From the NCBI GenBank assembly GCA_002928735.1, contig PERL01000005.1:186001-250000 (forward strand): a stretch of 64,000 nucleotides of DNA, given 5' to 3'. Origin of the DNA: Hyphomicrobium sp. (GTDB taxonomy: Bacteria > Pseudomonadota > Alphaproteobacteria > Rhizobiales > Hyphomicrobiaceae). Below the pieces are notes generated by a model. That model was not told the origin of the DNA. It made no database searches and worked only from the letters and a program-made list of their open reading frames with translations. Shown piece after piece: positions 1 to 64,000 of the stretch. Made by a program: the position numbers and the translations under genes. How positions within the stretch are numbered: the stretch's first letter is position 1; each line of letters opens with the position of its first letter.

Positions 1-54
1 GCTGCACTCAGCCACGCGATGGACGGCGAACTGGCGATCGCCAGCGTGCACTGA
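1..54 (+). CDS. 3' end of an unrecognised gene (partial)
   Basis: An open frame runs in from the left edge and stops at TGA 52-54, giving the last 17 codons of a protein that ends DGELAIASVH. It is followed 24 bp later by a strong hairpin terminator on the same strand, which supports a real gene ending here. Too little is present to name a family. Confidence 0.55.
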   Translation, partial: AALSHAMDGELAIASVH

Positions 55-78
55 TCGCCATCTGATCGCATGATATAG

Positions 79-113
79 AAAAGGCCCCGGTGATGACCGG
101 GGCCTTTTCCTTT
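79..113 (+). terminator. Rho-independent terminator
   Basis: A perfect 13-bp stem (79-91 with 96-108) closes a 4-base loop and ends in TTTTCCTTTT. It ends the partial gene at the left edge. The run of A on its left side means it could also serve the minus-strand gene that stops at 130. Confidence 0.9.
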
Positions 114-129
114 TGGGTTTTCGCAACTG

Positions 130-1113
130 TCAGCCGCGATAGGACGCGTATTGGCCCTTGGCCTTGAAGCGTTCGAGATAGGCCGGGACGATTGAGGCCA
201 CCGAATGCGGATTGGCGATGCCGAGACCGGCGAGCGTACGGGCGTCGCTGGCTGCTTTTTGGCTGACGACGTTGTCGCGCTGAAGAAGACGGATTTGGTC
301 GAGTGTGACGGGACGCAGCGCGTTGGGCAGTGGTGAGGTCGCGATGGCTTGTAGTTTGGCGGCCCAGAACGGCAGCGGGAGATAGAAGCGCTTGCGGCCG
401 GCGTAGCTGAGCGTGCGGTCGAGCAGCTCGCGGAACGACAGAACTTCCGGTCCGCCGAGTTCGTAGATGGTGCCGGGTTTGGCTTTGCCATCGATGGCGG
501 CTTTCACCGCCGCAGCAACGTCGCCAACATAGACGGGCTGAAACTTCGTCTCGCCTCCGCCGATGAGGGGAAGGAACGGTGACATTTGCGCCATCGCGGC
601 GAAGCGGTTGAAGAACTCGTCTTCCGGTCCAAAGACGATGGAGGGGCGCAGGATGATCGCTTCGGGAAATTCTTCCAGCACCGCGCGTTCGCCCTCGGCT
701 TTGGTGCGCGCGTATTTGGCGTTGGACTGGGCATCGGCGCCGATGGCGGAGATGTGAATGAACGTCGTAGCACCGGCGGCTTTGGCTGCCTTGGCGACAG
801 CGCGGGCGCCCTCGTCGTGGATCTTGTCAAAGGTCTGCTTGCCGGTGGAGGCCAAAACGCCAACCGAATTGATGACGACGCTCGCCCCATTGACGGCCTC
901 GGCCACGGACGCGGGGTAGCGGAGGTTGGCCTGGACGGCGTGGATCTGGCCGACGGCGCCCATGGGCTGCAGGTAGCCGGCGAGGTCGGGACGGCGCGTT
1001 GCAGAGCGGATGCGCCAGCCATCGCGGGCGAGTGCGCGGACAATGTGCCGGCCGACGAATCCCGAGCCGCCGAAAATCGTGACCAGACCAGACGTGCCCG
1101 GAACCTGAGCCAT
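130..1113 (-). CDS. Complex I NDUFA9-like NAD(P)-binding epimerase-family protein
   Basis: Atypical short-chain dehydrogenase of 327 aa, cytoplasmic and NAD(P)-binding. The N-terminal Rossmann motif GGSGFVG is at residues 15-21 and a YARTK (YxxxK) motif at about 134-138. The following LRPSIVFGPEDEFFNRF stretch is characteristic of the bacterial relatives of mitochondrial complex I subunit NDUFA9. In alphaproteobacteria the family is linked to respiratory complex I or ubiquinone metabolism, but the substrate here is unknown. The frame stays open upstream to 1272, but that would run into tRNA-Leu. I chose ATG 1113 because AGGAAA lies 5 bases upstream and the Rossmann motif then sits at the usual distance from the start. 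Confidence 0.85.
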   Translation of the reverse strand: MAQVPGTSGLVTIFGGSGFVGRHIVRALARDGWRIRSATRRPDLAGYLQPMGAVGQIHAVQANLRYPASVAEAVNGASVVINSVGVLASTGKQTFDKIHDEGARAVAKAAKAAGATTFIHISAIGADAQSNAKYARTKAEGERAVLEEFPEAIILRPSIVFGPEDEFFNRFAAMAQMSPFLPLIGGGETKFQPVYVGDVAAAVKAAIDGKAKPGTIYELGGPEVLSFRELLDRTLSYAGRKRFYLPLPFWAAKLQAIATSPLPNALRPVTLDQIRLLQRDNVVSQKAASDARTLAGLGIANPHSVASIVPAYLERFKAKGQYASYRG

Positions 1114-1244
1114 TGCGTTTCCTGCCTGTTTTGCCGACGCCATGGGGTCGAGGATGGCCGGCGTTTGGGTCGCTGTGTAGTCGCCGCGGGCGCAATTGAC
1201 AACGTGACCGGCTGCCACTAAACCCCGGTCTCTTGCCGGATGTT

Positions 1245-1329
<85 letters not shown>

Positions 1330-1474
1330 CTTTGGTTTGCGCGCGGCCTCCGTGGTTCTGCGCGCCGGTTCCTAATCTGTATCGCGCCGTCCCTAAGAGG
1401 TACGGCGCGTTTTGTCATCGGATCGGTCGCCGGCCGGTTTCGGCGGGAACCTCCGCCCGGAGAATGAGGCCCCG

Positions 1475-2095
1475 ATGAGCGCTCCTATCATCAAGCTGCA
1501 CAAAGGCGATTTGGCCGCGAACATCGGGTTCGGGCCGGCGGTCGCCATCGACACGGAGACGATGGGGCTCAATCCTCACCGGGACCGGCTGTGCGTGGTG
1601 CAACTCTCGGCCGGAGACGGGACAGCGCACATCGTGCAAATCTTGAAGGACGGTCCGGAGCCGGTGCGGCTGAAAGCCCTTCTGGCGGATGAAAAAGTTT
1701 TGAAGATCTTCCATTTCGCGCGGTTTGACCTGGCCGCACTCTATCAGCACCTCGGTGTCATGACGGCCCCGGTTTACTGCACCAAGATCGCGTCCAAGCT
1801 AGCGCGCACCTACACCGACCGGCATGGGCTCAAGGATCTCGCGCATGAGGTTTTGGGAGTCGAACTGTCGAAACAGCAGCAGAGTTCGGACTGGGGGGCG
1901 GCAGAGCTGACGCAGCAGCAGCTCGCTTATGCGGCGCATGATGTGCTGCATCTGCATGCCATCAAGGACAAGCTGGATGCCATGCTTGCCCGTGAGGGAC
2001 GGACGGACTACGCGGCGGCGGCGTTCCGGTTCCTGCCGGTTCGGGCGCGGCTCGACTTGACGGGGTTCGCCGAGGACGATCTCTTCGCCCACTAG
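1475..2095 (+). CDS. rnd: Ribonuclease D (short DEDDy 3'-5' exonuclease)
   Basis: A 206-aa cytoplasmic exoribonuclease for 3' trimming of tRNA and other stable RNAs. The DEDDy residues are visible: Asp26 and Glu28 in AIDTETMGL, Asp85 in HFARFDLAAL, and Tyr152 and Asp156 in YAAHDVLHL. The HRDC domains of the roughly 375-aa E. coli enzyme are missing, which is usual for the short alphaproteobacterial form. Start ATG 1475 has GAGG upstream at proper spacing; the frame is open further left but without a ribosome site. It sits just before the LPS-transport/rpoN block. Confidence 0.88.
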   Translation: MSAPIIKLHKGDLAANIGFGPAVAIDTETMGLNPHRDRLCVVQLSAGDGTAHIVQILKDGPEPVRLKALLADEKVLKIFHFARFDLAALYQHLGVMTAPVYCTKIASKLARTYTDRHGLKDLAHEVLGVELSKQQQSSDWGAAELTQQQLAYAAHDVLHLHAIKDKLDAMLAREGRTDYAAAAFRFLPVRARLDLTGFAEDDLFAH

Positions 2096-2279
2096 TGGGT
2101 TGCCAACGGGCTTTTGGCGCTAAAGTACCTGTTCTTATTTGTAATTTTTGTGGTCTCAGGGCGGTATGCCGCGCCGGGCAGCCTTGAGCGCAGTCCCATT
2201 CTCACCCAAATTGGCAACGAGTGTGCTGCAAGCCGATTAGGCCGATTTCCATCTTCCTCGCGCGGATGACCCGTTTTCC

Positions 2280-4256
2280 ATGGCGATGACCTTCGACGCC
2301 GATAGCAGCCAGGGTCCCCGATCGGGGGGCGGTGGGCGTGCGACCGGATCGGGGATCGTGCTGGCGGCTGACCGGAGCGACAGTTTTCGCCAAGCGCGGC
2401 GGCATACTTATGTCGTCAAATTCTTACGGTTGGCGTTGCCGGCATCGGGCGCCGTGATGTGCCTCATCTACATTGGCGCACTCATTGGCTCGGACGGGCT
2501 GACAAGCGCGATGCCCGGCGTGGCGATCCCGCGGATCACGCCACAGGATCTCGCCATGCAGAATCCGAACTACGATGGCGTCATGGACGACGGCGGCACG
2601 TATCGCGTCGCGGCGGCGCGGGCGCGGCAGAATTTCGATCGCACGGATTTCATCGAACTGGAGTCGATCACCGGCGATCTGTTGGCTAAGGACAAGACGG
2701 CGACCAAGCTGACGGCTGTGAGTGGCGTGTTCAATCACAAAGAGAACGTGCTCGAACTGAAAGAGAAGATCGAGATCCGGTCCGATAATGGATTTTCGGC
2801 CGACCTGACGAGCGCGGTCGTGCGCACCAAAGAAGGCCGCATCAACAGCGAAGAGCCGGTGCGCGTCGGATTTCCCGCCGGAGGGGTTACGGCGAAAAGG
2901 CTCGAGATCCGTCAGAAAGAGCGGGAAGTGACTTTCGTGGACGAGGTCGTGGCGCGGCTCGTGCCGCCGGCGAAGCCTGCGACTGCTGCGGCCGCCACGC
3001 CCAGTCCGGCGGCACCGGCGCAAGCGCTGCTCGGGAGCGCGGAGGGGCCCGTCGATATCACGGCGGCGCGGCTCGATATTCAAGATATCGACAAGCGGGC
3101 GATCTTCACCGGCAACGTTCGCGCGGCGCAGGCGGGCGCGGTGATGCAAACGCCGGAAATGACGGTGTTCTACGATGGCGGTTCGGCTTTGCCGGGGACG
3201 GCTGCCGCGGACGGTGCCGCAGGTGGAAAGCTGACACGGATTACCGCGAAGGGGCCGTTCGTGATGACGCGGCCGACGGGCGATCGCGTGACGGGGGATG
3301 GCGCGTCTTTCGATGCTGTCGCGGAGACCGGCGTGCTCGAAGGCAATATCGTCATGACGTCCGTGCCGGACCGGCGGGTGACGGCGGATCGTGTTGAGTT
3401 GGACCAGGGCCGCGATAGCGCGGTTCTCACGGGGCAAGTCGTGGTTGTGAGCGGCGAGACGGTGTTGCGCGGGCGGCGGCTGGCAATCGATCGCGCCGGC
3501 GGGCGCACCTCCTTGACCGCGCCGCCGATGGCCGGCAGCGGACCGGGACGGATCAGCGCGCGGTTCGTGCAAGCAAATGCGGGAACCAAGAAGCCCGAGC
3601 CGGCGGCGACGGCGGCGAATGGCGGAGCCAGCATCGCGCAATTCAAAACGTCGCCGGGTGAGCCGCTGGAGGTGGAAGCCGACTCGCTCGATGTCGACGA
3701 TACGGCCCGCGTCGCGATTTTCCGGGGTGACGTGGTGACGAAGCAAGGCGAAGTGACGATGCGTTCGTCTGAAATTCGCGCCAGCTATACGGGGTCGGCG
3801 CGGCTTGCCGATCCGGCAGGGGCGGGCGAGGCGGGGGCTGGCGGTGGCAGCCAACTTAGCCGGATCGATGCGACGGGCGCCGTGGTCGTAAGCACCGGAG
3901 ACGGGCGCAAGGTGACCGGCAATACGGCGCGGTATGAAGCCAAGAGCAACACCGTGGTGGTTTCGGGGGACGTTGAACTCTCGCAGGCCGGGACCGTGGT
4001 GCGCGGCAACCGGCTGGCCATCGATATGGCGACCGGCAAGGCCACCATCGACACGTCGACACCGAAAATTCTGGCCAAGCCGAAAGACGGCTGGTCGAGC
4101 GAAGTCGAGGGACGCTCGACCGGTGGGCGGCCGAGCGCTATCTTCTTTCCCGATGAATTGCGCAAGGCGCAGGGCGGCGCGGAGGCGAAGCCGAAGGCGT
4201 CTGGCGCCGTTCCGGGGGGCTGGAGTTCCGAAACGCTGGCTCCGGACCGGCGATGA
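2280..4256 (+). CDS. LptC-LptA-LptA fusion, periplasmic LPS-transport bridge
   Basis: A 658-aa protein that appears to join the inner-membrane LptC component to two LptA/OstA-type beta-jellyroll domains. One membrane helix lies at about residues 48-69, followed by an LptC domain at 70-226. A Pro/Ala linker (about 229-250) leads to OstA-like unit 1 (about 257-412, with GPVDITAARLDI and ADRVELDQGRDSAVLTG). A second linker leads to unit 2 (about 463-596, with LEVEADSLDV and GNTARYEAKSNTVVVSGDV). LptC and LptA are normally separate proteins of about 200 aa that carry lipopolysaccharide from the LptBFG transporter to the outer membrane. lptB follows after 34 bp, so the two are probably one operon. 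ATG 2280 and 2286 are both possible starts. Confidence 0.82.
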   Translation: MAMTFDADSSQGPRSGGGGRATGSGIVLAADRSDSFRQARRHTYVVKFLRLALPASGAVMCLIYIGALIGSDGLTSAMPGVAIPRITPQDLAMQNPNYDGVMDDGGTYRVAAARARQNFDRTDFIELESITGDLLAKDKTATKLTAVSGVFNHKENVLELKEKIEIRSDNGFSADLTSAVVRTKEGRINSEEPVRVGFPAGGVTAKRLEIRQKEREVTFVDEVVARLVPPAKPATAAAATPSPAAPAQALLGSAEGPVDITAARLDIQDIDKRAIFTGNVRAAQAGAVMQTPEMTVFYDGGSALPGTAAADGAAGGKLTRITAKGPFVMTRPTGDRVTGDGASFDAVAETGVLEGNIVMTSVPDRRVTADRVELDQGRDSAVLTGQVVVVSGETVLRGRRLAIDRAGGRTSLTAPPMAGSGPGRISARFVQANAGTKKPEPAATAANGGASIAQFKTSPGEPLEVEADSLDVDDTARVAIFRGDVVTKQGEVTMRSSEIRASYTGSARLADPAGAGEAGAGGGSQLSRIDATGAVVVSTGDGRKVTGNTARYEAKSNTVVVSGDVELSQAGTVVRGNRLAIDMATGKATIDTSTPKILAKPKDGWSSEVEGRSTGGRPSAIFFPDELRKAQGGAEAKPKASGAVPGGWSSETLAPDRR

Positions 4257-4290
4257 GCTCGGAGCCCCACTTTCAGCAGGATTGCCGTTT

Positions 4291-5166
4291 GTGAAGATCA
4301 CGTCGTTGACAGGTCTTTTGAAGCCGCAGGCCCGGGGGCGGCAGCCGCAGGGCGGGCAGCCAGCGTTTTCCGACTCGGCAACGGCCTACGGCCGGCATGA
4401 CGAGGATGCCGAGGCGGTCGATCCATCGATTGGCGGCGAGGGTTGGCTGACCATCGTCGATGTGAAGAAAGCCTACCGCAAGCGTCAGGTCGTCAAGGGC
4501 GTGAGCCTGGCGGTGGGGCGCGGGGAGTCGGTTGGGCTTTTGGGTCCAAATGGGGCGGGCAAGACGACGGTGTTCTATATGATCACCGGTCTGGTGCCGG
4601 CGGACGAAGGGCGCATCACCATCGACGGGCGGGACGTGACGCGGCTGCCCATGTATCGCCGGGCGCGGCTGGGGATCGGCTACCTGCCGCAGGAAGCTTC
4701 GATTTTCCGTGGGCTGTCCGTGGAAGACAACATCATGGCCGTGCTCGAACTGCATGAGCCGGACCGGCGGCGTCGGAAAGAGCAACTCGATAGCCTCTTG
4801 GAGGAATTCCGGATTACGCGGCTGAGAAAGTCGCCGTCCATCGCGCTGTCGGGTGGGGAGCGACGGCGGTGTGAAATCGCCCGGGCGCTGGCGTCGCGGC
4901 CATCGTTCATTCTGCTCGACGAGCCGTTCGCGGGCATCGACCCGATCGCGGTCGGCGATATTCAAGAGTTGGTGCGGCACTTGACGGACCGGGGGATTGG
5001 CGTCCTCATTACCGATCACAACGTCCGCGAGACACTGAGCCTTATCGACAGGGCGTACATCATCTACGATGGTCAAGTTCTGACACACGGTAAGCCTTCG
5101 GAAATCATAGAGAACGAGGACGTCCGTAAAGTCTATCTGGGAGATATGTTCGTTAACGGGCGTTGA
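4291..5166 (+). CDS. lptB: LPS export ABC transporter ATP-binding protein LptB
   Basis: Cytoplasmic ATPase that powers LPS extraction with LptFG. It shows Walker A GPNGAGKT (residues 85-92), signature LSGGE (187-191), Walker B ILLDEPFAGIDP with Asp210/Glu211, and the H-loop TDHN with His243. These and the C-terminal VYLGDMF are typical LptB features. The protein is 291 aa from GTG 4291, with about 50 extra N-terminal residues before the ATPase core. The frame is open back into lptC, but starting there would overlap lptC by over 300 bases, so GTG 4291 (AGG about 10 bases upstream) was chosen. It lies 34 bp after the LptC-LptA fusion and 44 bp before rpoN. Confidence 0.93.
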   Translation: MKITSLTGLLKPQARGRQPQGGQPAFSDSATAYGRHDEDAEAVDPSIGGEGWLTIVDVKKAYRKRQVVKGVSLAVGRGESVGLLGPNGAGKTTVFYMITGLVPADEGRITIDGRDVTRLPMYRRARLGIGYLPQEASIFRGLSVEDNIMAVLELHEPDRRRRKEQLDSLLEEFRITRLRKSPSIALSGGERRRCEIARALASRPSFILLDEPFAGIDPIAVGDIQELVRHLTDRGIGVLITDHNVRETLSLIDRAYIIYDGQVLTHGKPSEIIENEDVRKVYLGDMFVNGR

Positions 5167-5210
5167 TTAAGGATCACGACGCGCGTTCGTAGTGGTGCCT
5201 CGAAGAAGTC

Positions 5211-6737
5211 ATGGCAATCTCAACCAAATTGGAGATGCGGCAAGGCCAGCAGCTGGTGATGACACCCCAGCTGCAGCAGGCCATCCGGCTGCTTCAATAT
5301 TCCAACCTGGAACTCAGCCAATTCATTGAAGGTGAGCTGGAGCGCAACCCGCTTCTGGAGCTGGAAGAAGCCGTGCCCGATGTGCCGGCGGCGCCAGCGG
5401 AGGCGGAGCCCGACGAACGGTCGGATGGCGGGGAGGCCGACGACTGGCTCGATCTGGAGAAGCCGGTGGCGGCGGATGCCACCGACAGTTTCGATACCGA
5501 ATTCGAGAACGTTTATCCGGACGCGGCGCCGGCCGAGGGGCCGGACCCGAATGGGTCGCAGTGGTCGCAGGTGAAGCAGCGGGGGTCCTCGTTCGACGAC
5601 GAGGACGCGAACCTGGAAGCTTACGCGACGGCAGATATTTCCTTGCGCGAGCATCTCGTGGAGCAGGTGGCGCTTGCGATCAGCGATCCTGCGGAACGGC
5701 TGGTGGCGCAGTATCTGATCGATACGGTGGACGAGGCCGGTTACCTGCATGCAGATCTGAGCGATATCCAAGCCAAGCTCGCGGCGCCGGACGGGATGGT
5801 GGAGCGCGTTCTTGGCGTGTTGCAGTCTTTCGATCCGGCTGGGGTGTGTGCGCGATCGTTAGCGGAGTGCCTGGCACTGCAGCTGAAAGAGCAGAACCGG
5901 TACGACCCGCAAATTGCAGCGTTGCTCGACAATCTGGGGCATCTGGCGACGCATAATCTGGCGGCGCTGAAGCGGGCGGTTGGCGTGGATGCCGACGAGC
6001 TGGCCGAGATGATCGCGGAGATCAAGACGCTTAATCCGAAGCCGGGTTTGAAGTTTGGCTCGGTGCAGATGCAGCCGGTTGTGCCGGATATCATCGTGAG
6101 GCCGGGTAACGATGGAAGCTGGCTGATTGAGCTCAATTCCGACACGCTGCCGCGGGTGCTGGTCAACCGGATCTACTACGCCAAGGTCTCGAAGACCGCG
6201 CGCAACGATAAGGACAAGGGCTATCTGCTGGAGTGCCTGCAGACGGCGAATTGGCTGGTGAAGAGCCTCGATCAGCGGGCGCGGACGATCCTGCGCGTGG
6301 CTGAGGAGATCGTGCGGCAGCAGGATGCGTTCTTCACGCATGGGGTGCAATACCTGCGGCCGATGAATCTCAAGACGGTGGCGGACGCGATCTCGATGCA
6401 CGAATCGACGGTGTCGCGGGTGACGTCGAACAAGTACATCGCGACGCCGCGGGGTATCCTGGAGCTCAAGTATTTCTTCACGTCGTCGATCAACTCGTCG
6501 GATGGCGACGGCGAGGCACACTCGTCGGAAGCCGTGCGGCACCGGATTAAGCAGCTGATCGACGGGGAAGTCGCCAGTGCGATCCTGTCGGACGATATGA
6601 TCGTCGAGCGACTCAAGGGCGACGGGGTCGATATCGCGCGGCGCACGGTGGCCAAGTACCGCGAGGCGATGCGGATCCCGTCCTCGGTCCAGAGGCGGCG
6701 GGATAAGCGGGTCTTGGATCGCGGGATGCGCGTTTAA
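5211..6737 (+). CDS. rpoN: RNA polymerase sigma-54 factor
   Basis: Sigma-54 of 508 aa. Region I is Gln/Leu-rich (QGQQLVMTPQLQQAIRLLQ near residues 10-28). An acidic region II follows at about 50-115. The core-binding domain comes next, then a helix-turn-helix (TVADAISMHESTVSRVTSNK). The C-terminal RpoN box ARRTVAKYRE recognises the -24 element. It directs transcription that needs bacterial enhancer-binding proteins, for example nitrogen and carbon metabolism genes. It follows lptB by 44 bp, as in other Hyphomicrobiales. Confidence 0.96.
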   Translation: MAISTKLEMRQGQQLVMTPQLQQAIRLLQYSNLELSQFIEGELERNPLLELEEAVPDVPAAPAEAEPDERSDGGEADDWLDLEKPVAADATDSFDTEFENVYPDAAPAEGPDPNGSQWSQVKQRGSSFDDEDANLEAYATADISLREHLVEQVALAISDPAERLVAQYLIDTVDEAGYLHADLSDIQAKLAAPDGMVERVLGVLQSFDPAGVCARSLAECLALQLKEQNRYDPQIAALLDNLGHLATHNLAALKRAVGVDADELAEMIAEIKTLNPKPGLKFGSVQMQPVVPDIIVRPGNDGSWLIELNSDTLPRVLVNRIYYAKVSKTARNDKDKGYLLECLQTANWLVKSLDQRARTILRVAEEIVRQQDAFFTHGVQYLRPMNLKTVADAISMHESTVSRVTSNKYIATPRGILELKYFFTSSINSSDGDGEAHSSEAVRHRIKQLIDGEVASAILSDDMIVERLKGDGVDIARRTVAKYREAMRIPSSVQRRRDKRVLDRGMRV

Positions 6738-7269
6738 GCCTTCGGCTTGCTGGCGATCCGGCCATTGCTGATGATTGTTGCAATGCAAAAGGTTGTACAC
6801 TCGACAAGCGTTTGACAGACGCCGCGACACAGACTAGCGTCATTTGGCGTCGGGTTTTCGCGACGGGCGTTCGCGTAACCGATTGGAAAAGCTACTGTTC
6901 GTGCGGCTTCGCGGGGGAGCGAGGCGGGCAACCGGGTGGGTGGCGTAGAGGCAAGCAATAAATTGAACGGCGTTACGGCAGCGTCTTAGGGATTGCTGCG
7001 GAGTGAGCTGTTTACGCAGGTGCGGCGAAACGCTGAGGGCGGGCGGCCGGAACTGATATAGAGGAGCAGCCGTTGTCCGCGGGTCGTGTGGCAGTGCCAT
7101 AGTCCAAAGGCATTTCGGGTGCAGGCGAGCTTAATCCGGCGATCGGCGCCGGGGCGTCAATCGGGTGCTTGGGGGGATCGTGATCCTCCGGGCGGACAAA
7201 ATGAGGCTTCGGGCAGACCGGCGCTGACGACGAGATGAGCGGCCGCTCCCCCATCGAAAGATCTCACTC
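6738..7269. other. Gene-free spacer between rpoN and ptsN (hpf missing)
   Basis: In many related genomes a hibernation-promoting factor gene (hpf/raiA) sits here. I find no frame on either strand that resembles it; short minus-strand frames (6734-6958, 6840-7100, 7012-7254) have shadow-like composition and no ribosome site. A 6-bp hairpin (7172-7177 with 7184-7189) lies about 80 bp before ptsN and might belong to a leader. Promoters for ptsN are expected here, but no clear -35/-10 or -24/-12 pair stands out. Confidence 0.6.
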
Positions 7270-7734
7270 ATGGACTTGGCAGATATTCTGTCCGCAGACG
7301 CAATTATCCCCTCGCTGGACGTCACCTGCAAAAAGCAGGCTCTGAGCGAACTCGCCGTCAAGGCCGCGGAACTCACGCACATCGAGCAGCGCGACATCTT
7401 CGATGCCTTACTGCAGCGCGAGCGGCTGGGCTCGACGGGCCTCGGGCGGGGGATTGCGATCCCGCATGTGAAGTTCAAGGCGCTCACGAATATCGTGTGC
7501 ATGTTCGCACGGCTGGCCAAACCGATCCCGTTCGATAGTCAGGATGATCAGGACGTCGATTTGATCTTCGTTTTGCTGGCGCCGGAACATGCGAGCGGCG
7601 ATCATTTGAAGGCGCTGGCGCGGATATCGCGGCTGGTGCGGGAGCCGGCAACCTTGGAACAGCTGCGTTCGGCCAAGGACGCCGACACGCTGCGGCGGCT
7701 GTTGACCTCGACGGCGGCGTCGCACGCGGCCTGA
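7270..7734 (+). CDS. ptsN: PTS IIA-like nitrogen regulatory protein (EIIA-Ntr)
   Basis: A 154-aa cytoplasmic phosphocarrier of the nitrogen-type PTS (PtsP-PtsO-PtsN). The phosphorylated histidine is His66 in GIAIPHVKF. The VDLIFVLLAPEHASGDHLKALARISRL stretch is typical of the family. EIIA-Ntr usually regulates K+ transport, PHB and carbon/nitrogen balance rather than sugar uptake. It lies downstream of rpoN as in most proteobacteria, but 532 bp away because hpf is absent. Confidence 0.93.
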   Translation: MDLADILSADAIIPSLDVTCKKQALSELAVKAAELTHIEQRDIFDALLQRERLGSTGLGRGIAIPHVKFKALTNIVCMFARLAKPIPFDSQDDQDVDLIFVLLAPEHASGDHLKALARISRLVREPATLEQLRSAKDADTLRRLLTSTAASHAA

Positions 7735-7753
7735 GCGCCGACAAACCTCGATT

Positions 7754-8551
7754 TTAAAGGCCGGACTGGAGCGCTACGAGACCCGCAGCGCCAACGATAA
7801 TGCGCCACCAACCGAAGGGGGCGTAGCCGTGACGGCTGACAAATTCCAGGAGTACACGCACGACGACGAGCGCGGCCAGGAACGCCGTGACAAAGCCGAT
7901 GACAATCGGAGTCGCGTTGGAGATGTCCAGGGTCGGCCAGTTTTTGTAGAGGTCGAAGGCGAAGGCGCCAGCCATGGTCGGAATGGCGAGGAAGAAGCTG
8001 AATTCGGCAGCCGCGCGCTTGTCGGCTCCCAGCAGCAGGCCGCCGACGATGGTGGCGCCAGAGCGCGAGACGCCAGGGATCATGGCCAGTGTCTGAAAGA
8101 GGCCGATCTTCAACGCGAGAGCGGGCGGGAATTGCATGGCTTCGGTGTAGTGCGGGGTGACCGCGAGGCGATCGACGGCGAGTAGAACGAAGCCGCCCAG
8201 GATTAGCATGATGCAGATCAGCGCTGGGGTTTCGAACAAGACGCCCTTGATGAACCCATGCAAGGCCGCGCCCGCTATTGCGGCGGGTAGAAACGCGATT
8301 AACACGGAGAGCACGAAGCTCCGGGCTTGGGCACTGTGCGGGATGGCCTTTGCCGTGGTCCACAGGCGGCCGAAGTAAACCGCGAGTATGGCGAGGATGG
8401 CGCCGAGCTGGATCAAGACTTCGAAGGCGCGGCCAGGGGAGTGGACGCCGAGGAAGTGGCCAGCCAAAAGGACATGGCCCGTCGAGGAGACGGGTATAAA
8501 TTCGGTCAAACCTTCAAGGATGCCGAGCAGAATGGCCTGCCACGTTTCCAT
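7754..8551 (-). CDS. uppP: Undecaprenyl-diphosphatase (BacA/UppP)
   Basis: Integral membrane phosphatase of 265 aa that recycles undecaprenyl diphosphate to the lipid carrier used for peptidoglycan and O-antigen; it also gives bacitracin tolerance. The first family motif [14 protein letters not shown] is at residues 13-26, and the second, PGVSRSGAT, lies in the middle. About eight hydrophobic helices follow. ATG 8551 puts the first motif at its usual distance from the start. The gene converges on ptsN with 19 bp between the stops. Confidence 0.94.
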
Positions 8552-8756
8552 ATTCTGCCTTGGACCTCCCCTAGACCCCGAATTCGTTGCCCCGCAAAAC
8601 ACACTGGGGCCGGGCCGCTATGACACGATCATGGGGGCGCCGCCAAGGCGGATGCCCCAATCCTGCCGATCCGGCCAATAGACACGACAAGTGTTGCGGA
8701 TTCGCGTAGATGCAGGATCATCATCAATGGACTTTAGAATTCGGTAACCGCCGGCG

Positions 8757-9452
8757 ATGACCGTCCTCGTTCACTACCCATTCTGCCCCCGCAGCCGCGC
8801 CGTGCGGATCGCGCTTGCCGAACTCGGACATGACGTCCAGTTGGTCGAGGAGCAGCCGTGGGCGTGGAGCGAGGACCTGCTGGAGCTTAATCCGGCCGGT
8901 GAGTTGCCTGTGCTCGTACCGGCGGACGACACGCCGGTGGCGGGGGCTTATGCCATCACCGAATATCTGGACGAGCAGGGTCTGGCGCAGACCAGCGACG
9001 CGGGGCGGGGCGGGTTGTTCCCCGGCACCGCGCTGGAGCGGGCGGAGGTGCGCCGGCTCGCGGACTGGTTCTTGAACAAGTTTGAGCGCGAGGTGTCGCG
9101 GGATCTCATTGATACGAAGGTTACGGCGATGCTGGCACCGGGGCACGGCAGCCCGCCGGACGCCGAGACCATGCGGGCCGTGCGGCACAATCTGCGGCAA
9201 CATTTGCGCTACATCGATCATCTGGCGCTCAGCCGCGATTGGCTGGCGGGGCCGCGCTTGAGTTTTGCCGATATGGCGGCAGCGGGGCAATTGTCGGTGC
9301 TCGATTATCTGGGAGATATCGACTGGGAGCAGCATCCGGCCGCTAAGTCCTGGTACGTGCGGTTGAAGTCACGGCCGGCGTTTCGCAGCCTCTTGACCGA
9401 CCGGTTACCGGGTCTGCCGCCGCACCGGACCTACGTCGATCTCGATTTTTGA
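8757..9452 (+). CDS. fzlA: FtsZ-localised GST-fold protein FzlA
   Basis: A glutathione S-transferase-fold protein of 231 aa. The N-terminal thioredoxin-like part has [15 protein letters not shown] and [10 protein letters not shown], and the all-alpha C-terminal part has [21 protein letters not shown]. In Caulobacter, FzlA binds FtsZ, curves its filaments and is needed for division and constriction. The assignment rests on the FzlA-like body, the conserved end [14 protein letters not shown], and the direct coupling to queG (ATG 5 bases past this stop), an arrangement I recall from other alphaproteobacteria. A generic GST remains possible. Confidence 0.72.
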
Positions 9453-9456
9453 TGTG

Positions 9457-10608
9457 ATGACGTCCGCCTCGCACATGCACACAACGACAGAGCCCGACGC
9501 GGTGGCGGCACGGTTGCGCGCGTCCGCCGAGGCGCTCGGGTTCGATGCGTTTGGTGTCGCGCGTCTGGGCGGCGGCGTGCAGGCAGAGCGGCTGGCTGCT
9601 TTTCTGGCGGCCGGGCGGCATGGCGATATGGATTGGATGGAGACGACCGCTGACCGGCGCGGCGATCCGCTGGCACTGTGGCCAGAGGCCAAAAGCGCGG
9701 TGATTGTAGGGATGAGCTATGCGCCGTCCACCGATCCGATGGAGGCGCTGACGGATACCGGGCGCGGGGCGATTTCGGTCTATGCGCGCGGCAAGGACTA
9801 TCACGAGATCCTGAAGCCGAAGTTGAAGCAATTGGCGGGAGAGGTCGTGGCGACGACGGGGGGCGACGTGAAAGTCTTCGTCGACACCGCGCCGCTGATG
9901 GAGAAGCCGCTGGCGGCGCTCGCGGGAATTGGCTGGCAGGGCAAGCACACCAACCTCGTGTCGCGGGTACACGGGTCGTGGTTGTTTCTCGGAGCGATCT
10001 TGACGACGGCGGACTTGCTGCCGGATGCGGCGGAGGTCGATCGCTGCGGATCGTGCCGGAGGTGCCTGGATGTTTGCCCGACGGCGGCGTTTCCAGCGCC
10101 GTATCAACTCGATGCGCGGCGGTGTCTGGCGTATCTGAGCATTGAACACAAAGGCCAAATCGCTCGAGAGTTTCGCGCGCCGATGGGCAACCGCATCTAT
10201 GGATGCGACGACTGTCTGGCGGTGTGCCCGTGGAACAAGTTTGCGGCCGTGGCGCGGGAGATGCGCTTTGCCGCGCGGGCTGAGACCGACAACCCGCCGC
10301 TGCGCGATTTGCTTAAGCTCGACGACGCCGCGTTCCGGGCGCGGTTCGCGGGGACGCCCGTGAAGCGGACGGGGCGGGATCGATTTGTGCGCAATGTGCT
10401 CGTCGCGGCGGGGAATTCTGCGGACGTCACACTTCGGGACGATGTGCGCGCGCTGCTGGACGACGCCTCGCCGTTGGTGCGGGGCATGGCGGTTTGGGCA
10501 TTCTCGCGGTTGGCGACGGGCGAAGAGTTCGGATTGGAGTGCGTGCGGCGGATGGCGGTGGAGCCGGACGAAAACGTGCGTGCCGAGTGGATGATGGAGA
10601 CGATGTGA
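9457..10608 (+). CDS. queG: Epoxyqueuosine reductase
   Basis: Cobalamin- and iron-sulfur-dependent enzyme of 383 aa that makes the last step of queuosine synthesis in tRNA. The Fe-S ligands are [12 protein letters not shown] near residue 190 and [13 protein letters not shown] near 250, together two 4Fe-4S clusters. A HEAT-like C-terminal region ([23 protein letters not shown]) follows. Start candidates are GTG 9454, ATG 9457 and ATG 9475; ATG 9457 is 4 bp past the fzlA stop. The stop overlaps the next ATG (TGATG). Confidence 0.93.
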
Positions 10609-11492
10609 TGCCAATGCTGTTCTGTTTCGGGTTGGGCTATAGCGCGCGGCATCTGGCGTCGAAGCTCGAAGATGATGGCTGGCATATTGCGGGCACCGCG
10701 CGATCGGCGGAGGGCGTGGAGCGCATCCAAGACCTCGGTTACATGGGTTATGTGTTCGACGGGCTGAAGCCGGGTGTGGGGTCGGGTCCGAGCCAGGGGG
10801 CGGGGCCGGCGGCGCGGCGGGCCTCGCACATCGTGGTGTCGGCACCGCCTGATGCACAGGGCGATCCGGTGTTGCGGCATCACGCGGAGGACATTGCGCG
10901 GTCGAACGCGGAGTGGATCGGGTATCTGTCGACGATCGGCGTTTATGGCGACCATGGCGGGGCCTGGGTAGATGAGACGACGCCCGCCACGCCGTCGTCG
11001 GAACGCTCGCGGCGGCGCGCGTTGGCGGAGCAGCAGTGGCTCGATTTCGGCAAGGCGTCGGGCAAGCGCGTGGAGATTTTCCGGCTGGCTGGAATCTATG
11101 GTCCGGGAAGCAGTGCGATCGAAGGCGTTCGGAGCGGGACGACGCGGTCGATCGTGAAGCGGGATCAGGTGTTCAATCGAATTCACGTGGAGGACATTGC
11201 GCGGACGCTGATTGCGGCATTCTCGCGGCCGCATGTGCACGCGATCTACAACGTGACGGACGACGAGCCAGCGCCGCCGCAGGATGTGAATGCCTATGCC
11301 GCGACGCTGTTAGGGTTGCCGCCGCCGGTTGCGATTGCGTATGAGGCGGCCGAACTCAGCGAGATGGGGCGCAGCTTTTATTCGGAAAACAAGCGCGTGC
11401 GCAATGACCGGATCAAAAATGATCTGGGCGTCGAGCTGGCGTTTCCGACGTATCGCGAAGGCCTTGCCGCGATTGCTGGAGGGACCGCTTAA
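10608..11492 (+). CDS. SDR-family NAD(P)-dependent oxidoreductase (YeeZ-like)
   Basis: A 294-aa extended or atypical SDR. It has a glycine-rich cofactor site CFGLGYSARHLA at residues 4-15, the stretch GYLSTIGVYGDHGGAWVDE in the middle, and a substrate region FRLAGIYGPG. It resembles E. coli YeeZ-type proteins, whose substrate is unknown. The start ATG overlaps the queG stop by one base, so translation is probably coupled. The longer open frame from 10494 is ignored because it lies inside queG. Confidence 0.8.
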   Translation: MPMLFCFGLGYSARHLASKLEDDGWHIAGTARSAEGVERIQDLGYMGYVFDGLKPGVGSGPSQGAGPAARRASHIVVSAPPDAQGDPVLRHHAEDIARSNAEWIGYLSTIGVYGDHGGAWVDETTPATPSSERSRRRALAEQQWLDFGKASGKRVEIFRLAGIYGPGSSAIEGVRSGTTRSIVKRDQVFNRIHVEDIARTLIAAFSRPHVHAIYNVTDDEPAPPQDVNAYAATLLGLPPPVAIAYEAAELSEMGRSFYSENKRVRNDRIKNDLGVELAFPTYREGLAAIAGGTA

Positions 11493-11594
11493 GCGCGCCA
11501 CTCCGTCGTTCAGCTGCCATTCAGACGCCGTCCGCTTTCCTGCCGGAATTATGCACGACTGTAGCGTGATGTTCCTCAAGGGCGGGTATGTGTG

Positions 11595-12731
11595 ATGCGG
11601 TTCGAAACGGCAGCAAGGGTTGGCGTTTTTGCTTTGTCGGCGTGCTTGGCCATGCCGGTGTTGGCGGAGAGCGCGGCGCACGACATCGCCAACCGGTTTT
11701 CCGAGCCGCCGGCGAAAGTGTCGGTACAGACCGATGATGCGGACCGCAAGGCATATGAAGCCGAGATGCTCGAGCGCGCGCGACACGAAGCGGCGGAGCG
11801 AGCGGGAACTGCGGCCGCTGCGGATGAGACGGACGAGAGCCGGCAGCGCGCTTTGGAAGCGCAGCGCGAGGCAGAAGGCCGGGAACTGGCCGAGAAATTG
11901 AAGCGCGCCGAAGAGCAGCGCAAGGCGAAGGCGGCGGGAGCCGTGGCCAAAGAGCCGGTCGGTGAGTCGACGTTCAAGCCGGTTTTGACGAACAAGGACG
12001 TTTTAACGAACAAGGATAGGGCAGCGAAGCCCGCCTCGGATACGGCGAAGGCGCCCGTGGTCGTGAAGCCGCCAGTGGATGACGCGGCCGACGTTGCGCG
12101 CGAGTCGGTTCCTGTCACGCCGCCGGTGCAAACGGTGCAGCCTGTTGCTCCGAAGATCGAGCCGCCTAAGGTGTTGCCGCCGCCGATGGCGTTGGGGCGA
12201 CCGGCGCCGTTGCCACCCGTGGCGCGTATGCCGGACGACCCTCGCGTAACGGTTCTTCTGGTGATGGAGCCCGGAAAGAAGGGCATTCGGCGGTTTAATA
12301 AAACGGCCGATCCGGTGTTGTGCGAGGGCACGCTGTGCTTCGTGTCGAACGGTGCGGCCGAGCCTGTGCGCGTGATGGCGATGCGTAAGGCACTGGGGCC
12401 GGGGAACACGTTCGGCAAGCGGGCCGGGGCGTGCCGCAACAAGCTGACGTGTGTGTTTCGTGGCGTGACGCTCGATGGCGCATCGACGATCCAGCCGGTG
12501 GATCTCAAAATCATGGTGCATGACCGGCGCGAGGCGCGAGCCGTGTCGGGCGATGCGTCGTGCCGGGTGATCGCGGGGCGGCTGTCGTGCGGGCGGACGG
12601 TGGTGGCGGCCGGGTACAGGGCGTGGATCGTGCCGGAGACGGTGGCGCAAGAAGCTGGGCCGCAGGCGCTGGAAGCCGCGGTAGTGCGCGGCCTTGTGGC
12701 AGCGCCGATGCGCGAGGCGGCGATCAACTGA
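11595..12731 (+). CDS. Secreted cysteine-containing protein with Ala/Lys/Pro-rich linker
   Basis: No family recognised. The 378-aa protein starts with a signal peptide (to about AMPVLA). A charged, probably helical stretch (residues 50-110, rich in Ala, Glu, Arg) is followed by a Pro/Val/Lys linker. The compact C-terminal domain (from about 215) has Cys pairs in CEGTLC, CRNKLTC and CRVIAGRLSC, likely disulfides in the periplasm. The linker contains a 6-aa tandem repeat VLTNKD (11982-12017, two 18-bp copies). Start ATG 11595 gives the signal peptide directly. The end overlaps the convergent hydrolase gene by 8 bp. Confidence 0.65.
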   Translation: MRFETAARVGVFALSACLAMPVLAESAAHDIANRFSEPPAKVSVQTDDADRKAYEAEMLERARHEAAERAGTAAAADETDESRQRALEAQREAEGRELAEKLKRAEEQRKAKAAGAVAKEPVGESTFKPVLTNKDVLTNKDRAAKPASDTAKAPVVVKPPVDDAADVARESVPVTPPVQTVQPVAPKIEPPKVLPPPMALGRPAPLPPVARMPDDPRVTVLLVMEPGKKGIRRFNKTADPVLCEGTLCFVSNGAAEPVRVMAMRKALGPGNTFGKRAGACRNKLTCVFRGVTLDGASTIQPVDLKIMVHDRREARAVSGDASCRVIAGRLSCGRTVVAAGYRAWIVPETVAQEAGPQALEAAVVRGLVAAPMREAAIN

Positions 12732-13527
12732 GCGGCGGCGGCATGGATGCCTCGTCGATCAATTGAAAGAGCAGCGCCAGATCCTGTGGGCGCGAGAGGC
12801 GGTGTTCGCCGTCGGGCACTTCGGTGATCCGGACTTGGCCGCCGGTGAGGAACTTCTCCAATTCACGGACGTGGCTGGCGGGGACGTCGGGGTCTTGCAG
12901 GCCTTGCAAGATGAGGATGGGACGGCTGGGGTCGAACGGGTTGCGGGCGAGGAGATGGGCGCGGCCGTCTTCGATGAGGGCGCGGGTGATGGTGTAGGGT
13001 TCGCCGTAGTTGGACGGCTCGTAATAGACGCCGTCGGTTTCGAGGGCGTGGCGGGCGTCTGGTGGGAATTGTTTCCACATCAGCTCTTCGGTCATGTCCC
13101 AGGCGGGCGCGATGAGGACGAGGGCTGTGATGCGGGCGGCCTCGGCGGGGTCGCTTTTCAGCAGGCGCTTCAGGAGCATGAGGGCGATGTGGCCGCCCAT
13201 GCTGGAACCGATGATGATCTGCGGGCCTTTGGCGATGGTGCGGAAGACGGTTTCGGCTTCTTCCAGCCAGCGGCCGATGGTGCCCTTTTCGAACGGGCCT
13301 TCGGAGATGCCGTGGCCGGAATAATCGAAGCGGACGCAATCGATGCCGCGGGTTGCGGCGTGAGCGGCCAGCGCTGTGGCTTTGGTGCTCGCCATGTCGG
13401 ATTTGAAGCCGGCGCACCAGAAGAGGCCGGGTTTGCCGGAGCCGGGGCGGGCTTCGCGGCGATAGGCGATGCGGCGGCGGGCCTCGCCGATGCCCACTTC
13501 GATGAATTGCGGTTCGGCTTCGGTCAT
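12724..13527 (-). CDS. Alpha/beta hydrolase, ABHD10/thioesterase-like
   Basis: A 267-aa serine hydrolase. It has oxyanion region WCAGFKSDM, the tyrosine-glycine turn YSGHGISEG, nucleophile elbow GSSMGG, acid residue in LQGLQDPDVP and catalytic His in DGEHRLS. The layout resembles palmitoyl-protein thioesterase ABHD10 and bacterial relatives, but the substrate is unknown. No signal peptide, so probably cytoplasmic. It converges on the secreted-protein gene (8-bp overlap) and is divergent from the glycosyltransferase gene. Confidence 0.8.
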   Translation of the reverse strand: MTEAEPQFIEVGIGEARRRIAYRREARPGSGKPGLFWCAGFKSDMASTKATALAAHAATRGIDCVRFDYSGHGISEGPFEKGTIGRWLEEAETVFRTIAKGPQIIIGSSMGGHIALMLLKRLLKSDPAEAARITALVLIAPAWDMTEELMWKQFPPDARHALETDGVYYEPSNYGEPYTITRALIEDGRAHLLARNPFDPSRPILILQGLQDPDVPASHVRELEKFLTGGQVRITEVPDGEHRLSRPQDLALLFQLIDEASMPPPLS

Positions 13528-13574
13528 CCTATGAGTGCCTGACTGTTTTGGAGTGTTTCTTCCGACCGGAGCTG

Positions 13575-14795
13575 ATGCCCTTGGCCGATCGTGCCACGAC
13601 CATACTGCAGATCATCCCTGAGCTCGATACGGGCGGCGCGGAACTGTCGACGATCGAGATCGCGGAGGCGGTGGTCGTGGCGGGCGGGCGGGCGATCGTG
13701 CTCACCGAGGGCGGGCGGATGCTGGACCGGCTGAAGGCGACGGGCGCGGACGTGCGCATCTTTCCGGCGGCGACGAAGAATCCGGCAAAGCTCGTCGCTA
13801 ATGCGGCGGCGATTGCAAAGATCGTGGAGGCCGAGGGCGTCGATCTCGTACATGCGCGCAGCCGGGCGCCGGCGTGGAGTGCGCTGTGGGCGGCGCGCCG
13901 AACCGGGCGGCCATTCGTGACGACGTATCATGGGGCCTACAACGAGAATTCAGCGGCGAAGAAGTTCTACAACGGGGTGATGGCGCGGGGCGATTTAGTG
14001 ATCGCGAATTCGGGTTACACGCGCGATTTGATCCGGGCGCGGTACGGCACGCCGGTTCCCAAAATTCGCGTGATCCATCGCGGGGTGGATGTGGCGGCGT
14101 TCGATCCCGACGCGGTGGCCCCGGAGCGCGTGGAGCGATTGCGCGCGGCGTGGGGGGTGGCGCCGGGGGAGCGCGTGATCCTGCAGGCGGCGCGGTTGAC
14201 GAATTGGAAGGGGCAGCATGTGGTCGTGGAGGCGGCGCGGCGGCTGCATGCCCAGAAGCGGCTCGAGGGTGTGGTGGCGCTGGCGGGCGATGCGCAGGGG
14301 CGGGATGCGTATGTGGATGGTTTGAAGGAGGCGATCCGGGCGGGCGGTCTGGAGGGGTGCGTCCGGCTGGTGGGCCATGTGGACGACATGCCGGCGGCCT
14401 ATCTGGCGGCGGATGCGTCGATCGTTGCCTCGATCGAGCCGGAGGCGTTCGGGCGGACGGCGGTGGAGAGCCAGGCCATGGGGTGTCCGGTGATCGCGAC
14501 GCGGATCGGGGCGCCGCCGGAGACGGTTTTGTCGCCGCCCGACCATAGCCCCCGGTCGATGACCGGCTGGCTGGTGCCGCCGGGGGATGGGCAGGCGCTG
14601 GCGGATGCCCTGCTGTGGGCGTTGAGCCTGGACGGGCCGGCGCGGGCGGACCTCGGCCAGCGAGCGCGGGCTCATGCGGTGGGGGCGTTTTCGCTGCGGC
14701 AGATGCGGCTGAAGACGTTGCAGGTGTATGACGAGTTGTTGAAGACGGCTCTGGCCGACCATTACGTGGCTGCGCGTCCACAATTGGATGGTTAA
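13575..14795 (+). CDS. Glycosyltransferase family 4
   Basis: A 406-aa GT-B glycosyltransferase. The N-terminal acceptor-binding half starts with ILQIIPELDTGGAELST. In the C-terminal nucleotide-sugar half are QAARLTNWKGQHVVVEA and the E-x7-E motif EAFGRTAVE, the donor-contact pair of GT4 retaining enzymes. It probably acts on LPS or another cell-surface glycan in the cytoplasm, but donor and acceptor cannot be read. The frame is open to a TTG at 13548 without a ribosome site; ATG 13575 with GGAG close upstream gives the usual family N-terminus. Confidence 0.85.
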   Translation: MPLADRATTILQIIPELDTGGAELSTIEIAEAVVVAGGRAIVLTEGGRMLDRLKATGADVRIFPAATKNPAKLVANAAAIAKIVEAEGVDLVHARSRAPAWSALWAARRTGRPFVTTYHGAYNENSAAKKFYNGVMARGDLVIANSGYTRDLIRARYGTPVPKIRVIHRGVDVAAFDPDAVAPERVERLRAAWGVAPGERVILQAARLTNWKGQHVVVEAARRLHAQKRLEGVVALAGDAQGRDAYVDGLKEAIRAGGLEGCVRLVGHVDDMPAAYLAADASIVASIEPEAFGRTAVESQAMGCPVIATRIGAPPETVLSPPDHSPRSMTGWLVPPGDGQALADALLWALSLDGPARADLGQRARAHAVGAFSLRQMRLKTLQVYDELLKTALADHYVAARPQLDG

Positions 14796-14926
14796 GTCGT
14801 GTTGTAGGGTCCCGTTCCGGCTTGACTTGCAACTCTTTCTTCCCAATTCTCACCAATAGTTGCCGGATCAGGGGCCATTGGCTAGACCGGCAAGACGAAA
14901 ACCGCCAAAACGGGCATTGAAACAGC

Positions 14927-14945
14927 AAGAGGAGTTCGACCCATC
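14927..14945 (+). promoter_or_regulatory. Ribosome binding site and AUC initiation codon of infC
   Basis: AAGAGGAG (14927-14934) ends 8 bases before ATC 14943-14945, the ideal distance for initiation there. The in-frame ATG 14955 is 20 bases away, too far. Rare start codons in infC are known to let IF-3 repress its own synthesis by rejecting non-AUG initiation. Confidence 0.65.
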
Positions 14946-15482
14946 CGCAAACCTATGCGAGCCGCGCCGACGCGCGAGGCAACCGGGCCCAAGATCAACG
15001 ACCAGATCCGGGCCCGCGAAGTGCGACTGATCGACGAAACGGGACAGAACGTCGGAGTCGTTAGCAAAATTGACGCCCTGCAGCGCGCGACCGAGGCTGG
15101 TCTCGACCTTGTCGAGATTTCTCCCGATGCGGAGCCGCCGGTCTGCAAGATCCTGGACTATGGCAAGTTCAAGTACCAGGAACAGAAGAAGCAGGCGGAA
15201 GCGCGCAAGAACCAGAAGATCGTCGAAATCAAAGAGATCAAGATGCGTCCGGGCATCGACGATCACGACTATGACGTGAAAATGCGGGCGATCCGGCGCT
15301 TTTTCGAAGAGGGCGACAAGGTCAAGATCACGCTGCGGTTCCGCGGCCGTGAGATGGCGCATCAGCATCTCGGAATGGACGTGCTCAATCGCGTCAAGAC
15401 CGAGACAGAGTCGGTGGCCAAGGTCGAGAGCGAACCGCGTTTCGAAGGCCGCCAGATGGTGATGGTGCTGGCCCCGAAGTAG
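14943..15482 (+). CDS. infC: Translation initiation factor IF-3
   Basis: IF-3 binds the 30S subunit and checks start-codon pairing. From ATC 14943 the protein is 179 aa and starts with the IRKPMRAAP pattern seen in alphaproteobacterial IF-3. The N domain ([22 protein letters not shown]), the lysine-rich linker ([15 protein letters not shown]) and the C domain ([27 protein letters not shown]) are complete. ATG 14955 is the first conventional start but has no ribosome site at useful spacing. The rpmI-rplT genes that often follow infC are not next to it. A strong terminator lies downstream. Confidence 0.95.
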
Positions 15483-15514
15483 GTTCTGCCACCATTCGCT
15501 GCGCCGCAGTACGG

Positions 15515-15551
15515 AAGGACGCTCACCCGCCGGGTGCCAGCGTCCTTTTTG
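15515..15551 (+). terminator. Rho-independent terminator after infC
   Basis: A perfect 9-bp outer stem (15515-15523 with 15539-15547) encloses a second 5-bp stem CACCC/GGGTG and ends in TTTTTG. It isolates infC as a single transcription unit. Confidence 0.88.
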
Positions 15552-15712
15552 TTATGGGCGTGGGTCATGCGGGTGCGACCGCCCGGTTCACTGCGGCCGT
15601 TGACGGAACCGATCGCTGTTCCCATGTGTTATGAGGCCGACCCGCCAGCGGCGCTCCGGTACTCCGGGGCGCTTTCGCATGTCCCGGCGGGATTCGGGGA
15701 GGATTTCACGCC

Positions 15713-16234
15713 ATGACACTTCGCTCGCTCGTTGGCGCCGTCGCGTCGGCGCTTTTGGTTCTGGCCGCAGTTCAGCCGGCGCAGGCGGACGGGCCCGATC
15801 TCATTTTCAAGAAGACGACGGTCTGGAAGCTGCTGGCGCCGGACGCGAAGTTGGCGACGTTTGCCGTCGACGATCCGGATGTCGAGGGCGTAACGTGCTA
15901 CTTCACAGCGCCAGAAAAGGGCGGCTGGGCCGGCTGGGCGGGGCTCGCAGAAGAGCTGTCGAACGTGTCGCTCTCGTGCCGGCAGGTCGGGCCGATCAAG
16001 TTCAAGCGGAAGCTTGAACAGGGCGAAGAGGCTTTTAGCCAGCGCCGCTCGATTTTGTTTAAGCGCATGCAGATCGTGCGCGGATGCGACTTCAAGCGCA
16101 ACGTGCTGGTCTATCTTGTCTACACGGACAAGATCATCGAAGGCAGCCCTGAGAACTCCACCTCTAGCGTGCCGATCGCGCCGTGGGGCGAGACGACGCC
16201 GCCGCAGAAATGCAGCGAGTGGATTTCGGAATAG
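15713..16234 (+). CDS. creA: CreA-family secreted protein
   Basis: A 173-aa periplasmic protein. The signal peptide ends near AQPAQA. The mature part has the CreA pattern: KLLAPDAKLATFAVDDPDVEGVTCYF, GLAEELSNVSLSCRQVGPIKF, LVYTDKIIEGSPENS and a final VPIAPWGE. The two cysteines in VTCYF and LSCRQ are probably paired. E. coli CreA lies beside the CreBC two-component system and its function is unknown; no creBC is present here. The start ATG 15713 gives the signal peptide directly. Confidence 0.85.
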   Translation: MTLRSLVGAVASALLVLAAVQPAQADGPDLIFKKTTVWKLLAPDAKLATFAVDDPDVEGVTCYFTAPEKGGWAGWAGLAEELSNVSLSCRQVGPIKFKRKLEQGEEAFSQRRSILFKRMQIVRGCDFKRNVLVYLVYTDKIIEGSPENSTSSVPIAPWGETTPPQKCSEWISE

Positions 16235-16244
16235 AGGGAAACAG

Positions 16245-16272
16245 GGCGCCGGCCAAAACGCCGGCGCCTTTT
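16245..16272 (+). terminator. Rho-independent terminator after creA
   Basis: A perfect 9-bp GC-rich stem (16245-16253 with 16260-16268) with a 6-base loop, then TTTT. It lies between the converging creA and mannose-1-phosphate guanylyltransferase genes and has its T-run on the creA strand. Confidence 0.85.
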
Positions 16273-16273
16273 G

Positions 16274-17719
16274 CTATTTCGTCTCTTCCGGCGCGCGGCG
16301 GTAGATGTCGTCGGTGCGGATGATGTCGTCTTCGCCGAGGTACGTGCCGATCTGCACTTCGATCAGTTCGAGATCGACCTTGCCGGGATTTTCCAGACGG
16401 TGCCACTGCGTGGCGAAGATGTAAACGCTCTCGTTTTCGCGCACGAGCTGTTCGGTTTCGCCAATCACGACCTTGGCCGTGCCCTGGACAACGATCCAGT
16501 GCTCGGAGCGGTGGTGGTGCATTTGCATGGAGAGCTTGCCGCCGGGCTTCACGTGCAGAAGCTTGACCTGGAAGCGCGGGCCGATGTTGAGCGTTTCGAA
16601 GTAGCCCCAGGGCCGGTAGTTGCGCAGGTGCTGCTCCTGCTCCTTGCGGTTGGTGCGCTTGAGCGTGGCGACGATTTTGCCAACATCCTGCGCGCGTGCC
16701 TTGTCGGCGACGAGGAGTGCGTCGGGTGTGTCGACGATGATGAGGTCCTGAACGCCGATGGTGGCGACGAGGCCGCGTTCGGAATGGACATAGCAGCCGG
16801 TGGTGTCTTCAAGAACGGCATCGCCCTGCGCGTGGTTTCCGTGCGCATCCTTGGGAGCGATTTCCCACAGCGAGGTCCACGAGCCGACATCATTCCAGCC
16901 AACATCAATGGGGAGCATAGCGGCGGCGGTGGTTTTCTCCATGACGGCATAGTCGACGGAGATGTTCGGGCTTTCGGCGAATTGATCGCGGCCGAGGCGC
17001 AGGAACCCGAGGTCCTCGGCGGCGTTGGCGAGCGCGCCGCGGGCTGCCTGGAGAATCTTGGGATCGAGATGCGCGATTTCGTCGAGGAACGTCTGTGCGT
17101 TCAAAACGAAGATGCCGCTGTTCCAGAAGTAATCGCCTTCGGCAAGATAGCTGGCTGCGGTTGACGCATCGGGCTTTTCGCAGAACCTTTCGGCGGTGAA
17201 TGCGGAGCCGTTCGACTGCGGGATGGACGCGCCACGCTTAATGTAGCCGTAGCCGGTGTGGGGGCTGTCCGGTGTGATGCCGAAGAGCACGAGTTTGCCG
17301 GTGGCGGCGATTTCGGCGGCTTTGCGCACGGCCTCGACGAAGCGGGGCTCGTCTTTGACCGCATGATCGGACGGCATGATGACGAGCACGGCGTTGGGTG
17401 TCTCGCGCACGGCGGCGAGGGCTGCGACCGTAATGGCGGCGGCCGTGTTGCGTGCGACGGGTTCGAGAATAATGGCCTTGGCTTGGATGCCTGCGCGATC
17501 CAGCTCTTCCTTGACAAGGAAACGGTGGTCGTTGTTGCAGAGAAGGATCGGCGCGGAAAAACCGGCTTCGGGCGTAAGGCGGCGAAGCGTGGCACCGACA
17601 AGGGTGGTGCCATTGCCGTTGAAGAAGTTAATGAACTGTTTGGGGAACATCGACCGCGATAGGGGCCAGAGGCGCGTACCAGATCCGCCGGAGAGGACGA
17701 CGGGGACGATGGAGAGCAT
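16274..17719 (-). CDS. Mannose-1-phosphate guanylyltransferase / mannose-6-phosphate isomerase
   Basis: Bifunctional type II enzyme (CpsB/XanB/AlgA family) of 481 aa that turns fructose-6-phosphate-derived mannose phosphates into GDP-mannose for surface polysaccharides. The pyrophosphorylase domain opens with VVLSGGSGTRLWPLSRSMFPKQF at residues 7-29. The C-terminal cupin isomerase domain has RPWGYFETL and the metal-binding QMHHHRSEHW. ATG 17719 with GAGG upstream was chosen over the open frame to 17749. It is alone, separated from other glycan genes, so the destination of the GDP-mannose is not shown. Confidence 0.95.
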   Translation of the reverse strand: MLSIVPVVLSGGSGTRLWPLSRSMFPKQFINFFNGNGTTLVGATLRRLTPEAGFSAPILLCNNDHRFLVKEELDRAGIQAKAIILEPVARNTAAAITVAALAAVRETPNAVLVIMPSDHAVKDEPRFVEAVRKAAEIAATGKLVLFGITPDSPHTGYGYIKRGASIPQSNGSAFTAERFCEKPDASTAASYLAEGDYFWNSGIFVLNAQTFLDEIAHLDPKILQAARGALANAAEDLGFLRLGRDQFAESPNISVDYAVMEKTTAAAMLPIDVGWNDVGSWTSLWEIAPKDAHGNHAQGDAVLEDTTGCYVHSERGLVATIGVQDLIIVDTPDALLVADKARAQDVGKIVATLKRTNRKEQEQHLRNYRPWGYFETLNIGPRFQVKLLHVKPGGKLSMQMHHHRSEHWIVVQGTAKVVIGETEQLVRENESVYIFATQWHRLENPGKVDLELIEVQIGTYLGEDDIIRTDDIYRRAPEETK

Positions 17720-17984
17720 GCGTGAACCTCGTGGGCAACCGGCCTGCAACCGTGACTACTTTTATTTTGCGCCGATGGCCAGTCATCGGCTCATCGCGAC
17801 GCGCTTTTGTCTCATCAAACGGTCGAAATGCGAAGCGGCGATGGCCAGTGGTCATTAAAGACCATTGTCCACCGCCGCTAGGGCCACCGGATACGCGGTA
17901 CAGGAAACCGGCGCTGAGATGAGTAGACAGCAAAAACGTTTCGAAGCTGCAAACGTGGAAAAGAAAGTTCTTTAACGGCCGTTA

Positions 17985-18884
17985 TCAAATGGAAGGGCCT
18001 GGTGGCAGGATTGGGCGGCCGGTGTCGAGCAGCCAACGGACGACGGGCACCGTGATGGCGTGGGGCAAGATGCGCAGGACTGAAACGGCGAGGGTCGGCA
18101 CAATGCCGGGCGCGATCAGGCCGCGTCCGAGGCGATAGCCACGTACTGTTAGCGCGGCGACGCGTTCGGGGCTGGCGGCGGCGATAAAGTAGCGGTAGAG
18201 CGCGCCTTCCGCATCCATGCGGGCGTGAAAGCGGGTTTCGACGGGACCGGGAAGGATGACGGCGACACGGACACCGCGGCCAGCGATTTCGGAGCGGATG
18301 GCTTCGCTGAGTGAGACGACGAAGGCTTTGCTAGCGTAGTAGGCGGCTTGATGAGGGCCGGGGATCAACGCGCCCAGTGATGCGACAGAGAGAACGCCGC
18401 CGCGGCCGCGTGCGAGCATACCGGGGAGCATCGCGCGGGTGAGACGGGCGACGGCGGTGATGTTGGTGGCAATGAGCGCGTCCAGGCCGCCGATGGCGGA
18501 TGCTGAGAACGGACCCGATTGGCCGACGCCGGCATTGTTGACGAGCACGTCGCAGTAGAGGCGCTTTTCGGCAAGAATTGCGTTGATGACATCGGCTGCG
18601 TCGGGGCTTGCGATATCGAGAAGAAGTGTCTCGACGCGAACGCCTGGGCGTTGGGCGGCGATCTCGGCAGCGGCGCGGTCGAGGCGGCTCTGGGTGCGGG
18701 CGACGAGAACGAGGGCTGACTCGCATTTGGCGAACTCGTGTGCAAGAGCGAGGCCGATGCCGCTGGCGCCACCGGTGATCACCACTGCGGGGGTGAGGCC
18801 TACGATTGCCGCGAGCGCGCTTGGCTGCGGCTGGGCGCGCCGGCTGAGCCAGCGGGTGGCTGCATTTTCAAGGATGTCCATCAT
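17985..18884 (-). CDS. Short-chain dehydrogenase/reductase
   Basis: A 299-aa classical SDR. It has cofactor site TGGASGIGLA, the NNAG motif in LVNNAGVGQSG, catalytic serine in SVASLGA and the YYASK (YxxxK) pair. The C-terminal hydrophobic stretch (LAVSVLRILPHAITVPVVRWL) may touch the membrane, as in the DltE/short-chain fatty-acyl or sphingolipid-type SDRs. Substrate unknown. ATG 18884 and 18881 are equally possible. The gene lies 50 bp downstream of the HigA-like gene on the same strand. Confidence 0.82.
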   Translation of the reverse strand: MMDILENAATRWLSRRAQPQPSALAAIVGLTPAVVITGGASGIGLALAHEFAKCESALVLVARTQSRLDRAAAEIAAQRPGVRVETLLLDIASPDAADVINAILAEKRLYCDVLVNNAGVGQSGPFSASAIGGLDALIATNITAVARLTRAMLPGMLARGRGGVLSVASLGALIPGPHQAAYYASKAFVVSLSEAIRSEIAGRGVRVAVILPGPVETRFHARMDAEGALYRYFIAAASPERVAALTVRGYRLGRGLIAPGIVPTLAVSVLRILPHAITVPVVRWLLDTGRPILPPGPSI

Positions 18885-18934
18885 GGCAACGGCATTGTGC
18901 CGATGCGGACGCGGGATACAACCGTTTGGTTGTC

Positions 18935-19291
18935 TTATTGAGCGGGTGCGGATGCGTGGCCGGCGCGGCATGAGCGCGTGCGGCGCGACCAGGAGATTGG
19001 CCGAATGTCATCCGGCTGGATCTCAGCTGCTTTCCAGAGATCATACTGCATTTGCAGTGCGAGCCAGTGGTGGGCGCCATGGCCAAGCACGAGACCCAGA
19101 CGCTGGGCGAGATCGGGTGTGATGCCGTTGCGTTCAGACAGCAGTCCGTCGAGGACCGTGCGCGGGACGCCCAAGTGCGAAGCCAATTCGGCCGGTGTCA
19201 TGGCGAGGTTCGGCAGGATGTCGACGCGGAGTATTTCGCCGGGGTGAAGGGGCGCTGCGTCGGAGCCGTCGAGGGATTTGTACATGGCCAT
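18935..19291 (-). CDS. HigA-like helix-turn-helix antitoxin without a toxin partner
   Basis: A 118-aa XRE-type protein. HPGEILRVDILPNLAMTPAELASHLGVPRTVLDGLLSERNGITPDLAQRL is the HigA family pattern (shown here as the region at about residues 15-65), followed by the WLALQMQYDLW segment. HigA represses its own operon and neutralises the HigB ribonuclease. No higB-like frame lies in the 137 bp upstream or in the downstream SDR gene, so it may be an orphan regulator. Start ATG 19291 or 19285. Confidence 0.75.
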   Translation of the reverse strand: MAMYKSLDGSDAAPLHPGEILRVDILPNLAMTPAELASHLGVPRTVLDGLLSERNGITPDLAQRLGLVLGHGAHHWLALQMQYDLWKAAEIQPDDIRPISWSRRTRSCRAGHASAPAQ

Positions 19292-19428
19292 TTCTGTTCG
19301 AGTTGCGGGGAGCGTCGTGCGCGATGCGCGACGTCTCGCCGGGCGGGAACAGATGTGAATCTGGCTGTGCAATTCGTCCGATTTACGGCTGACGATTTGT
19401 TCAGAAATGGCGAACTTTGGGCCGAAGC

Positions 19429-20919
19429 TCAGGGGGTCGGCGGGTTTGTGCGCGAGGTGCGGACTTCTTTGACGAGGTCTTCGCCGTCTTCGCCAGGATC
19501 ATCGGGGGCAATGTGGGGATCGGATGGCGATGCCGGGGCGGCGCCATTCGCGGTGGCTTCGATCAGTTTCGCATCGTCGAGATCGACGGCTAAGAGATCA
19601 GCGATTTCGGCGGCGAGTGTGTCGGACTGTGTGTCGGGGCCGCGCATGGGTTCGCGCCATGTGACGGCGTCGAGTGCGCCGGTGACGGGAGAGACAGGCG
19701 ACCATGCGTCGAGCGTCGTCCCGTCGGCCGTCCAAACGGGATCGAGAGCGGCGGTGGCGGCTCTGGCAATCCATTCGCGGGCGCGGCCGGCGTCGTTCTT
19801 CTCAGCCAACTCGATGCGGGCCATGAGGCGCGCGACGCGGCGGGTGAGTTTGTCTTTGAGGAACGGTTGCAGCGCGTGGCGGGCAACGCCGAATTCGCGC
19901 GCTTCGATGGCGGCGGTGGCCCAGGCGACGCCGCTTTCGACGTCGTGCGGTTTGAGGAGGGCCAGCTGCTTGATGCGATCGAGGCGATCGTTGGGGCTGT
20001 CGCCGATGCGGGCGTAGGCGTAGGTCGCGGCGAGGTCGGGGTGGGGGGATTTCGACCAGGTGCGCTGGATGATCTTGGCGGCTTTGGCGGTTTGGCCGCG
20101 GGAGGCGAGAAGGCGTCCGGCGACGGCGGCGGCGGGAATTAGATCGGGTGCCAGCGTGTGGGCTTCGGTGGCGCAGGCGAGCGCCCTTTCGGGTTCGCTT
20201 TCTTCGATCTTTTGGGCGTGGGCGGCGAGCATGAGGGCGCGGCGGCGGTCGGCGACGGGGCGTTCGAGGTGGCCATTGCGCTTGGCGATGGCGGTGGTTT
20301 CGGCGGCGGCGGCCCAATCGCCGGCCTTTACCTGCATTTCGAACTGAGCTTCGAGCGGCCAGCCCAGGCGCGGATTGAGACGGGCGGCGCGGTCGGCGAA
20401 CTGGAGCGCCGCTTCGGGTTCGTTTTCGCGGCGGGCTTCGAGGTAGAGGCCGCGCAGGCCGAGCTGTTCGGTGTCGGGGGAGGCCAGCATGGCTTCGAAG
20501 ATGCGGCGCGCGGTGGCGCGGTCGCCGGTGAGCTGGGCAGCCTGGGCGCGGAGGAGGTGGGTAAGGGGTTCGTTGGGGATGGCGCGGCGGGCCTGGATGG
20601 CGGCGCGTGTGGCGGAGGCACGGTCTCCGGCGCCGATGGCGATCATGCCGCTGGAGAGCGCGTCGAGGCCGCGCTGCTGGCGGCGGCGGGTGAGCTGGCG
20701 GCTGATCATGGCCGGGCTGGACCAGATCTGGCGGATCAGCGACCAGAGGAAGATGGCGGCGCCGATCAGGAGTGTGAGGATGACGGTGGCTCGGAAGACG
20801 CTGGTTTCGACTTCATAGCCTTCCCAAGTGAGCAGCAGATTGCCCGGCCGGTCGGCGAGCCAGGCAAGCCCGGATGCCACCAGCAGAACCGCGACGAGAA
20901 ACAAAACGAGACGCACCAT
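19429..20919 (-). CDS. hemY: HemY-like TPR membrane protein
   Basis: A 496-aa inner-membrane protein. Two N-terminal helices (VRLVLFLVAVLLVASGLAWLA near residues 2-22 and about 40-62) flank a short periplasmic loop, followed by a TPR-rich body (about 90-400). This matches the HemY/COG3898 protein of proteobacterial heme operons; it is not the Gram-positive protoporphyrinogen oxidase of the same name. Its exact role in heme synthesis is unclear. The open frame to 21150 is the shadow of mic60; ATG 20919 gives the canonical N-terminus. It follows mic60 by 13 bp in the order hemD-mic60-hemY. Confidence 0.85.
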   Translation of the reverse strand: MVRLVLFLVAVLLVASGLAWLADRPGNLLLTWEGYEVETSVFRATVILTLLIGAAIFLWSLIRQIWSSPAMISRQLTRRRQQRGLDALSSGMIAIGAGDRASATRAAIQARRAIPNEPLTHLLRAQAAQLTGDRATARRIFEAMLASPDTEQLGLRGLYLEARRENEPEAALQFADRAARLNPRLGWPLEAQFEMQVKAGDWAAAAETTAIAKRNGHLERPVADRRRALMLAAHAQKIEESEPERALACATEAHTLAPDLIPAAAVAGRLLASRGQTAKAAKIIQRTWSKSPHPDLAATYAYARIGDSPNDRLDRIKQLALLKPHDVESGVAWATAAIEAREFGVARHALQPFLKDKLTRRVARLMARIELAEKNDAGRAREWIARAATAALDPVWTADGTTLDAWSPVSPVTGALDAVTWREPMRGPDTQSDTLAAEIADLLAVDLDDAKLIEATANGAAPASPSDPHIAPDDPGEDGEDLVKEVRTSRTNPPTP

Positions 20920-20932
20920 ACCGCTTGCGCTC

Positions 20933-22516
20933 CTACTCGTTGGGGGCTGCGGGCGAGGCCGCGGCCGGCGCGGCGAGCGCTGCTTTGAGTTCGTTTTCGA
21001 CGTTGGCGATAGCCTCGTCGACGCTGTGGCGGGCGGCGATCTTTTCAACCCAGGGCGCAATCTTGGCGGACGCTTCCGGCGGCAGCTTGCGGGCTTCGGC
21101 CAAGACTTCGGCGAGGCGGTTGTCGGCGAGGGCCTGTTCGATGCGGGCAATGGTGGCTTCGATGCTGGTGTCGCCTTCGGCCGCGTCGATCTTGCGGATG
21201 CGGACGACGGAGGTGGCGCTGGCCATCAGGCGATCCCAGACGGAGGCATTGGGGTCGACATTGGCGGTGTCGAGGGCGGAGAGGAGCGCGGGGCGAGCGT
21301 CTTGTCTCAGTTCTGTCAGCGATGGGACGCCGGTCGTTTTGAAGGGCTCAAGGGGTTTTAAGTCGAGGCGGTTGCCGGATGCGGCGTTGACGGCGTCGAA
21401 TTCGCCGGCGAAAGGCTCGCCGCTTTCGATGGCGCGTTTCAGATTGCCGAGTTCCAGCGCGGTGACAATGCGCTCGGTGTGCGACTGGCGTTCTTTTTCC
21501 TTTTGCAGGACGCCGTCGAGGCTGCCTTCGATTTTGGAGATGAGGCCGGTGACGGGGCCGACGGCGGCGGCGACATCGGTCGCTTTGGCGAAAGTTTTGG
21601 CTTGGTTGTCGAGGGTGGTCTTGATGTCGCCGAGGCTTGAGGCGACGCGGCCGGATTCTTCCTGGGCGGCCTGGACGGATTTGTCGAGGCGGGTCTGGTC
21701 GGCTTTCAATTTTTCGACGGCTTGGGCGAGGCGGGCGAGGTCGGTCTTGGCCGAGTCTTCGCGGACGGCGAGGCGGCTGTCGATTTCGCGGGCGATGCCG
21801 TCGCGGAGTTTGGCGACTTCGCTGGAGAAGCGGGATTCGGATTCGGAAATGCGCGAGGTGACGGCGGCGATGTCGGAGATGCGGTTGCCGCCTGTGTCGG
21901 AGGCGGCAGCGGAGGCAAGAGTCTTCAGTTGGTCTTCGAGGAAGGCGATGCGCGTGTCGAAGGCGGCGAGGCCTTGGGTGCCGCCGACGGTGGCGGCCAG
22001 ACCGTCTGCTCTCTCGGCGAGTTTGGTTTGGTCGGCACGGAGCGCGTCGAGGGCGGCTGCGAGCGTGTCGATTTTGGCGAGACGGTCCTCGGCGGATTGC
22101 ATCAGATCGTAGGCGTCGGATTTGGGAGCGGCTTCGAGGGCTGAGAGGCGCTTGTCGAGATCGGTAGCAACCTGTTCGACGCGGGCACCCGGTGTGGGCG
22201 CGCCGATCATCTGCGCGAGACGGTCGCCGCCGAAGAGGACGATGCCGCCGCCTACAATGCCGGCCGTGAGGTGGGTGACGAGCCGCGTGAATGCGGAGGG
22301 CGAGCGCTGGATGGGGGCGGCGGGTTTTTGCGGGTCGGGTTTCTGCGTGTTGGCCGGTTTGTCAGATGATGAGGCGCTGGACGCTGAGGCCGACGCAGCA
22401 GCGGTATCTTTCGCCGCGCCCGATTTCATTTCGGTGGCCTTGAGGTCAAGCGTGGCGTGCGGGCGTTTGGGGTCCGCGGGCTGTTGATCTTTTTTGTCGG
22501 CGGGTTTGTCGGTCAT
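20933..22516 (-). CDS. Mic60/mitofilin-domain inner-membrane protein
   Basis: A 527-aa protein with a charged, low-complexity cytoplasmic N-terminus (1-74) and one membrane helix (about 79-97). A long coiled coil follows (about 112-345, heptads such as EQVATDLDKRLSALE), and a C-terminal mitofilin-like domain lies at about 390-515. Alphaproteobacterial proteins with this layout (COG4223) are homologues of mitochondrial MICOS subunit Mic60, which bends crista membranes, and are encoded in heme operons between hemD and hemY, exactly as here. In bacteria it is linked to intracytoplasmic membranes and outer-membrane contacts. Confidence 0.85.
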   Translation of the reverse strand: MTDKPADKKDQQPADPKRPHATLDLKATEMKSGAAKDTAAASASASSASSSDKPANTQKPDPQKPAAPIQRSPSAFTRLVTHLTAGIVGGGIVLFGGDRLAQMIGAPTPGARVEQVATDLDKRLSALEAAPKSDAYDLMQSAEDRLAKIDTLAAALDALRADQTKLAERADGLAATVGGTQGLAAFDTRIAFLEDQLKTLASAAASDTGGNRISDIAAVTSRISESESRFSSEVAKLRDGIAREIDSRLAVREDSAKTDLARLAQAVEKLKADQTRLDKSVQAAQEESGRVASSLGDIKTTLDNQAKTFAKATDVAAAVGPVTGLISKIEGSLDGVLQKEKERQSHTERIVTALELGNLKRAIESGEPFAGEFDAVNAASGNRLDLKPLEPFKTTGVPSLTELRQDARPALLSALDTANVDPNASVWDRLMASATSVVRIRKIDAAEGDTSIEATIARIEQALADNRLAEVLAEARKLPPEASAKIAPWVEKIAARHSVDEAIANVENELKAALAAPAAASPAAPNE

Positions 22517-22647
22517 GCGGTCAGCCTTCGGGAGGACTCAAGTCTTCGGGTGTGGGGCGCGGGTGCGCGCGGAACCTAGCGGGCGCTGGTTACGGCACTG
22601 TTGCCGAAACGTTAAAATGCACCGATTGCCTCGGTTTTGGTGTGGGC

Positions 22648-23385
22648 TTAGGTGCTATCGGCCGAACTTGACGACAAGCGGGCGGCAAGGGCAAGCATTT
22701 GTTCCTCGTTCGGCTTAACAGCGATTTCGATCCGCTTCGGATCGAGGGGCTGCAGAGCGGCGGCAACGCCCGGCGACAGGCAAAGATAGGTCAGCGATTG
22801 GGCTTGAGCATTCAAGCCTTCGGCGATGACGAGGGCGCTCCAGGCTTGGGCGGTGCGCGGCGACATCAAGAGAACTGCGTCGAATTTACCTTGGCGGAGG
22901 GCGTCGCTGATGGCGGCGGGCAACCGTGCGGCGGGCTCGCTGCGATAGACGATGGTTCGCCCTATGGTGAAACCGGACGGTGCGAGCGCGGTATCGAGAT
23001 CGAAGGCGATGGCTTCGCCGCTGATGTGGAGCAGGGTTCCGGCGTGTGGATCGCAGCGCGCGGCGATGAGGGCGGCCAATTCGGCGCCGCCTGCTGATCC
23101 TTCCAGTGCAACGGTGAAGCCAGCTTCGCGGGCGGCGGCGGCGGTGCTCTTGCCGACGGCGAAAACCGGTAGCGCGAGGAGGTCATGCTTTTGCGGATGC
23201 TGGCTCAGCGCGTGGACGGCGTTACGGCTGGTGAGCACGAGCGCCTGGACGCCGTGCGTGTCGATGGGCGGTGCCAGTGTCACGATGTCGAGAAGAGGGG
23301 CGATGGTGACGCGATGGCCCATCGTTTCGAGCTGGCGCGTCGTTCTCGCCGCTTCCGTTTCCGGTCTCGTGACGAGGATATCCAT
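22648..23385 (-). CDS. hemD: Uroporphyrinogen-III synthase
   Basis: A 245-aa cytoplasmic enzyme that closes hydroxymethylbilane with inversion of ring D. It starts with MDILVTRPETEAARTTRQLE, a typical HemD opening, and has LVLTSRNAVHAL, FAVGKSTAAAAREAGF and LLMSPRTAQAWSAL at the usual positions. HemD is poorly conserved, so synteny helps: the start lies 5 bp after the hemC stop on the same strand. The longer frame to 23631 lies inside hemC. Confidence 0.92.
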   Translation of the reverse strand: MDILVTRPETEAARTTRQLETMGHRVTIAPLLDIVTLAPPIDTHGVQALVLTSRNAVHALSQHPQKHDLLALPVFAVGKSTAAAAREAGFTVALEGSAGGAELAALIAARCDPHAGTLLHISGEAIAFDLDTALAPSGFTIGRTIVYRSEPAARLPAAISDALRQGKFDAVLLMSPRTAQAWSALVIAEGLNAQAQSLTYLCLSPGVAAALQPLDPKRIEIAVKPNEEQMLALAARLSSSSADST

Positions 23386-23390
23386 GGCGC

Positions 23391-24314
23391 CTAGCTCTGC
23401 AAGACCTCCCGGCCGCCGCGGCTGAGGATGTCGTCGGCCACCGTCACGCCGAGGTCGGCGGCGGAGCTGGCGGGGCCAGTTTTGGAGCTGACCACATGGC
23501 GAGTGCCATCGGGAGAGAGCGTTTCGCCCTTGAAGGTGAGCGTGCCACCCTCGAGACGGGCGAGACCGGCGATGGGCGTACGGCAGGAGCCTTCGAGCGT
23601 GCCGAGGAACGCGCGTTCGGCGGTGACGCACAGCGATGTGGCCTGATCGTCGAGAGGCGCGATGATTTTGGCGGTGTCTTCATCGTCGACGCGGATTTCG
23701 ATGCCGATGGCGCCTTGGGCGACGGCGGGGAGCATGCGCTCGACGGGGACGGCGTCGGTGATGTGGTCGGCGAGGCCGAGGCGGCGGAGGCCGGCGCAGG
23801 CGAGGAAGGTGGCTTCGGCGACTTCATCACGCAGCTTGGTGAGGCGAGTCTGGACGTTGCCGCGGAAGCCGACGATCTGCAGGTCGGGACGGATGCGCTT
23901 GATCTGGGCCTGACGGCGGAGCGAGGAGGTGCCGACGACGGCGCCTTGGGGCAGGCTGTCGAAGCTCTTGTGCTTCAGGCTGATGAAGGCGTCGCGCACG
24001 TCCTCGCGGGGCAACGTGGCGCCGATGACGAGGCCGTTGGGCAGCGCGGTCTGCATATCTTTCATCGAATGGACGGCGAGATCGATGCGCTTTTCGAACA
24101 GCGCTTCTTCGATTTCCTTGGTGAAGAGGCCTTTGCCGCCGACTTCCGACAGGGGGCGGTCGAGGATCATGTCGCCGGTCGTCTTGATGATGACGATCTC
24201 GAATGCGGCCTCGGGGAGGCCGTGGGCGGCCATCAGCCGGCCTTTCACTTCATGGGCCTGGGCGAGCGCCAGGGCGGAACCGCGGGTTCCAATGCGAATG
24301 AGGCGCTCTTGCAC
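23391..24314 (-). CDS. hemC: Porphobilinogen deaminase (hydroxymethylbilane synthase)
   Basis: A 307-aa enzyme that polymerises four porphobilinogens. The dipyrromethane cofactor attaches to the cysteine in LEGSCRTPIAG. RIGTRGSALALAQ opens the protein and SMKDMQT, SSLRRQAQ and GNVQTRLTKL are substrate-binding segments. The start is GTG 24314, with GGAG 9 bases upstream. It is divergent from tsaD, a pairing common in alphaproteobacteria, with 123 bp between starts. Confidence 0.96.
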   Translation of the reverse strand: MQERLIRIGTRGSALALAQAHEVKGRLMAAHGLPEAAFEIVIIKTTGDMILDRPLSEVGGKGLFTKEIEEALFEKRIDLAVHSMKDMQTALPNGLVIGATLPREDVRDAFISLKHKSFDSLPQGAVVGTSSLRRQAQIKRIRPDLQIVGFRGNVQTRLTKLRDEVAEATFLACAGLRRLGLADHITDAVPVERMLPAVAQGAIGIEIRVDDEDTAKIIAPLDDQATSLCVTAERAFLGTLEGSCRTPIAGLARLEGGTLTFKGETLSPDGTRHVVSSKTGPASSAADLGVTVADDILSRGGREVLQS

Positions 24315-24437
24315 TGCTGTTTCTCCGGATGGTAGGCGAGGCGGACGCTTTTGGTTCGTGGCCGCCTTTCTAGCCCCGGCCTTGCCTCCTTTGCAAACCC
24401 GCCGAGAGGCTTAACTTTTACTGTGGTTCGACCGGTG

Positions 24438-25538
24438 ATGTCCGATGCTCCGCTTCCGGGTTCGCCGTTGATCGTTCTCGGCATCGAAACGAGTTGCGAC
24501 GAGACGGCGGCGGCCGTGGTGGAGCGGGCGGCGGATGGGTCCGGGCGGCTGCTTGCCAACGTTGTGCGGTCGCAGTGGGAGGAGCACCGGGCGTATGGCG
24601 GGGTGGTGCCGGAAATTGCCGCCCGCGCGCATGTTTCCTGCCTGGATACGCTGGTTTCAGAGGCTTTGACGGCGAGCGGCAAGAGCCTCGCCGACCTTTC
24701 GGCTGTGGCGGCGACCGCTGGACCGGGGCTCGTTGGCGGGCTCGTTGTCGGGATGGTGACCGGCAAGGCCCTCGCCTTAGCGACGGGCAAGCCGTTTCTC
24801 GCGATCAACCATCTGGAGGCGCACGCACTGACCGTTGGGCTGACGGAAGGGCTGACCGCGCCTTACCTGCTGCTGCTCGTTTCCGGGGGGCATACGCAAC
24901 TTCTCCTGGTGCGCGGGGTTGGCCACTACGAGCGGCTGGGGACGACCATCGACGACGCGCTGGGGGAAGCGTTCGACAAGACCGCGAAGCTGTTGGGGCT
25001 GGGGCAGCCGGGCGGGCCGGCGGTGGAGCGGATGGCGGCTGGCGGGGATGCGGCGCGGTTCGATTTTCCGCGTCCCTTAGCGGGGCGGGCGGAGGCGCAT
25101 TTCTCGTTCGCTGGATTGAAGACGGCGGTTCGCCGGCGGGCGATGGAATTGGTGCCGCTGACGGACGGCGACATCGCGGATCTGTGCGCCTCGTTTCAAA
25201 CGGCTGCGATGGATGCGGTGGCGGACCGGGTTGGCCGGGCGATGGAGCTTGCGGAGGTGCGGCTAGGGCCGGATGCGCCGCGGCGGCTGGTTGTGGCGGG
25301 CGGCGTGGCCGCGAACAAGGCGCTCCGGTCGCGGCTCGACCGGCTCGTCACATTACGCGGCTATTCCCTGCATGTGCCACCGGCGGGATTGTGCACGGAC
25401 AACGCGGCGATGATTGCCTGGGCGGGGGCGGAGCGGCTGGCACTTGGGCTGGCCGATGATTTGACCGCAGCTGCGCGGCCGCGCTGGCCGTTGGATGCTG
25501 ATGCTCCGGCGGCGATCGGGGCGGGTGTGAAGGCCTGA
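24438..25538 (+). CDS. tsaD: tRNA N6-threonylcarbamoyladenosine transferase TsaD
   Basis: A 366-aa enzyme that moves threonylcarbamoyl from TC-AMP to A37 of ANN-reading tRNAs, with TsaB and TsaE. It shows [13 protein letters not shown] near residue 15, metal-binding histidines in NHLEAH, the glycine-rich [13 protein letters not shown], and [22 protein letters not shown]. Frames are open upstream, but ATG 24438 gives the usual length. gpsA follows 76 bp downstream. Confidence 0.95.
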
Positions 25539-25614
25539 TGGGTTGGGCTCAAAACGGCGGACTGGCCGAGCGCGGGGTTCAAACGTACAGTCGCGGACCT
25601 TGAAGGGGGAGACC

Positions 25615-26610
25615 ATGACCATCGAGTCGATAGGCGTGATTGGAGGCGGCGCGTGGGGCACGGCGCTGGCGCAGACGCTGCGGCTTGCGGGGCGGCGCGT
25701 GACGCTTTGGGCGCGCGAGGCGGATACGGTGGACGACATCAACGTTCGGCATGTGAACCGGACATTTCTTCCTGGCGTGCCGCTGGACGAGGGGTTGCGC
25801 GCGACGGCCGATCTTGGCGCGCTGGCCGCGATGGATGCGATTTTGATGGTGGCGCCGGCGCAGCATGTGCGCGCGATTGCTGGCCAGCTGCGGTCCGTTT
25901 TGACGCCGGGGAAGCCGATCGTTTTGTGCGCCAAGGGCATCGAGCAGACGACGGGGCGGATGCTGGGCGATGTGCTCGGCGAGGTTTTGCCGGATCAAAC
26001 GCTCGCGGTTTTGTCGGGGCCGAGTTTTGCAGCGGATGTGGCGCGCGGTTTGCCGGCGGCGCTGACCATTGCGTGTCAGCGGGAAGAGGTGGGGCGCGCG
26101 CTGGCAGAGCGGATGGGCTACCGGCAGTTCCGGCTCTACTGGTCGAGCGATACGGTTGGCGTGGAGATCGGCGGCGCGTTGAAAAACGTGCTCGCGATTG
26201 CGGCGGGGATTGTGGACGCGAAGGGACTCGGTGCCAGTGCGCATGCGGGTCTCGTCACGCGCGGGTTTGCGGAGATGCGGCGGCTCGGCGAAGCGCTGGG
26301 CGCGCGGCCGGAAACGATGATGGGGCTTTCGGGACTTGGCGATCTCATTCTGACGTGCGGGTCGCCGCAGTCGCGCAACATGAGCCTTGGACGGGCGCTG
26401 GGTCAGGGCAAGTCTTTGGCGGAGATTTTGGATGCGCGCGTGGCCGTAACGGAGGGCGTCTATACGGCGGCGGCGGCGGTGCGGGTGGCGCAGGAGAAAG
26501 GCATCGAGATGCCGATCACCGAAGCGGTGCACGCGATCATCGAGGGCCGTGTGACCGTCGATGATGCGATTGCGGGACTGATGCAGAGGCCGTTCAAGGC
26601 GGAAGATTGA
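25615..26610 (+). CDS. gpsA: Glycerol-3-phosphate dehydrogenase [NAD(P)+]
   Basis: A 331-aa cytoplasmic enzyme that makes sn-glycerol-3-phosphate for phospholipids. The Rossmann site GVIGGGAWGTALAQTL is at residues 7-22, the active-site lysine is in the stretch GGALKNVLAIAAGIVDAKGLG, and LSGPSFAADVARGLP and GLSGLGDLILTC are family blocks. ATG 25615 has a strong AAGGGGGAG site. The tsaD-gpsA order is conserved in relatives. Confidence 0.96.
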   Translation: MTIESIGVIGGGAWGTALAQTLRLAGRRVTLWAREADTVDDINVRHVNRTFLPGVPLDEGLRATADLGALAAMDAILMVAPAQHVRAIAGQLRSVLTPGKPIVLCAKGIEQTTGRMLGDVLGEVLPDQTLAVLSGPSFAADVARGLPAALTIACQREEVGRALAERMGYRQFRLYWSSDTVGVEIGGALKNVLAIAAGIVDAKGLGASAHAGLVTRGFAEMRRLGEALGARPETMMGLSGLGDLILTCGSPQSRNMSLGRALGQGKSLAEILDARVAVTEGVYTAAAAVRVAQEKGIEMPITEAVHAIIEGRVTVDDAIAGLMQRPFKAED

Positions 26611-26632
26611 CGTAGCGAAGGAGAGTGCGACC

Positions 26633-26893
26633 ATGCGAGCAATGGCTGTAGGACTGGTTGCTGGAACGCTTTTTTTGACGGTGTCTCCGGCCTTGAGCGA
26701 CCCACCGCCGTCGCCGTCCGTCGATATCGACACTCCTGGAACGGTAGAGCCACCCGGCTATGAAGATTTTCGGGACGCCGCACCAAGCCCCCAAGAAATC
26801 GAAGAGCAGCAGGAGCGGCGGGACGACCGCAACATCGTTTCGCCGGGCATGCGCGACGATCAGGAATTGCAGCGGGAGATGGGGCAGGACTGA
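26633..26893 (+). CDS. Small secreted acidic protein, function unknown
   Basis: An 86-aa protein with a signal peptide ending near SPALS, followed by a proline-rich segment (DPPPSPSVDIDTPGT) and a strongly charged, glutamate/arginine-rich tail. No family recognised. AAGGAGAG 9 bases before ATG 26633 is an excellent ribosome site, which makes the short gene credible. It lies 22 bp after gpsA and may be co-transcribed. Confidence 0.6.
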   Translation: MRAMAVGLVAGTLFLTVSPALSDPPPSPSVDIDTPGTVEPPGYEDFRDAAPSPQEIEEQQERRDDRNIVSPGMRDDQELQREMGQD

Positions 26894-26975
26894 TCGTATG
26901 CCGCCGGATGATCCCGGGAACGGAGCGGGTGCGGCTGCGTTCTTCCCTCAAGATCAAATATTGAAGGAGAACAAC

Positions 26976-27272
26976 ATGAAGCGGGCACTGTTTGCCGCTG
27001 CCGTTCTTTCGGCACTGACCCTTTCCGTTCCGGCGAAGGCCGACAGCATCAGTGCTGTTGAAGGCGCACGGGCGCACGAGCGGGCCGGTAGTCCTCTGAC
27101 ATGGCAGGAGCGCGAGAAGCTGCGCCGGTACGGCAGCAACGATGACGGGTTCTATAGCGGCCGCCGTGGCTACGGCTATCGCAGCGGGCCGTCGGTCGGC
27201 ATCTATGTCGGACCGGGATATGGCGGCTACGGGTATTCGAGCCCGGGGTATTACGGGCCGTACGGGTACTAA
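26976..27272 (+). CDS. Small secreted Gly/Tyr-rich protein
   Basis: A 98-aa protein with a clear signal peptide (to about VPAKA). The middle is charged (EGARAHERAGSPLTWQEREKLRRYG) and the tail is Gly/Tyr-rich with repeats of the GYGY and GPGYGGYG type. AAGGAG is 6 bases before ATG 26976. The composition suggests a surface or periplasmic low-complexity protein; function unknown. The longer frame from 26760 overlaps the preceding gene in another frame and is rejected. Confidence 0.62.
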   Translation: MKRALFAAAVLSALTLSVPAKADSISAVEGARAHERAGSPLTWQEREKLRRYGSNDDGFYSGRRGYGYRSGPSVGIYVGPGYGGYGYSSPGYYGPYGY

Positions 27273-27296
27273 GCCGACGGCATGATCAGACGTGGC

Positions 27297-27334
27297 AGCG
27301 CGCTCCGGTTTCCGGGGCGCGTTGTTGTTTTTGA
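27297..27334 (+). terminator. Rho-independent terminator after the Gly/Tyr-rich protein gene
   Basis: An approximately 12-bp stem (27297-27308 with 27312-27323, one G-T wobble) and the T-rich tail GTTGTTTTTG follow the small-protein gene. The tRNA-Thr gene lies just beyond on the other strand. Confidence 0.65.
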
Positions 27335-27347
27335 GTACGGAGAAAAA

Positions 27348-27423
27348 TGGTGCCGCCTGCGTGACTCGAACACGCGACCCCGTCATTACGAATGACGTGC
27401 TCTACCGGCTGAGCTAAGGCGGC
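27348..27423 (-). tRNA. tRNA-Thr (anticodon CGT)
   Basis: A 76-nt cloverleaf on the minus strand, including an encoded CCA at 27348-27350. The acceptor stem GCCGCCT/AGGCGGC pairs fully. The anticodon loop TTCGTAA carries CGT, reading ACG. The D arm has AGCTCAGCCGGTAGAGC and the T arm TTCGAGT. Any integrase-mediated insertion at this tRNA would need flanking evidence, which is absent. Confidence 0.96.
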
Positions 27424-27591
27424 TTTTCCGTCCGGCGAACGCCGGGGCGGATCGGTGGGAGGGCATAACCGCTGCGTTCAGGCTTTGCAAGCCTGCAGGG
27501 CCCTCCGTCAACGCTGAACACTCTTGGCACCTTGCCTCAGATGTCCTGCTAAAGCGTTGCCGAGTTGCGGTGTTTCGGGCGCACGACATGA

Positions 27592-27619
27592 AAAAAGGGG
27601 GCGCGGGCGCCCCCTTTTT
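27592..27619. terminator. Bidirectional terminator downstream of pqqC
   Basis: A long stem (27592-27603 with 27608-27619) starts with AAAAA and ends with TTTTT, so it has a T-run on both strands. On the minus strand it lies 30 bp past the pqqC stop. Confidence 0.85.
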
Positions 27620-27648
27620 GGTGGTCAGGATGCCGCGGATCAGGTGGC

Positions 27649-28404
27649 TTACGGGCGCCAGGCGCCGGGGGGGATGTGGCCTTCGACGTAGGCGTGCTGG
27701 AGAGCGTCGAGCTGGGCCCAGAGGACATCGCATTTGAATTTGATGGCGTTGACGCAGGCTTCCTGTTCGGCGCGGGTGCGGGCGTTCTGCTTGACGAATT
27801 CGAAGGTGAAGTTGGCATCGCGCGGGGCCTGGGAGAGGCGGCGCTTGAAGTAGGCCATGACGCGGTCGTTCACGAAATCATAGTTCGCGAGCATGCCTGA
27901 GATGCGCTCCTTGTGGATGGAGGGCGCGAAGAGTTCGGTGAGCGAGGACGCGGCGGCGACGACGAGGGGCTGTTCGACGACGAAGCGGACGTAGGCTTCC
28001 ACGGCGAAGCGCGTGGCGGGGAGTGCGCCCTGCATGCTGGTGACATAGTCGCGGTCGAAGCCGAGGCAGTCGGTGAGGATCAGCCAGCGTTCGATGCCGC
28101 CTTCTTCTTCCGGCGGGGTGCCGTCGTGATCCTGGATGCGATGGATCCATTCGCGGCGCAGATCGCGATCGTGGACGCGGCTCATGAAGGCGGCGTCTTT
28201 GCGCGGGATGGCTTCCTGGTAGCAGTAGCGGTTGAGCGCCCAGGCGGCGACCTGGTCTTTGTTGAGTTTGCCGCCGTGGAGCATTTTGTGGAACGGGTGG
28301 AGATCGTGGTAGCGGGCGGGGCCAACGGCGCGCATCTGGGACTCGAAGTCCTCGATGGACCAGGGGGCTTTAACCTCTTCGAATTTGCGGACGAACTCGT
28401 TCAT
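27649..28404 (-). CDS. pqqC: Pyrroloquinoline-quinone synthase PqqC (isolated)
   Basis: Cofactor-free oxidase of 251 aa that closes the ring and performs the final eight-electron oxidation to PQQ using O2. Recognised by HPFHKMLHGGKL (36-47), NRYCYQEAIPRKDAA (58-72), RIQDHDG with His93, SSLTELFAPSIHKERI (153-168) and KFKCDVLWAQLDALQHAY; these match the known active-site segments. ATG 28404 has GGAGGAA 6 bases upstream. The pqqA, B, D and E genes are not nearby, so the pathway is split. An FNR/FixK-like box lies about 98 bp upstream of the start. Confidence 0.88.
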   Translation of the reverse strand: MNEFVRKFEEVKAPWSIEDFESQMRAVGPARYHDLHPFHKMLHGGKLNKDQVAAWALNRYCYQEAIPRKDAAFMSRVHDRDLRREWIHRIQDHDGTPPEEEGGIERWLILTDCLGFDRDYVTSMQGALPATRFAVEAYVRFVVEQPLVVAAASSLTELFAPSIHKERISGMLANYDFVNDRVMAYFKRRLSQAPRDANFTFEFVKQNARTRAEQEACVNAIKFKCDVLWAQLDALQHAYVEGHIPPGAWRP

Positions 28405-28495
28405 GGGCTTCCTCCAATGGGGAGGTTCGACGCGCCGCCGCCTCGTCCTCCAGTGTTTTGACGGGCGGACCGTGCCAGAAGCTAGGCTTAAGCGA

Positions 28496-28509
28496 TTGAC
28501 CGGGATCAA
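28496..28509. promoter_or_regulatory. FNR/FixK-type operator between pqqC and rlmN
   Basis: TTGAC-CGGG-ATCAA matches the FNR/FixK/Anr consensus TTGAT-N4-ATCAA at 9 of 10 fixed positions. It is centred about 98 bp before the pqqC start (minus strand) and 146 bp before the rlmN start (plus strand), so either gene, or both, could respond to oxygen. It is a sequence match only. Confidence 0.5.
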
Positions 28510-28648
28510 TAAGGCGGTTCACGGTTGATCACGCGTGTGTCAGGGGTGCGCGAGCGGTAAGGCGGGGCTGCGGTGCCGCGCGCTCTTTCCTGATGGGGCG
28601 GAACCGGGTAGAGAGAAGGCCGAAATTTCCCGCGATCTCCTGGATTTG

Positions 28649-29881
28649 ATGCCGATGGTTGCCGTTCACCCCACGCGCGCCGAGAGCGCTGTTTCTCCCG
28701 CGGCGGCGCTTGCTTTGAAGCTAACGCTGGCAGGGATGACGCGTGCGCAGATGGGCGCTGCATTGAAAGCGGCCGGGGTGCCGGACAAGCAGCTTCGGAT
28801 GCGCGTTAATCAGTTATGGAAGTGGATCTATATCTCGGGCGTTTCGACGTTCGAGGCGATGACGGATGTCTCGAAGGATCTGCGGGGGCGGCTGGCGGAA
28901 TTCTATACGTTGGAGCGGCCGGAGATTGTGGCCGAGCAGGTGTCGATCGACGGCACGCGGAAGTGGCTGTTGCGGTTGCCGAAGCGCGGGCATGAGGCGC
29001 GGGCGCCGGAAGTCGAGTGCGTTTATATCCCGGAAGAAGATCGCGGGACGCTGTGCATCTCCTCGCAGGTGGGGTGCACGCTGACGTGCACATTCTGCCA
29101 TACGGGCACGCAGAAGCTCGTGCGCAATCTCGAGGTGGAGGAGATCGTCGGGCAAATCCTGGTGGCGAAGGATCGCATCGGGGATTGGCCGGGGGCGACG
29201 CCGCCAGGCGATGGCGCGATGCTGCCGGTGGGCGAGCGTAAGATCACCAATATCGTGCTGATGGGCATGGGCGAGCCGCTCTATAACTTCGACAACGTGC
29301 GCGATGCGATGGACGTGGCGTCGGACGGCGAGGGGCTGTCGATGTCGAAGCGGCGGATTACGCTGTCGACGTCGGGCGTGGTGCCGGAGATCGGGCGGTG
29401 GGGCGAGGAGGCGGGGACGATGCTCGCGATTTCGCTGCACGCGGTGCGCGATGAATTGCGCGACGTGCTGGTGCCGATCAACAAAAAGTACCCAATTGCC
29501 GAGCTTTTGGAGGCGTGCCGGAATTATCCCGGCGTGTCGAACGCACGGCGGATCACGTTCGAATACGTGATGCTGAAGGGCGTCAACGATAGCTTGGCGG
29601 AAGCGCGGGAGTTGGTGCGGTTGCTGGCGGGCATTCCGGCGAAGATCAATCTCATTCCGTTCAATCCGTGGCCGGGGACGGATTACGAATGTTCGGATTG
29701 GGCGCAGATCGAGAAATTCGCGGACGTTGTGAACAAGGCTGGATATGCGAGCCCGGTGCGGACGCCGCGCGGGCGGGATATTCTGGCCGCGTGCGGGCAG
29801 CTGAAGTCGGAGAGCCAGCGGGTGCGCGCGAGCGAGCGCGTTTCGGTGCCGGCGAACGATGCGGCGGACGGCGGAGCGTGA
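28649..29881 (+). CDS. rlmN: 23S rRNA/tRNA (adenine-C2)-methyltransferase RlmN
   Basis: Radical SAM enzyme of 410 aa that methylates A2503 of 23S rRNA and A37 of some tRNAs. The cluster motif is [11 protein letters not shown]. Upstream is the N-terminal RNA-recognition domain ([23 protein letters not shown]), and downstream are [26 protein letters not shown] and [11 protein letters not shown]. The C-terminal part includes the second catalytic Cys in LAACGQL. Two starts are close, ATG 28649 and 28655; the longer frame from 28535 has no ribosome site. Confidence 0.95.
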
Positions 29882-29885
29882 GCCG

Positions 29886-30314
29886 ATGATTTTGCGCACG
29901 ATCGGGCGGCTTATTCTGGTGCCGCTCGCTTTTTGCATCGCGGCCTTGGTGGCGATTTTCGTCGCGATGATGCTGGGGCTGGAAAAGATCACCGCGGCGA
30001 TGGCCGGGCGCGAGGGCGGCGTCGAGACGGTCGAGGCGTATTGGGAGATCGCCATGCAGGGCGGATTGCTGCTGGCGGGGCTGACGGTCGTGCCGGCGGT
30101 GCTGCTCGTGATCGTCGGTGAGGTCGCGCGGATTCGTTCGTGGCTCTATTACATGGTCGGCGGCGGGCTCGCGTTGGGGCTGCTTCCGATTGCGATGGCC
30201 GGTGGGATGCCGGACGCGGCGGCGATGCCACCCGCTGCACTGTGGCAGGTGCTTGCTACGGCTGGTTTCGCAGGCGGGTTGACGTATTGGCTGCTTGCCG
30301 GGCGCACCGCCTGA
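29886..30314 (+). CDS. Four-helix membrane protein, unknown function (copy 1)
   Basis: A 142-aa protein with about four hydrophobic helices and a short loop in the middle. The last helix ends GGLTYWLLAGRTA. The neighbour at 30408 has the same length, helix number and ending, so the two are probably paralogues from a tandem duplication. ATG 29886 lies 4 bp after the rlmN stop, implying co-transcription. I recognise no family. Confidence 0.65.
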   Translation: MILRTIGRLILVPLAFCIAALVAIFVAMMLGLEKITAAMAGREGGVETVEAYWEIAMQGGLLLAGLTVVPAVLLVIVGEVARIRSWLYYMVGGGLALGLLPIAMAGGMPDAAAMPPAALWQVLATAGFAGGLTYWLLAGRTA

Positions 30315-30407
30315 CGCGTGCTTCGTTGTCCTTGATTTGATTGGCGATTGATGCCCGGCCCCCGCGTGGGCTATCGATGACCTCAGGGGACCGGGGATTG
30401 GACGATC

Positions 30408-30830
30408 ATGTTGCGGTCGGCGTTGCGCATTTTGGTGGGGTTTGCCGCCGCCTGCCTGGTGGCGGGGGCCACGCAGGTGCTGTTCGTCGTGGACCCGGCG
30501 GGGATTTTTGCGTCGCGCGAGAGTGCGGCTGCTGCGGGTTTGCTCACCGCGATGGCCGCGACGCAGGCCGCTACGTTTGCCCTGCCGTTTGCCGTCATCG
30601 CCGTCGGTGTGAGTGAGATATTCGGGCTGAGGGGGTGGCTGACGTTCACGGTGTGGGGCGTGCTCATCGCACTTTCAGCCTTTGCGACCGTGGTGGCCGG
30701 GGAGGGAGGCGACGTGAGCCTGCGCAACTCATATGCGCTGTGGGCGTTCATCGCCTCGGGTGCGGTGGCAGGTTTGACGTATTGGCTGATCGCGGGCCGC
30801 GCGGCTGGGTACCGAGCGGTTTCCGTATAA
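30408..30830 (+). CDS. Four-helix membrane protein, unknown function (copy 2)
   Basis: A 140-aa protein with four predicted helices, the last ending AGLTYWLIAGRAAGY as in copy 1. Overall identity to copy 1 appears low outside that end. The N-terminal helix is followed by a periplasmic-type loop with VDPAGIFASRES. It lies 93 bp after copy 1 on the same strand. No function can be inferred. Confidence 0.62.
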   Translation: MLRSALRILVGFAAACLVAGATQVLFVVDPAGIFASRESAAAAGLLTAMAATQAATFALPFAVIAVGVSEIFGLRGWLTFTVWGVLIALSAFATVVAGEGGDVSLRNSYALWAFIASGAVAGLTYWLIAGRAAGYRAVSV

Positions 30831-30950
30831 CGCTCTGATCTTTAGACTATTTTTTCCTCTCCCACGAAATGCCGATTGCGGGAACCTCAGGCAAGGCGTA
30901 CATGTTGCGCTGCACAACGGCCGGTTTGGACGGCTGCGCGAGGTTCCCAG

Positions 30951-31565
30951 ATGCTGACACCCGACAAGCAGATCGAGATTGCCAAGCGGGGGATGGACGC
31001 CGCATTCGGCTACACCCAGGCGGCGATCAACGCAGCCTTCGAATCTAATGCGCGCGCGCTGAAGGTCTGGAGCCATGTGGCCGAGGTGGTGCTGCCGAAA
31101 CCGGCGCCGGTTGTCGAGACCTGGGAATGGTCTGGGGCGGCCAAGCGGCCCCATTCGACGCTGCTTGCCGCCGAGCAGCAGAAGCGGACACCACAGAGCC
31201 CGTTCACGGCTTGGTCGGACATGATGCAGGCCAGCGGGCGAATCTGGTTCAAGGCGCCGCCGTCGCCCTTCGCGTGGTGGGCGTGGACGCCGCAATCGGC
31301 CGTGCCGGCGACATGGCCGTGGGCGTACGGGATGATTTCGTCGGGCGTGCCGGAAAGCGTGGCGTGGCCGATGGCGGAAGCCAATGTGGCGCTGTTGGAT
31401 GCGGCGAAGAAAACAGCGGAGGCGACGCAACCGCAGTTTCCGTCCTACCAGTCGGCGAATGGGTTTTCGGCGCAGGTTTGGATGGGATCGCCGGTGGTCA
31501 AATCCGTCGTGGCCGCATTGCCCGCGACCATGATGATGTGGCCATGGCTGAGCCGGGCGGCGTAA
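30951..31565 (+). CDS. Tryptophan-rich hypothetical protein
   Basis: A 204-aa protein with no signal peptide. An N-terminal helical stretch (MLTPDKQIEIAKRGMDAAFGYTQ, residues 1-23 region) has alternating polar and alanine residues, and the C-terminal half is rich in Trp and Pro (PFAWWAWTPQS, TWPWAYG, MMMWPWLSRAA). The N-terminal pattern FESNARALKVWSHV is reminiscent of phasins of PHB granules, but that is only a resemblance. ATG 30951 has GAGG 7 bases upstream; the frame to 30876 has no site. Confidence 0.6.
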   Translation: MLTPDKQIEIAKRGMDAAFGYTQAAINAAFESNARALKVWSHVAEVVLPKPAPVVETWEWSGAAKRPHSTLLAAEQQKRTPQSPFTAWSDMMQASGRIWFKAPPSPFAWWAWTPQSAVPATWPWAYGMISSGVPESVAWPMAEANVALLDAAKKTAEATQPQFPSYQSANGFSAQVWMGSPVVKSVVAALPATMMMWPWLSRAA

Positions 31566-31574
31566 CGCGCCCGA

Positions 31575-32558
31575 TTACTCGATCACCAATCCCGGCATGC
31601 TGAGCGGCTGTTTGGCGCCGTCAGACGGGGCGTCGGACGCAACCTGCTCGGCGGGCGGCGTTACGGCCTGCGGCGCGTCCGAACGCGGCGCTTCGGCGGG
31701 CGGCGGCAGAAACGGAACCGCCGGGCGTACCGGCATCATCGGCTTTTCAGCTTGTGGCGGAGCGGCCGCCGTTGTGGCGGGCGGCGCGCTTTCCGTCGCT
31801 GGAGGTGCTTCAACCTTTGCCGGGGCGGGTGCCGCCGCTGGTGCGGGCTCAAGCACTGGAGCTGCCGGGGCCGTTTCGACTTTTGCTTCTTTCGCCGGTT
31901 CGGGTGCGGGTTCCGGTTTGGGCTCGGCCTTGGCCTCTGCTTTCGCCGGTACCGGCGATCCGGTCACGGCGGCGGCCGGCTTTTCGGGCTTCGGCTTCGG
32001 TTTGGCGGCGACGGGCTTGGGCTTCTTGTCCTTCTCTGGCGCGAACACCTTGCGTTCGGCGCAGCGGGCCGGCGTCAGCTTCCCGTCGGGCGTCGGCATT
32101 TCGGCAACCCAGGCGCATGACTTCAATGTGCGGCATCCGTCTTCGGCCTGCTCCTCGCATTTTTGGGGAAGGGCTGCCGTTTTCTTGGCGTCCGGTTTGG
32201 CCGGCTTGACCGGCGCGGCGGGGGCAGCCGCTGCCGCGGGCTTTGCAGGCGTTACAGTGGGCGGCGTTTCGGTGGTGAGCCAGGGGAGGTTTTCGGTGGC
32301 TCCGGCGGCCGCTGACGGGGTGGCGTTGGCACCGGTCGTTGCGGGCGGGGCGGCCGGGGTTACGGTTGCAGGCTTGGCCGCTTCGGCGGCTTTGACGGGT
32401 TTGACCGGCTCTTCGGGTCCCCACGGCGCCTGAGCGGATGCTGTGCCGGATCCAACCGTCAGTGCGACGGCGAGAAGCGACCAAAGTGCGGACTTGGTCG
32501 TGGACTTGGTTACGGACTGGGACTTCGCCAAAGGCGGATGTTTTTTGCCATCCCGCAT
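31575..32558 (-). CDS. Secreted Ala/Pro/Lys-rich protein
   Basis: A 327-aa protein with signal peptide (cleavage near GTASAQA). Long Pro/Ala/Lys linkers flank a small cysteine cluster of about 45 residues (CEEQAEDGCRTLKSCAW and PDGKLTPARC), the only likely folded part. The linkers resemble TonB- or wall-spanning sequences. ATG 32558 has GGAG 8 bases upstream. Function unknown. It converges on the Trp-rich gene (9 bp between stops). Confidence 0.62.
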   Translation of the reverse strand: MRDGKKHPPLAKSQSVTKSTTKSALWSLLAVALTVGSGTASAQAPWGPEEPVKPVKAAEAAKPATVTPAAPPATTGANATPSAAAGATENLPWLTTETPPTVTPAKPAAAAAPAAPVKPAKPDAKKTAALPQKCEEQAEDGCRTLKSCAWVAEMPTPDGKLTPARCAERKVFAPEKDKKPKPVAAKPKPKPEKPAAAVTGSPVPAKAEAKAEPKPEPAPEPAKEAKVETAPAAPVLEPAPAAAPAPAKVEAPPATESAPPATTAAAPPQAEKPMMPVRPAVPFLPPPAEAPRSDAPQAVTPPAEQVASDAPSDGAKQPLSMPGLVIE

Positions 32559-32759
32559 GCCCGTCTCCCCGTGGTTGTGGTTCTTTTATTGCTGCCAGAC
32601 ATAGCGGAAAGCTCGGGGCAGCAATCGGGCAAAGTGACTTTTTCCTCAGCACTTCGGCTATTCGAGATGCGAAAGCCGTTGAGAATTGCAGCGGCGACAC
32701 AGTTCGCTGCGGCGCACAATGCGCCGCGGGCTGGTCGGGCGCTAATTCGAGATGCCGCC

Positions 32760-32787
32760 TTGATGTGTCATCCGCGCCGCCTATAGT
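32760..32787 (+). promoter_or_regulatory. Putative sigma-70 promoter of argG
   Basis: TTGATG and TATAGT are separated by 16 bp, ending about 51 bp before the argG start. The match to the housekeeping consensus is good on both hexamers, but unsupported by other data. Confidence 0.4.
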
Positions 32788-32838
32788 GCGCGCGCTTTCT
32801 CCTCCCCTCCTCACACAATTCACTGACAGGACAAGACG

Positions 32839-34086
32839 ATGGCCGCAGCGGCAGGCACCACAGGCAAGGCATCCGGCGTGAAGAAGGTCGTGCTGGCCTA
32901 TTCGGGTGGGCTCGATACCTCCATCATTCTGAAATGGCTGCAGGAAACGTACGGCTGTGAGGTCATCACGTTTACCGCCGATCTGGGTCAGGGCGAGGAA
33001 TTGGAGCCGGCGCGGGCGAAGGCGCTGATGCTCGGCATCAAGGCTGAAAACATCTTCATCGAGGACCTGCGCGAGGAGTTCGTGCGGGACTACGTGTTCC
33101 CGATGTTTAGAGCCAACGCGGTCTATGAGGGCGTCTACCTGCTCGGCACCTCGATCGCGCGGCCGCTGATCGCCAAGAAGCAGATCGAGATTGCGCGAAA
33201 GATGGGCGCGGACGCGGTTTGCCATGGCGCGACGGGCAAGGGCAACGATCAGGTGCGGTTCGAGCTTGGCTATTACGCGCTGGAGCCCAGCATCAAGATC
33301 ATCGCGCCTTGGCGGGAGTGGTCGTTTAAGGGCCGCGACGACTTGATCGAGTTCGCGCGGACGCATCAGATCCCCGTCGCCAAGGACAAGGAAGGCGAGT
33401 CGCCGTTCTCGGTGGATGCGAACCTGTTGCACTCGTCGTCCGAGGGCAAGGTGTTGGAAGATCCCAACACGAAGCCGCCAGAGATCGTTTATCAGCGCAC
33501 GATTTCGCCGATGGACGCACCTGACAAAGTGACGACCATTCGCATCGGCTTCAAGAAGGGCGATGCTGTTTCGATCGATGGAAAGGCGCTGTCGCCGGCG
33601 ACGCTGTTGAAGGCGCTCAACGATCTTGGGCGCGACAACGGCATCGGGCGGATCGATCTCGTCGAGAACCGGTTTGTCGGCATGAAGTCGCGCGGGGTCT
33701 ATGAGACGCCGGGTGGGACGATCCTTTTGGCGGCGCACCGGGCGATCGAGAGCCTGACGCTCGATCGCGGTGCAGGGCACCTCAAGGACGAGCTGATGCC
33801 GCGTTACGCTGAACTGATCTACAACGGCTTTTGGTTCTCGCCCGAGCGGGAGATGTTGCAGGCGGCCATCGACAAGAGCCAGGAGCATGTCGAGGGCGAG
33901 GTGACGCTGGAACTCTACAAGGGCAACGTGATCGTGACGGGCCGGAAGAGCGAGAAGTCGCTCTATTCCTCGACTTTGGTGACCTTTGAAGACGACAAGG
34001 GGGCCTATGATCAGAAGGATGCCCAGGGCTTCATAAAACTCAACGCGCTGCGGCTTCGGACGCTGGGCAAGCGGAACAAAGGCTGA
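32839..34086 (+). CDS. argG: Argininosuccinate synthase
   Basis: A 415-aa ATP-dependent enzyme that joins citrulline and aspartate in arginine synthesis. The P-loop-type [15 protein letters not shown] is at residues 19-33, and the synthetase blocks [14 protein letters not shown] and [22 protein letters not shown] (near residues 130 and 190) are intact. ATG 32839 has AGGACAAG upstream. A probable promoter lies about 51 bp before it. Single gene, no argH beside it. Confidence 0.96.
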
Positions 34087-34263
34087 GGCCGGGCGGAACG
34101 GGATGTCGCGTGTCACATCCGGGCCACAGGCTCGCGTCGGCTTGAGCTGGGGGCGTAGAAAGTAAACCGGCGTTCACCATCTCATTGTAGAACGGTTGGG
34201 ATTGTCGGGCGGTGTCATGTGCGCGTTCGCCCAGGCTTGGCTTTTGACTGGATACCGCCGCTG

Positions 34264-35052
34264 ATGCTTCGCTCGATTTCGCGCCTTGTTGTTGCTGCCG
34301 CCGCTGGAGTGGTTCTGGTCTCGCCGGCTGGAGCCACGGACCTGTTCGGAAGCGGGCCGCTGGAATTGCAGGCGGGCGGCATGGTGCTGGTGGCGCCGAA
34401 GTACGAGGGCTCGAAGGACTATCAGGTGTTCGGCGTGCCGCTGGTGGCGCCGGCCGGGTCGAACGAGTTCGGGTTCATCCAGTTTCGTGGACCGGAAGAC
34501 ATTCGGTTGCGGGTGATCAATTTCAACGGCTTCGAGGCCGGTCCGCTGACGGGCTGGCGGTTTGACCGCGAGGAAGATGATTCCACGCGGCTGACGGGGC
34601 TTGGCGATGTCGATGGCGGCGTCGTGTTCGGCGGCTACGCGGCTTACCGGTTTGGGGCATTCACACCCTTCGTCTCGTACAGCCATCAGGTGACGGGCGA
34701 CGAGACGGGCGGGCTGCTGCGGTTTGGCGCGGAAGCGCCGGTCTCGATCATCGGCGGCGTCAAGATGACGGGGCAGATCGGCGCGACCTGGGCCGATGAC
34801 GATTACATGGACGCCTTTTTTTCCGTGCGCACGGCGACGCTACTTCTGCCGGTCTATGATGCGGAATCGGGTATCAAGGATGTTTACATCGGTCTCAACG
34901 CGGACGTGCCGCTCAGCAGCCAGTGGAACTTGAAGCTGATCGGCCAGTATTCGCGGCTTGTGGGCGATGCAGCCGATAGCCCGATCGTGGAAAGCGAAGA
35001 TCAGTTCTTCGGCGGGCTTGGGCTGACGTACAAGTTCACGATCGATCGCTGA
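34264..35052 (+). CDS. MipA/OmpV-family outer-membrane protein
   Basis: A 262-aa beta-barrel with signal peptide (to SPAGA). The mature part starts with GSGPLELQAGGMVLVAPKYEGSKDY, the OmpV opening, and contains alternating beta-strand segments ending YKFTIDR. MipA in E. coli is a scaffold for murein hydrolases, but most members are only known as outer-membrane proteins. ATG 34264 was chosen over the longer frame from 34219. The 3' end overlaps the convergent EpsI-like gene by 17 bp. Confidence 0.83.
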   Translation: MLRSISRLVVAAAAGVVLVSPAGATDLFGSGPLELQAGGMVLVAPKYEGSKDYQVFGVPLVAPAGSNEFGFIQFRGPEDIRLRVINFNGFEAGPLTGWRFDREEDDSTRLTGLGDVDGGVVFGGYAAYRFGAFTPFVSYSHQVTGDETGGLLRFGAEAPVSIIGGVKMTGQIGATWADDDYMDAFFSVRTATLLLPVYDAESGIKDVYIGLNADVPLSSQWNLKLIGQYSRLVGDAADSPIVESEDQFFGGLGLTYKFTIDR

Positions 35053-35572
35053 TCGGATACTCGGGCTCAGCAATCACGATGCTCCACCATGGGCCTGTTG
35101 AGCGGCCCAGCAGCGCATCCCAGTACCATTGAGAGATGTCGGACCACGCGGCGCCTTTGCCGTCGCGCAGGCCCTCGCACACGGTGTGGCGGGTATCGCC
35201 TTTGTGCGCGCTGAAGCAGCCGAGCGGCTGGCCGTTGGCGTCGCGGCGGAGCGGCAGCGGTTCGACTGAGAAGCCGAGGCCTTGGTAGCAGTCGCTGGCG
35301 GGGTGGAGGCGGCGCGTGGCGGTCGTGACGTGACGGAGAATGATTTCGCGGTGGCCGTCGGTGAAGCGGCCGATGTGGCCGGGGAAGCCGTCGGCGAAGG
35401 ATTGTTCGCGGGCGGTGAGGGGGAGTTGCGTGAGGGGGCGGCCATCGTGGGTTGCGGGCCAGCCGGGGAAGGCTGTGGCCGTTGGGGCGGATTGGCTTGT
35501 TGCCATGAGCGGGGCTGTGGCGCTGGCGAGGGCGGCGATGACGACGACTGCGCGATGACTAAGGGTGATCAT
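35036..35572 (-). CDS. EpsI-like exosortase-associated periplasmic protein
   Basis: A 178-aa protein with an N-terminal signal segment (to about residue 28). The block HPASDCYQGLGF (90-101) and the tail QWYWDALLG/WWSIVIAE resemble EpsI-type (DUF3485) proteins that are fused to or encoded beside exosortases. Four cysteines (95, 119, 132 and others nearby) may form disulfides. It overlaps the exosortase gene by 4 bp (ATGA), so the two are coupled. In this locus it probably helps the sortase handle its one substrate; its own activity is unknown. Confidence 0.68.
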   Translation of the reverse strand: MITLSHRAVVVIAALASATAPLMATSQSAPTATAFPGWPATHDGRPLTQLPLTAREQSFADGFPGHIGRFTDGHREIILRHVTTATRRLHPASDCYQGLGFSVEPLPLRRDANGQPLGCFSAHKGDTRHTVCEGLRDGKGAAWSDISQWYWDALLGRSTGPWWSIVIAEPEYPISDRS

Positions 35573-36372
35573 GGCAGGGCTCGGGTGGGGGCGATGAACC
35601 AGGGATTGCGGAGGCAGGCGGCAAGGAGTAGCGCCGCGAGAACGAATGCGGCGAGGCCGACGGCTTCGTGCAGCCAGGGCGGTTCGGTCGCCCCCAGCAT
35701 GGTCGTGGCGTAGAGCAGGCTTGCAACGCGGAGCGCGTTGGCGGCGATGGCAACGGTGAGTGTGAGCAGCAGCGCAAGGCTCAGCTTGGCGAGAGACAGG
35801 CGCGCAATGAGCGCTGCCATGAGCGTGACGAGGACCAGCGCCCAGAGCATGGCGATGCCGCTGCAGGGGGCGTCGAACTGGGCGGTCTGGCCGGCGACAG
35901 TGACATAGGTGCCGTCGCGCGTGATGGGAACGCCTTGCAGGTTGAGAAGGGCCACGGTGAGCGTGGCGGAGACGACGCGCAGGGGATAACCGAAGACGAA
36001 TTGCAGCGAGGGGAGGACGGGCATCGCGAGGGCGATGAGACCCCAGAAGGCTGCGGGCGGGGCTGCGTCGTGCGCGGCGCGGTAGAGGATATAAGCCAGA
36101 AGCGTTGTGGCGAGTGCGCTTTGGATGATGGACGGGGCCTGTACGAGGGTGAGGACGGCGTGGAGTGCCAGCATGGCGGCCGGCGGAGTGGGATCGATGC
36201 GAGAGGCCGGCGTGTGTCGGCGCAGGCGTGGCATCGTGAGTGCGCCGAGCAGAACGAATGTGAAGAGGAGCGAGAGGCCTTCTTCGGGCGATTGCGTGAG
36301 GCGATGGATGGTCCAGCGCCAGCTGTCCCAGCAGGCGACCAGCGCGATTGCCGCGAGAGGGAGGGGATGCAT
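35569..36372 (-). CDS. Exosortase (PEP-CTERM sorting transpeptidase)
   Basis: A 267-aa polytopic inner-membrane enzyme with about eight helices. The exosortase/archaeosortase triad is visible: Cys170 in DAPCSGIAMLWAL, Arg215 in ANALRVASLLY, and His235 in WLHEAVGLAAF. These enzymes cleave C-terminal PEP-CTERM tails and are thought to attach the protein to a lipid or glycan. The ATG overlaps the stop of the PEP-CTERM protein gene by 1 base. No lettered Xrt subfamily can be assigned from the sequence alone. Confidence 0.88.
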   Translation of the reverse strand: MHPLPLAAIALVACWDSWRWTIHRLTQSPEEGLSLLFTFVLLGALTMPRLRRHTPASRIDPTPPAAMLALHAVLTLVQAPSIIQSALATTLLAYILYRAAHDAAPPAAFWGLIALAMPVLPSLQFVFGYPLRVVSATLTVALLNLQGVPITRDGTYVTVAGQTAQFDAPCSGIAMLWALVLVTLMAALIARLSLAKLSLALLLTLTVAIAANALRVASLLYATTMLGATEPPWLHEAVGLAAFVLAALLLAACLRNPWFIAPTRALP

Positions 36373-38837
36373 CAGGCGGATGCTCCCGCGAGACTGCGTT
36401 GGCGGTGGGCGAGGTAGCCGAGCAGCGTCATGGCGAGAATGATCAGCGCCCACTCGTGTGGTTCGGGAACAGTGGGGACGGTGCCTTTTGCGACAGGGTT
36501 AAGGTTGGCGGCTTGATATTGCGCGGCGGTTTCGAGGACGACGGCGCCGCTGAGGGGCGTGACGAGGCGCAAATCGGCAGCGAGGCGGGTGGCTTCAGTG
36601 CGGTTGTTTTCGGGGTCTTTCGTCATCAATGCGAGGATTTCGTCGTGGGCCCAGAGGCGGACGATGTGATTGGAGCCGCGCGGGGCCGTGGTGCTCGCCT
36701 CAGTGGAGGCAGGGCGGCGGATTGTGGCGCGTGCGGGTGATGTGAGAATGCGGGCGAGGTCGGTTGCGACGTCGCCATGAGATGGCAGAAGGCGGGCGCG
36801 CCACGCCCAAGGCGCGTCGGGCCAGAGTTCGTTAGGGCCGGGTTCGACGGCGTAGTGATCGATGGCGGGCATCGTGCCGATGCGAGCGGCAGACTGCTCG
36901 AGACGTGATGCCGTTGCTTCGAAGCGGAGCGGTTGCGGGCCGTGGATCCAGAGGAGGCGAGCGTTAGATTCCGTGGATGCGGCCTTCAGGGCCTCGTTTA
37001 GGGCGGGCGTGTTGTCCTGGCCGCCGGTGAAGGTGTGCGCGGCAAGCGCCGTGCTGATACGGGCGGCGTGGGCTTCGCTCCAGGGTGCGGGGTCAATGCT
37101 GACGGACGGTTCGGCGGCGATGTGGAGCCCGACTCGGCGGCCCGGGGCGATTTTGGCAAGTGCCGTGTTGATGGCGCTGGCGTGCGGGCGCATGCGCAAC
37201 GAGCCGTCGACAACGAGGATCAGCGGATTGGTGGGCGGCGTTGAGGACGGCGGCGCTATGCGCTGTTCGATTTCGGGTGCGCCGTTGATGTGAGCGACGC
37301 CAAGCGGGCGTAATGCCTTCTGTTCGATGATCACTTCGGGGCGCAGACGCGCGAGACCGGATTCAGTGAGGGTGCCTTCTAGGCGATGATTGCCGTTGGC
37401 GAGCGGTGCGGACTTGAAGGCGGGGAATGAGGATGTGAGCGGGGTTTTGCTTTCGATCCAGATGGCGTGGGAGGTCTCGCTGCCAATTGTAAAGTTGCGG
37501 TCGGCAATGGCGGGGAGGGCAAATGAAAGGCGGCCATCATCGTTGGCGTACAGGGGGATCGTCATGCCGATTTTCATTTTGAGTGTGCCGTCGCGGGGGA
37601 CGGGGAAGGCTTGCGCGAGGACGCGGCCGGCGCCTTTGGTCGTGACGAGGAGCGGATCGCGGCGCTGCTGGACGGCGACCTGGTCGTAAGCTTTGCGGGC
37701 CTCGGCCCGGCTGGCGTAAGCGGCTTCGCGTTCTTCGCCGTTGACCCAGAGCGTGGCGCGGGAGACGACGGCGTCTTGCGGCAGCATCAGCGAGAGGCGG
37801 GCTTCTCGGTCGAGTGCGGAGACGTTGCGGAATTCGAAGATCCATTCGAGGTAGCCCGCGGCATCGGCGGCAGCGATGGAGCCATCCATGCGCGAGGAGA
37901 TCAATGAGAGGCCTTTGATGCGGCCACCGGTTTGGGCTGCGCCGTGGTCGGCGTCGAAGGCAAAATCATCGAAGCGGGCCCATTTGCGGCCGGTCTCCGG
38001 CGGGGGGAAGGCGTTGAAGGGGACGCCATAGGTTCGATAGAAAATTTCGCGAACCTTGTCGGGGTAAGGCATAGGATCGGCATTGCCGCGGTCGAAGATC
38101 AGCGGGGTGGTGAGGCCGAAGACGAGGCTTAGGGGGCCGCCGGACTTGCGCCCGGTGTCGTAGGTGAAGCGCAACAGGTCCTGCTGGCTGCCGAACGTGC
38201 GCAGCGTCGAGAGGCCGCGTTCGCGGGTGGCGGTGTCGTCACTGGCGGCCCAGATGAGGCCGAGACGTGTTGCGACGCCGGGGATGTCGAGCGCGATGAG
38301 CGCGGCTGTACCGGCGAGCGCGCCGATGAGGATGGGGCGGCGCAACGAGGCCTGCGGGGTTAGGGCTTTCATTCGGCGCAGAAGGGCCCAAGCCGAGAGG
38401 CAGCTTGTGGCCGGCCCGAACGGCAAGAGACCCAGACCGAAGTAGAGGATCGCGACGACGGCGATTGGGGCCAAAGGCAGGAAGAGCAGCGCGTAAAACG
38501 CGGAGACTGCGATCGACGAGGCGAGGAAGCCGGCAAGCCATGGCGACGGGGAGGTATTGCGCTGGCGGGTGCGGGCGAGAGCGATGGCGTTGGTGGCCGG
38601 GGCAGAAGAGATAAGGAGGGTATGGGCCCAAGTCGGCATGGGGTCGAAGAAAGCCTCGGCGCAGAGGCGGAAGGCGGCTTCGAGAATGATGACGGCGGTT
38701 GGGAGTGCAACGCCGAAGAGGGCGATGAGGATGTCGCCGGACCGGCTTTCTGGCGGGGGTGCGGGGAGGGACGGTGCGAGGGGAGTCCATTCGATAATGG
38801 GTGTCGGCGGGGGCAAATGGGCTTTGCGATTGCTCAT
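36372..38837 (-). CDS. Polytopic VIT/VWA-like protein with PEP-CTERM signal
   Basis: An 821-aa protein, probably the single substrate of the exosortase next door. N-terminal hydrophobic helices lie near residues 35-55, 71-87, 103-122, 124-145 and 168-187. A VIT-like domain (about 315-430) has WVNGEEREAAYASRAEARKA followed by YDQVAVQQRRDPLLV. A VWA-like region (about 536-660) starts LVVDGSLRM; the metal site is degenerate (DxSxR instead of DxSxS) although GGQDNTPAL is kept. The tail VPEPHEWALIILAMTLLGYL plus HRQR (residues 790-814) is a textbook PEP-CTERM signal. ATG 38837 has AAGGAG about 11 bases upstream. Confidence 0.8.
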   Translation of the reverse strand: MSNRKAHLPPPTPIIEWTPLAPSLPAPPPESRSGDILIALFGVALPTAVIILEAAFRLCAEAFFDPMPTWAHTLLISSAPATNAIALARTRQRNTSPSPWLAGFLASSIAVSAFYALLFLPLAPIAVVAILYFGLGLLPFGPATSCLSAWALLRRMKALTPQASLRRPILIGALAGTAALIALDIPGVATRLGLIWAASDDTATRERGLSTLRTFGSQQDLLRFTYDTGRKSGGPLSLVFGLTTPLIFDRGNADPMPYPDKVREIFYRTYGVPFNAFPPPETGRKWARFDDFAFDADHGAAQTGGRIKGLSLISSRMDGSIAAADAAGYLEWIFEFRNVSALDREARLSLMLPQDAVVSRATLWVNGEEREAAYASRAEARKAYDQVAVQQRRDPLLVTTKGAGRVLAQAFPVPRDGTLKMKIGMTIPLYANDDGRLSFALPAIADRNFTIGSETSHAIWIESKTPLTSSFPAFKSAPLANGNHRLEGTLTESGLARLRPEVIIEQKALRPLGVAHINGAPEIEQRIAPPSSTPPTNPLILVVDGSLRMRPHASAINTALAKIAPGRRVGLHIAAEPSVSIDPAPWSEAHAARISTALAAHTFTGGQDNTPALNEALKAASTESNARLLWIHGPQPLRFEATASRLEQSAARIGTMPAIDHYAVEPGPNELWPDAPWAWRARLLPSHGDVATDLARILTSPARATIRRPASTEASTTAPRGSNHIVRLWAHDEILALMTKDPENNRTEATRLAADLRLVTPLSGAVVLETAAQYQAANLNPVAKGTVPTVPEPHEWALIILAMTLLGYLAHRQRSLAGASA

Positions 38838-39092
38838 GGGGGCGGGGCTCCTTCCACCAGGGTGGCGGGAGCATGCGATGTGCACGGGCGGGTTTGCCGC
38901 TGGATTGTTCCGTCAACTTCAGCCGCAGCCGACCGATTTTGTGCGGTTGTGTGGGCCCCGCGCCGTCATTGTCCGGATTAGATTCGATGAGGTGAAAGAG
39001 ATACACCCATTAAATTCGGCAATGTTGGGCTTGAACTCTTCCCGACGGGCTCCCACGTCGCGAGGTTGTAAGACCTTGTGGGGAGCACAGTC

Positions 39093-40148
39093 GTGGTCGA
39101 ACTTTTCAGTACTTTATTCATGGGGATGCCGATTTGGGTTTGGCTCGCCTTTCTGGCGATCGTCATCACCATCCTGGCCATCGACCTGGGGCTGCTGCAC
39201 GGCGAGGCCCATGAGCCGACCTTGAAGGAAAGCACCATTCTCGCCGGCGCTTGTATGACGCTGGGTGTCGCGTTCTCGGCGGTGGTGTGGTGGCTCTATT
39301 ACAACGGTATTGCGACATCGCTCGATGACGACATCGCGAATGCGGCGAGTGACAGCGCGCGGGCGTGGACGGCGTGGGAACTCTATCTGACTGGGTGGGT
39401 GGTCGAACAGACGCTCGCGTTCGACAACGTCTTCGTCATGGCGATGATTTTTTCGTACTTCGCCATTCCGCGGAAGTATCAGCATCGCGTGCTGTTCTAC
39501 GGCATCCTGGGCGTGATCATCCTGCGCGCGATTATGATCGGGCTAGGCGCGGCGCTGATCCATCAGTTCGAGTGGATCCTGTATATCTTCGCCGCCTTCC
39601 TGGTGTTCACGGGCATCAAGATGTTCATCATGGCGGATCAGGAGCCGGATATCGCTAACAATCCGATCTTGAAATACATGCGCCGCCATATGCGCATCAC
39701 CGAAAAAGTTCATGGTGAGAAATTCTTCGTCCACGAACCCGACCCGAAGACCGGCAAGGTTGTGCGGTGGGCCACACCGCTGTTTGTTGCGCTGGTGCTG
39801 ATCGAGTTCGCGGATCTGATCTTCGCCGTCGACTCGGTGCCGGCGATTTTTGCGATCACGCAGGATCCGTTCATCGTTTACACGTCGAATATCTTCGCGA
39901 TCCTGGGGCTCCGGTCGCTCTACTTCGTGCTGGCGGCGATGGTGCATCGCTTCCACTACCTGAAGTATGCTCTGTCGCTGGTTCTGGTCTATGTGGGCGG
40001 CAAGGTGTTCGTGCAGCAGTTCATCGGCAAGATCGATCCGGCAATCAGCTTGAGCGTTACGATCGCCATTCTGCTTGGTGGCATTCTACTGTCGCTGTGG
40101 AAGACGCGGAACGATCCGCCGGCTGCCAAGACTGCTCTTGCGGAGTAA
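39093..40148 (+). CDS. TerC-family membrane protein
   Basis: A 351-aa integral membrane protein with about nine helices. TerC marks are AIDLGLLHG, WVVEQTLAFDNVFVMAMIFSYF and LIEFADLIFAVDSVPAIFAIT, with the conserved acidic residues thought to bind Mn2+. TerC/Alx proteins export or protect against Mn2+ or support insertion of exported proteins. GTG 39093 (GGGGAG 7 bases upstream) was preferred to GTG 39078. No yybP-ykoY-like leader is evident in the 255-bp spacer before it. A terminator follows. Confidence 0.9.
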   Translation: MVELFSTLFMGMPIWVWLAFLAIVITILAIDLGLLHGEAHEPTLKESTILAGACMTLGVAFSAVVWWLYYNGIATSLDDDIANAASDSARAWTAWELYLTGWVVEQTLAFDNVFVMAMIFSYFAIPRKYQHRVLFYGILGVIILRAIMIGLGAALIHQFEWILYIFAAFLVFTGIKMFIMADQEPDIANNPILKYMRRHMRITEKVHGEKFFVHEPDPKTGKVVRWATPLFVALVLIEFADLIFAVDSVPAIFAITQDPFIVYTSNIFAILGLRSLYFVLAAMVHRFHYLKYALSLVLVYVGGKVFVQQFIGKIDPAISLSVTIAILLGGILLSLWKTRNDPPAAKTALAE

Positions 40149-40169
40149 GGCGGGTGCCATAATACCAAG

Positions 40170-40198
40170 AGGCGCCGGAGCGATCCGGCGCCTTTTTT
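40170..40198 (+). terminator. Rho-independent terminator after terC
   Basis: A perfect 10-bp stem (40170-40179 with 40184-40193), 4-base loop and a T-run. It overlaps the stop codon of the convergent yifB gene. Confidence 0.92.
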
Positions 40199-41723
40199 AT
40201 GCGGCCTGACGATCCCGCAGCGCTTCACCACGGTAGGAGAGCGCTTCGGCGATGTGTAGGCGGCCGACATTGTCGGAGGCGTCGAGGTCGGCCAGCGTAC
40301 GGGCGACGCGGAGCACGCGATGGAAGCCGCGTGCAGAAAGTTTCATGGTCTCGGCGGCTTGGCGCAGAAGCGTGACGCCATCAGAGTCGGGGGCGGCGAT
40401 CTCATCCAGTAATTGTCCAGTGAGTTCAGCGTTGGTGCGCACGCCCTTGACGCCGCGCGCGGCGAGGCGCGCGCGCTGGCGGTCGCGGGCGGCGATGACA
40501 CGGGCGCGGACCTCACGGCTGCCTTCCTGTGACGGCGGCAAGACGAGATCGGCGGCGGTGACGGCCGGAACTTCGATGTGCAGGTCGACGCGATCCATCA
40601 TCGGACCCGACACGCGGGATTGGTATTCAGCGGCGCAGCGCGGGCCTCGACGGCACGACATGCCCGGTCCGCCGCCGCACTTGCAGGGGTTCATGGCGGC
40701 GATGAGCTGGATACGGGCGGGGTAGAGGATGCGGTGGTTGGCGCGGGCGACGATGATTTCGCCGGTCTCAAGCGGCTGGCGGAGCGCGTCGAGCACGTTG
40801 GGTTGATATTCGGGCAGTTCGTCGAGGAAGAGGACGCCCAAATGCGCGAGACTGGCTTCGCCGGGTCTCGGGCGTGTGCCGCCGCCAACGAGGGCGGCCA
40901 TGCTGGCGGAGTGATGCGGTGAGCGGAAGGGCCGGTCGAGACAGAGTTTGCCGCCCATCAATTCGCCGGCGAGAGAATGCACCATCGAGACTTCGAGCAT
41001 CTCTTCCGGGGTCAGAGGCGGGAGGATGGAGGGAAGGCGTGCGGCGAGCATCGATTTGCCGGAACCCGGCGGGCCGACCATGAGCAGGTTATGGCCGCCG
41101 GCCGCTGCGACTTCGAGGGCGCGCTTGGCGCTCTCCTGTCCGCGGACGTCTTTCAGATCGGGGAGCTGGGTTTCGGAGCGCTCCAGGTTGGGCTTCGGAC
41201 GGGCCAGCGTTTGCAGGCCTTTGAAGTGATTGATGAGCGAGAGGAGGTGGGGGGCTGCGATGACGTCGACGTTTTCGCCGGCCCAGGCGGCTTCGGGACC
41301 ACTGCTTTCGGGGCAGATGAGACCCTTGCCGATGGCGTTGGCGCCGATTGCTGCAGGGAGCGCGCCGGGCACCGCGCGGATCGAGCCGTCGAGCGCCAGT
41401 TCGCCGATGGCAGCGAAGTCTTTGACGGCTTCCGGGGATATGACGCCCATCGCGACGAGAAGCCCGAGGACGATGGCAAGGTCGTAGTGGCTGCCTTCCT
41501 TGGGCAGGTCGGCGGGGGCGAGATTGACAGTGAGATGCTTGTAGGGAAGGCCGAGGCCGACGGAATGGAGCGCGTTGCGAACGCGTTCGCGGCTTTCGGC
41601 GACGGCTTTGTCGGCGAGGCCAACGATATGGAAGGCCGGATTTCCCGGCGTGATGCGGACCTGCACCTCCACCGCACGGGCCTCCACGCCCACGAACGCC
41701 AACGTCGCAATCTGGCTGTACAT
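40197..41723 (-). CDS. YifB/ComM-family Mg-chelatase-like AAA+ ATPase
   Basis: A 508-aa cytoplasmic ATPase. The N-terminal domain has VGLADKAVAESRERVRNAL and APADLPKEGSHYDLA; the AAA+ module has Walker A VGPPGSGKS and Walker B LFLDELPEY. A Cys-rich insert NPCKCGGGPGMSC and the C-terminal Mg-chelatase helical region (KLSARGFHRVLRVARTLADLD) complete it. ComM in competent bacteria is a hexameric helicase that extends heteroduplex branches in transformation. ATG 41723 has GGGGAG upstream. gshB lies upstream on the same strand; a pair of hairpin repeats sits between them. Confidence 0.93.
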   Translation of the reverse strand: MYSQIATLAFVGVEARAVEVQVRITPGNPAFHIVGLADKAVAESRERVRNALHSVGLGLPYKHLTVNLAPADLPKEGSHYDLAIVLGLLVAMGVISPEAVKDFAAIGELALDGSIRAVPGALPAAIGANAIGKGLICPESSGPEAAWAGENVDVIAAPHLLSLINHFKGLQTLARPKPNLERSETQLPDLKDVRGQESAKRALEVAAAGGHNLLMVGPPGSGKSMLAARLPSILPPLTPEEMLEVSMVHSLAGELMGGKLCLDRPFRSPHHSASMAALVGGGTRPRPGEASLAHLGVLFLDELPEYQPNVLDALRQPLETGEIIVARANHRILYPARIQLIAAMNPCKCGGGPGMSCRRGPRCAAEYQSRVSGPMMDRVDLHIEVPAVTAADLVLPPSQEGSREVRARVIAARDRQRARLAARGVKGVRTNAELTGQLLDEIAAPDSDGVTLLRQAAETMKLSARGFHRVLRVARTLADLDASDNVGRLHIAEALSYRGEALRDRQAA

Positions 41724-41799
41724 GCCCCACTCCCCACACGGTCGTGCGAGGAGAACGGTCGGGGGCGGCCGATCCGTCGCAGAATTCATTCGGGGGGGC

Positions 41800-41877
41800 G
41801 CTTTTTTGCCCACACTCAGCAGACTGGTGTGGGGCGTTTTTCTACCCACACTCAGCAAGCTGGTGTGGGGCGCTTTT
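41800..41877. repeat. Two tandem hairpin repeats between gshB and yifB
   Basis: Two copies, 36 bp apart, of CCCACAC-N11-GTGTGGG (41809-41833 and 41845-41869). Each is followed by GCG(C) and a run of T on the plus strand, and differs from the other by a few bases. Each copy is a terminator-like hairpin, but the T-runs face away from both flanking genes, which read on the minus strand. The second copy overlaps the last codons of gshB. Confidence 0.85.
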
Positions 41878-42811
41878 TCTCAATTGCGTCCCAGATCATG
41901 GCGGCGATGTCGTTGCCGCCGAAGGCTTTGACTTGGCGGATGCCGGTAGGGGACGTGACGTTGATCTCGGTCAGGAAGTCGCCGATGACGTCGATGCCGG
42001 TGAAGATGAGACCGCGTTGTTTCAGTTCGGGGCCGAGACGGGCGCAGATCTCGTGTTCGCGGGCGGTGAGTTCGGTGCGCTTGGCGGTGCCGCCGACATG
42101 GAGGTTGGAGCGCGTCTCGCCTTCGGAGGGCACGCGGTTGATGGCGCCGGCGACTTCGCCGTCGATGAGGATGATGCGCTTGTCGCCGTTGCGGACTTCG
42201 GGGCGGTACTGCTGCACCATGAACGGTTCGCGGAAGACAGTTTGGAAGAGTTCGACCAGGGAGCCGATGTTGGTGTCATCGGGCTTGATGCGGAAGACGC
42301 TGGCGCCGCCGTTGCCATAGAGCGGCTTGAGGATGATGTCCTTATATTGGTCGCGGAAGGCGTGGACGTCGTCGAGGGAGCGGGTGACGAGGGTCGGCGG
42401 CATCAAGTCAAGGAAGTCGAGGACCCAGATTTTTTCCGGCGCATTGCGGACGTGGGCGGGGTCGTTGACGACGAGCGTTTTGGGGTGGATGCGCTCGAGC
42501 AGATGCGTCGAGGTAATGTAGGCCATGTCGAAGGGTGGATCTTGGCGGAGGAGGACGACATCCTGGGTGGCCAAATCGATGGTGCGGACATCTTCGAGGG
42601 CGTAGTGGTCGCCGATGCGGTCGAACACGTCGAGGGTGGCGCCGCGGGCCATGAGGCGGTTGCCGTGGAGCGATAGGTTCTGCGGCGTGTAGTAAAAAAT
42701 GGCGTGGCCGCGGCGGCGAGCCTCCAGCAGGATCGCGAACGTGGAATCGCCCCGGATGTCGATCCGGTCGATGGGGTCCATTTGACATGCGATCTTCAGC
42801 GTCTTGCCCAC
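41852..42811 (-). CDS. gshB: Glutathione synthase
   Basis: A 319-aa ATP-grasp enzyme that adds glycine to gamma-glutamylcysteine. Segments seen: [22 protein letters not shown] at the start, [27 protein letters not shown] (ATP-binding glycine loop), and the C-terminal [11 protein letters not shown]. The start is GTG 42811 with GGTGAG upstream. It is divergent from pal with 143 bp between the starts. In relatives, gshB and yifB are near rsmI/yraN, as here. Confidence 0.95.
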
Positions 42812-42891
42812 GTCTCACCTACACGCTGCCCCATTTGACTGGCACAGGCATAACGGTGCGGCGGGGAAACGCAACGTGCGCACAGGGTCCG

Positions 42892-42906
42892 TTCACGACT
42901 TGTTAA
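42892..42906 (+). promoter_or_regulatory. CtrA-like half-consensus upstream of pal
   Basis: TTCA-N7-TTAA followed by CC matches the CtrA box TTAA-N7-TTAA with one change in the first half-site. It lies about 50 bp before the pal start. One box with a mismatch occurs often by chance. Confidence 0.25.
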
Positions 42907-42954
42907 CCTCAACGGGCCTTTGTTGCGGTGTCGCGTTTGCGTGGAGTTTGATCG

Positions 42955-43479
42955 ATGAACGTCCGTATTCTGTTGCTGGCCGGTATCGCGGTGATCGCCG
43001 CAGTCTCCGGCGGTTGTGCCAACAAGACGGACGGCGGTGGATCGTCGGCCAGCCTTTTGGGCGGCGACGGTAGCGGCGGGTATGGGCGCGGGCGGGCAAT
43101 GCCCGGCACGCCGGAGGACTTCAAATCCGGCGCGCGCGATATGGTCTATTTTTCCAGCGACAGTTCCGATCTGACACCGGAAGCCGAGCAGACCCTCATG
43201 CAGCAGGCGCGCTGGCTGCAGCAGTATCCGCAACATCAGGTGATGGTCGAAGGCCATGCGGATGAGCGTGGGACGCGGGAATATAACCTCGCGCTTGGCG
43301 CACGGCGCGCGCAGGCCGTGCGCAACTTCCTGTCGCGGCAGGGTGTGCAGCATGCGCGCATGCGCACGATCTCGTACGGCAAGGAACGCCCGGTGGCGGT
43401 TTGCGACGACATTTCGTGCTGGTCGCAGAACCGGCGGGCGCAGACGGTGCTCGGTGGGGCGGCGATCAGCTCGCGCTGA
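42955..43479 (+). CDS. pal: Peptidoglycan-associated lipoprotein Pal
   Basis: A 174-aa outer-membrane lipoprotein. A hydrophobic leader ends at Cys21 in VSGGCANK (the lipobox is imperfect: Ser-Gly-Gly before Cys). A Gly/Ser-rich linker leads to an OmpA-type peptidoglycan-binding domain with VEGHADERGTREYNLALGARRA at about residues 98-119. Pal ties the outer membrane to murein and works with TolB. It is not beside tolQRAB here; whether the tol genes are elsewhere, or this is a second copy, cannot be seen. The gene converges on yraN with 7 bp between stops. Confidence 0.9.
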   Translation: MNVRILLLAGIAVIAAVSGGCANKTDGGGSSASLLGGDGSGGYGRGRAMPGTPEDFKSGARDMVYFSSDSSDLTPEAEQTLMQQARWLQQYPQHQVMVEGHADERGTREYNLALGARRAQAVRNFLSRQGVQHARMRTISYGKERPVAVCDDISCWSQNRRAQTVLGGAAISSR

Positions 43480-43486
43480 GCTCTGA

Positions 43487-43849
43487 CTACAATCCGTTTT
43501 TAATTATCCGCGGCCAGCGCCGCGGGGCGATGAGGACGAGATCGAAGCCGATGTCGTGTGCGCGGTAGGGCTTATGGCGGGCGAGCCAGAGGTCGGCGGC
43601 GCGGCGGACGCGCTGGCGTTGGGCTGGGCCTATGGCGGCGTGTGCTTCTTCGTCTGTGGTGTCGGAACGATGTTTGACTTCGATGAAGGCGAGACGCTTG
43701 CCGCGCACGGCGATGAGGTCGATCTCGCCGGCGGAGGATTGCCAGCGGGTATCGAGGATGCGGTATCCCCGCAGGCGCAGGGCGAGGGCGGCCTTCCACT
43801 CGGAGCGAAGGCCGGTGCGATAGCGCGCCTGGCGTTCGTCCAGCGTCAT
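43487..43849 (-). CDS. YraN/UPF0102 family nuclease-like protein
   Basis: A 120-aa protein of the endonuclease-like UPF0102 fold. The catalytic-type residues appear in LDTRWQSSAGEIDLIAVRGKRLAFIEVKHR: Asp43-like in GEIDLIA, Glu in FIEVK and Lys after it. Relatives are found beside rsmI in most proteobacteria, and so here: it overlaps rsmI by 4 bp. Its physiological role is not settled. Confidence 0.85.
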   Translation of the reverse strand: MTLDERQARYRTGLRSEWKAALALRLRGYRILDTRWQSSAGEIDLIAVRGKRLAFIEVKHRSDTTDEEAHAAIGPAQRQRVRRAADLWLARHKPYRAHDIGFDLVLIAPRRWPRIIKNGL

Positions 43850-44790
43850 CCGGTGCGGCCCGATTTCAGTTTCAATCCGAGATCATAGACGCGGGCCTTG
43901 GGGGCCGATAGGCGTTCGGCGACGGCTTTTGCGGCGTCGCGGAGGCTCATGTGGGCGAGCGCACTTTCGAGGGCGGCGATGATGGCTTCGTCGGTGATCG
44001 CTTCGTTGCCGGGTGGGCCGACGAGAATGACTATTTCGCCTTTGGGCGGGGCGTTTTCGAAGTGCGCGGCGAGTTCGGGAAGCGTCCCGCGGGCGATGTC
44101 TTCATGCAACTTGGTGAGTTCGCGGGCGACGGCAGCGGGGCGGGGACCGAGTGTTGTGGCGAGATCGGTGAGTGTTTCGGCGACGCGGGTGGGGGCTTCG
44201 AAAAAGATCAGCGTGGCGGGGACGGACGCCAGTTCGGCGATGCGGGTTTGGCGGGCACCGGAGCGGGGCGGCAGGAAGCCGGCGAAGAGGAAAGTATCGG
44301 TGGGAAGGCCGGCGACGCAAATGCCGGTCATGACCGCGCTGGCGCCCGGGATGGCGACGACGGTGTGGCTTTCGGCGATGCAGTCGCGGACCAGTTTGTA
44401 TCCGGGATCGGAGACCAGCGGCGTGCCGGCGTCGCTGATGAGTGCGACGCGGGCGCCGCGCGCGAGGTCGGCGAGGATGCGGGGGCGCTGCTCTTCGGCG
44501 TTGTGCTCATGGTAGGGCCGCAGGGTCCGGGTGATGCCGTAGTGGGCGACAAGGGTGCGGCTGTGGCGGGTATCTTCGCAATAAATGACATCGGCGCGGG
44601 CGAGTGTGGTCAGGGCGCGGAGCGTGATGTCGGCGAGATTGCCGATCGGCGTTGCAACAAGGTAGAGGCCGGGGGCGAGCTGTTCGGCGAGGCGGCGGGC
44701 GAGATCGGCTGCGACGCGCTGAGGAACGGCTTCGCTGGCGGGCGAGGCGCCGCCGGTTGCTTCGTCGTCGGTGGCATCGTCTGATTGCAT
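43846..44790 (-). CDS. rsmI: 16S rRNA (cytidine-2'-O)-methyltransferase RsmI
   Basis: A 314-aa SAM-dependent enzyme that methylates the ribose of C1402 in 16S rRNA. LYLVATPIGNLADITLRAL, CEDTRHSRTL, ALISDAGTPLVSDPGYKLV, AIPGASAV and FAGFLPPRSG are canonical. The N-terminus carries about 35 extra residues that are poorly conserved (DDATDDEATGGASPASEA). Overlap of the stop with the yraN start (4 bp) indicates an operon. Confidence 0.94.
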   Translation of the reverse strand: MQSDDATDDEATGGASPASEAVPQRVAADLARRLAEQLAPGLYLVATPIGNLADITLRALTTLARADVIYCEDTRHSRTLVAHYGITRTLRPYHEHNAEEQRPRILADLARGARVALISDAGTPLVSDPGYKLVRDCIAESHTVVAIPGASAVMTGICVAGLPTDTFLFAGFLPPRSGARQTRIAELASVPATLIFFEAPTRVAETLTDLATTLGPRPAAVARELTKLHEDIARGTLPELAAHFENAPPKGEIVILVGPPGNEAITDEAIIAALESALAHMSLRDAAKAVAERLSAPKARVYDLGLKLKSGRTG

Positions 44791-44878
44791 TTTGACCAGC
44801 TTTGGCGTGCGGGCGCGCGAATGGGTGCGCCCGGGTTGTTTCGCCCGGGGCGGTGCGAAGCGCCAGCAAAAAGGGTGA

Positions 44879-45253
44879 TCAGGCCGCGAGGGGTTCGCTG
44901 CGGCGGAACGGTTCGCGGCGCAGCGGGGTGGGCGCGATGGGGGCCGGCCGTGCGACGGTCATCTGGAAGGCGGGCAACATTTCTTCGCGCAATCGCTGCA
45001 GGGCATACGTCGCGGCATCGATCTGGGCGGAGGCGCTGCGGTGGTTCTCGACGGCGCGGCCGGCGGACGATTGGGCTTCAAACAGAATGCCGGCGACGCG
45101 GGACCATTGGTCCGATGCAGGCTTGTGGGCCGGCAACGTGATTGTCTGCGGGGCCGGCTTGCGAGCGGGCGTGCGCACGAAGCGACCGGCACCGCGGCGG
45201 AGCAGGTCCGCAACGGGGGCAAAGATCCGGATATAAGCCGAATGTGCGCGCAT
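44879..45253 (-). CDS. Small hypothetical protein
   Basis: A 124-aa protein, basic, with no signal peptide. The central helical pattern (WSRVAGILFEAQSSAGRAVE, residues 53-72 region, then HRSASAQIDAATYALQRLREEM) looks conserved in shape but has no family I can name. ATG 45253 has AAAGAG just upstream. The longer frame to 45391 would run into a palindrome-rich spacer and is rejected. The gene is isolated between rsmI and a DUF1287 gene on the same strand. Confidence 0.5.
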   Translation of the reverse strand: MRAHSAYIRIFAPVADLLRRGAGRFVRTPARKPAPQTITLPAHKPASDQWSRVAGILFEAQSSAGRAVENHRSASAQIDAATYALQRLREEMLPAFQMTVARPAPIAPTPLRREPFRRSEPLAA

Positions 45254-45286
45254 GATCTCTTTATGGCCGGGCGCAAGAAAACAAAC

Positions 45287-45408
45287 CGTTTCGCAGGTGC
45301 GAAACGAACGGAATGAATAAATTCCGGCGTGGGCACGCCAGCTATCTTTTGGGCTTCCAAATAAAATCGCTCTATTCGCGATTTTCCACAAGATGAAATT
45401 CGCGAATT
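45287..45408. promoter_or_regulatory. AT-rich spacer with four inverted repeats
   Basis: Within 120 bp: CGTTTCGCA-gg-TGCGAAACG (45287-45306), CGGAAT-N6-ATTCCG (45309-45326), AAAATCGC-N7-GCGATTTT (45363-45385) and AATTCGCGAATT (45397-45408). The TTCGC/GCGAA core recurs. It lies upstream of the minus-strand small hypothetical gene and downstream of the DUF1287 gene; an operator cluster is one explanation. Confidence 0.4.
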
Positions 45409-45464
45409 GGTTTCATTTTTTCAGCGAAGCTTATTCGCAGGAACTTGTGAAAGCGGTTCGCAGG

Positions 45465-46961
45465 TTAGAGGGGGGGCTTGGCCGGTGATGTGAGCCCGGT
45501 GCGAACCACGGGGCGGCTCGTGGCTTTTTTGGGCGTATCCGGGGTGCGCTTTCCGGCGGCGGGCCCTACCGGTGTTTGGGCTGCCGATGCGGCGCCTTTT
45601 AGGCCTGAAAAGCGATAATGGCCGGTGATCTCATCGACGAAAAGGCCGTCTTCCTGCTGTGGGCCCCAACCGCGATTATGAATGATCAGCGGGCGGCCGG
45701 ACGGGCCTGTGATATCGGACACCACTGCAATGTGGGTGCGGGAGTGGCGGTTTTGAGGGCGCCAATAAGTGACGATATCGCCGGGTTTAAAATCTTCCGC
45801 GAAGGAGGAAATGGGGAGGGTCTCGCCGAAACGGGAGAAAAATTTGCGCAGCGTATCGACGCGACGGTGATCGATATTGGGGTCGCCGGAGCCGGTTTTG
45901 GTTTTCTGCACCAATTCCTGCAAATCGAGGCCCAACGCGCGATATGCCCGAATGACGACATCCGTGCAGACGCCGTACATGGGGTGGACGTCGCCCATGG
46001 GGTATTTCAACCGCGTGTAGCGGTCATTGTAGATGACAAATTCGGTGAGCTGGCTGCGGGCGGCGGCCGCCAGAGCCAAGCCGAAGCTGTCGGGGTCGCC
46101 CGGGGTGAATGAGGCCGGGATCGGTGTGCGCAGAGGTGCGGGGTCGAAGCGGCATTGGCCGAGGCCGGTGGCGAGGGCTTCGACGCCGCCAGGGAGTTCC
46201 CACGAAGTGGCGGCCCGGTCCGGGGTGAGGAAGGCTACCTGTTGCTCGGTTGGCGTCACGGCTGGCGCGGGGATGGGGTCGATTTTTCCAGCGTGGACGG
46301 GTTCGGCGGGGCCGGAGTCGCTACCGGCGATGGATTGGGCTTCGGGCGCGCGGGCGGGGAGATTAATTCCAGGGTTAGCTGCTGCGACGGGCGTAGCCAC
46401 GGCCGGCGGGGATGTGGCGGGAACGGGCGTTTCGGGTGCGGCGGCCAGGCGGTCGAACCCCGGTACGGCAGGTTCGACCGTGGTGGCAAAGGGCGGCACA
46501 GCAGGGGCGGCATTTGGGACCGGCAAAGACTGGGTTTGTGCGCGTTCGGCGGGGGCCAGCGCGGTTACAGGGGTCGCGACCGGCGGCAGTCCGGTCAGGG
46601 CGCGCTTGGCGCCGGGGGTGATTGTTGCAACGTCTGTCGTGCGCTGATCTGCGTTGGTCCAGCGGCCGACGGCGATGGTGAAGGCGAGCAGCAGAATGGG
46701 CAGCGCCAGCATCGCCGCATCGGCACGGTCGGCGCGCGAAAGGCTGGTCAGCCGTGTCCAGAGACGTGGGAGGGCAGCGGACCAGACCGGCGGTCTGTGA
46801 CGGGCCACCGATGCTGGGCGGTGTCTTGGGTGCGCGGCTTTGGTTTGCGCGGCCGGTTTGGGTGCGGCGGGACGGCGGCTGCGCGACGTGTCGAGCGGCA
46901 GCGGGGCTGCGTGGCCCTTGCGCCGCTTTGGCTGCGATCCCGGCTTGTTGTGCTTCTTCAC
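45465..46961 (-). CDS. Membrane-anchored DUF1287 protein
   Basis: A 498-aa protein with a basic N-terminus (1-70), one membrane helix (about 82-99) and a long Ala/Pro linker (about 115-255). The C-terminal DUF1287 domain (about 290-455) has YNDRYTRLKYPMGDVHPMYGVCTDVVIRA, NIDHRRVDTLRKFF, FKPGDIVTYW, HIAVVSD and LIIHNRGWGPQQEDGLF. The Cys-Asp pair, His and Asp/Asn pattern is that of NlpC/P60-like hydrolases, so a murein amidase is plausible, though activity of DUF1287 is not settled. The start is GTG 46961; no better start exists before residue 84. Confidence 0.82.
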   Translation of the reverse strand: MKKHNKPGSQPKRRKGHAAPLPLDTSRSRRPAAPKPAAQTKAAHPRHRPASVARHRPPVWSAALPRLWTRLTSLSRADRADAAMLALPILLLAFTIAVGRWTNADQRTTDVATITPGAKRALTGLPPVATPVTALAPAERAQTQSLPVPNAAPAVPPFATTVEPAVPGFDRLAAAPETPVPATSPPAVATPVAAANPGINLPARAPEAQSIAGSDSGPAEPVHAGKIDPIPAPAVTPTEQQVAFLTPDRAATSWELPGGVEALATGLGQCRFDPAPLRTPIPASFTPGDPDSFGLALAAAARSQLTEFVIYNDRYTRLKYPMGDVHPMYGVCTDVVIRAYRALGLDLQELVQKTKTGSGDPNIDHRRVDTLRKFFSRFGETLPISSFAEDFKPGDIVTYWRPQNRHSRTHIAVVSDITGPSGRPLIIHNRGWGPQQEDGLFVDEITGHYRFSGLKGAASAAQTPVGPAAGKRTPDTPKKATSRPVVRTGLTSPAKPPL

Positions 46962-47082
46962 GGCCGCGCGCGCCCCAAGCCTGATTCTTCAGGCAGACCC
47001 TGCGCACTCTACCGCGTAAGATGCTGGCGGACCATTGCAAAACAGCTGTGTGCGGCGGCAGGGTAAAGACCCGTGTCGTGCC

Positions 47083-48000
47083 TTAGATACGGGCGTTGCG
47101 GAGTGTTGTGCGGATAGCGGCGGGCGTGGCGCCTGCAGCGCGCATGGCGCGCAGCGACGTGTGGCGCAGGGTCTTGGAAAGTTTGCGGCCTTCGGCATCC
47201 AGGAGCAGACGGTGGTGGTGGTACACCGGCTCGGGCAGACTGAGAAGAACTTGCAACAGGCGGTGGAGACCGGTGGCGGCGTAGAGATCGCGGCCGCGGA
47301 CCACGTGGGTTATGCCCTGCATGGCATCGTCGATCACAACGGCGAGATGATAGCTGGCGGGAGTATCTTTGCGGACGATGATGGCGTCGCCCCATCGGGC
47401 CGGATCGGCGGCGACGATGGCAGGGGGCGTTCCGGGTTCAGCGTTCCATTCGCGGAAGGTGAGGGGCGCGCCGCCGCTCGTTTCGTGTGCGACCGTGAGG
47501 GCGCGGTCCATATCGAGGCGGAGGCAGAACGGTTCGCCATTGGCGCGGCGGCGTTCGATTTCGGCGGGTGTGAGGTGTTTGCAAAGGCCAGGATAAAGGG
47601 GTGCGCCGTCCGGGTCGGTGCCGATTGGATCGATGGCGACGGCGGCATCGACTTCGCTGCGGGTGGCGAAGCAGGGATAAAGAAGGCCGCGATCGAGGAG
47701 AGATTGGAACGCTTTTCGATAGGCATCGAAGCGGGTTGACTGGCGCAGGACGGGCTCCTCCCACGTCAGGCCCAACCAGCGGAGGTCTTCGACGATGTGC
47801 GCGACGTGCTCTTCGCGCGTGCGCTGGATGTCGATGTCTTCGATGCGCAGGAGGAAGCGGCCGTTCTCACGCGCGGCGAGTTCAAAGCCCGTGATGGCGG
47901 ACAGCGCATGACCCAGATGGAGATCGCCATTGGGGCTGGGCGCAAAGCGGGTGATGAAGGGGGCTCTCAAAGTGGTGATGCTCGTAGGCCGCCGAAGCAC
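47083..48000 (-). CDS. gluQ: Glutamyl-Q tRNA(Asp) synthetase
   Basis: A 305-aa class I synthetase fragment that attaches glutamate to queuosine of tRNA-Asp. The signature FAPSPNGDLHLGHALSA (HIGH-type) and KLSKTLRH (KMSKS-type) are both intact. It lacks the C-terminal anticodon-binding domain of GluRS, as expected. The start is GTG 48000. queG, an earlier step of queuosine synthesis, is present in this window, consistent with use of queuosine. Confidence 0.92.
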   Translation of the reverse strand: MLRRPTSITTLRAPFITRFAPSPNGDLHLGHALSAITGFELAARENGRFLLRIEDIDIQRTREEHVAHIVEDLRWLGLTWEEPVLRQSTRFDAYRKAFQSLLDRGLLYPCFATRSEVDAAVAIDPIGTDPDGAPLYPGLCKHLTPAEIERRRANGEPFCLRLDMDRALTVAHETSGGAPLTFREWNAEPGTPPAIVAADPARWGDAIIVRKDTPASYHLAVVIDDAMQGITHVVRGRDLYAATGLHRLLQVLLSLPEPVYHHHRLLLDAEGRKLSKTLRHTSLRAMRAAGATPAAIRTTLRNARI

Positions 48001-48220
48001 CGTTGTCCGGCTTTAGACCGTAGCTCGGCTTATATGACAAATGGCACCGTGATCAATCCAGCGCCGTTGCTGAGCCGGTCTCCGCGTTTGCCGGATGAAC
48101 ATTTGGGGCTGTGGCGAACTGCGGATTGAATAACCCAAACCTATTAAATTCCCGTCGCTGGAGAGGCCGTTTGGCAGGACTTGTGGGCTGGCAAGGCATC
48201 CCTAGTCTGCCTCGCGCTGG

Positions 48221-48973
48221 TTAGCGCGTTGAGGCAGTGGCGACGGCGGCTTGGATGGGGGGGAGGATCGGGCTGAGAAGGCGGCGCATTAGGGCGATGT
48301 CGCCGTCGCTGACCCGGAAGAAGCGGTTGCGCATGAAGGCGCGCTTGGATGCATCTTCCAGATTGCCGGAGAGCAAGGTGATCGGCATGTCGCCGGGCGG
48401 ATAGAGGGCGGGTTCGCCGACTTGCTCGAATGACAGGAGATGCTTGTAGGTAGCGACCCAGTCTGGGCGGGTAGCGACGACGATGCGCGAGACGCCGGCA
48501 GCGCGTGCTGCGGCCAAGGCGGCGCGGACCATGTATCCGTACAGCGTCGCACGGTAGGACGTGTTGCCAATTCCCGGTTCGATGGCGAGGCGGCTGACTT
48601 CGACGAAGCCGTGGGGTGCGTTGGCTGCGATCCCTGCAAGCGCGGGGTAGTAGGGGGCGCACGGCAAGGCGGCGAGATCGTCGCCGGACATGCTGAAGCA
48701 CAGGCGCATGCAGGCGACGAGGCGGCCGTCGTCGTAGGCTCCGAACAGGGCGGTGGTCGGGTAGTCGTCGTGCGCGTCGCGGTATTCGGCTCCATCGATG
48801 TGCGGGACGTGGCCATGATCCGCGTAAGCGCGATGGCGCAATCGGAGCGCGTCGGAGAGATCAGAGGGTCTCAGAAGGAGCCTAATTTCGAATGCGTCGG
48901 CGTTGTTGCGGGGATCAAAGGGATTGGGGGCGCGGCGCGCGCGGAATGGAACGAGTTCGGAGGTATCGCTCAT
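48221..48973 (-). CDS. FeeM/LuxI-fold N-acyltransferase
   Basis: A 250-aa GNAT-fold protein. LRLRHRAYADHGHVPHI (about 41-57), followed by DAHDDYPTTALFGAYDDGRLVA and FVEVSRLAIEPG, matches N-acyl amino acid or acyl-homoserine lactone synthase-like proteins that take an acyl group from ACP. No luxR-type partner is nearby. It may make a long-chain N-acyl amino acid, but the product cannot be read. ATG 48973 was chosen over the open frame to 49018, both lacking a strong ribosome site. The neighbours (gluQ, leuC) give no hint. Confidence 0.62.
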   Translation of the reverse strand: MSDTSELVPFRARRAPNPFDPRNNADAFEIRLLLRPSDLSDALRLRHRAYADHGHVPHIDGAEYRDAHDDYPTTALFGAYDDGRLVACMRLCFSMSGDDLAALPCAPYYPALAGIAANAPHGFVEVSRLAIEPGIGNTSYRATLYGYMVRAALAAARAAGVSRIVVATRPDWVATYKHLLSFEQVGEPALYPPGDMPITLLSGNLEDASKRAFMRNRFFRVSDGDIALMRRLLSPILPPIQAAVATASTR

Positions 48974-49173
48974 GATTCTGTCTTTCGGCTTATGATGTGG
49001 ATCGGCCCGAGGTGACAACGCGGTGCCGGACTAAAAGGTCCGTCTTTCAGAGTGCGGCGCATTGGGTGCCCTGCCCCGGCAGGTAGATAACGGTGCGAAA
49101 ACAGGCAAGTGCACAGGAGCGAAAAGTTATCCGTGATCGGGAATGCCGATTACTGAGCGCACGCATTGCAACG

Positions 49174-49208
49174 AAAAAGCCCGACGGGTGAGACCCGCCG
49201 GGCTTTTG
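49174..49208 (-). terminator. Rho-independent terminator after leuC
   Basis: A stem of about 15 bp with one internal mismatch ends, on the minus strand, in TTTTTCG. It lies 25 bp past the leuC stop (49233). It could also terminate transcripts coming from the left. Confidence 0.85.
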
Positions 49209-49232
49209 GAATTGCTGGAGAATTGACGGCGA

Positions 49233-50651
49233 TTAGGCGCTATAGGTCCGCACGTCGACGAAGTGGCCCTCGAGGGCTGCGGCAGCCGCCATGATCGGCG
49301 AGACGAGGTGTGTGCGTCCCTTGTAGCCCTGGCGGCCTTCGAAGTTGCGGTTCGACGTGGAGGCGCAGCGCTGACCCGGCTTCAGCTGATCCGGGTTCAT
49401 GCCGAGGCACATGGAGCAGCCGGGTTCCCGCCACTGGAAGCCGGCGTCCTTGAAGATCTTGTCGAGACCTTCGGCTTCGGCCTGCTGCTTCACGAGGCCG
49501 GAGCCGGGGACGATCATCGCGTAGTCGAGGCGCGATGAGATTTTCTTGCCTTCGACGACTTTGGCTACCGCGCGCAGGTCCTCGATGCGGCCGTTGGTGC
49601 ACGAGCCGATCCAAACGACGTCGAGGGGAATGTCGACCATCTTGGTGCCGGGCGTCAGACCCATGTAGTCGAGGGCGCGGACCATGGAGGCGCGCTTGTT
49701 TTCGTTGTCGACCTTGGCCGGGTCCGGGACCGTGCCGGTGATGGCGACGACGTCTTCCGGCGAGGTGCCCCAGGAGATGATGGGGGGCAGCTTGGCGGCG
49801 TCGAGCGTGACGATGCGGTCGAAATGGGCGCCGTCGTCGGTCTTGAGCGTCTCCCAGTACTTCATCGCCATGTCCCAGGCGGCGCCCTTAGGCGCTTTGG
49901 GCCGGCCCTTGATGAAGGCGTAGGTTTTTTCGTCGGGCGCGATCATGCCGGCGCGGGCGCCGCCCTCGATGGACATGTTGCAGACCGTCATGCGGCCTTC
50001 CATGGACAGCGCGCGGATGGCTTCGCCGGCGTATTCGATAACAGAACCCGTGCCGCCGGCGGTGCCGATTTCGCCGATGATGGCGAGGATGATGTCCTTG
50101 GCGCCGACGCCGTGCGGGGCCTGCCCATCCACTTGGACGAGCATGTTCTTGGCTTTCTTCTGGATCAGCGTCTGTGTGGCGAGCACGTGCTCGACCTCGG
50201 ACGTGCCGATGCCGTGGGCCAATGCGCCGAACGCGCCATGCGTGGAGGTGTGGCTGTCGCCGCAGACGATGGTGGTGCCGGGGAGCGTGAAGCCTTGTTC
50301 GGGGCCGACGACGTGGACGATGCCCTGGCGCTTGTCGAGTTCGTTGAAGTACTCGATGCCGAAGTCGCGGGCGTTCTGGGCGAGCGTTTCGACCTGGGTG
50401 CGACTTTCGACGTCGTCGATGCCTTTGGACCGGTCGGAGGTCGGCACGTTGTGGTCGACGACGGCGAGGGTCTTCTCAGGCGCGTGGACCTTGCGGCCGG
50501 CCATGCGCAGGCCTTCGAAGGCCTGGGGGCTCGTGACCTCGTGGACGAGGTGGCGGTCGATATAGAGGAGGCAGGTGCCATCGGGCTGCCGGTCGACGAC
50601 ATGGTCGTCAAAGATCTTATCGTACAAGGTCTTAGGGGCGTTATCGGCCAT
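49233..50651 (-). CDS. leuC: 3-isopropylmalate dehydratase large subunit
   Basis: A 472-aa aconitase-family protein; with LeuD it isomerises 2- to 3-isopropylmalate in leucine synthesis. Fe-S cysteines lie in [13 protein letters not shown] and [10 protein letters not shown]. Substrate segments such as [28 protein letters not shown] and [11 protein letters not shown] are intact. ATG 50651 has AAGG upstream. leuD is 12 kb away on the other strand, which is common in Hyphomicrobiales. Confidence 0.97.
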
Positions 50652-50779
50652 GGCGCGCGCGAAACCTTCCGGAACGGGGTGGAGGATGTTGCGGCTTAGA
50701 TAGCGCTGTCTGGAATGGTTCGCAAATCGGGCGATGGGCGGGGGCCCAAAAAGTCGCGCTCGACGGGCTGGCCGGGGGA

Positions 50780-50808
50780 AAAAAGAAGCCGGGCACAGGG
50801 CCCGGCTT
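50780..50808 (-). terminator. Rho-independent terminator after the LysR gene
   Basis: A 9-bp GC stem (50786-50794 with 50800-50808), 5-base loop, with a T-rich tail (TTCTTTTTTCC) on the minus strand. It lies 135 bp past the LsrB-like gene. Confidence 0.7.
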
Positions 50809-50942
50809 TATAGGTCGATCCTACCCGAACTTGGAGAGACGGTTGGCGGTGGCAATTAGCCAACCGGACTCCACAACACCGGATGTTCTTTGAACGTCCC
50901 GGCGAGGACTTGGATCACGCCGTCGTTGAGGCGCTGAGGTGT

Positions 50943-51854
50943 TCAATATTGCAGCTGGCGCGCCTTGGAAACCAGAAAATCGCGCAGGACCTGGACTTTC
51001 TTGGATGTTTTCAGTTCTTCGGGGTAAACGAAGAGGATCGGCAACAAAGGCTTGGAAAACTCCACCTTGGTCAGGACGTGGACCAAATCGGTCTCCTGCT
51101 CGGTCATGTAGTCAGGGATCATGCCGATCCCGACGCCGGCCATGATGGCGTGTTTGATGGCGACCACCGAGTTGACCCGGAAGGCGGCATGGCGCGGCTC
51201 TTGGCCTTCGCGGCCGACGGTTTCGAGCCAGGTGATGGCCGGCAGGTGCTGGGAGGGCTGGCCGGAGTAGGAGATGATGCGGTGCGTGCCGCCCTCCAAG
51301 TCGGCCAAGGTTTCGGGCAGGCCGAAGCGGCGGACGTATTGGGTGGAGGCCATGGCGCGGACCTTGGCGGTGAACAGTGGACGCCGGATGAGCTCGGGCT
51401 GGTCGGGTTCACGGGTCCAGATGGCGACGTCGGCTTCGCGCATGGCGATGTCGATTTGCTCGTCGTCGAGGATCAGGTCGACACGTATCTCGGGATAGAG
51501 ATCCATGAATTCGCGGATGCGCTGTGTGACCCAGACGGAGCCAAGCCCGACGGGAGCGGCGACGCGCAGATCGCCGGAGGGCTTGGTGGTCGTGTCGCTG
51601 AGGAGAAGTTCGGCGGTCTGCAGTTTGCTCATTACTTCCGAGACGGTGCGATAGAGCAATTCGCCTTGTTCGGTGAGTACAAGGCCGCGGGCGTGGCGAT
51701 GAAAGAGAGCGACCTTCAGATCTTTCTCAAGGGCCGACACCTGGCGCGAGACGGCGCTCTGACTCATGTTGAGGGCGTCACCGGCATGCGTGAAGCTGCC
51801 AGCTGCTGCGGACGCGTGGAAGATGCGTAGCTTGTCCCAATCCATTTTTGGCAT
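50943..51854 (-). CDS. LysR-family regulator, LsrB/VtlR type
   Basis: A 303-aa transcription factor. The winged HTH is in DKLRIFHASAAAGSFTHAGDALNMSQSAVSRQVSALE (about residues 6-42, shown here only by position), followed by a substrate-binding domain (about 92-300) with EADVAIWTREP. LsrB in Sinorhizobium and VtlR in Brucella regulate envelope, redox and small-RNA genes. The assignment rests on the MDWDKLRIFHA opening and on trxB lying on the same strand about 6.7 kb upstream; lsrB and trxB are neighbours in rhizobia. ATG 51854 is one of two close starts (51845). Confidence 0.72.
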   Translation of the reverse strand: MPKMDWDKLRIFHASAAAGSFTHAGDALNMSQSAVSRQVSALEKDLKVALFHRHARGLVLTEQGELLYRTVSEVMSKLQTAELLLSDTTTKPSGDLRVAAPVGLGSVWVTQRIREFMDLYPEIRVDLILDDEQIDIAMREADVAIWTREPDQPELIRRPLFTAKVRAMASTQYVRRFGLPETLADLEGGTHRIISYSGQPSQHLPAITWLETVGREGQEPRHAAFRVNSVVAIKHAIMAGVGIGMIPDYMTEQETDLVHVLTKVEFSKPLLPILFVYPEELKTSKKVQVLRDFLVSKARQLQY

Positions 51855-52000
51855 GGTCCGCTGGAGGTCCTGCCCGCGACGGTTGCCGCGAGAGGCCGTA
51901 AACTGAGAATAGCGGTTCCGTTGGTGCCGCGGCTTGTGTCCGGACGCCGCACGCTTTAGCAACCGATGACGTGCTGGCGCGTTTGCCGTCTGCCGTCCGT

Positions 52001-52016
52001 TCATCAAGATTGATGA
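52001..52016. promoter_or_regulatory. Perfect dyad between the LysR gene and the beta-propeller gene
   Basis: TCATCAA-ga-TTGATGA is a perfect 7-bp inverted repeat with the T-N11-A core typical of LysR sites. It lies 32 bp before the ATG of the beta-propeller gene and about 150 bp before the LysR gene start, so the regulator may control both. Confidence 0.4.
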
Positions 52017-52047
52017 GACTTATCGCGAAAATTGAATGAGGTCGCCC

Positions 52048-52926
52048 ATGATCGCCGCCCGCTCTGCCTTGTTTTTGTTGCTCACGGCTGCTGTTTCTTC
52101 CGCACATGCGGAGGCAGGTTCGCGGACGGCAGTGAAGCTGTGGGAGACGGCGGGGTTCAAAAATCCCGAGTCGGCGCTCTTCGATTCGGAGGCAGGGGCC
52201 GTTTATGTCAGCAATGTGAATGGCGATGGGACAGCGAAGGACGGCAACGGATTCATTTCCAAGGTATCACCCGACGGCAAAGTGGTGGCGATGGACTGGG
52301 TGACGGGGCTCGATGGGCCGAAGGGTTTAGCCAAGGTTGGAGGCAAACTTTACGTCTCCGACATCGATAAGCTGGCCGAGATCGATATTGCGTCGGGCAA
52401 GGTCGTGACGCGGTACGATGCGAAGGATGCGAAGTTTCTGAACGATGTGGCGGCGGATGCGGCCGGCAACGTTTACGTCAGCGATATGGCAACCAACACG
52501 CTCTGGCGTCTGTCGGGCGGAACGTTCGAGGTGTTCCTGAAGGACGACAAGCTCGAAGGGCCGAACGGTTTGCTTGTCGAGGGCGACACGCTTCTGGTCG
52601 GCGCATGGGGCGTGATGAACGACGGTTTCGCGACAAAGGTTCCGGGGCATCTGAAGGCGGTCTCGCTGAAAGACAAATCGATCACGTCGCGCGGAGATGC
52701 ATCGCCGATCGGCAATCTCGACGGGCTCGAGCCGTTCGGTGATGGCACGTATCTCGTGACGGATTGGATGGCCGGGAAGGTGTTGTCTATGACTGCCGAC
52801 GGCAAAGCGGCGGAGTTGGGTAACCTGGGGCAAGGGACAGCGGACCTTGGCTATGATCCTAAGACCAACACAGCATTTATTCCGCAAATGAAGACAGGCG
52901 TCCTCTACGGTTACAAAGTGGAATAG
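52048..52926 (+). CDS. Secreted SMP-30/NHL-type beta-propeller protein
   Basis: A 292-aa periplasmic protein with signal peptide (to SSAHA). Repeated propeller blades contain GFKNPESALFDSEAGAVYVSNV, GPKGLAKVGGKLYVSDI and FLNDVAADAAGNVYVSDM, spaced at about 45 residues. SMP-30/gluconolactonase proteins bind a divalent ion at the centre; residues of that site are not certain here. ATG 52048 with GAGG upstream was preferred to ATG 52036. It is the first of the accessory genes between the LysR gene and trxB. Confidence 0.7.
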   Translation: MIAARSALFLLLTAAVSSAHAEAGSRTAVKLWETAGFKNPESALFDSEAGAVYVSNVNGDGTAKDGNGFISKVSPDGKVVAMDWVTGLDGPKGLAKVGGKLYVSDIDKLAEIDIASGKVVTRYDAKDAKFLNDVAADAAGNVYVSDMATNTLWRLSGGTFEVFLKDDKLEGPNGLLVEGDTLLVGAWGVMNDGFATKVPGHLKAVSLKDKSITSRGDASPIGNLDGLEPFGDGTYLVTDWMAGKVLSMTADGKAAELGNLGQGTADLGYDPKTNTAFIPQMKTGVLYGYKVE

Positions 52927-52957
52927 GCGCCGGTTGACCCGGTTCAAACCCTTTATG

Positions 52958-52972
52958 TTAAAGGCTGATTAA
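52958..52972 (+). promoter_or_regulatory. CtrA binding box upstream of the autotransporter gene
   Basis: TTAA-N7-TTAA followed by CC is an exact match to the CtrA consensus. It lies about 100 bp before the autotransporter start, a normal distance for a CtrA-controlled promoter. Confidence 0.5.
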
Positions 52973-53071
52973 CCAAATCAGCCAGCTATTAGGCGGTATA
53001 CGCATCGCCTGGGGCGCGTTGGCATTTTCTCCCGTAGGCGCTGAGCCAGTCTCAACCAACGGGAGATCGCC

Positions 53072-55723
53072 TTGCTCGTATTCCGACTCGTTTCTGGACG
53101 ACCAAACGTCACTTGGCGGCGGGCATTGCTGTGCAGTGTCGCCGCGTGTGCCATCGCGCCGATGACAGCGCGGGAGGCCATCGCTTGCGATTTGGACAAT
53201 TCGACGCCGGGGCTGCAGTCGCTCTCCTGCGCACAGGATGTGTCCACGACGGCTCCGTCGGATCATGCGGCCGAGGTGCAAGCGCAAGGTGCGGTAGGGA
53301 CGGGCGCAGTTGGGTTCAATATCCAGGCGGGCCGCGGCGGGGATGGCGACGAGATCTCCGTTGTCGTTGAGCATGGCGTGACGTTGACGACGGACGGTGA
53401 CGGCGCATTCGGCGTGCGTGCCGACAGTGTTGGTGGAACGGGTGGTGATGCCTTCGCTCCCAACGGTGCAGCCGTCGGTGGCGACGGAGGCATTGGCGGC
53501 GCGATCTCGCTTATCAACGCTGGCGCAATTCTCACTCACGGGGTGTCGGCAACAGGTCTGTTCGCCGAAAGTTTCGGCGGTCAGGGCGGGCAGGGCTCTT
53601 CGGTCGATATCAATGTTTTCACCCGCGATGGAGAGGCCGGCAACGGTGGCGACATCTCGATCTCGTCGACTGGCAACATCACGACGAATGGCGCTGAATC
53701 GGCCGGAATCGTGGCTCTGAGCCGAGGTGCTCAGGCGGTCTATTCATTGTCGGGCATTGGTGGAGCAGGCGGTTTAATCTCTATTTCGACCAGTGGGGCG
53801 ATCGCGAGCAGCGGGCCCGGGATCGTAGCCGAGAGCCGTGGCGGCTTTGGTGGCGCGAACAGCCAGGGCGGGTTCGGCAGGACCGGCGATGGCGGCGCTA
53901 TTGAGATCTTCGCGACAGGGGCGATCACAACGACGGAAGAATTCGCCACCGGTATCAGCGCACTCAGTTTCGGCCCGAACGTCGGCGGCACAACGGGTGA
54001 CGTCAAGGTGACAGCGGGGGATATCACGACGATCGGATCGGGCGCTGATGGCATTTATGCCGAGTCGGCTTTGGGGACTGTCACGATCGAAACGCTTGGG
54101 GATATTCGTGCTGGCAGGGACGCCGTCGCGGCCATCGGGCGCGATGTCATTCTCAGCAACTACGGGACCCTTGCCGGTAACGTTCGGCTCGCGGGCGATG
54201 ACTCCGTCAGGTTCGAGAATTTCGCTGGCGGAGTTTTCGAGAGCAGTGCGGTGGCTGACCTTGGTGAAGGCACGCTGACCAACTACGGGCATCTGTCGCC
54301 GGGTGGTGAGGGACAAATCCAGACCACGACCATTTTGGGCAATTTCAATCAGGCGACCGGTCACCTGCTCGTTGACGCCGATTGGGCAACCGATGAGTCG
54401 GATGTGATCGCGGTGCTCGGGACATCAGAACTGGCAGGGCAGGTTGTCGTCAATCCGCTCAACTTGTCGAATTCGGGGCTAACAAAGACGTTCGTTATTT
54501 TGACGGCCACCGGCGGCGTGACGGACAACGGGATCACGGCCGTCGACACGGCCGCTGTTGATTACGAGGTTCTATTTCCCGATGCCAACACGATGTCGCT
54601 TACAGCCACAATCGATTTCCTCGGGGCACAGGCGGCAGGTCTGACCCCAAATCAGGCGGCCGCGGGCGCAGCGCTTAATGAATTGGTTGAGAACGGCGGC
54701 GATCCTGACTTTGTTTCGCCGTTGCTGTCGCTGGGCACACAAGGGGAACTGGGCGCCGCGCTCGATCAGCTGACGCCGGCTGGCGATGCTGCTCAATTTT
54801 CTTCGGCGATGAAGACGGGCAGCACGTTTGCCGGGCAGTTGCTGTCGTGCCGTACGTTGGGCGAGGGTGATCCCAATGCGTTCATTCGCGAGGGGCAGTG
54901 CCTCTGGGTTCGCGCCAATGTGCGCCAACTCGACAACGACGGGCGCAATGGCGAGACCGGGTTCGACGAAACGGCGACGTTCTATTCGGCTGGCGCGCAG
55001 TTCGATCTCGGTGGGCCTTGGCGTTTTGGTGCCGGTATCGGCTTTGAAGACGGCGATCTGAGGACGGGCAGCAACGCGCAGTCGGAGACCGAGCGACTGC
55101 ATTTGGGCGGCGTCATCAAGTACAATCCCGGTCCGCTGCTTCTGGCCGCTTCGCTGACCGGCGGGCATGGATGGAGCGACAATACACGCGTGATCTCGTT
55201 CGGCGGGTTCAGCGATGTTGCAACGTCGGAGAGCGATCAGAGCTTTATCTCAGGACGTTTGACGGCGGCCTATCTTCTGTCGCACGGGCATTGGTATGCC
55301 AAGCCGCAGGTCGATCTGGGGTGGACACATCTTGAGCGGGATGCCTATGTCGAGCAATCGTCGGGCGGCACGGCGCTCGCCGTTGGCGCAAGCGACGATA
55401 CGGTGTTTTCCATCTCTCCCTCGATCGAGTTCGGCGCGCAATATGCGCTTGCGTTCGGCGGCGTGGCACGTCCTTACGTCAAAGCGGGCGTCACGTGGCA
55501 CGATGCGGACAGCTTCGTGACCTCGGCCGCGTTTCAGGGCGTGCCGCCGGGAACGGGCGGTTTTGAGATTGTCACCACGATCGACGACGTAGTGGCTGAT
55601 CTCGGCCTCGGTGTCGATTTTCTGGCTGAAAGTGGGACCGTTCTGCGCGTGCAGTACGATGGTCAGTTCGGTGATCAGACCGAACAGCACGGGGGTTCGG
55701 CGAAGCTGAGTGTGCCGTTCTAG
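53072..55723 (+). CDS. Autotransporter with Gly-rich beta-helix passenger
   Basis: An 883-aa type V secreted protein. A signal peptide ends near residue 38 (AREAIA). The passenger (about 40-560) has Gly-rich repeats such as AESFGGQGGQGSSVDI and ITTNGAESAGIVALSRGAQ that should form a beta-helix. The C-terminal autotransporter barrel (about 610-883) starts LWVRANVRQLDNDGRNGE and ends LSVPF with a terminal Phe. The start is TTG 53072: GGGAG is 7 bases upstream and gives the signal peptide. The end overlaps the convergent kinase gene by 4 bp. Likely an adhesin or surface protein, but its target is unknown. Confidence 0.85.
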   Translation: MLVFRLVSGRPNVTWRRALLCSVAACAIAPMTAREAIACDLDNSTPGLQSLSCAQDVSTTAPSDHAAEVQAQGAVGTGAVGFNIQAGRGGDGDEISVVVEHGVTLTTDGDGAFGVRADSVGGTGGDAFAPNGAAVGGDGGIGGAISLINAGAILTHGVSATGLFAESFGGQGGQGSSVDINVFTRDGEAGNGGDISISSTGNITTNGAESAGIVALSRGAQAVYSLSGIGGAGGLISISTSGAIASSGPGIVAESRGGFGGANSQGGFGRTGDGGAIEIFATGAITTTEEFATGISALSFGPNVGGTTGDVKVTAGDITTIGSGADGIYAESALGTVTIETLGDIRAGRDAVAAIGRDVILSNYGTLAGNVRLAGDDSVRFENFAGGVFESSAVADLGEGTLTNYGHLSPGGEGQIQTTTILGNFNQATGHLLVDADWATDESDVIAVLGTSELAGQVVVNPLNLSNSGLTKTFVILTATGGVTDNGITAVDTAAVDYEVLFPDANTMSLTATIDFLGAQAAGLTPNQAAAGAALNELVENGGDPDFVSPLLSLGTQGELGAALDQLTPAGDAAQFSSAMKTGSTFAGQLLSCRTLGEGDPNAFIREGQCLWVRANVRQLDNDGRNGETGFDETATFYSAGAQFDLGGPWRFGAGIGFEDGDLRTGSNAQSETERLHLGGVIKYNPGPLLLAASLTGGHGWSDNTRVISFGGFSDVATSESDQSFISGRLTAAYLLSHGHWYAKPQVDLGWTHLERDAYVEQSSGGTALAVGASDDTVFSISPSIEFGAQYALAFGGVARPYVKAGVTWHDADSFVTSAAFQGVPPGTGGFEIVTTIDDVVADLGLGVDFLAESGTVLRVQYDGQFGDQTEQHGGSAKLSVPF

Positions 55724-57087
55724 GCTGCGTCAGCGCGGTCGGCCGGTTTCAGCCGGAGGACTGCGCTGAACATCTCGTTGGTGTGTTCGAAACTGACGCT
55801 TCCGCCCCAGGCTTCGGCGATGTCTGCGACGATGGCGAGGCCTAGTCCGGAGCCAGGGCGGGTGACATCGAGGCGGCTGCCACGCGTAAGCGCTTCGGCC
55901 TGTTGCTCCGGCGGGATGCCCGGGCCGTCGTCGGCGACGCGGAGGAGGACATCGCCGTCGTTGTGTTCGACTGAGATCGACACTTTGGTTCGCGCATGGC
56001 GCGCGGCGTTTTCAATCAAGCCGCCGGCGGCTTCGGACAGATCGTCCGGGTGAATGACGACCCGCAGATCTTCCGGGATCTCGATGCTCCACATCCGGCG
56101 AGCACCATCGGGTGTTTTGCGTACGACGGCGGCCACGCGGTCTACAGCGCTCCGAACGCGGGCGGCTGTGTAGGCGCCATTGGCTTGCAGGCGCGCTTTG
56201 GCAAGTTGGCGTTCGACGTGGCGCTGCATGTTTTGCGTGGCGGCTTCGAGGTCGGCGGCGATGGTGGCTTCACCTTTGGATTTCAATTTTTCGATGCCGC
56301 CGATCAGCACTTGGATCGGTGTATTGAGGCCGTGGGCGAGATCGGCGGCGCGCGCGCGGGCGGTCTCGATCTGGCGGTCGCGGGCATCGAGAAGGGTGTC
56401 GATCTCGCGGGTGAGCGGCTGGACCTCTTCGGGGAAATTTGTGCCGAGGCGATGGGCTTGGCCTGAGCGGATGGTGGCGATGCGATCGCGGATGCTGGCT
56501 AGAGGTCTCAGGCCGAGCTGAACTTGAATCCATGCCGCGGCGGCGAGCAGTGCACCCAGCAACAGCAGGAAAGGCGTTAGTGACGTGGCGAAGGCCATGA
56601 CGGCTTTGTCGACATCGGCCTCATTGACGGCCGCGGCGATGCGCACGCGTTCACGGCCGAGGCGTGCGGGGAGTTCAATGCGCTTTTCCAGCACATAGAG
56701 GGTTTGGCCAGAGGGGCCTGCGACGCGATGATGATGGGCGTGGTCGTCGATATCGGCAGGCGGGGGAATGCCGATGGTGGAATCCCACAGCGAGCGCGAG
56801 CGGATGACGTTGCCCGTGCTTTCGAAGGCGGCTTGCCAATAGAGGCCGGAGAGCGGGCGGCTGAAGCGGGGATCGCTGGGGGCCGTTTTAACGATCAGTT
56901 TGCCGTCCGCGTCGCGGTCGATGCCGGCAATGAGCTGGTCAATGTGGCTGGAGAGTTCGTTGTCGATCCAGGTTTTAACGTGGCGCTCAAAGAGGAACGC
57001 CAATGCGATGGCGGCGATCAGCATGGCGCAGAGAAGGAACGCGCTGGCACCGAGGAGCAGGCGGAGTTTGAGGGAGCCGACGTTCAC
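55720..57087 (-). CDS. Sensor histidine kinase with His-rich periplasmic segment
   Basis: A 455-aa inner-membrane kinase. TM1 is about 13-32 and TM2 about 167-187, with a periplasmic domain between that contains DIDDHAHHHR (112-121), a possible metal site. HAMP lies at about 190-245. The H-box is ADLAHGLNTP with His252, of the PhoQ-like kind. The ATPase domain has NAARHA (N box) and ADDGPGIPPE and GSGLGLAIVADIA (G boxes). The GTG start overlaps the response-regulator stop by 4 bp. The partner operon and PepSY genes suggest sensing of envelope or metal stress. Confidence 0.9.
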   Translation of the reverse strand: MNVGSLKLRLLLGASAFLLCAMLIAAIALAFLFERHVKTWIDNELSSHIDQLIAGIDRDADGKLIVKTAPSDPRFSRPLSGLYWQAAFESTGNVIRSRSLWDSTIGIPPPADIDDHAHHHRVAGPSGQTLYVLEKRIELPARLGRERVRIAAAVNEADVDKAVMAFATSLTPFLLLLGALLAAAAWIQVQLGLRPLASIRDRIATIRSGQAHRLGTNFPEEVQPLTREIDTLLDARDRQIETARARAADLAHGLNTPIQVLIGGIEKLKSKGEATIAADLEAATQNMQRHVERQLAKARLQANGAYTAARVRSAVDRVAAVVRKTPDGARRMWSIEIPEDLRVVIHPDDLSEAAGGLIENAARHARTKVSISVEHNDGDVLLRVADDGPGIPPEQQAEALTRGSRLDVTRPGSGLGLAIVADIAEAWGGSVSFEHTNEMFSAVLRLKPADRADAA

Positions 57088-57749
57088 GGCTGGCCGTCCG
57101 GAATGAGGTAGCCGAAGCCGCGGCGGGTTTCGATGGAGTTGGGCCCCAGCTTCTTCCGGGTGCGCATAACGAGGGCCTCGAGCGCGTTCGTCTCACGGCT
57201 TTCTTCGTCGCCGTAGAGGTGATCGAGGAGTTCGACGGGGGCTACGACGCGGCCCTTGTTGTGAATGAGAAACGAGACGAGGCGATATTCGAGCGGGGTG
57301 AGGTTGATGGGCTTGCCATCGACGGTGACGCGCATCTGGCGCGTGTCAACGGCGATGGGTCCGGCTTCGATGACGGCGCTCGCGTGGCCGGCGGCGCGGC
57401 GTATGAGACTGCGGACGCGGGCGACGAGTTCGGGCATCTGGAAGGGTTTGGGGAGATAGTCGTCAGCGCCCGCGTCGATGCCTTCGACGCGTTCGGGCCA
57501 GGAGCCGCGCGCGGTCAGAATAAGGACTGGCGTGGTGCGGCCTGCCGCACGCCAGCGCTTCAAGACCGTCAGGCCATCAAGTTGCGGCAGACCGAGATCG
57601 AGGACGATCAGGTCATAGGGTTCGGTGTCGCCTTTGAACCAAGCGTCTTCGCCGTCGGTGGCGAAGTCGCAGGCAAAGCCGGCATCGCGGAGTGCGGCGC
57701 CTACGTCATCGGCAATCCGCGTTTCGTCTTCTACCACGAGGATGCGCAT
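57084..57749 (-). CDS. OmpR/PhoP-family response regulator
   Basis: A 221-aa regulator with receiver domain (1-115; phospho-acceptor Asp51 in VLDLGLPQLDG, switch Lys in DDYLPKPFQ) and an OmpR-type winged helix (about 130-218; LTPLEYRLVSFLI, ETNALEALVMRTRKKLG, RRGFGYLI). It overlaps the kinase gene by 4 bp and the upstream PepSY gene by 1 bp, so the three genes form one coupled unit. A fourfold repeat array in the divergent promoter region is a candidate binding site. Confidence 0.94.
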   Translation of the reverse strand: MRILVVEDETRIADDVGAALRDAGFACDFATDGEDAWFKGDTEPYDLIVLDLGLPQLDGLTVLKRWRAAGRTTPVLILTARGSWPERVEGIDAGADDYLPKPFQMPELVARVRSLIRRAAGHASAVIEAGPIAVDTRQMRVTVDGKPINLTPLEYRLVSFLIHNKGRVVAPVELLDHLYGDEESRETNALEALVMRTRKKLGPNSIETRRGFGYLIPDGQP

Positions 57750-58081
57750 CAGTCGTCGTCTTCGATTTTGATGATTTCGCCGGTGGCGGCATCGACCTCG
57801 ACTTCCTGCACGCGGCCATCCGGGCGCAGAATCTTGAGGTCGTACATGATGCGGCCGTGCTCATATTCGAGCTTCGTTTCGATGAGTTTGCCCGGCACGC
57901 GCTCGGATACTTTTGCGAGGATGGTTTCGAGGGCGAGGATGCGGCCGCTTTCGAGGAGTTCCTTGGCTGCTTCGTGGCCAATTTCGTCGTCGTCGCGGCC
58001 GTGGCGCGCGGAGGCGGGATTGCTCGCGGCGATGGCAAGCAGGAGGAGAAGACAGCGGGCGACGTTGGTGTGGCGGGGCAT
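57749..58081 (-). CDS. Periplasmic PepSY-domain protein (operon with the two-component genes)
   Basis: A 110-aa protein with a signal peptide (to about NPASA). A single PepSY domain follows: ILAKVSERVPGKLIETKLEYEHGRIMYDLKI then VQEVEVDAATGEIIKIEDDD, the usual ending of the family. PepSY proteins bind or inhibit peptidases or act as periplasmic partners of sensors. It overlaps the response-regulator start by 1 bp and may modulate the kinase. ATG 58081 was preferred to TTG 58099. Confidence 0.82.
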   Translation of the reverse strand: MPRHTNVARCLLLLLAIAASNPASARHGRDDDEIGHEAAKELLESGRILALETILAKVSERVPGKLIETKLEYEHGRIMYDLKILRPDGRVQEVEVDAATGEIIKIEDDD

Positions 58082-58104
58082 GGGTCGCTTGTCGCGCAAA
58101 TGGG

Positions 58105-58143
58105 CTGACAGGAGCCTGACGACGGCGGTCAGTGGGGCGTCAG
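58105..58143. promoter_or_regulatory. Fourfold CTGAC/GTCAG repeat array (candidate response-regulator operator)
   Basis: CTGAC-N6-CTGAC-N7-GTCAG-N6-GTCAG at 58105, 58116, 58128 and 58139. Each pair is an 11-bp-spaced direct repeat, the spacing used by OmpR/PhoP-type dimers, and the two pairs face each other with dyad symmetry. It lies between the divergent PepSY genes, 24 bp from one start and 68 bp from the other. Confidence 0.55.
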
Positions 58144-58210
58144 GGGCGGGATGGCAGGGTTGGCTTCATGCTGGCGCGTCTGCCAGCGGATGATCACAGG
58201 AGACCATACT

Positions 58211-58495
58211 ATGCGCAGGATTGCACTTGCTACCGCCTTCGCCGCCGCTGCTCTGGGCTTCGGCACGGCCGCCATGGCCATCGACGATAACGCCAAGCGG
58301 CTCAACGTGCCGTCGGCGGAGTGGAAATCGGAAACGGAGATTAAGGATAAGCTCGTGGCGGCCGGCTATACCGTGCGCGAGATTGAAACGGACGACGGCG
58401 CGTACGAAGTGGATGTCGTCGACAAGGACGGTGTGCGGATGGAGCTGCATGTTCATCCGGCGACCGGCGAACTTTTGCGCGGATACGACGACTAA
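58211..58495 (+). CDS. Second periplasmic PepSY-domain protein
   Basis: A 94-aa protein with signal peptide (to AAMA) and one PepSY domain (EIKDKLVAAGYTVREIETDDGAYEVDVVDKDG then MELHVHPATGELLRGYDD). AGGAG 8 bases before ATG 58211 is a good site. It is divergent from the PepSY-regulator-kinase operon, shares its promoter region, and may be a target of that system. A terminator follows. Confidence 0.85.
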   Translation: MRRIALATAFAAAALGFGTAAMAIDDNAKRLNVPSAEWKSETEIKDKLVAAGYTVREIETDDGAYEVDVVDKDGVRMELHVHPATGELLRGYDD

Positions 58496-58520
58496 GACGT
58501 GTGGCGTTCTATTAAAGCAA

Positions 58521-58560
58521 AACGGCCCGGGCAACGCACCCGGGCCGTTTTCGTTTTTTC
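58521..58560. terminator. Terminator between the second PepSY gene and trxB
   Basis: A perfect 11-bp GC-rich stem (58521-58531 with 58539-58549) with a 7-base loop, and then TTTTCGTTTTTTC. It lies between convergent genes and may serve both. Confidence 0.88.
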
Positions 58561-58579
58561 GCGCCGGCGATCAGAGAAC

Positions 58580-60635
<2,056 letters not shown>

Positions 60636-60849
60636 GAAGAGAGAACTGCGGCTCGGCGGCCAAGTTCCCGCGTTTCTTAGGTCCCAGATTACCACGGTCA
60701 GGCCGTAATTCAGCGGGCGCGCCGTCGCAGGCTTTCGGGGTGGCTACATGCTTCTTCTTGTTGCCGGATTGTCCTGATGGTAAGCGGCGCCCCCGGCCTT
60801 TTGCGGCAGCACGCCGCACCGGCGGTTTGGGTCAGGAGTTGGAACGGCC

Positions 60850-61266
60850 ATGGCTGATGACATCGACTGGGGGCCGGCAACGGCGCCGACGCTCGCGACA
60901 TTCGAGATGCTGGCGGCGCAAGCCTGGAACCGGCTGCCGCCGGATTTCCGGCAGATGTGCGGAGATCTGGTCATTCGGTGCGAAGATTTCGCCATCGACG
61001 AGGTTCTCGATGACTTGGGGATCGAGAGCCCATTTGACCTGATGGGTCTTTATCAAGGCGTCAGCTTGGACAAAAAGAGTGTCAGCGACACGCCCCGCGA
61101 GCCGGATATGGTCTTCCTCTACCGGCGGGCGATCCTCGACTACTGGGCCGAGGAGGGGGAAACGCTCGGGGACCTCATCACGCACGTGCTGGTACACGAA
61201 ATCGGGCACCATTTCGGGTTTTCGGACCAGGATATGGAAGAGATCGAACAAGAAGCTCAGGGGTGA
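60850..61266 (+). CDS. MpP-like zinc metallopeptidase domain protein
   Basis: A 138-aa cytoplasmic protein of the MpP/DUF1025 kind. HEIGHHFGFSD (residues 116-126) is an extended HExxHxxGxxD zinc site. The preceding DEVLDDLGIESPFDLMGLYQG is characteristic. The physiological substrate is unknown. The next gene downstream also encodes an HExxH protein. The start ATG 60850 is the only good one. Confidence 0.85.
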   Translation: MADDIDWGPATAPTLATFEMLAAQAWNRLPPDFRQMCGDLVIRCEDFAIDEVLDDLGIESPFDLMGLYQGVSLDKKSVSDTPREPDMVFLYRRAILDYWAEEGETLGDLITHVLVHEIGHHFGFSDQDMEEIEQEAQG

Positions 61267-61411
61267 GCGGGCTTTATTTGGCCGGCGATGGTGCTGCAAC
61301 GCCACGTGTGGGAATCAAGGTGGCGCGCGGCTCTTGCACCGCGGCGGTGATTGGGCAATTCTAGAGGACAGTCCCGGGAATGCGTGGGGCAGGATATTTT
61401 CCGGATCAATC

Positions 61412-61924
61412 ATGGTTTTAGGTCGTTGCGCACTGTCACTTCTGGCCGGCGTTATGGTGGCTTGGGCTGAACCGGCCCGGGCTGATGACACCGTTCCCAC
61501 GCCAGAGGAGTACGCGGAACACGTCGGCGGAGCTCCGATCCTGAAGCCGGGCGAGTTGAAGCTCGATGGGCGGCGGCAAGTGTGCGGTCAGCGCCCGACG
61601 GTGATCGACCAGAGCCTCGACGACTATGGCGCCGCCTATCCGGGCTTTCTGATCCTCAATCCGAAGCTCCTCGACCGGGTTTCGACGCCGGTGAAGCAGT
61701 GGATCTACGCGCACGAGTGCGGGCATCAATTCCGCGGGCCCGACGAGGAGACGGCGGATTGTTTCGCCGTACAGCGCGGCCGCCGTCAGGGGTGGCTGAC
61801 TGAAGATGGCCTGGAAGAGGTGTGCAAGTTCATTGCGCCGGCTAAGGGGTCGAGCATGCACCTGTCGGGGTCGCACCGCTGCGAATACATGCGCAAGTGC
61901 TACGCGGACCCCACGATCCGCTGA
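61412..61924 (+). CDS. Secreted HExxH protein, probable metalloprotease-like
   Basis: A 170-aa periplasmic protein with signal peptide (to about RADD). HECGHQF (101-107) followed by DEETADCFAVQRGRRQGWL resembles M48-like zincins, in which a downstream Glu/Asp completes the zinc site. Several cysteines (58, 103, 117, 138, 157, 163) may form disulfides. It lies 145 bp after the MpP-like gene. The longer frame from 61079 is inside that gene and rejected. Activity is not proven. Confidence 0.62.
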   Translation: MVLGRCALSLLAGVMVAWAEPARADDTVPTPEEYAEHVGGAPILKPGELKLDGRRQVCGQRPTVIDQSLDDYGAAYPGFLILNPKLLDRVSTPVKQWIYAHECGHQFRGPDEETADCFAVQRGRRQGWLTEDGLEEVCKFIAPAKGSSMHLSGSHRCEYMRKCYADPTIR

Positions 61925-62005
61925 CGAGTTATCCCCGCTCCACCGACCGCACCTAGACTTGCCCCGTTCTGGTGGATGATCCGCTGTGAGTCGTGCGAGG
62001 CAAGG

Positions 62006-62449
62006 ATGCGGGTTCCTGATTATTCCAAGCGAATTCTGGCGCTGGCTGAGTTGCTGCACCGGTGGGTGGGGCAGTTGATGAAGCTCGATGCGGTCCGGCG
62101 CGAGAAGGTAGCCCGCTATGCGGAGGAAATCGCAGCGACCCTGGCGCGGGCGGCGGATGCCCATCACAAGCTTGAGGCCGAGCCCGGACATGGGCCGTCG
62201 CAGCGCGCGCTGGTCAGGGAATTTGGCCGGATTTCGGGGTATCTGGAGACAATTGTCGGCGTGCTGCATCGCCATCTTGACGGGCGCAAGCTGGCTGGCG
62301 TTAAAAGACGCCTCGAACAGCTTCGCCCGGCCGATCCGGGGGTTGCCCCCCCAACTCTGCCCCATGTTACCGCACCGCAGGCTGCCGCCGACCGGCTCAC
62401 GGCGGCGGAGGGTTACTTCAGGGCGCTGGCCGATGCATTGAGGGCGTGA
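62006..62449 (+). CDS. Hypothetical helical protein
   Basis: A 147-aa protein from ATG 62006, rich in Ala, Leu and Arg with heptad-like spacing ([23 protein letters not shown]) and a Pro-rich hinge [14 protein letters not shown]. No family recognised. GAGG lies 5 bases upstream. An alternative start at 61976 would add a short Cys-containing head (MIRCESCEAR). It precedes leuD by 34 bp on the same strand. Confidence 0.45.
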
Positions 62450-62483
62450 TTTAACCGCGCGCCCTTACCCTCAAGAGGACGCG

Positions 62484-63092
62484 ATGGACAAATTCGTCAA
62501 GCTCACCGGTGTTGCGGCTCCCCTGCCGCTGCGCAACATCGATACCGACATGATCATCCCGAAGCAGTTTCTGAAGACGATCAAGCGGACCGGGCTTGGC
62601 AAATCGCTGTTCTTCGAGATGCGCTACGACAATGCGACGGGCGCGGAGATCGCGGACTTCGTGCTGAACAAGCCGGCGTATCGCAATGCGACCATCCTGG
62701 TGACGGGCGAGAATTTCGGTTGCGGATCGTCGCGCGAGCACGCGCCGTGGGCGCTTCTAGACTTTGGCATCCGTTGTGTGATCGCGCCGGACTTTGCGGA
62801 CATCTTTTATAACAACTGCTTCCAGAACGGCATTCTGCCGATCAAGCTGCCGCAGGCTGATGTCGACAAACTGATGGACGATGCGCAGCGCGGGTCCAAC
62901 GCGACGGTGACGGTCGATCTGGAGGCCCAGGAAATCCGCGGGCCGGATGGCGGCGTGATCAAGTTTGAGATCGATCCGTTCCGCAAGCATTGCCTGCTTA
63001 ATGGCCTCGACGCAGTCGGGCTCACGCTGCAGAAGCAGGCAGCGATCAAGACGTTTGAAGAACAGGCGGCCAAAACCCGTCCGTGGCTGTAA
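62484..63092 (+). CDS. leuD: 3-isopropylmalate dehydratase small subunit
   Basis: A 202-aa partner of Leu[52 protein letters not shown] and [18 protein letters not shown]-like segments (here [20 protein letters not shown]) are the active-site swivel domain. ATG 62484 has AAGAGGA upstream. LeuC is 12 kb away on the opposite strand. The glyoxalase gene follows after 12 bp. Confidence 0.97.
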
Positions 63093-63104
63093 GGAGTTCG
63101 GTCA

Positions 63105-63500
63105 ATGGCCAAAGCAGTGCACATGATGGTACGGGTGCTGGATGAGGCCCGCTCGGTCGATTTCTATTCCAAGTGCTTTGGTTTGAAGATCGCGGAGCGC
63201 CGGGAGTGGCCTGACTTTTCGCTCACCTACATGAGCAATCCGGAGAACGACTTCGAGGTCGAGTTGACCGTCAACAAGGGCCAGACCGAACCCTACAATC
63301 TGGGCAACGGGTATGGGCACGTGGCGTTTGTGGTCGATGATCTTGACGGCGAGCACGCGCGGATCAAAGCGGCGGGGTTCCAGCCGAAGGACATCAAGGA
63401 GATGAGCCACGAGGGGCAGCCCTTCGGGCGGTTTTTCTTCATTGAGGACCCGGACGGCTACAAGATCGAAGTGCTGCAGCGGCGCGGGCGGTTTAAGTGA
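63105..63500 (+). CDS. gloA: Lactoylglutathione lyase (glyoxalase I)
   Basis: A 131-aa VOC-fold metalloenzyme that converts the methylglyoxal-glutathione adduct to S-lactoylglutathione. Metal ligands are His6, Glu53, His72 and Glu122. GSH for it comes from the GshAB route (gshB is in this window). AGGAG is 5 bases before the ATG. The stop overlaps the next gene's GTG start (GTGA). Confidence 0.93.
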   Translation: MAKAVHMMVRVLDEARSVDFYSKCFGLKIAERREWPDFSLTYMSNPENDFEVELTVNKGQTEPYNLGNGYGHVAFVVDDLDGEHARIKAAGFQPKDIKEMSHEGQPFGRFFFIEDPDGYKIEVLQRRGRFK

Positions 63501-63706
63501 GCGATGATTTCAAGTTCGATGCGGCGATGATGGGCCGGCTCGCGTCGGCGCTGTCGTTTATCTGTGGGGCGGCTCATCCAGCGACGGTGGCCTTGAAGAC
63601 GGCGGCCGAGACGGGGTCGGACAAGGACATCAAGGCCGCGCGGGCGCAATTCCTAAAGGTCAAGCCGAACGAACGGCGCGCGGCGCTGGCGATGCTCGAC
63701 GATTGA
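63497..63706 (+). CDS. Small hypothetical protein coupled to gloA
   Basis: A 69-aa acidic-basic helical protein starting at GTG 63497, which overlaps the gloA stop by 4 bp. AETGSDKDIKAARAQFLKVKPNERRAALAMLDD has a charged, helical character. No family recognised; the coupling to gloA suggests co-expression. Confidence 0.55.
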   Translation: MSDDFKFDAAMMGRLASALSFICGAAHPATVALKTAAETGSDKDIKAARAQFLKVKPNERRAALAMLDD

Positions 63707-63718
63707 TCGAAAAGGCCG

Positions 63719-64000
63719 TCAGGCGAGGGCGGCCGGCGTGGCACGGGCCAGGCTCAGGGCGTTGCGCAGGGCGGCTGCAAAATCTTTCTTTTCATCGGTG
63801 TTGAGAAAGCGGGCGATTTCGAACTCGTTGCCATGGAGGGCGAGTTTGAGGTCGGCGCTGCCGTCGGGCCATTCATTGAGCAGCACCTTCACCCAGTATG
63901 GGTTGAAATCGAAGCTGCGGCTGCGGCCGGACTGGTGGACCTGGGTGATTTTGAGAACGTCCGGGGAGAGTTCCACCAGCTCATAGGCCTTGCCGGCGCG
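63719..64000 (-). CDS. DUF2244-type protein, 5' end beyond the window
   Basis: The last 93 codons of a minus-strand gene are present. RSRSFDFNPYWVKVLLNE is the DUF2244 core, and EFEIARFLNTDEKKDFAAALRNALS the usual C-terminus. The reading frame is open through the right edge (RAGKAYELVELSPDVLKITQV), so the start lies outside. DUF2244 proteins are membrane-associated and of unknown function. Confidence 0.75.
   Translation of the reverse strand, partial: RAGKAYELVELSPDVLKITQVHQSGRSRSFDFNPYWVKVLLNEWPDGSADLKLALHGNEFEIARFLNTDEKKDFAAALRNALSLARATPAALA

Follow-up and report, generated by a model that had tools for sequence, protein, structure and literature searches.

Three overlapping genes on the minus strand of a Hyphomicrobium contig form a real operon, and the proteins they encode are, in our judgement, likely to make up a sorting cassette complete in itself, in which an exosortase (X) and a partner in the periplasm (I) serve a single substrate (T). 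X is predicted to trim and sort T, and probably T only. Positions (Table 1) refer to the window, the whole stretch of 64,000 nucleotides that was analysed. The arrangement had been proposed in a sequence-only reading of this DNA, and all three open reading frames were found where it placed them: the stop of T overlaps the start of X by 1 base, X overlaps I by 4 bases, and T starts with ATG at 38837, the motif AAGGAG lying ten bases upstream.

Table 1. Features of the T-X-I operon, with positions in the window
Feature	Position	Strand	Description	Basis
T (target)	36372-38837	minus	821 aa; N-terminal membrane bundle, VIT, VWA fold, PEP-CTERM tail	ORF; TIGR04477, 135 bits; model
T residues 33-197	38247-38741	minus	predicted membrane bundle, five helices, N-terminus inside	model helices; loop K+R
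T residues 306-500	37338-37922	minus	VIT domain and beta region after VIT	Pfam VIT 351-439; alignment to inter-alpha-inhibitor heavy chain 1 from residue 307
T residues 530-702	36732-37250	minus	VWA fold, degenerate metal site	fold comparison; alignment
T residues 787-821	36375-36479	minus	PEP-CTERM tail (VPEP, helix, basic end HRQR)	alignment of 28 tails; own-genome search
X (exosortase, XrtQ-like)	35569-36372	minus	267 aa; Cys170, Arg215, His235	PF09721; NF012182; tree
I (EpsI-like)	35036-35572	minus	178 aa	alignment of 26 proteins; X-I fusions; XrtT C-terminal part
Shine-Dalgarno-like AAGGAG	38848-38853	minus	ahead of T	sequence
Cassette region absent from G001	35065-39091		264 bases at the same place in this same-genus genome	

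X matches Pfam PF09721 (E 3.5e-25; 89.3 bits against a cut-off of 25.7) and the NCBIfam exosortase/archaeosortase signature TIGR04178 (45.7 bits against 23). None of the 32 aligned X proteins (L031, L035 and L077 being left out) departs from the three residues singled out beforehand, Cys170, Arg215 and His235, and the identification of an exosortase holds. It stands alone: no other exosortase was found in the source genome, which is 96.86% complete and in 30 contigs.

T begins with a membrane bundle of five helices, N-terminus inside, as predicted from the helices of a structural model and from loop charges. Across 30 sequences (an alignment made without L031, L032, L033, the partial L043 and the frameshifted L089), the inside loops carry on average 2.67 and 4.10 lysines plus arginines, and the outside loops 0.33 and 0.00. 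The VIT- and VWA-like regions already discerned in the sequence were both recovered, the first by Pfam VIT PF08487 (31.2 bits against 26.5), the second by a clear fold in the model (Z 16.4, rmsd 3.1, 166 residues), although Pfam VWA_2 falls below its cut-off (14.1 against 27 bits). Judged by motif position in the 30 sequences, the VWA metal site is degenerate and departs from the MIDAS pattern: D544 and S546 are retained, the Thr occurs in 0 of 30, and the Asp has become His632 in 30 of 30. Binding is therefore probably not classical metal-dependent adhesion. The ectodomain is predicted to resemble the human serum protein inter-alpha-inhibitor heavy chain 1, which T matches by sequence profile (E 2.2e-11) and, in the model, by fold (E 2.7e-21; Z 17.1 across 408 residues); since the whole-chain match is low (TM-score 0.33 by query, rmsd 8.0), the arrangement of the domains may differ. 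The inter-alpha-trypsin inhibitor heavy chains, whose C-terminal propeptide is processed and which become linked to polysaccharide by an ester, share with T an architecture of VIT, VWA and post-VWA regions. They differ in that T is membrane-embedded and has an altered metal site, and in that the processing enzymes are unrelated.

The C-terminal tail of T has the PEP motif, hydrophobic helix and basic end of a PEP-CTERM protein, as first read. In an alignment of 28 tails the P and E are invariant, and the flanking prolines are at least 90% conserved. At the N-terminus, the predicted membrane bundle occupies the place where PEP-CTERM proteins would have a signal peptide. Standard PEP-CTERM models and a genome-wide count had been suggested as a check; the count bore the proposal out, and the models did not. 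PF07589 and TIGR02595 find nothing above cut-off in the source genome, T included, and the NCBIfam PEP-CTERM families match T only weakly (best E 0.0013; 18.6 against 65 bits). At a lax threshold the same two models give signals in 13 and 12 of 14 control genomes, TIGR02595 passing its cut-off in two. Because these models are blind to T and noisy in the controls, we counted substrates with a profile of the family's own tails. In the source genome this found T as the sole tail of its type, with nothing further better than E 0.145, and the idea of a lone enzyme with one target stands, with the caveat that such a profile could miss divergent substrates, as the standard models miss even T.

The description of I as an EpsI-like periplasmic protein fared less well. 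It is upheld only through the XrtT model (NF033770), the C-terminal part of which I matches (E 2.1e-7; 29.9 bits), as do the natural X-I fusions L049, L108 and L110; these matches lie at 30-86 bits where the cut-off is 250, and X itself scores 51 bits. Pfam DUF3485 (PF11984) matches 0 of 26 I proteins, and profile-profile comparison with EpsI is weak (8.7% probability, E 0.0038, over 41 columns that include the His and Cys motif). Seven residues (R80, R87, H90, C95, E133, W149 and W151) are invariant in the 26 proteins. The place of I in the cassette rests on linkage and on its fusion to X in six loci, its kinship to EpsI being weak by profile. A fold search of the PDB with the X-I fusion model, whose underlying alignment combines fused proteins with rows of X or I alone, gave nothing at E 0.001 or better, and the X-I sequence profile matched nothing there at E 1. 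PsbP-, Mog1- and SciW-like folds appear for the I part, but with Z no higher than 5.4 they are too faint to build on.

By sequence comparison, the trio recurs over several bacterial phyla and has no curated family of its own: the subfamily cut-offs of NCBIfam release 20.0 are passed by 0 of 10 X and 0 of 11 T proteins scanned. Among 84 T loci examined, at least 34 distinct ones, from nine phyla, have X adjacent; the search took in 80 of 117 relatives, found through two peptide patterns, which makes the locus numbers minimum values (L047 duplicates L031). T and X share a strand in all 34, and I is present in 32 of the 32 distinct loci with a long enough contig, the order being permuted in one locus. 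Evolutionary distances are correlated (T-X, r 0.84, 28 loci; T-I, 0.75, 23; X-I, 0.79, 26; Mantel p 0.0002 each), which a common species history could also produce. In 398 genomes of the phylum, two separate searches picked out the same four genomes, one by T and the other by an XrtQ-like X that stays below the cut-off yet reaches E 1e-20 or better. Weak matches were not counted as relatives; these comprise 11 of the 15 phylum genomes with a TIGR04477 match (19 to 27 bits), and single-domain T matches elsewhere in the order and class (17 to 27 bits). The expectation that a proteobacterial parallel would be unusual is weakened and finds no support, for 22 of the 33 distinct loci in a tree of X are from Pseudomonadota (the other 11 are from eight other phyla), and true XrtQ loci also adjoin VIT/VWA targets. 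The suggestion that the system is not linked to EPS agrees with the surroundings of the 34 loci, where no neighbour family is common to more than four (flanks up to 6 kb for most loci, several contigs ending within a few hundred bases; ORFs of at least 85 aa, blastp 1e-8), and an EPS-linked system was rejected on this ground.

Substrates were counted in the genomes of 29 of the 34 trio loci (L035, L043, L077, L078 and L089 were left out). X is the only exosortase in 12, and T the only detected tail in all 12, which are not all independent (the source genome and that of L034 are close kin) and are mostly MAGs, their completeness not given. Where there are more exosortases, a single tail is found in 10 of 17 genomes (two-sided Fisher p 0.023 against 12 of 12); the remaining seven hold more tails. 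For four of the 29 genomes, including the single-exosortase genome G938, scoring covered 150 of the tail candidates, which numbered 155 to 171.

How the cassette might work can be sketched from these features. T would insert in the inner membrane by its five helices, N-terminus inside, and re-enter it through the PEP-CTERM helix, so that a VIT-VWA body like that of inter-alpha-inhibitor heavy chain 1 faces the periplasm. In the same membrane, Cys170 of X would attack near the PEP motif, assisted by Arg215 and His235. The C-terminal helix of T would come free, and X would hand the new C-terminus either to an acceptor or to water, with I perhaps positioning the substrate or the acceptor from the periplasmic side. 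The N-terminal helices stay on T, so processing is probably not for release to the surface. More likely, the body of T, anchored at both ends beforehand, is afterwards anchored by the N-terminus, its C-terminus now joined to something else. A more daring extension, which we consider improbable, is a bacterial counterpart of heavy-chain transfer: X, with I, would remove the C-terminal peptide of T and, with T still rooted in the inner membrane, bond the new C-terminus covalently to a glycan or lipid of the envelope, forming a bridge to another envelope layer. Where a genome pairs a single exosortase with a single partner and a single substrate, the C-terminus of that one protein could reveal what exosortases join to their substrates and to which acceptor, to our knowledge an open question in the field. 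T is an odd substrate in being already embedded in the membrane and in resembling animal proteins whose C-terminus goes to polysaccharide.

X may instead simply belong to the known XrtQ system as a divergent form, the operon being XrtQ with an ordinary VIT/VWA target, a view partly compatible with the cassette and one that we rate as possible if unlikely. XrtQ (NF012182) is the nearest exosortase family, being the best NCBIfam match of all 10 X proteins scanned (118-173 bits; 117.8 for X of the window). In the tree, built without L077 and without any XrtN sequence, true XrtQ and the T-linked X proteins form one group with a support of 100/100. XrtQ loci likewise run target, X, I, with a VIT/VWA target that ends in a PEP-CTERM-like tail; four such loci in the phylum sample adjoin VIT/VWA targets (three of them scanned by model). 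However, the ten X proteins fall far below the XrtQ cut-off of 270 bits, and those of G765, G900 and G630 score 80-127. The targets differ too: the three scanned match TIGR03788 at 407-424 bits, the T profile gives 20 and 12 bits in two of the loci and nothing in two, and by eye XrtQ targets look secreted, starting with one signal-like stretch, and have an intact metal site and no membrane bundle. By its matches X is an exosortase of an XrtQ-like, not an XrtN-like, kind. The proteobacterial dedicated sortase system (TIGR03785, TIGR03787 and TIGR03788) is, by name, another dedicated enzyme for a VIT/VWA-type protein; its enzyme is a sortase rather than an exosortase, and T scores only 12 bits to TIGR03788.

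We consider it improbable that X leaves T unprocessed, so that the tail simply holds T in the inner membrane and X is either inactive or acts on a substrate that the profiles miss. With five predicted helices, T has no obvious need of sorting, and X was not seen in the flanking DNA of 48 of the 84 T loci (some contigs are short). These loci, together with L095, whose only exosortase lies apart from T, on the opposite strand, and falls with other exosortases in the tree, imply that T does not everywhere travel with X. Yet 44 of the 48 T proteins without X retain a PEP-like motif within their last 70 residues, and the invariant catalytic residues, the tight linkage of T, X and I and the lack of other tails in the 12 single-exosortase genomes all argue for processing.

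The kinship to XrtN raised in the sequence-only reading holds for the target and fails for the enzyme. TIGR04477, the target with VIT and a sorting tail that together with the exosortase TIGR04476 forms the XrtN system of Bacteroidota, is the best NCBIfam match of T (134.9 bits) and of 10 other T proteins scanned, covering VIT and the C-terminal region in T of the window and also the membrane region in that of G900. A Bacteroidota XrtN system moved into proteobacteria is nonetheless very unlikely, since X is closer to XrtQ and neither protein reaches its XrtN cut-off (T 134.9 against 250 bits; X 52.5 against 200 bits), and the tree of X, which holds no XrtN sequence, has the form of a broad multi-phylum group and not of a recent import. 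The MSEP-CTERM targets (TIGR04286), which pair with XrtK, are weakly matched by nine of 10 X-linked T proteins scanned (40-60 bits against a cut-off of 150), whereas X reaches only 18 bits to XrtK.

Within the genus, the cassette is clearly present in one genome and absent from another, G001, where the site lies between mipA and terC, a difference that may reflect either gain or loss. A horizontal island was rejected on composition: the cassette has a GC fraction of 0.661, higher than in 93% of 4-kb windows, while the window as a whole has 0.639, and no 10-mer is common to 34951-35150 and 38901-39130. Carriage on a plasmid was rejected by a search of a plasmid collection that gave no match. 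Further afield, the trio is present in Pseudomaricurvus alkylphenolicus KCTC 32386 and Sphingomonas deserti GL-C-18, each of which has a second exosortase.

The operon comprises three minus-strand genes, for a target protein (T), an exosortase (X) and an EpsI-like protein (I). An ORF check confirms their positions, and their overlaps of 1 and 4 bases, as the sequence-only reading had placed them. The start codon of T is a good one, preceded by AAGGAG. Pfam identifies X as an exosortase and, in NCBIfam, X exceeds the cut-off of the general signature TIGR04178. Of the VIT- and VWA-like regions of T, VIT is over the Pfam cut-off and VWA under it. The only match of I is to the C-terminal part of the XrtT model, and its kinship with DUF3485 is weak. 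L049, an X–I fusion, can however be aligned with XrtT, XrtO and XrtD past the exosortase part. Those parts of the 2006 paper defining PEP-CTERM/EpsH that concern EpsI-like regions describe them as fused with or adjoining EpsH-type proteins, and their function as not known (PMC1569441).

Features of the operon and of the loci compared with it
Feature	Locus	Positions	Strand	Remark
T	window	36372-38837	minus	ORF
X	window	35569-36372	minus	ORF
I	window	35036-35572	minus	ORF
Cassette-free locus, G001	L148	7079-10601		terC, mipA, argG adjacent
Order X-I-T	L033	6969-10813
Second VIT-like protein	L039	9685-12747		Sphingomonas MAG
T homologue without neighbouring X	L048	5309-8307
T homologue without neighbouring X	L057	5725-8358
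TIGR03788-like target beside true XrtQ	L128	5134-7194
TIGR03788-like target beside true XrtQ	L130	8377-11064
TIGR03788-like target beside true XrtQ	L131	4925-7120
CreB-like regulator	L032	6814-7524		histidine kinase too
CreB-like regulator	L042	9513-10352		histidine kinase too
CreB-like regulator	L051	5002-5811
CreB-like regulator	L080	5043-5780		histidine kinase too
CreB-like regulator (true XrtQ locus)	L130	12243-13118		histidine kinase too

That the exosortase has a single PEP-CTERM target, proposed at first for the window, is supported genome-wide: one exosortase turns up in the 3.34-Mb genome (30 contigs, 96.86% complete), and one tail. With PF07589 and TIGR02595 no protein of this genome exceeds the cut-off, not even T, so these two models cannot decide the tail count. 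A profile built from 28 tails of the T family finds T at E 1.1e-17, and nothing else better than E 0.145; the three weak matches that follow cover the profile only from position 12 or further on, leaving out most of the motif. We extended the counts (exosortases at E 1e-5, tails at E 0.01) to 29 genomes with the trio (29 of the 34 distinct loci), four of them of known completeness. Twelve have a single exosortase, and all 12 have exactly one tail (in one, G938, scoring covered 150 of 157 tail candidates); among the 17 with two to four exosortases, seven have more than one tail (two-sided Fisher p 0.023). The prediction that the operon is a dedicated enzyme–substrate cassette is sound. Since five predicted helices already anchor T, the most plausible effect of putative tail removal is a change in what the C-terminus of T is attached to.

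T is absent from the other genomes sampled close by, one from the genus and five from the family. Among 398 genomes of the phylum it is counted in four (G000, G765, G900 and G630), weaker TIGR04477 matches in 11 others being left uncounted, and exactly these four have a below-cut-off XrtQ-like X at E 1e-20. True XrtQ, that is, exosortases over the XrtQ cut-off, occur in four other genomes of the sample. The window, three genome-derived loci and 80 from a collection scan with four T proteins make a set of 84; the scan covers 80 loci of 117 relatives, so counts from it are ‘at least’. X is found in 36 of the 84; 35 of these (34 distinct, L047 repeating L031) have it next to T and on T's strand. 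I is present in 33 of the 35, six times as an X–I fusion, and contigs end in the other two; X is thus accompanied by I, or an I domain, in 33/33 testable loci (32 distinct). Among the 35, the order is permuted only in L033, which suggests that linkage is kept by selection. The X tree spans 33 distinct loci: 22 from Pseudomonadota, the other 11 from Myxococcota, Thermodesulfobacteriota, Acidobacteriota, Planctomycetota, Armatimonadota, Sumerlaeota, Hydrogenedentota and one MAG labelled Bacillota.

The nearest relative is Hyphomicrobium sp. 12-62-95 (T 88%, argG and terC 98%), which makes Hyphomicrobium, or a close neighbour of it, the most likely source of the window. In G001, of the same genus, mipA lies next to terC, with 264 bases where the window has 35065-39091; this empty site is compatible with gain in the window lineage or loss in G001.

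No subfamily model claims the scanned proteins (10 X and 11 T, picked across phyla from the 84 loci), as all fall under the subfamily cut-offs. X scores highest with XrtQ (118 bits, cut-off 270), followed by generic exosortase (56, cut-off 106), XrtN (52.5), XrtA (51) and XrtT (51). T reaches 135 bits with TIGR04477 (cut-off 250) and 40 with the MSEP-CTERM model (cut-off 150). XrtQ is also the top match of 9/9 further X, and TIGR04477 of 10/10 further T, including L048, which lacks X.

In the X tree, 34 T-linked rows (33 distinct) and four true XrtQ form one group against eight EpsI-linked exosortases (100/100), with the L095 exosortase outside it. True XrtQ are a single clade (100/100) amid poorly separated T-linked branches; the tree is without XrtN, XrtO and XrtT members, and its rooting is accordingly provisional. 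True XrtQ loci share the order target, X, I with the window. The three targets scanned match TIGR03788, the marine proteobacterial sortase target, at 407–424 bits (cut-off 552), and VIT and VWA are over Pfam cut-offs in 2/2. Judged by eye, the targets of these loci are secreted proteins with the metal site intact and a PEP-CTERM-like tail at the end. With the T profile, two of the four loci score 20 and 12 bits and the other two show no match. In L128, L130 and L131, a sortase-target body is apparently served by an exosortase in place of a sortase.

The predicted model of T (pLDDT 84.4, pTM 0.81) best matches inter-alpha-inhibitor heavy chain 1 (Foldseek E 2.7e-21, TM 0.33 by query). The match has Z 17.1 over 408 residues at rmsd 8.0, so the domains are probably shifted relative to each other. 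By sequence profile alone the match is heavy chain H4 (E 2.2e-11), the best stretch following the VWA part. Such heavy chains undergo transfer to hyaluronan. The VWA fold is clear in the model and its metal site non-canonical: judged by motif position, D544 is kept in 30/30 and S546 in 28/30, the Thr position is Thr in 0/30, and the Asp position is His in 30/30. Residues 33–197 were assigned by hand, from model and sequence, as five membrane helices. Lys plus Arg averages 2.67 and 4.10 in loops 2 and 4, and 0.33 and 0 in loops 1 and 3 (30 proteins). The predicted topology is N-terminus inside, five helices, body outside and tail helix back in. A natural X–I fusion (L051) is well folded in its predicted model (pLDDT 86.3, pTM 0.80) but matches no solved structure at E 0.001.

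Within the literature covered, our search found no publication on an exosortase system with a VIT, von Willebrand or inter-alpha-trypsin-like target, nor, for XrtN, XrtQ, XrtT and XrtK, on a T-X-I-like system. Surface colonisation requires XrtF, according to a paper that defers substrates to future work (PMC10936215).

T homologues without a neighbouring exosortase, within the available DNA, make up 48/84 loci, many from Verrucomicrobia. A PEP-like motif is present in 44/48, and the L048 and L057 tails exceed the Pfam PEP-CTERM cut-off. L048 has a PadR gene upstream and a HAAS-like N-terminus (23.1 bits, cut-off 27). In L039, the second VIT-like protein (~1000 aa) comes immediately after I; it scores 46 bits with the T profile and has no NCBIfam match at E 1e-10. 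CreB-like response regulators lie within 6 kb of T-X-I in 4/34 loci and of true XrtQ in 1/4; among four regulators and two kinases scanned, only the L130 pair passes the CreB and CreC cut-offs.
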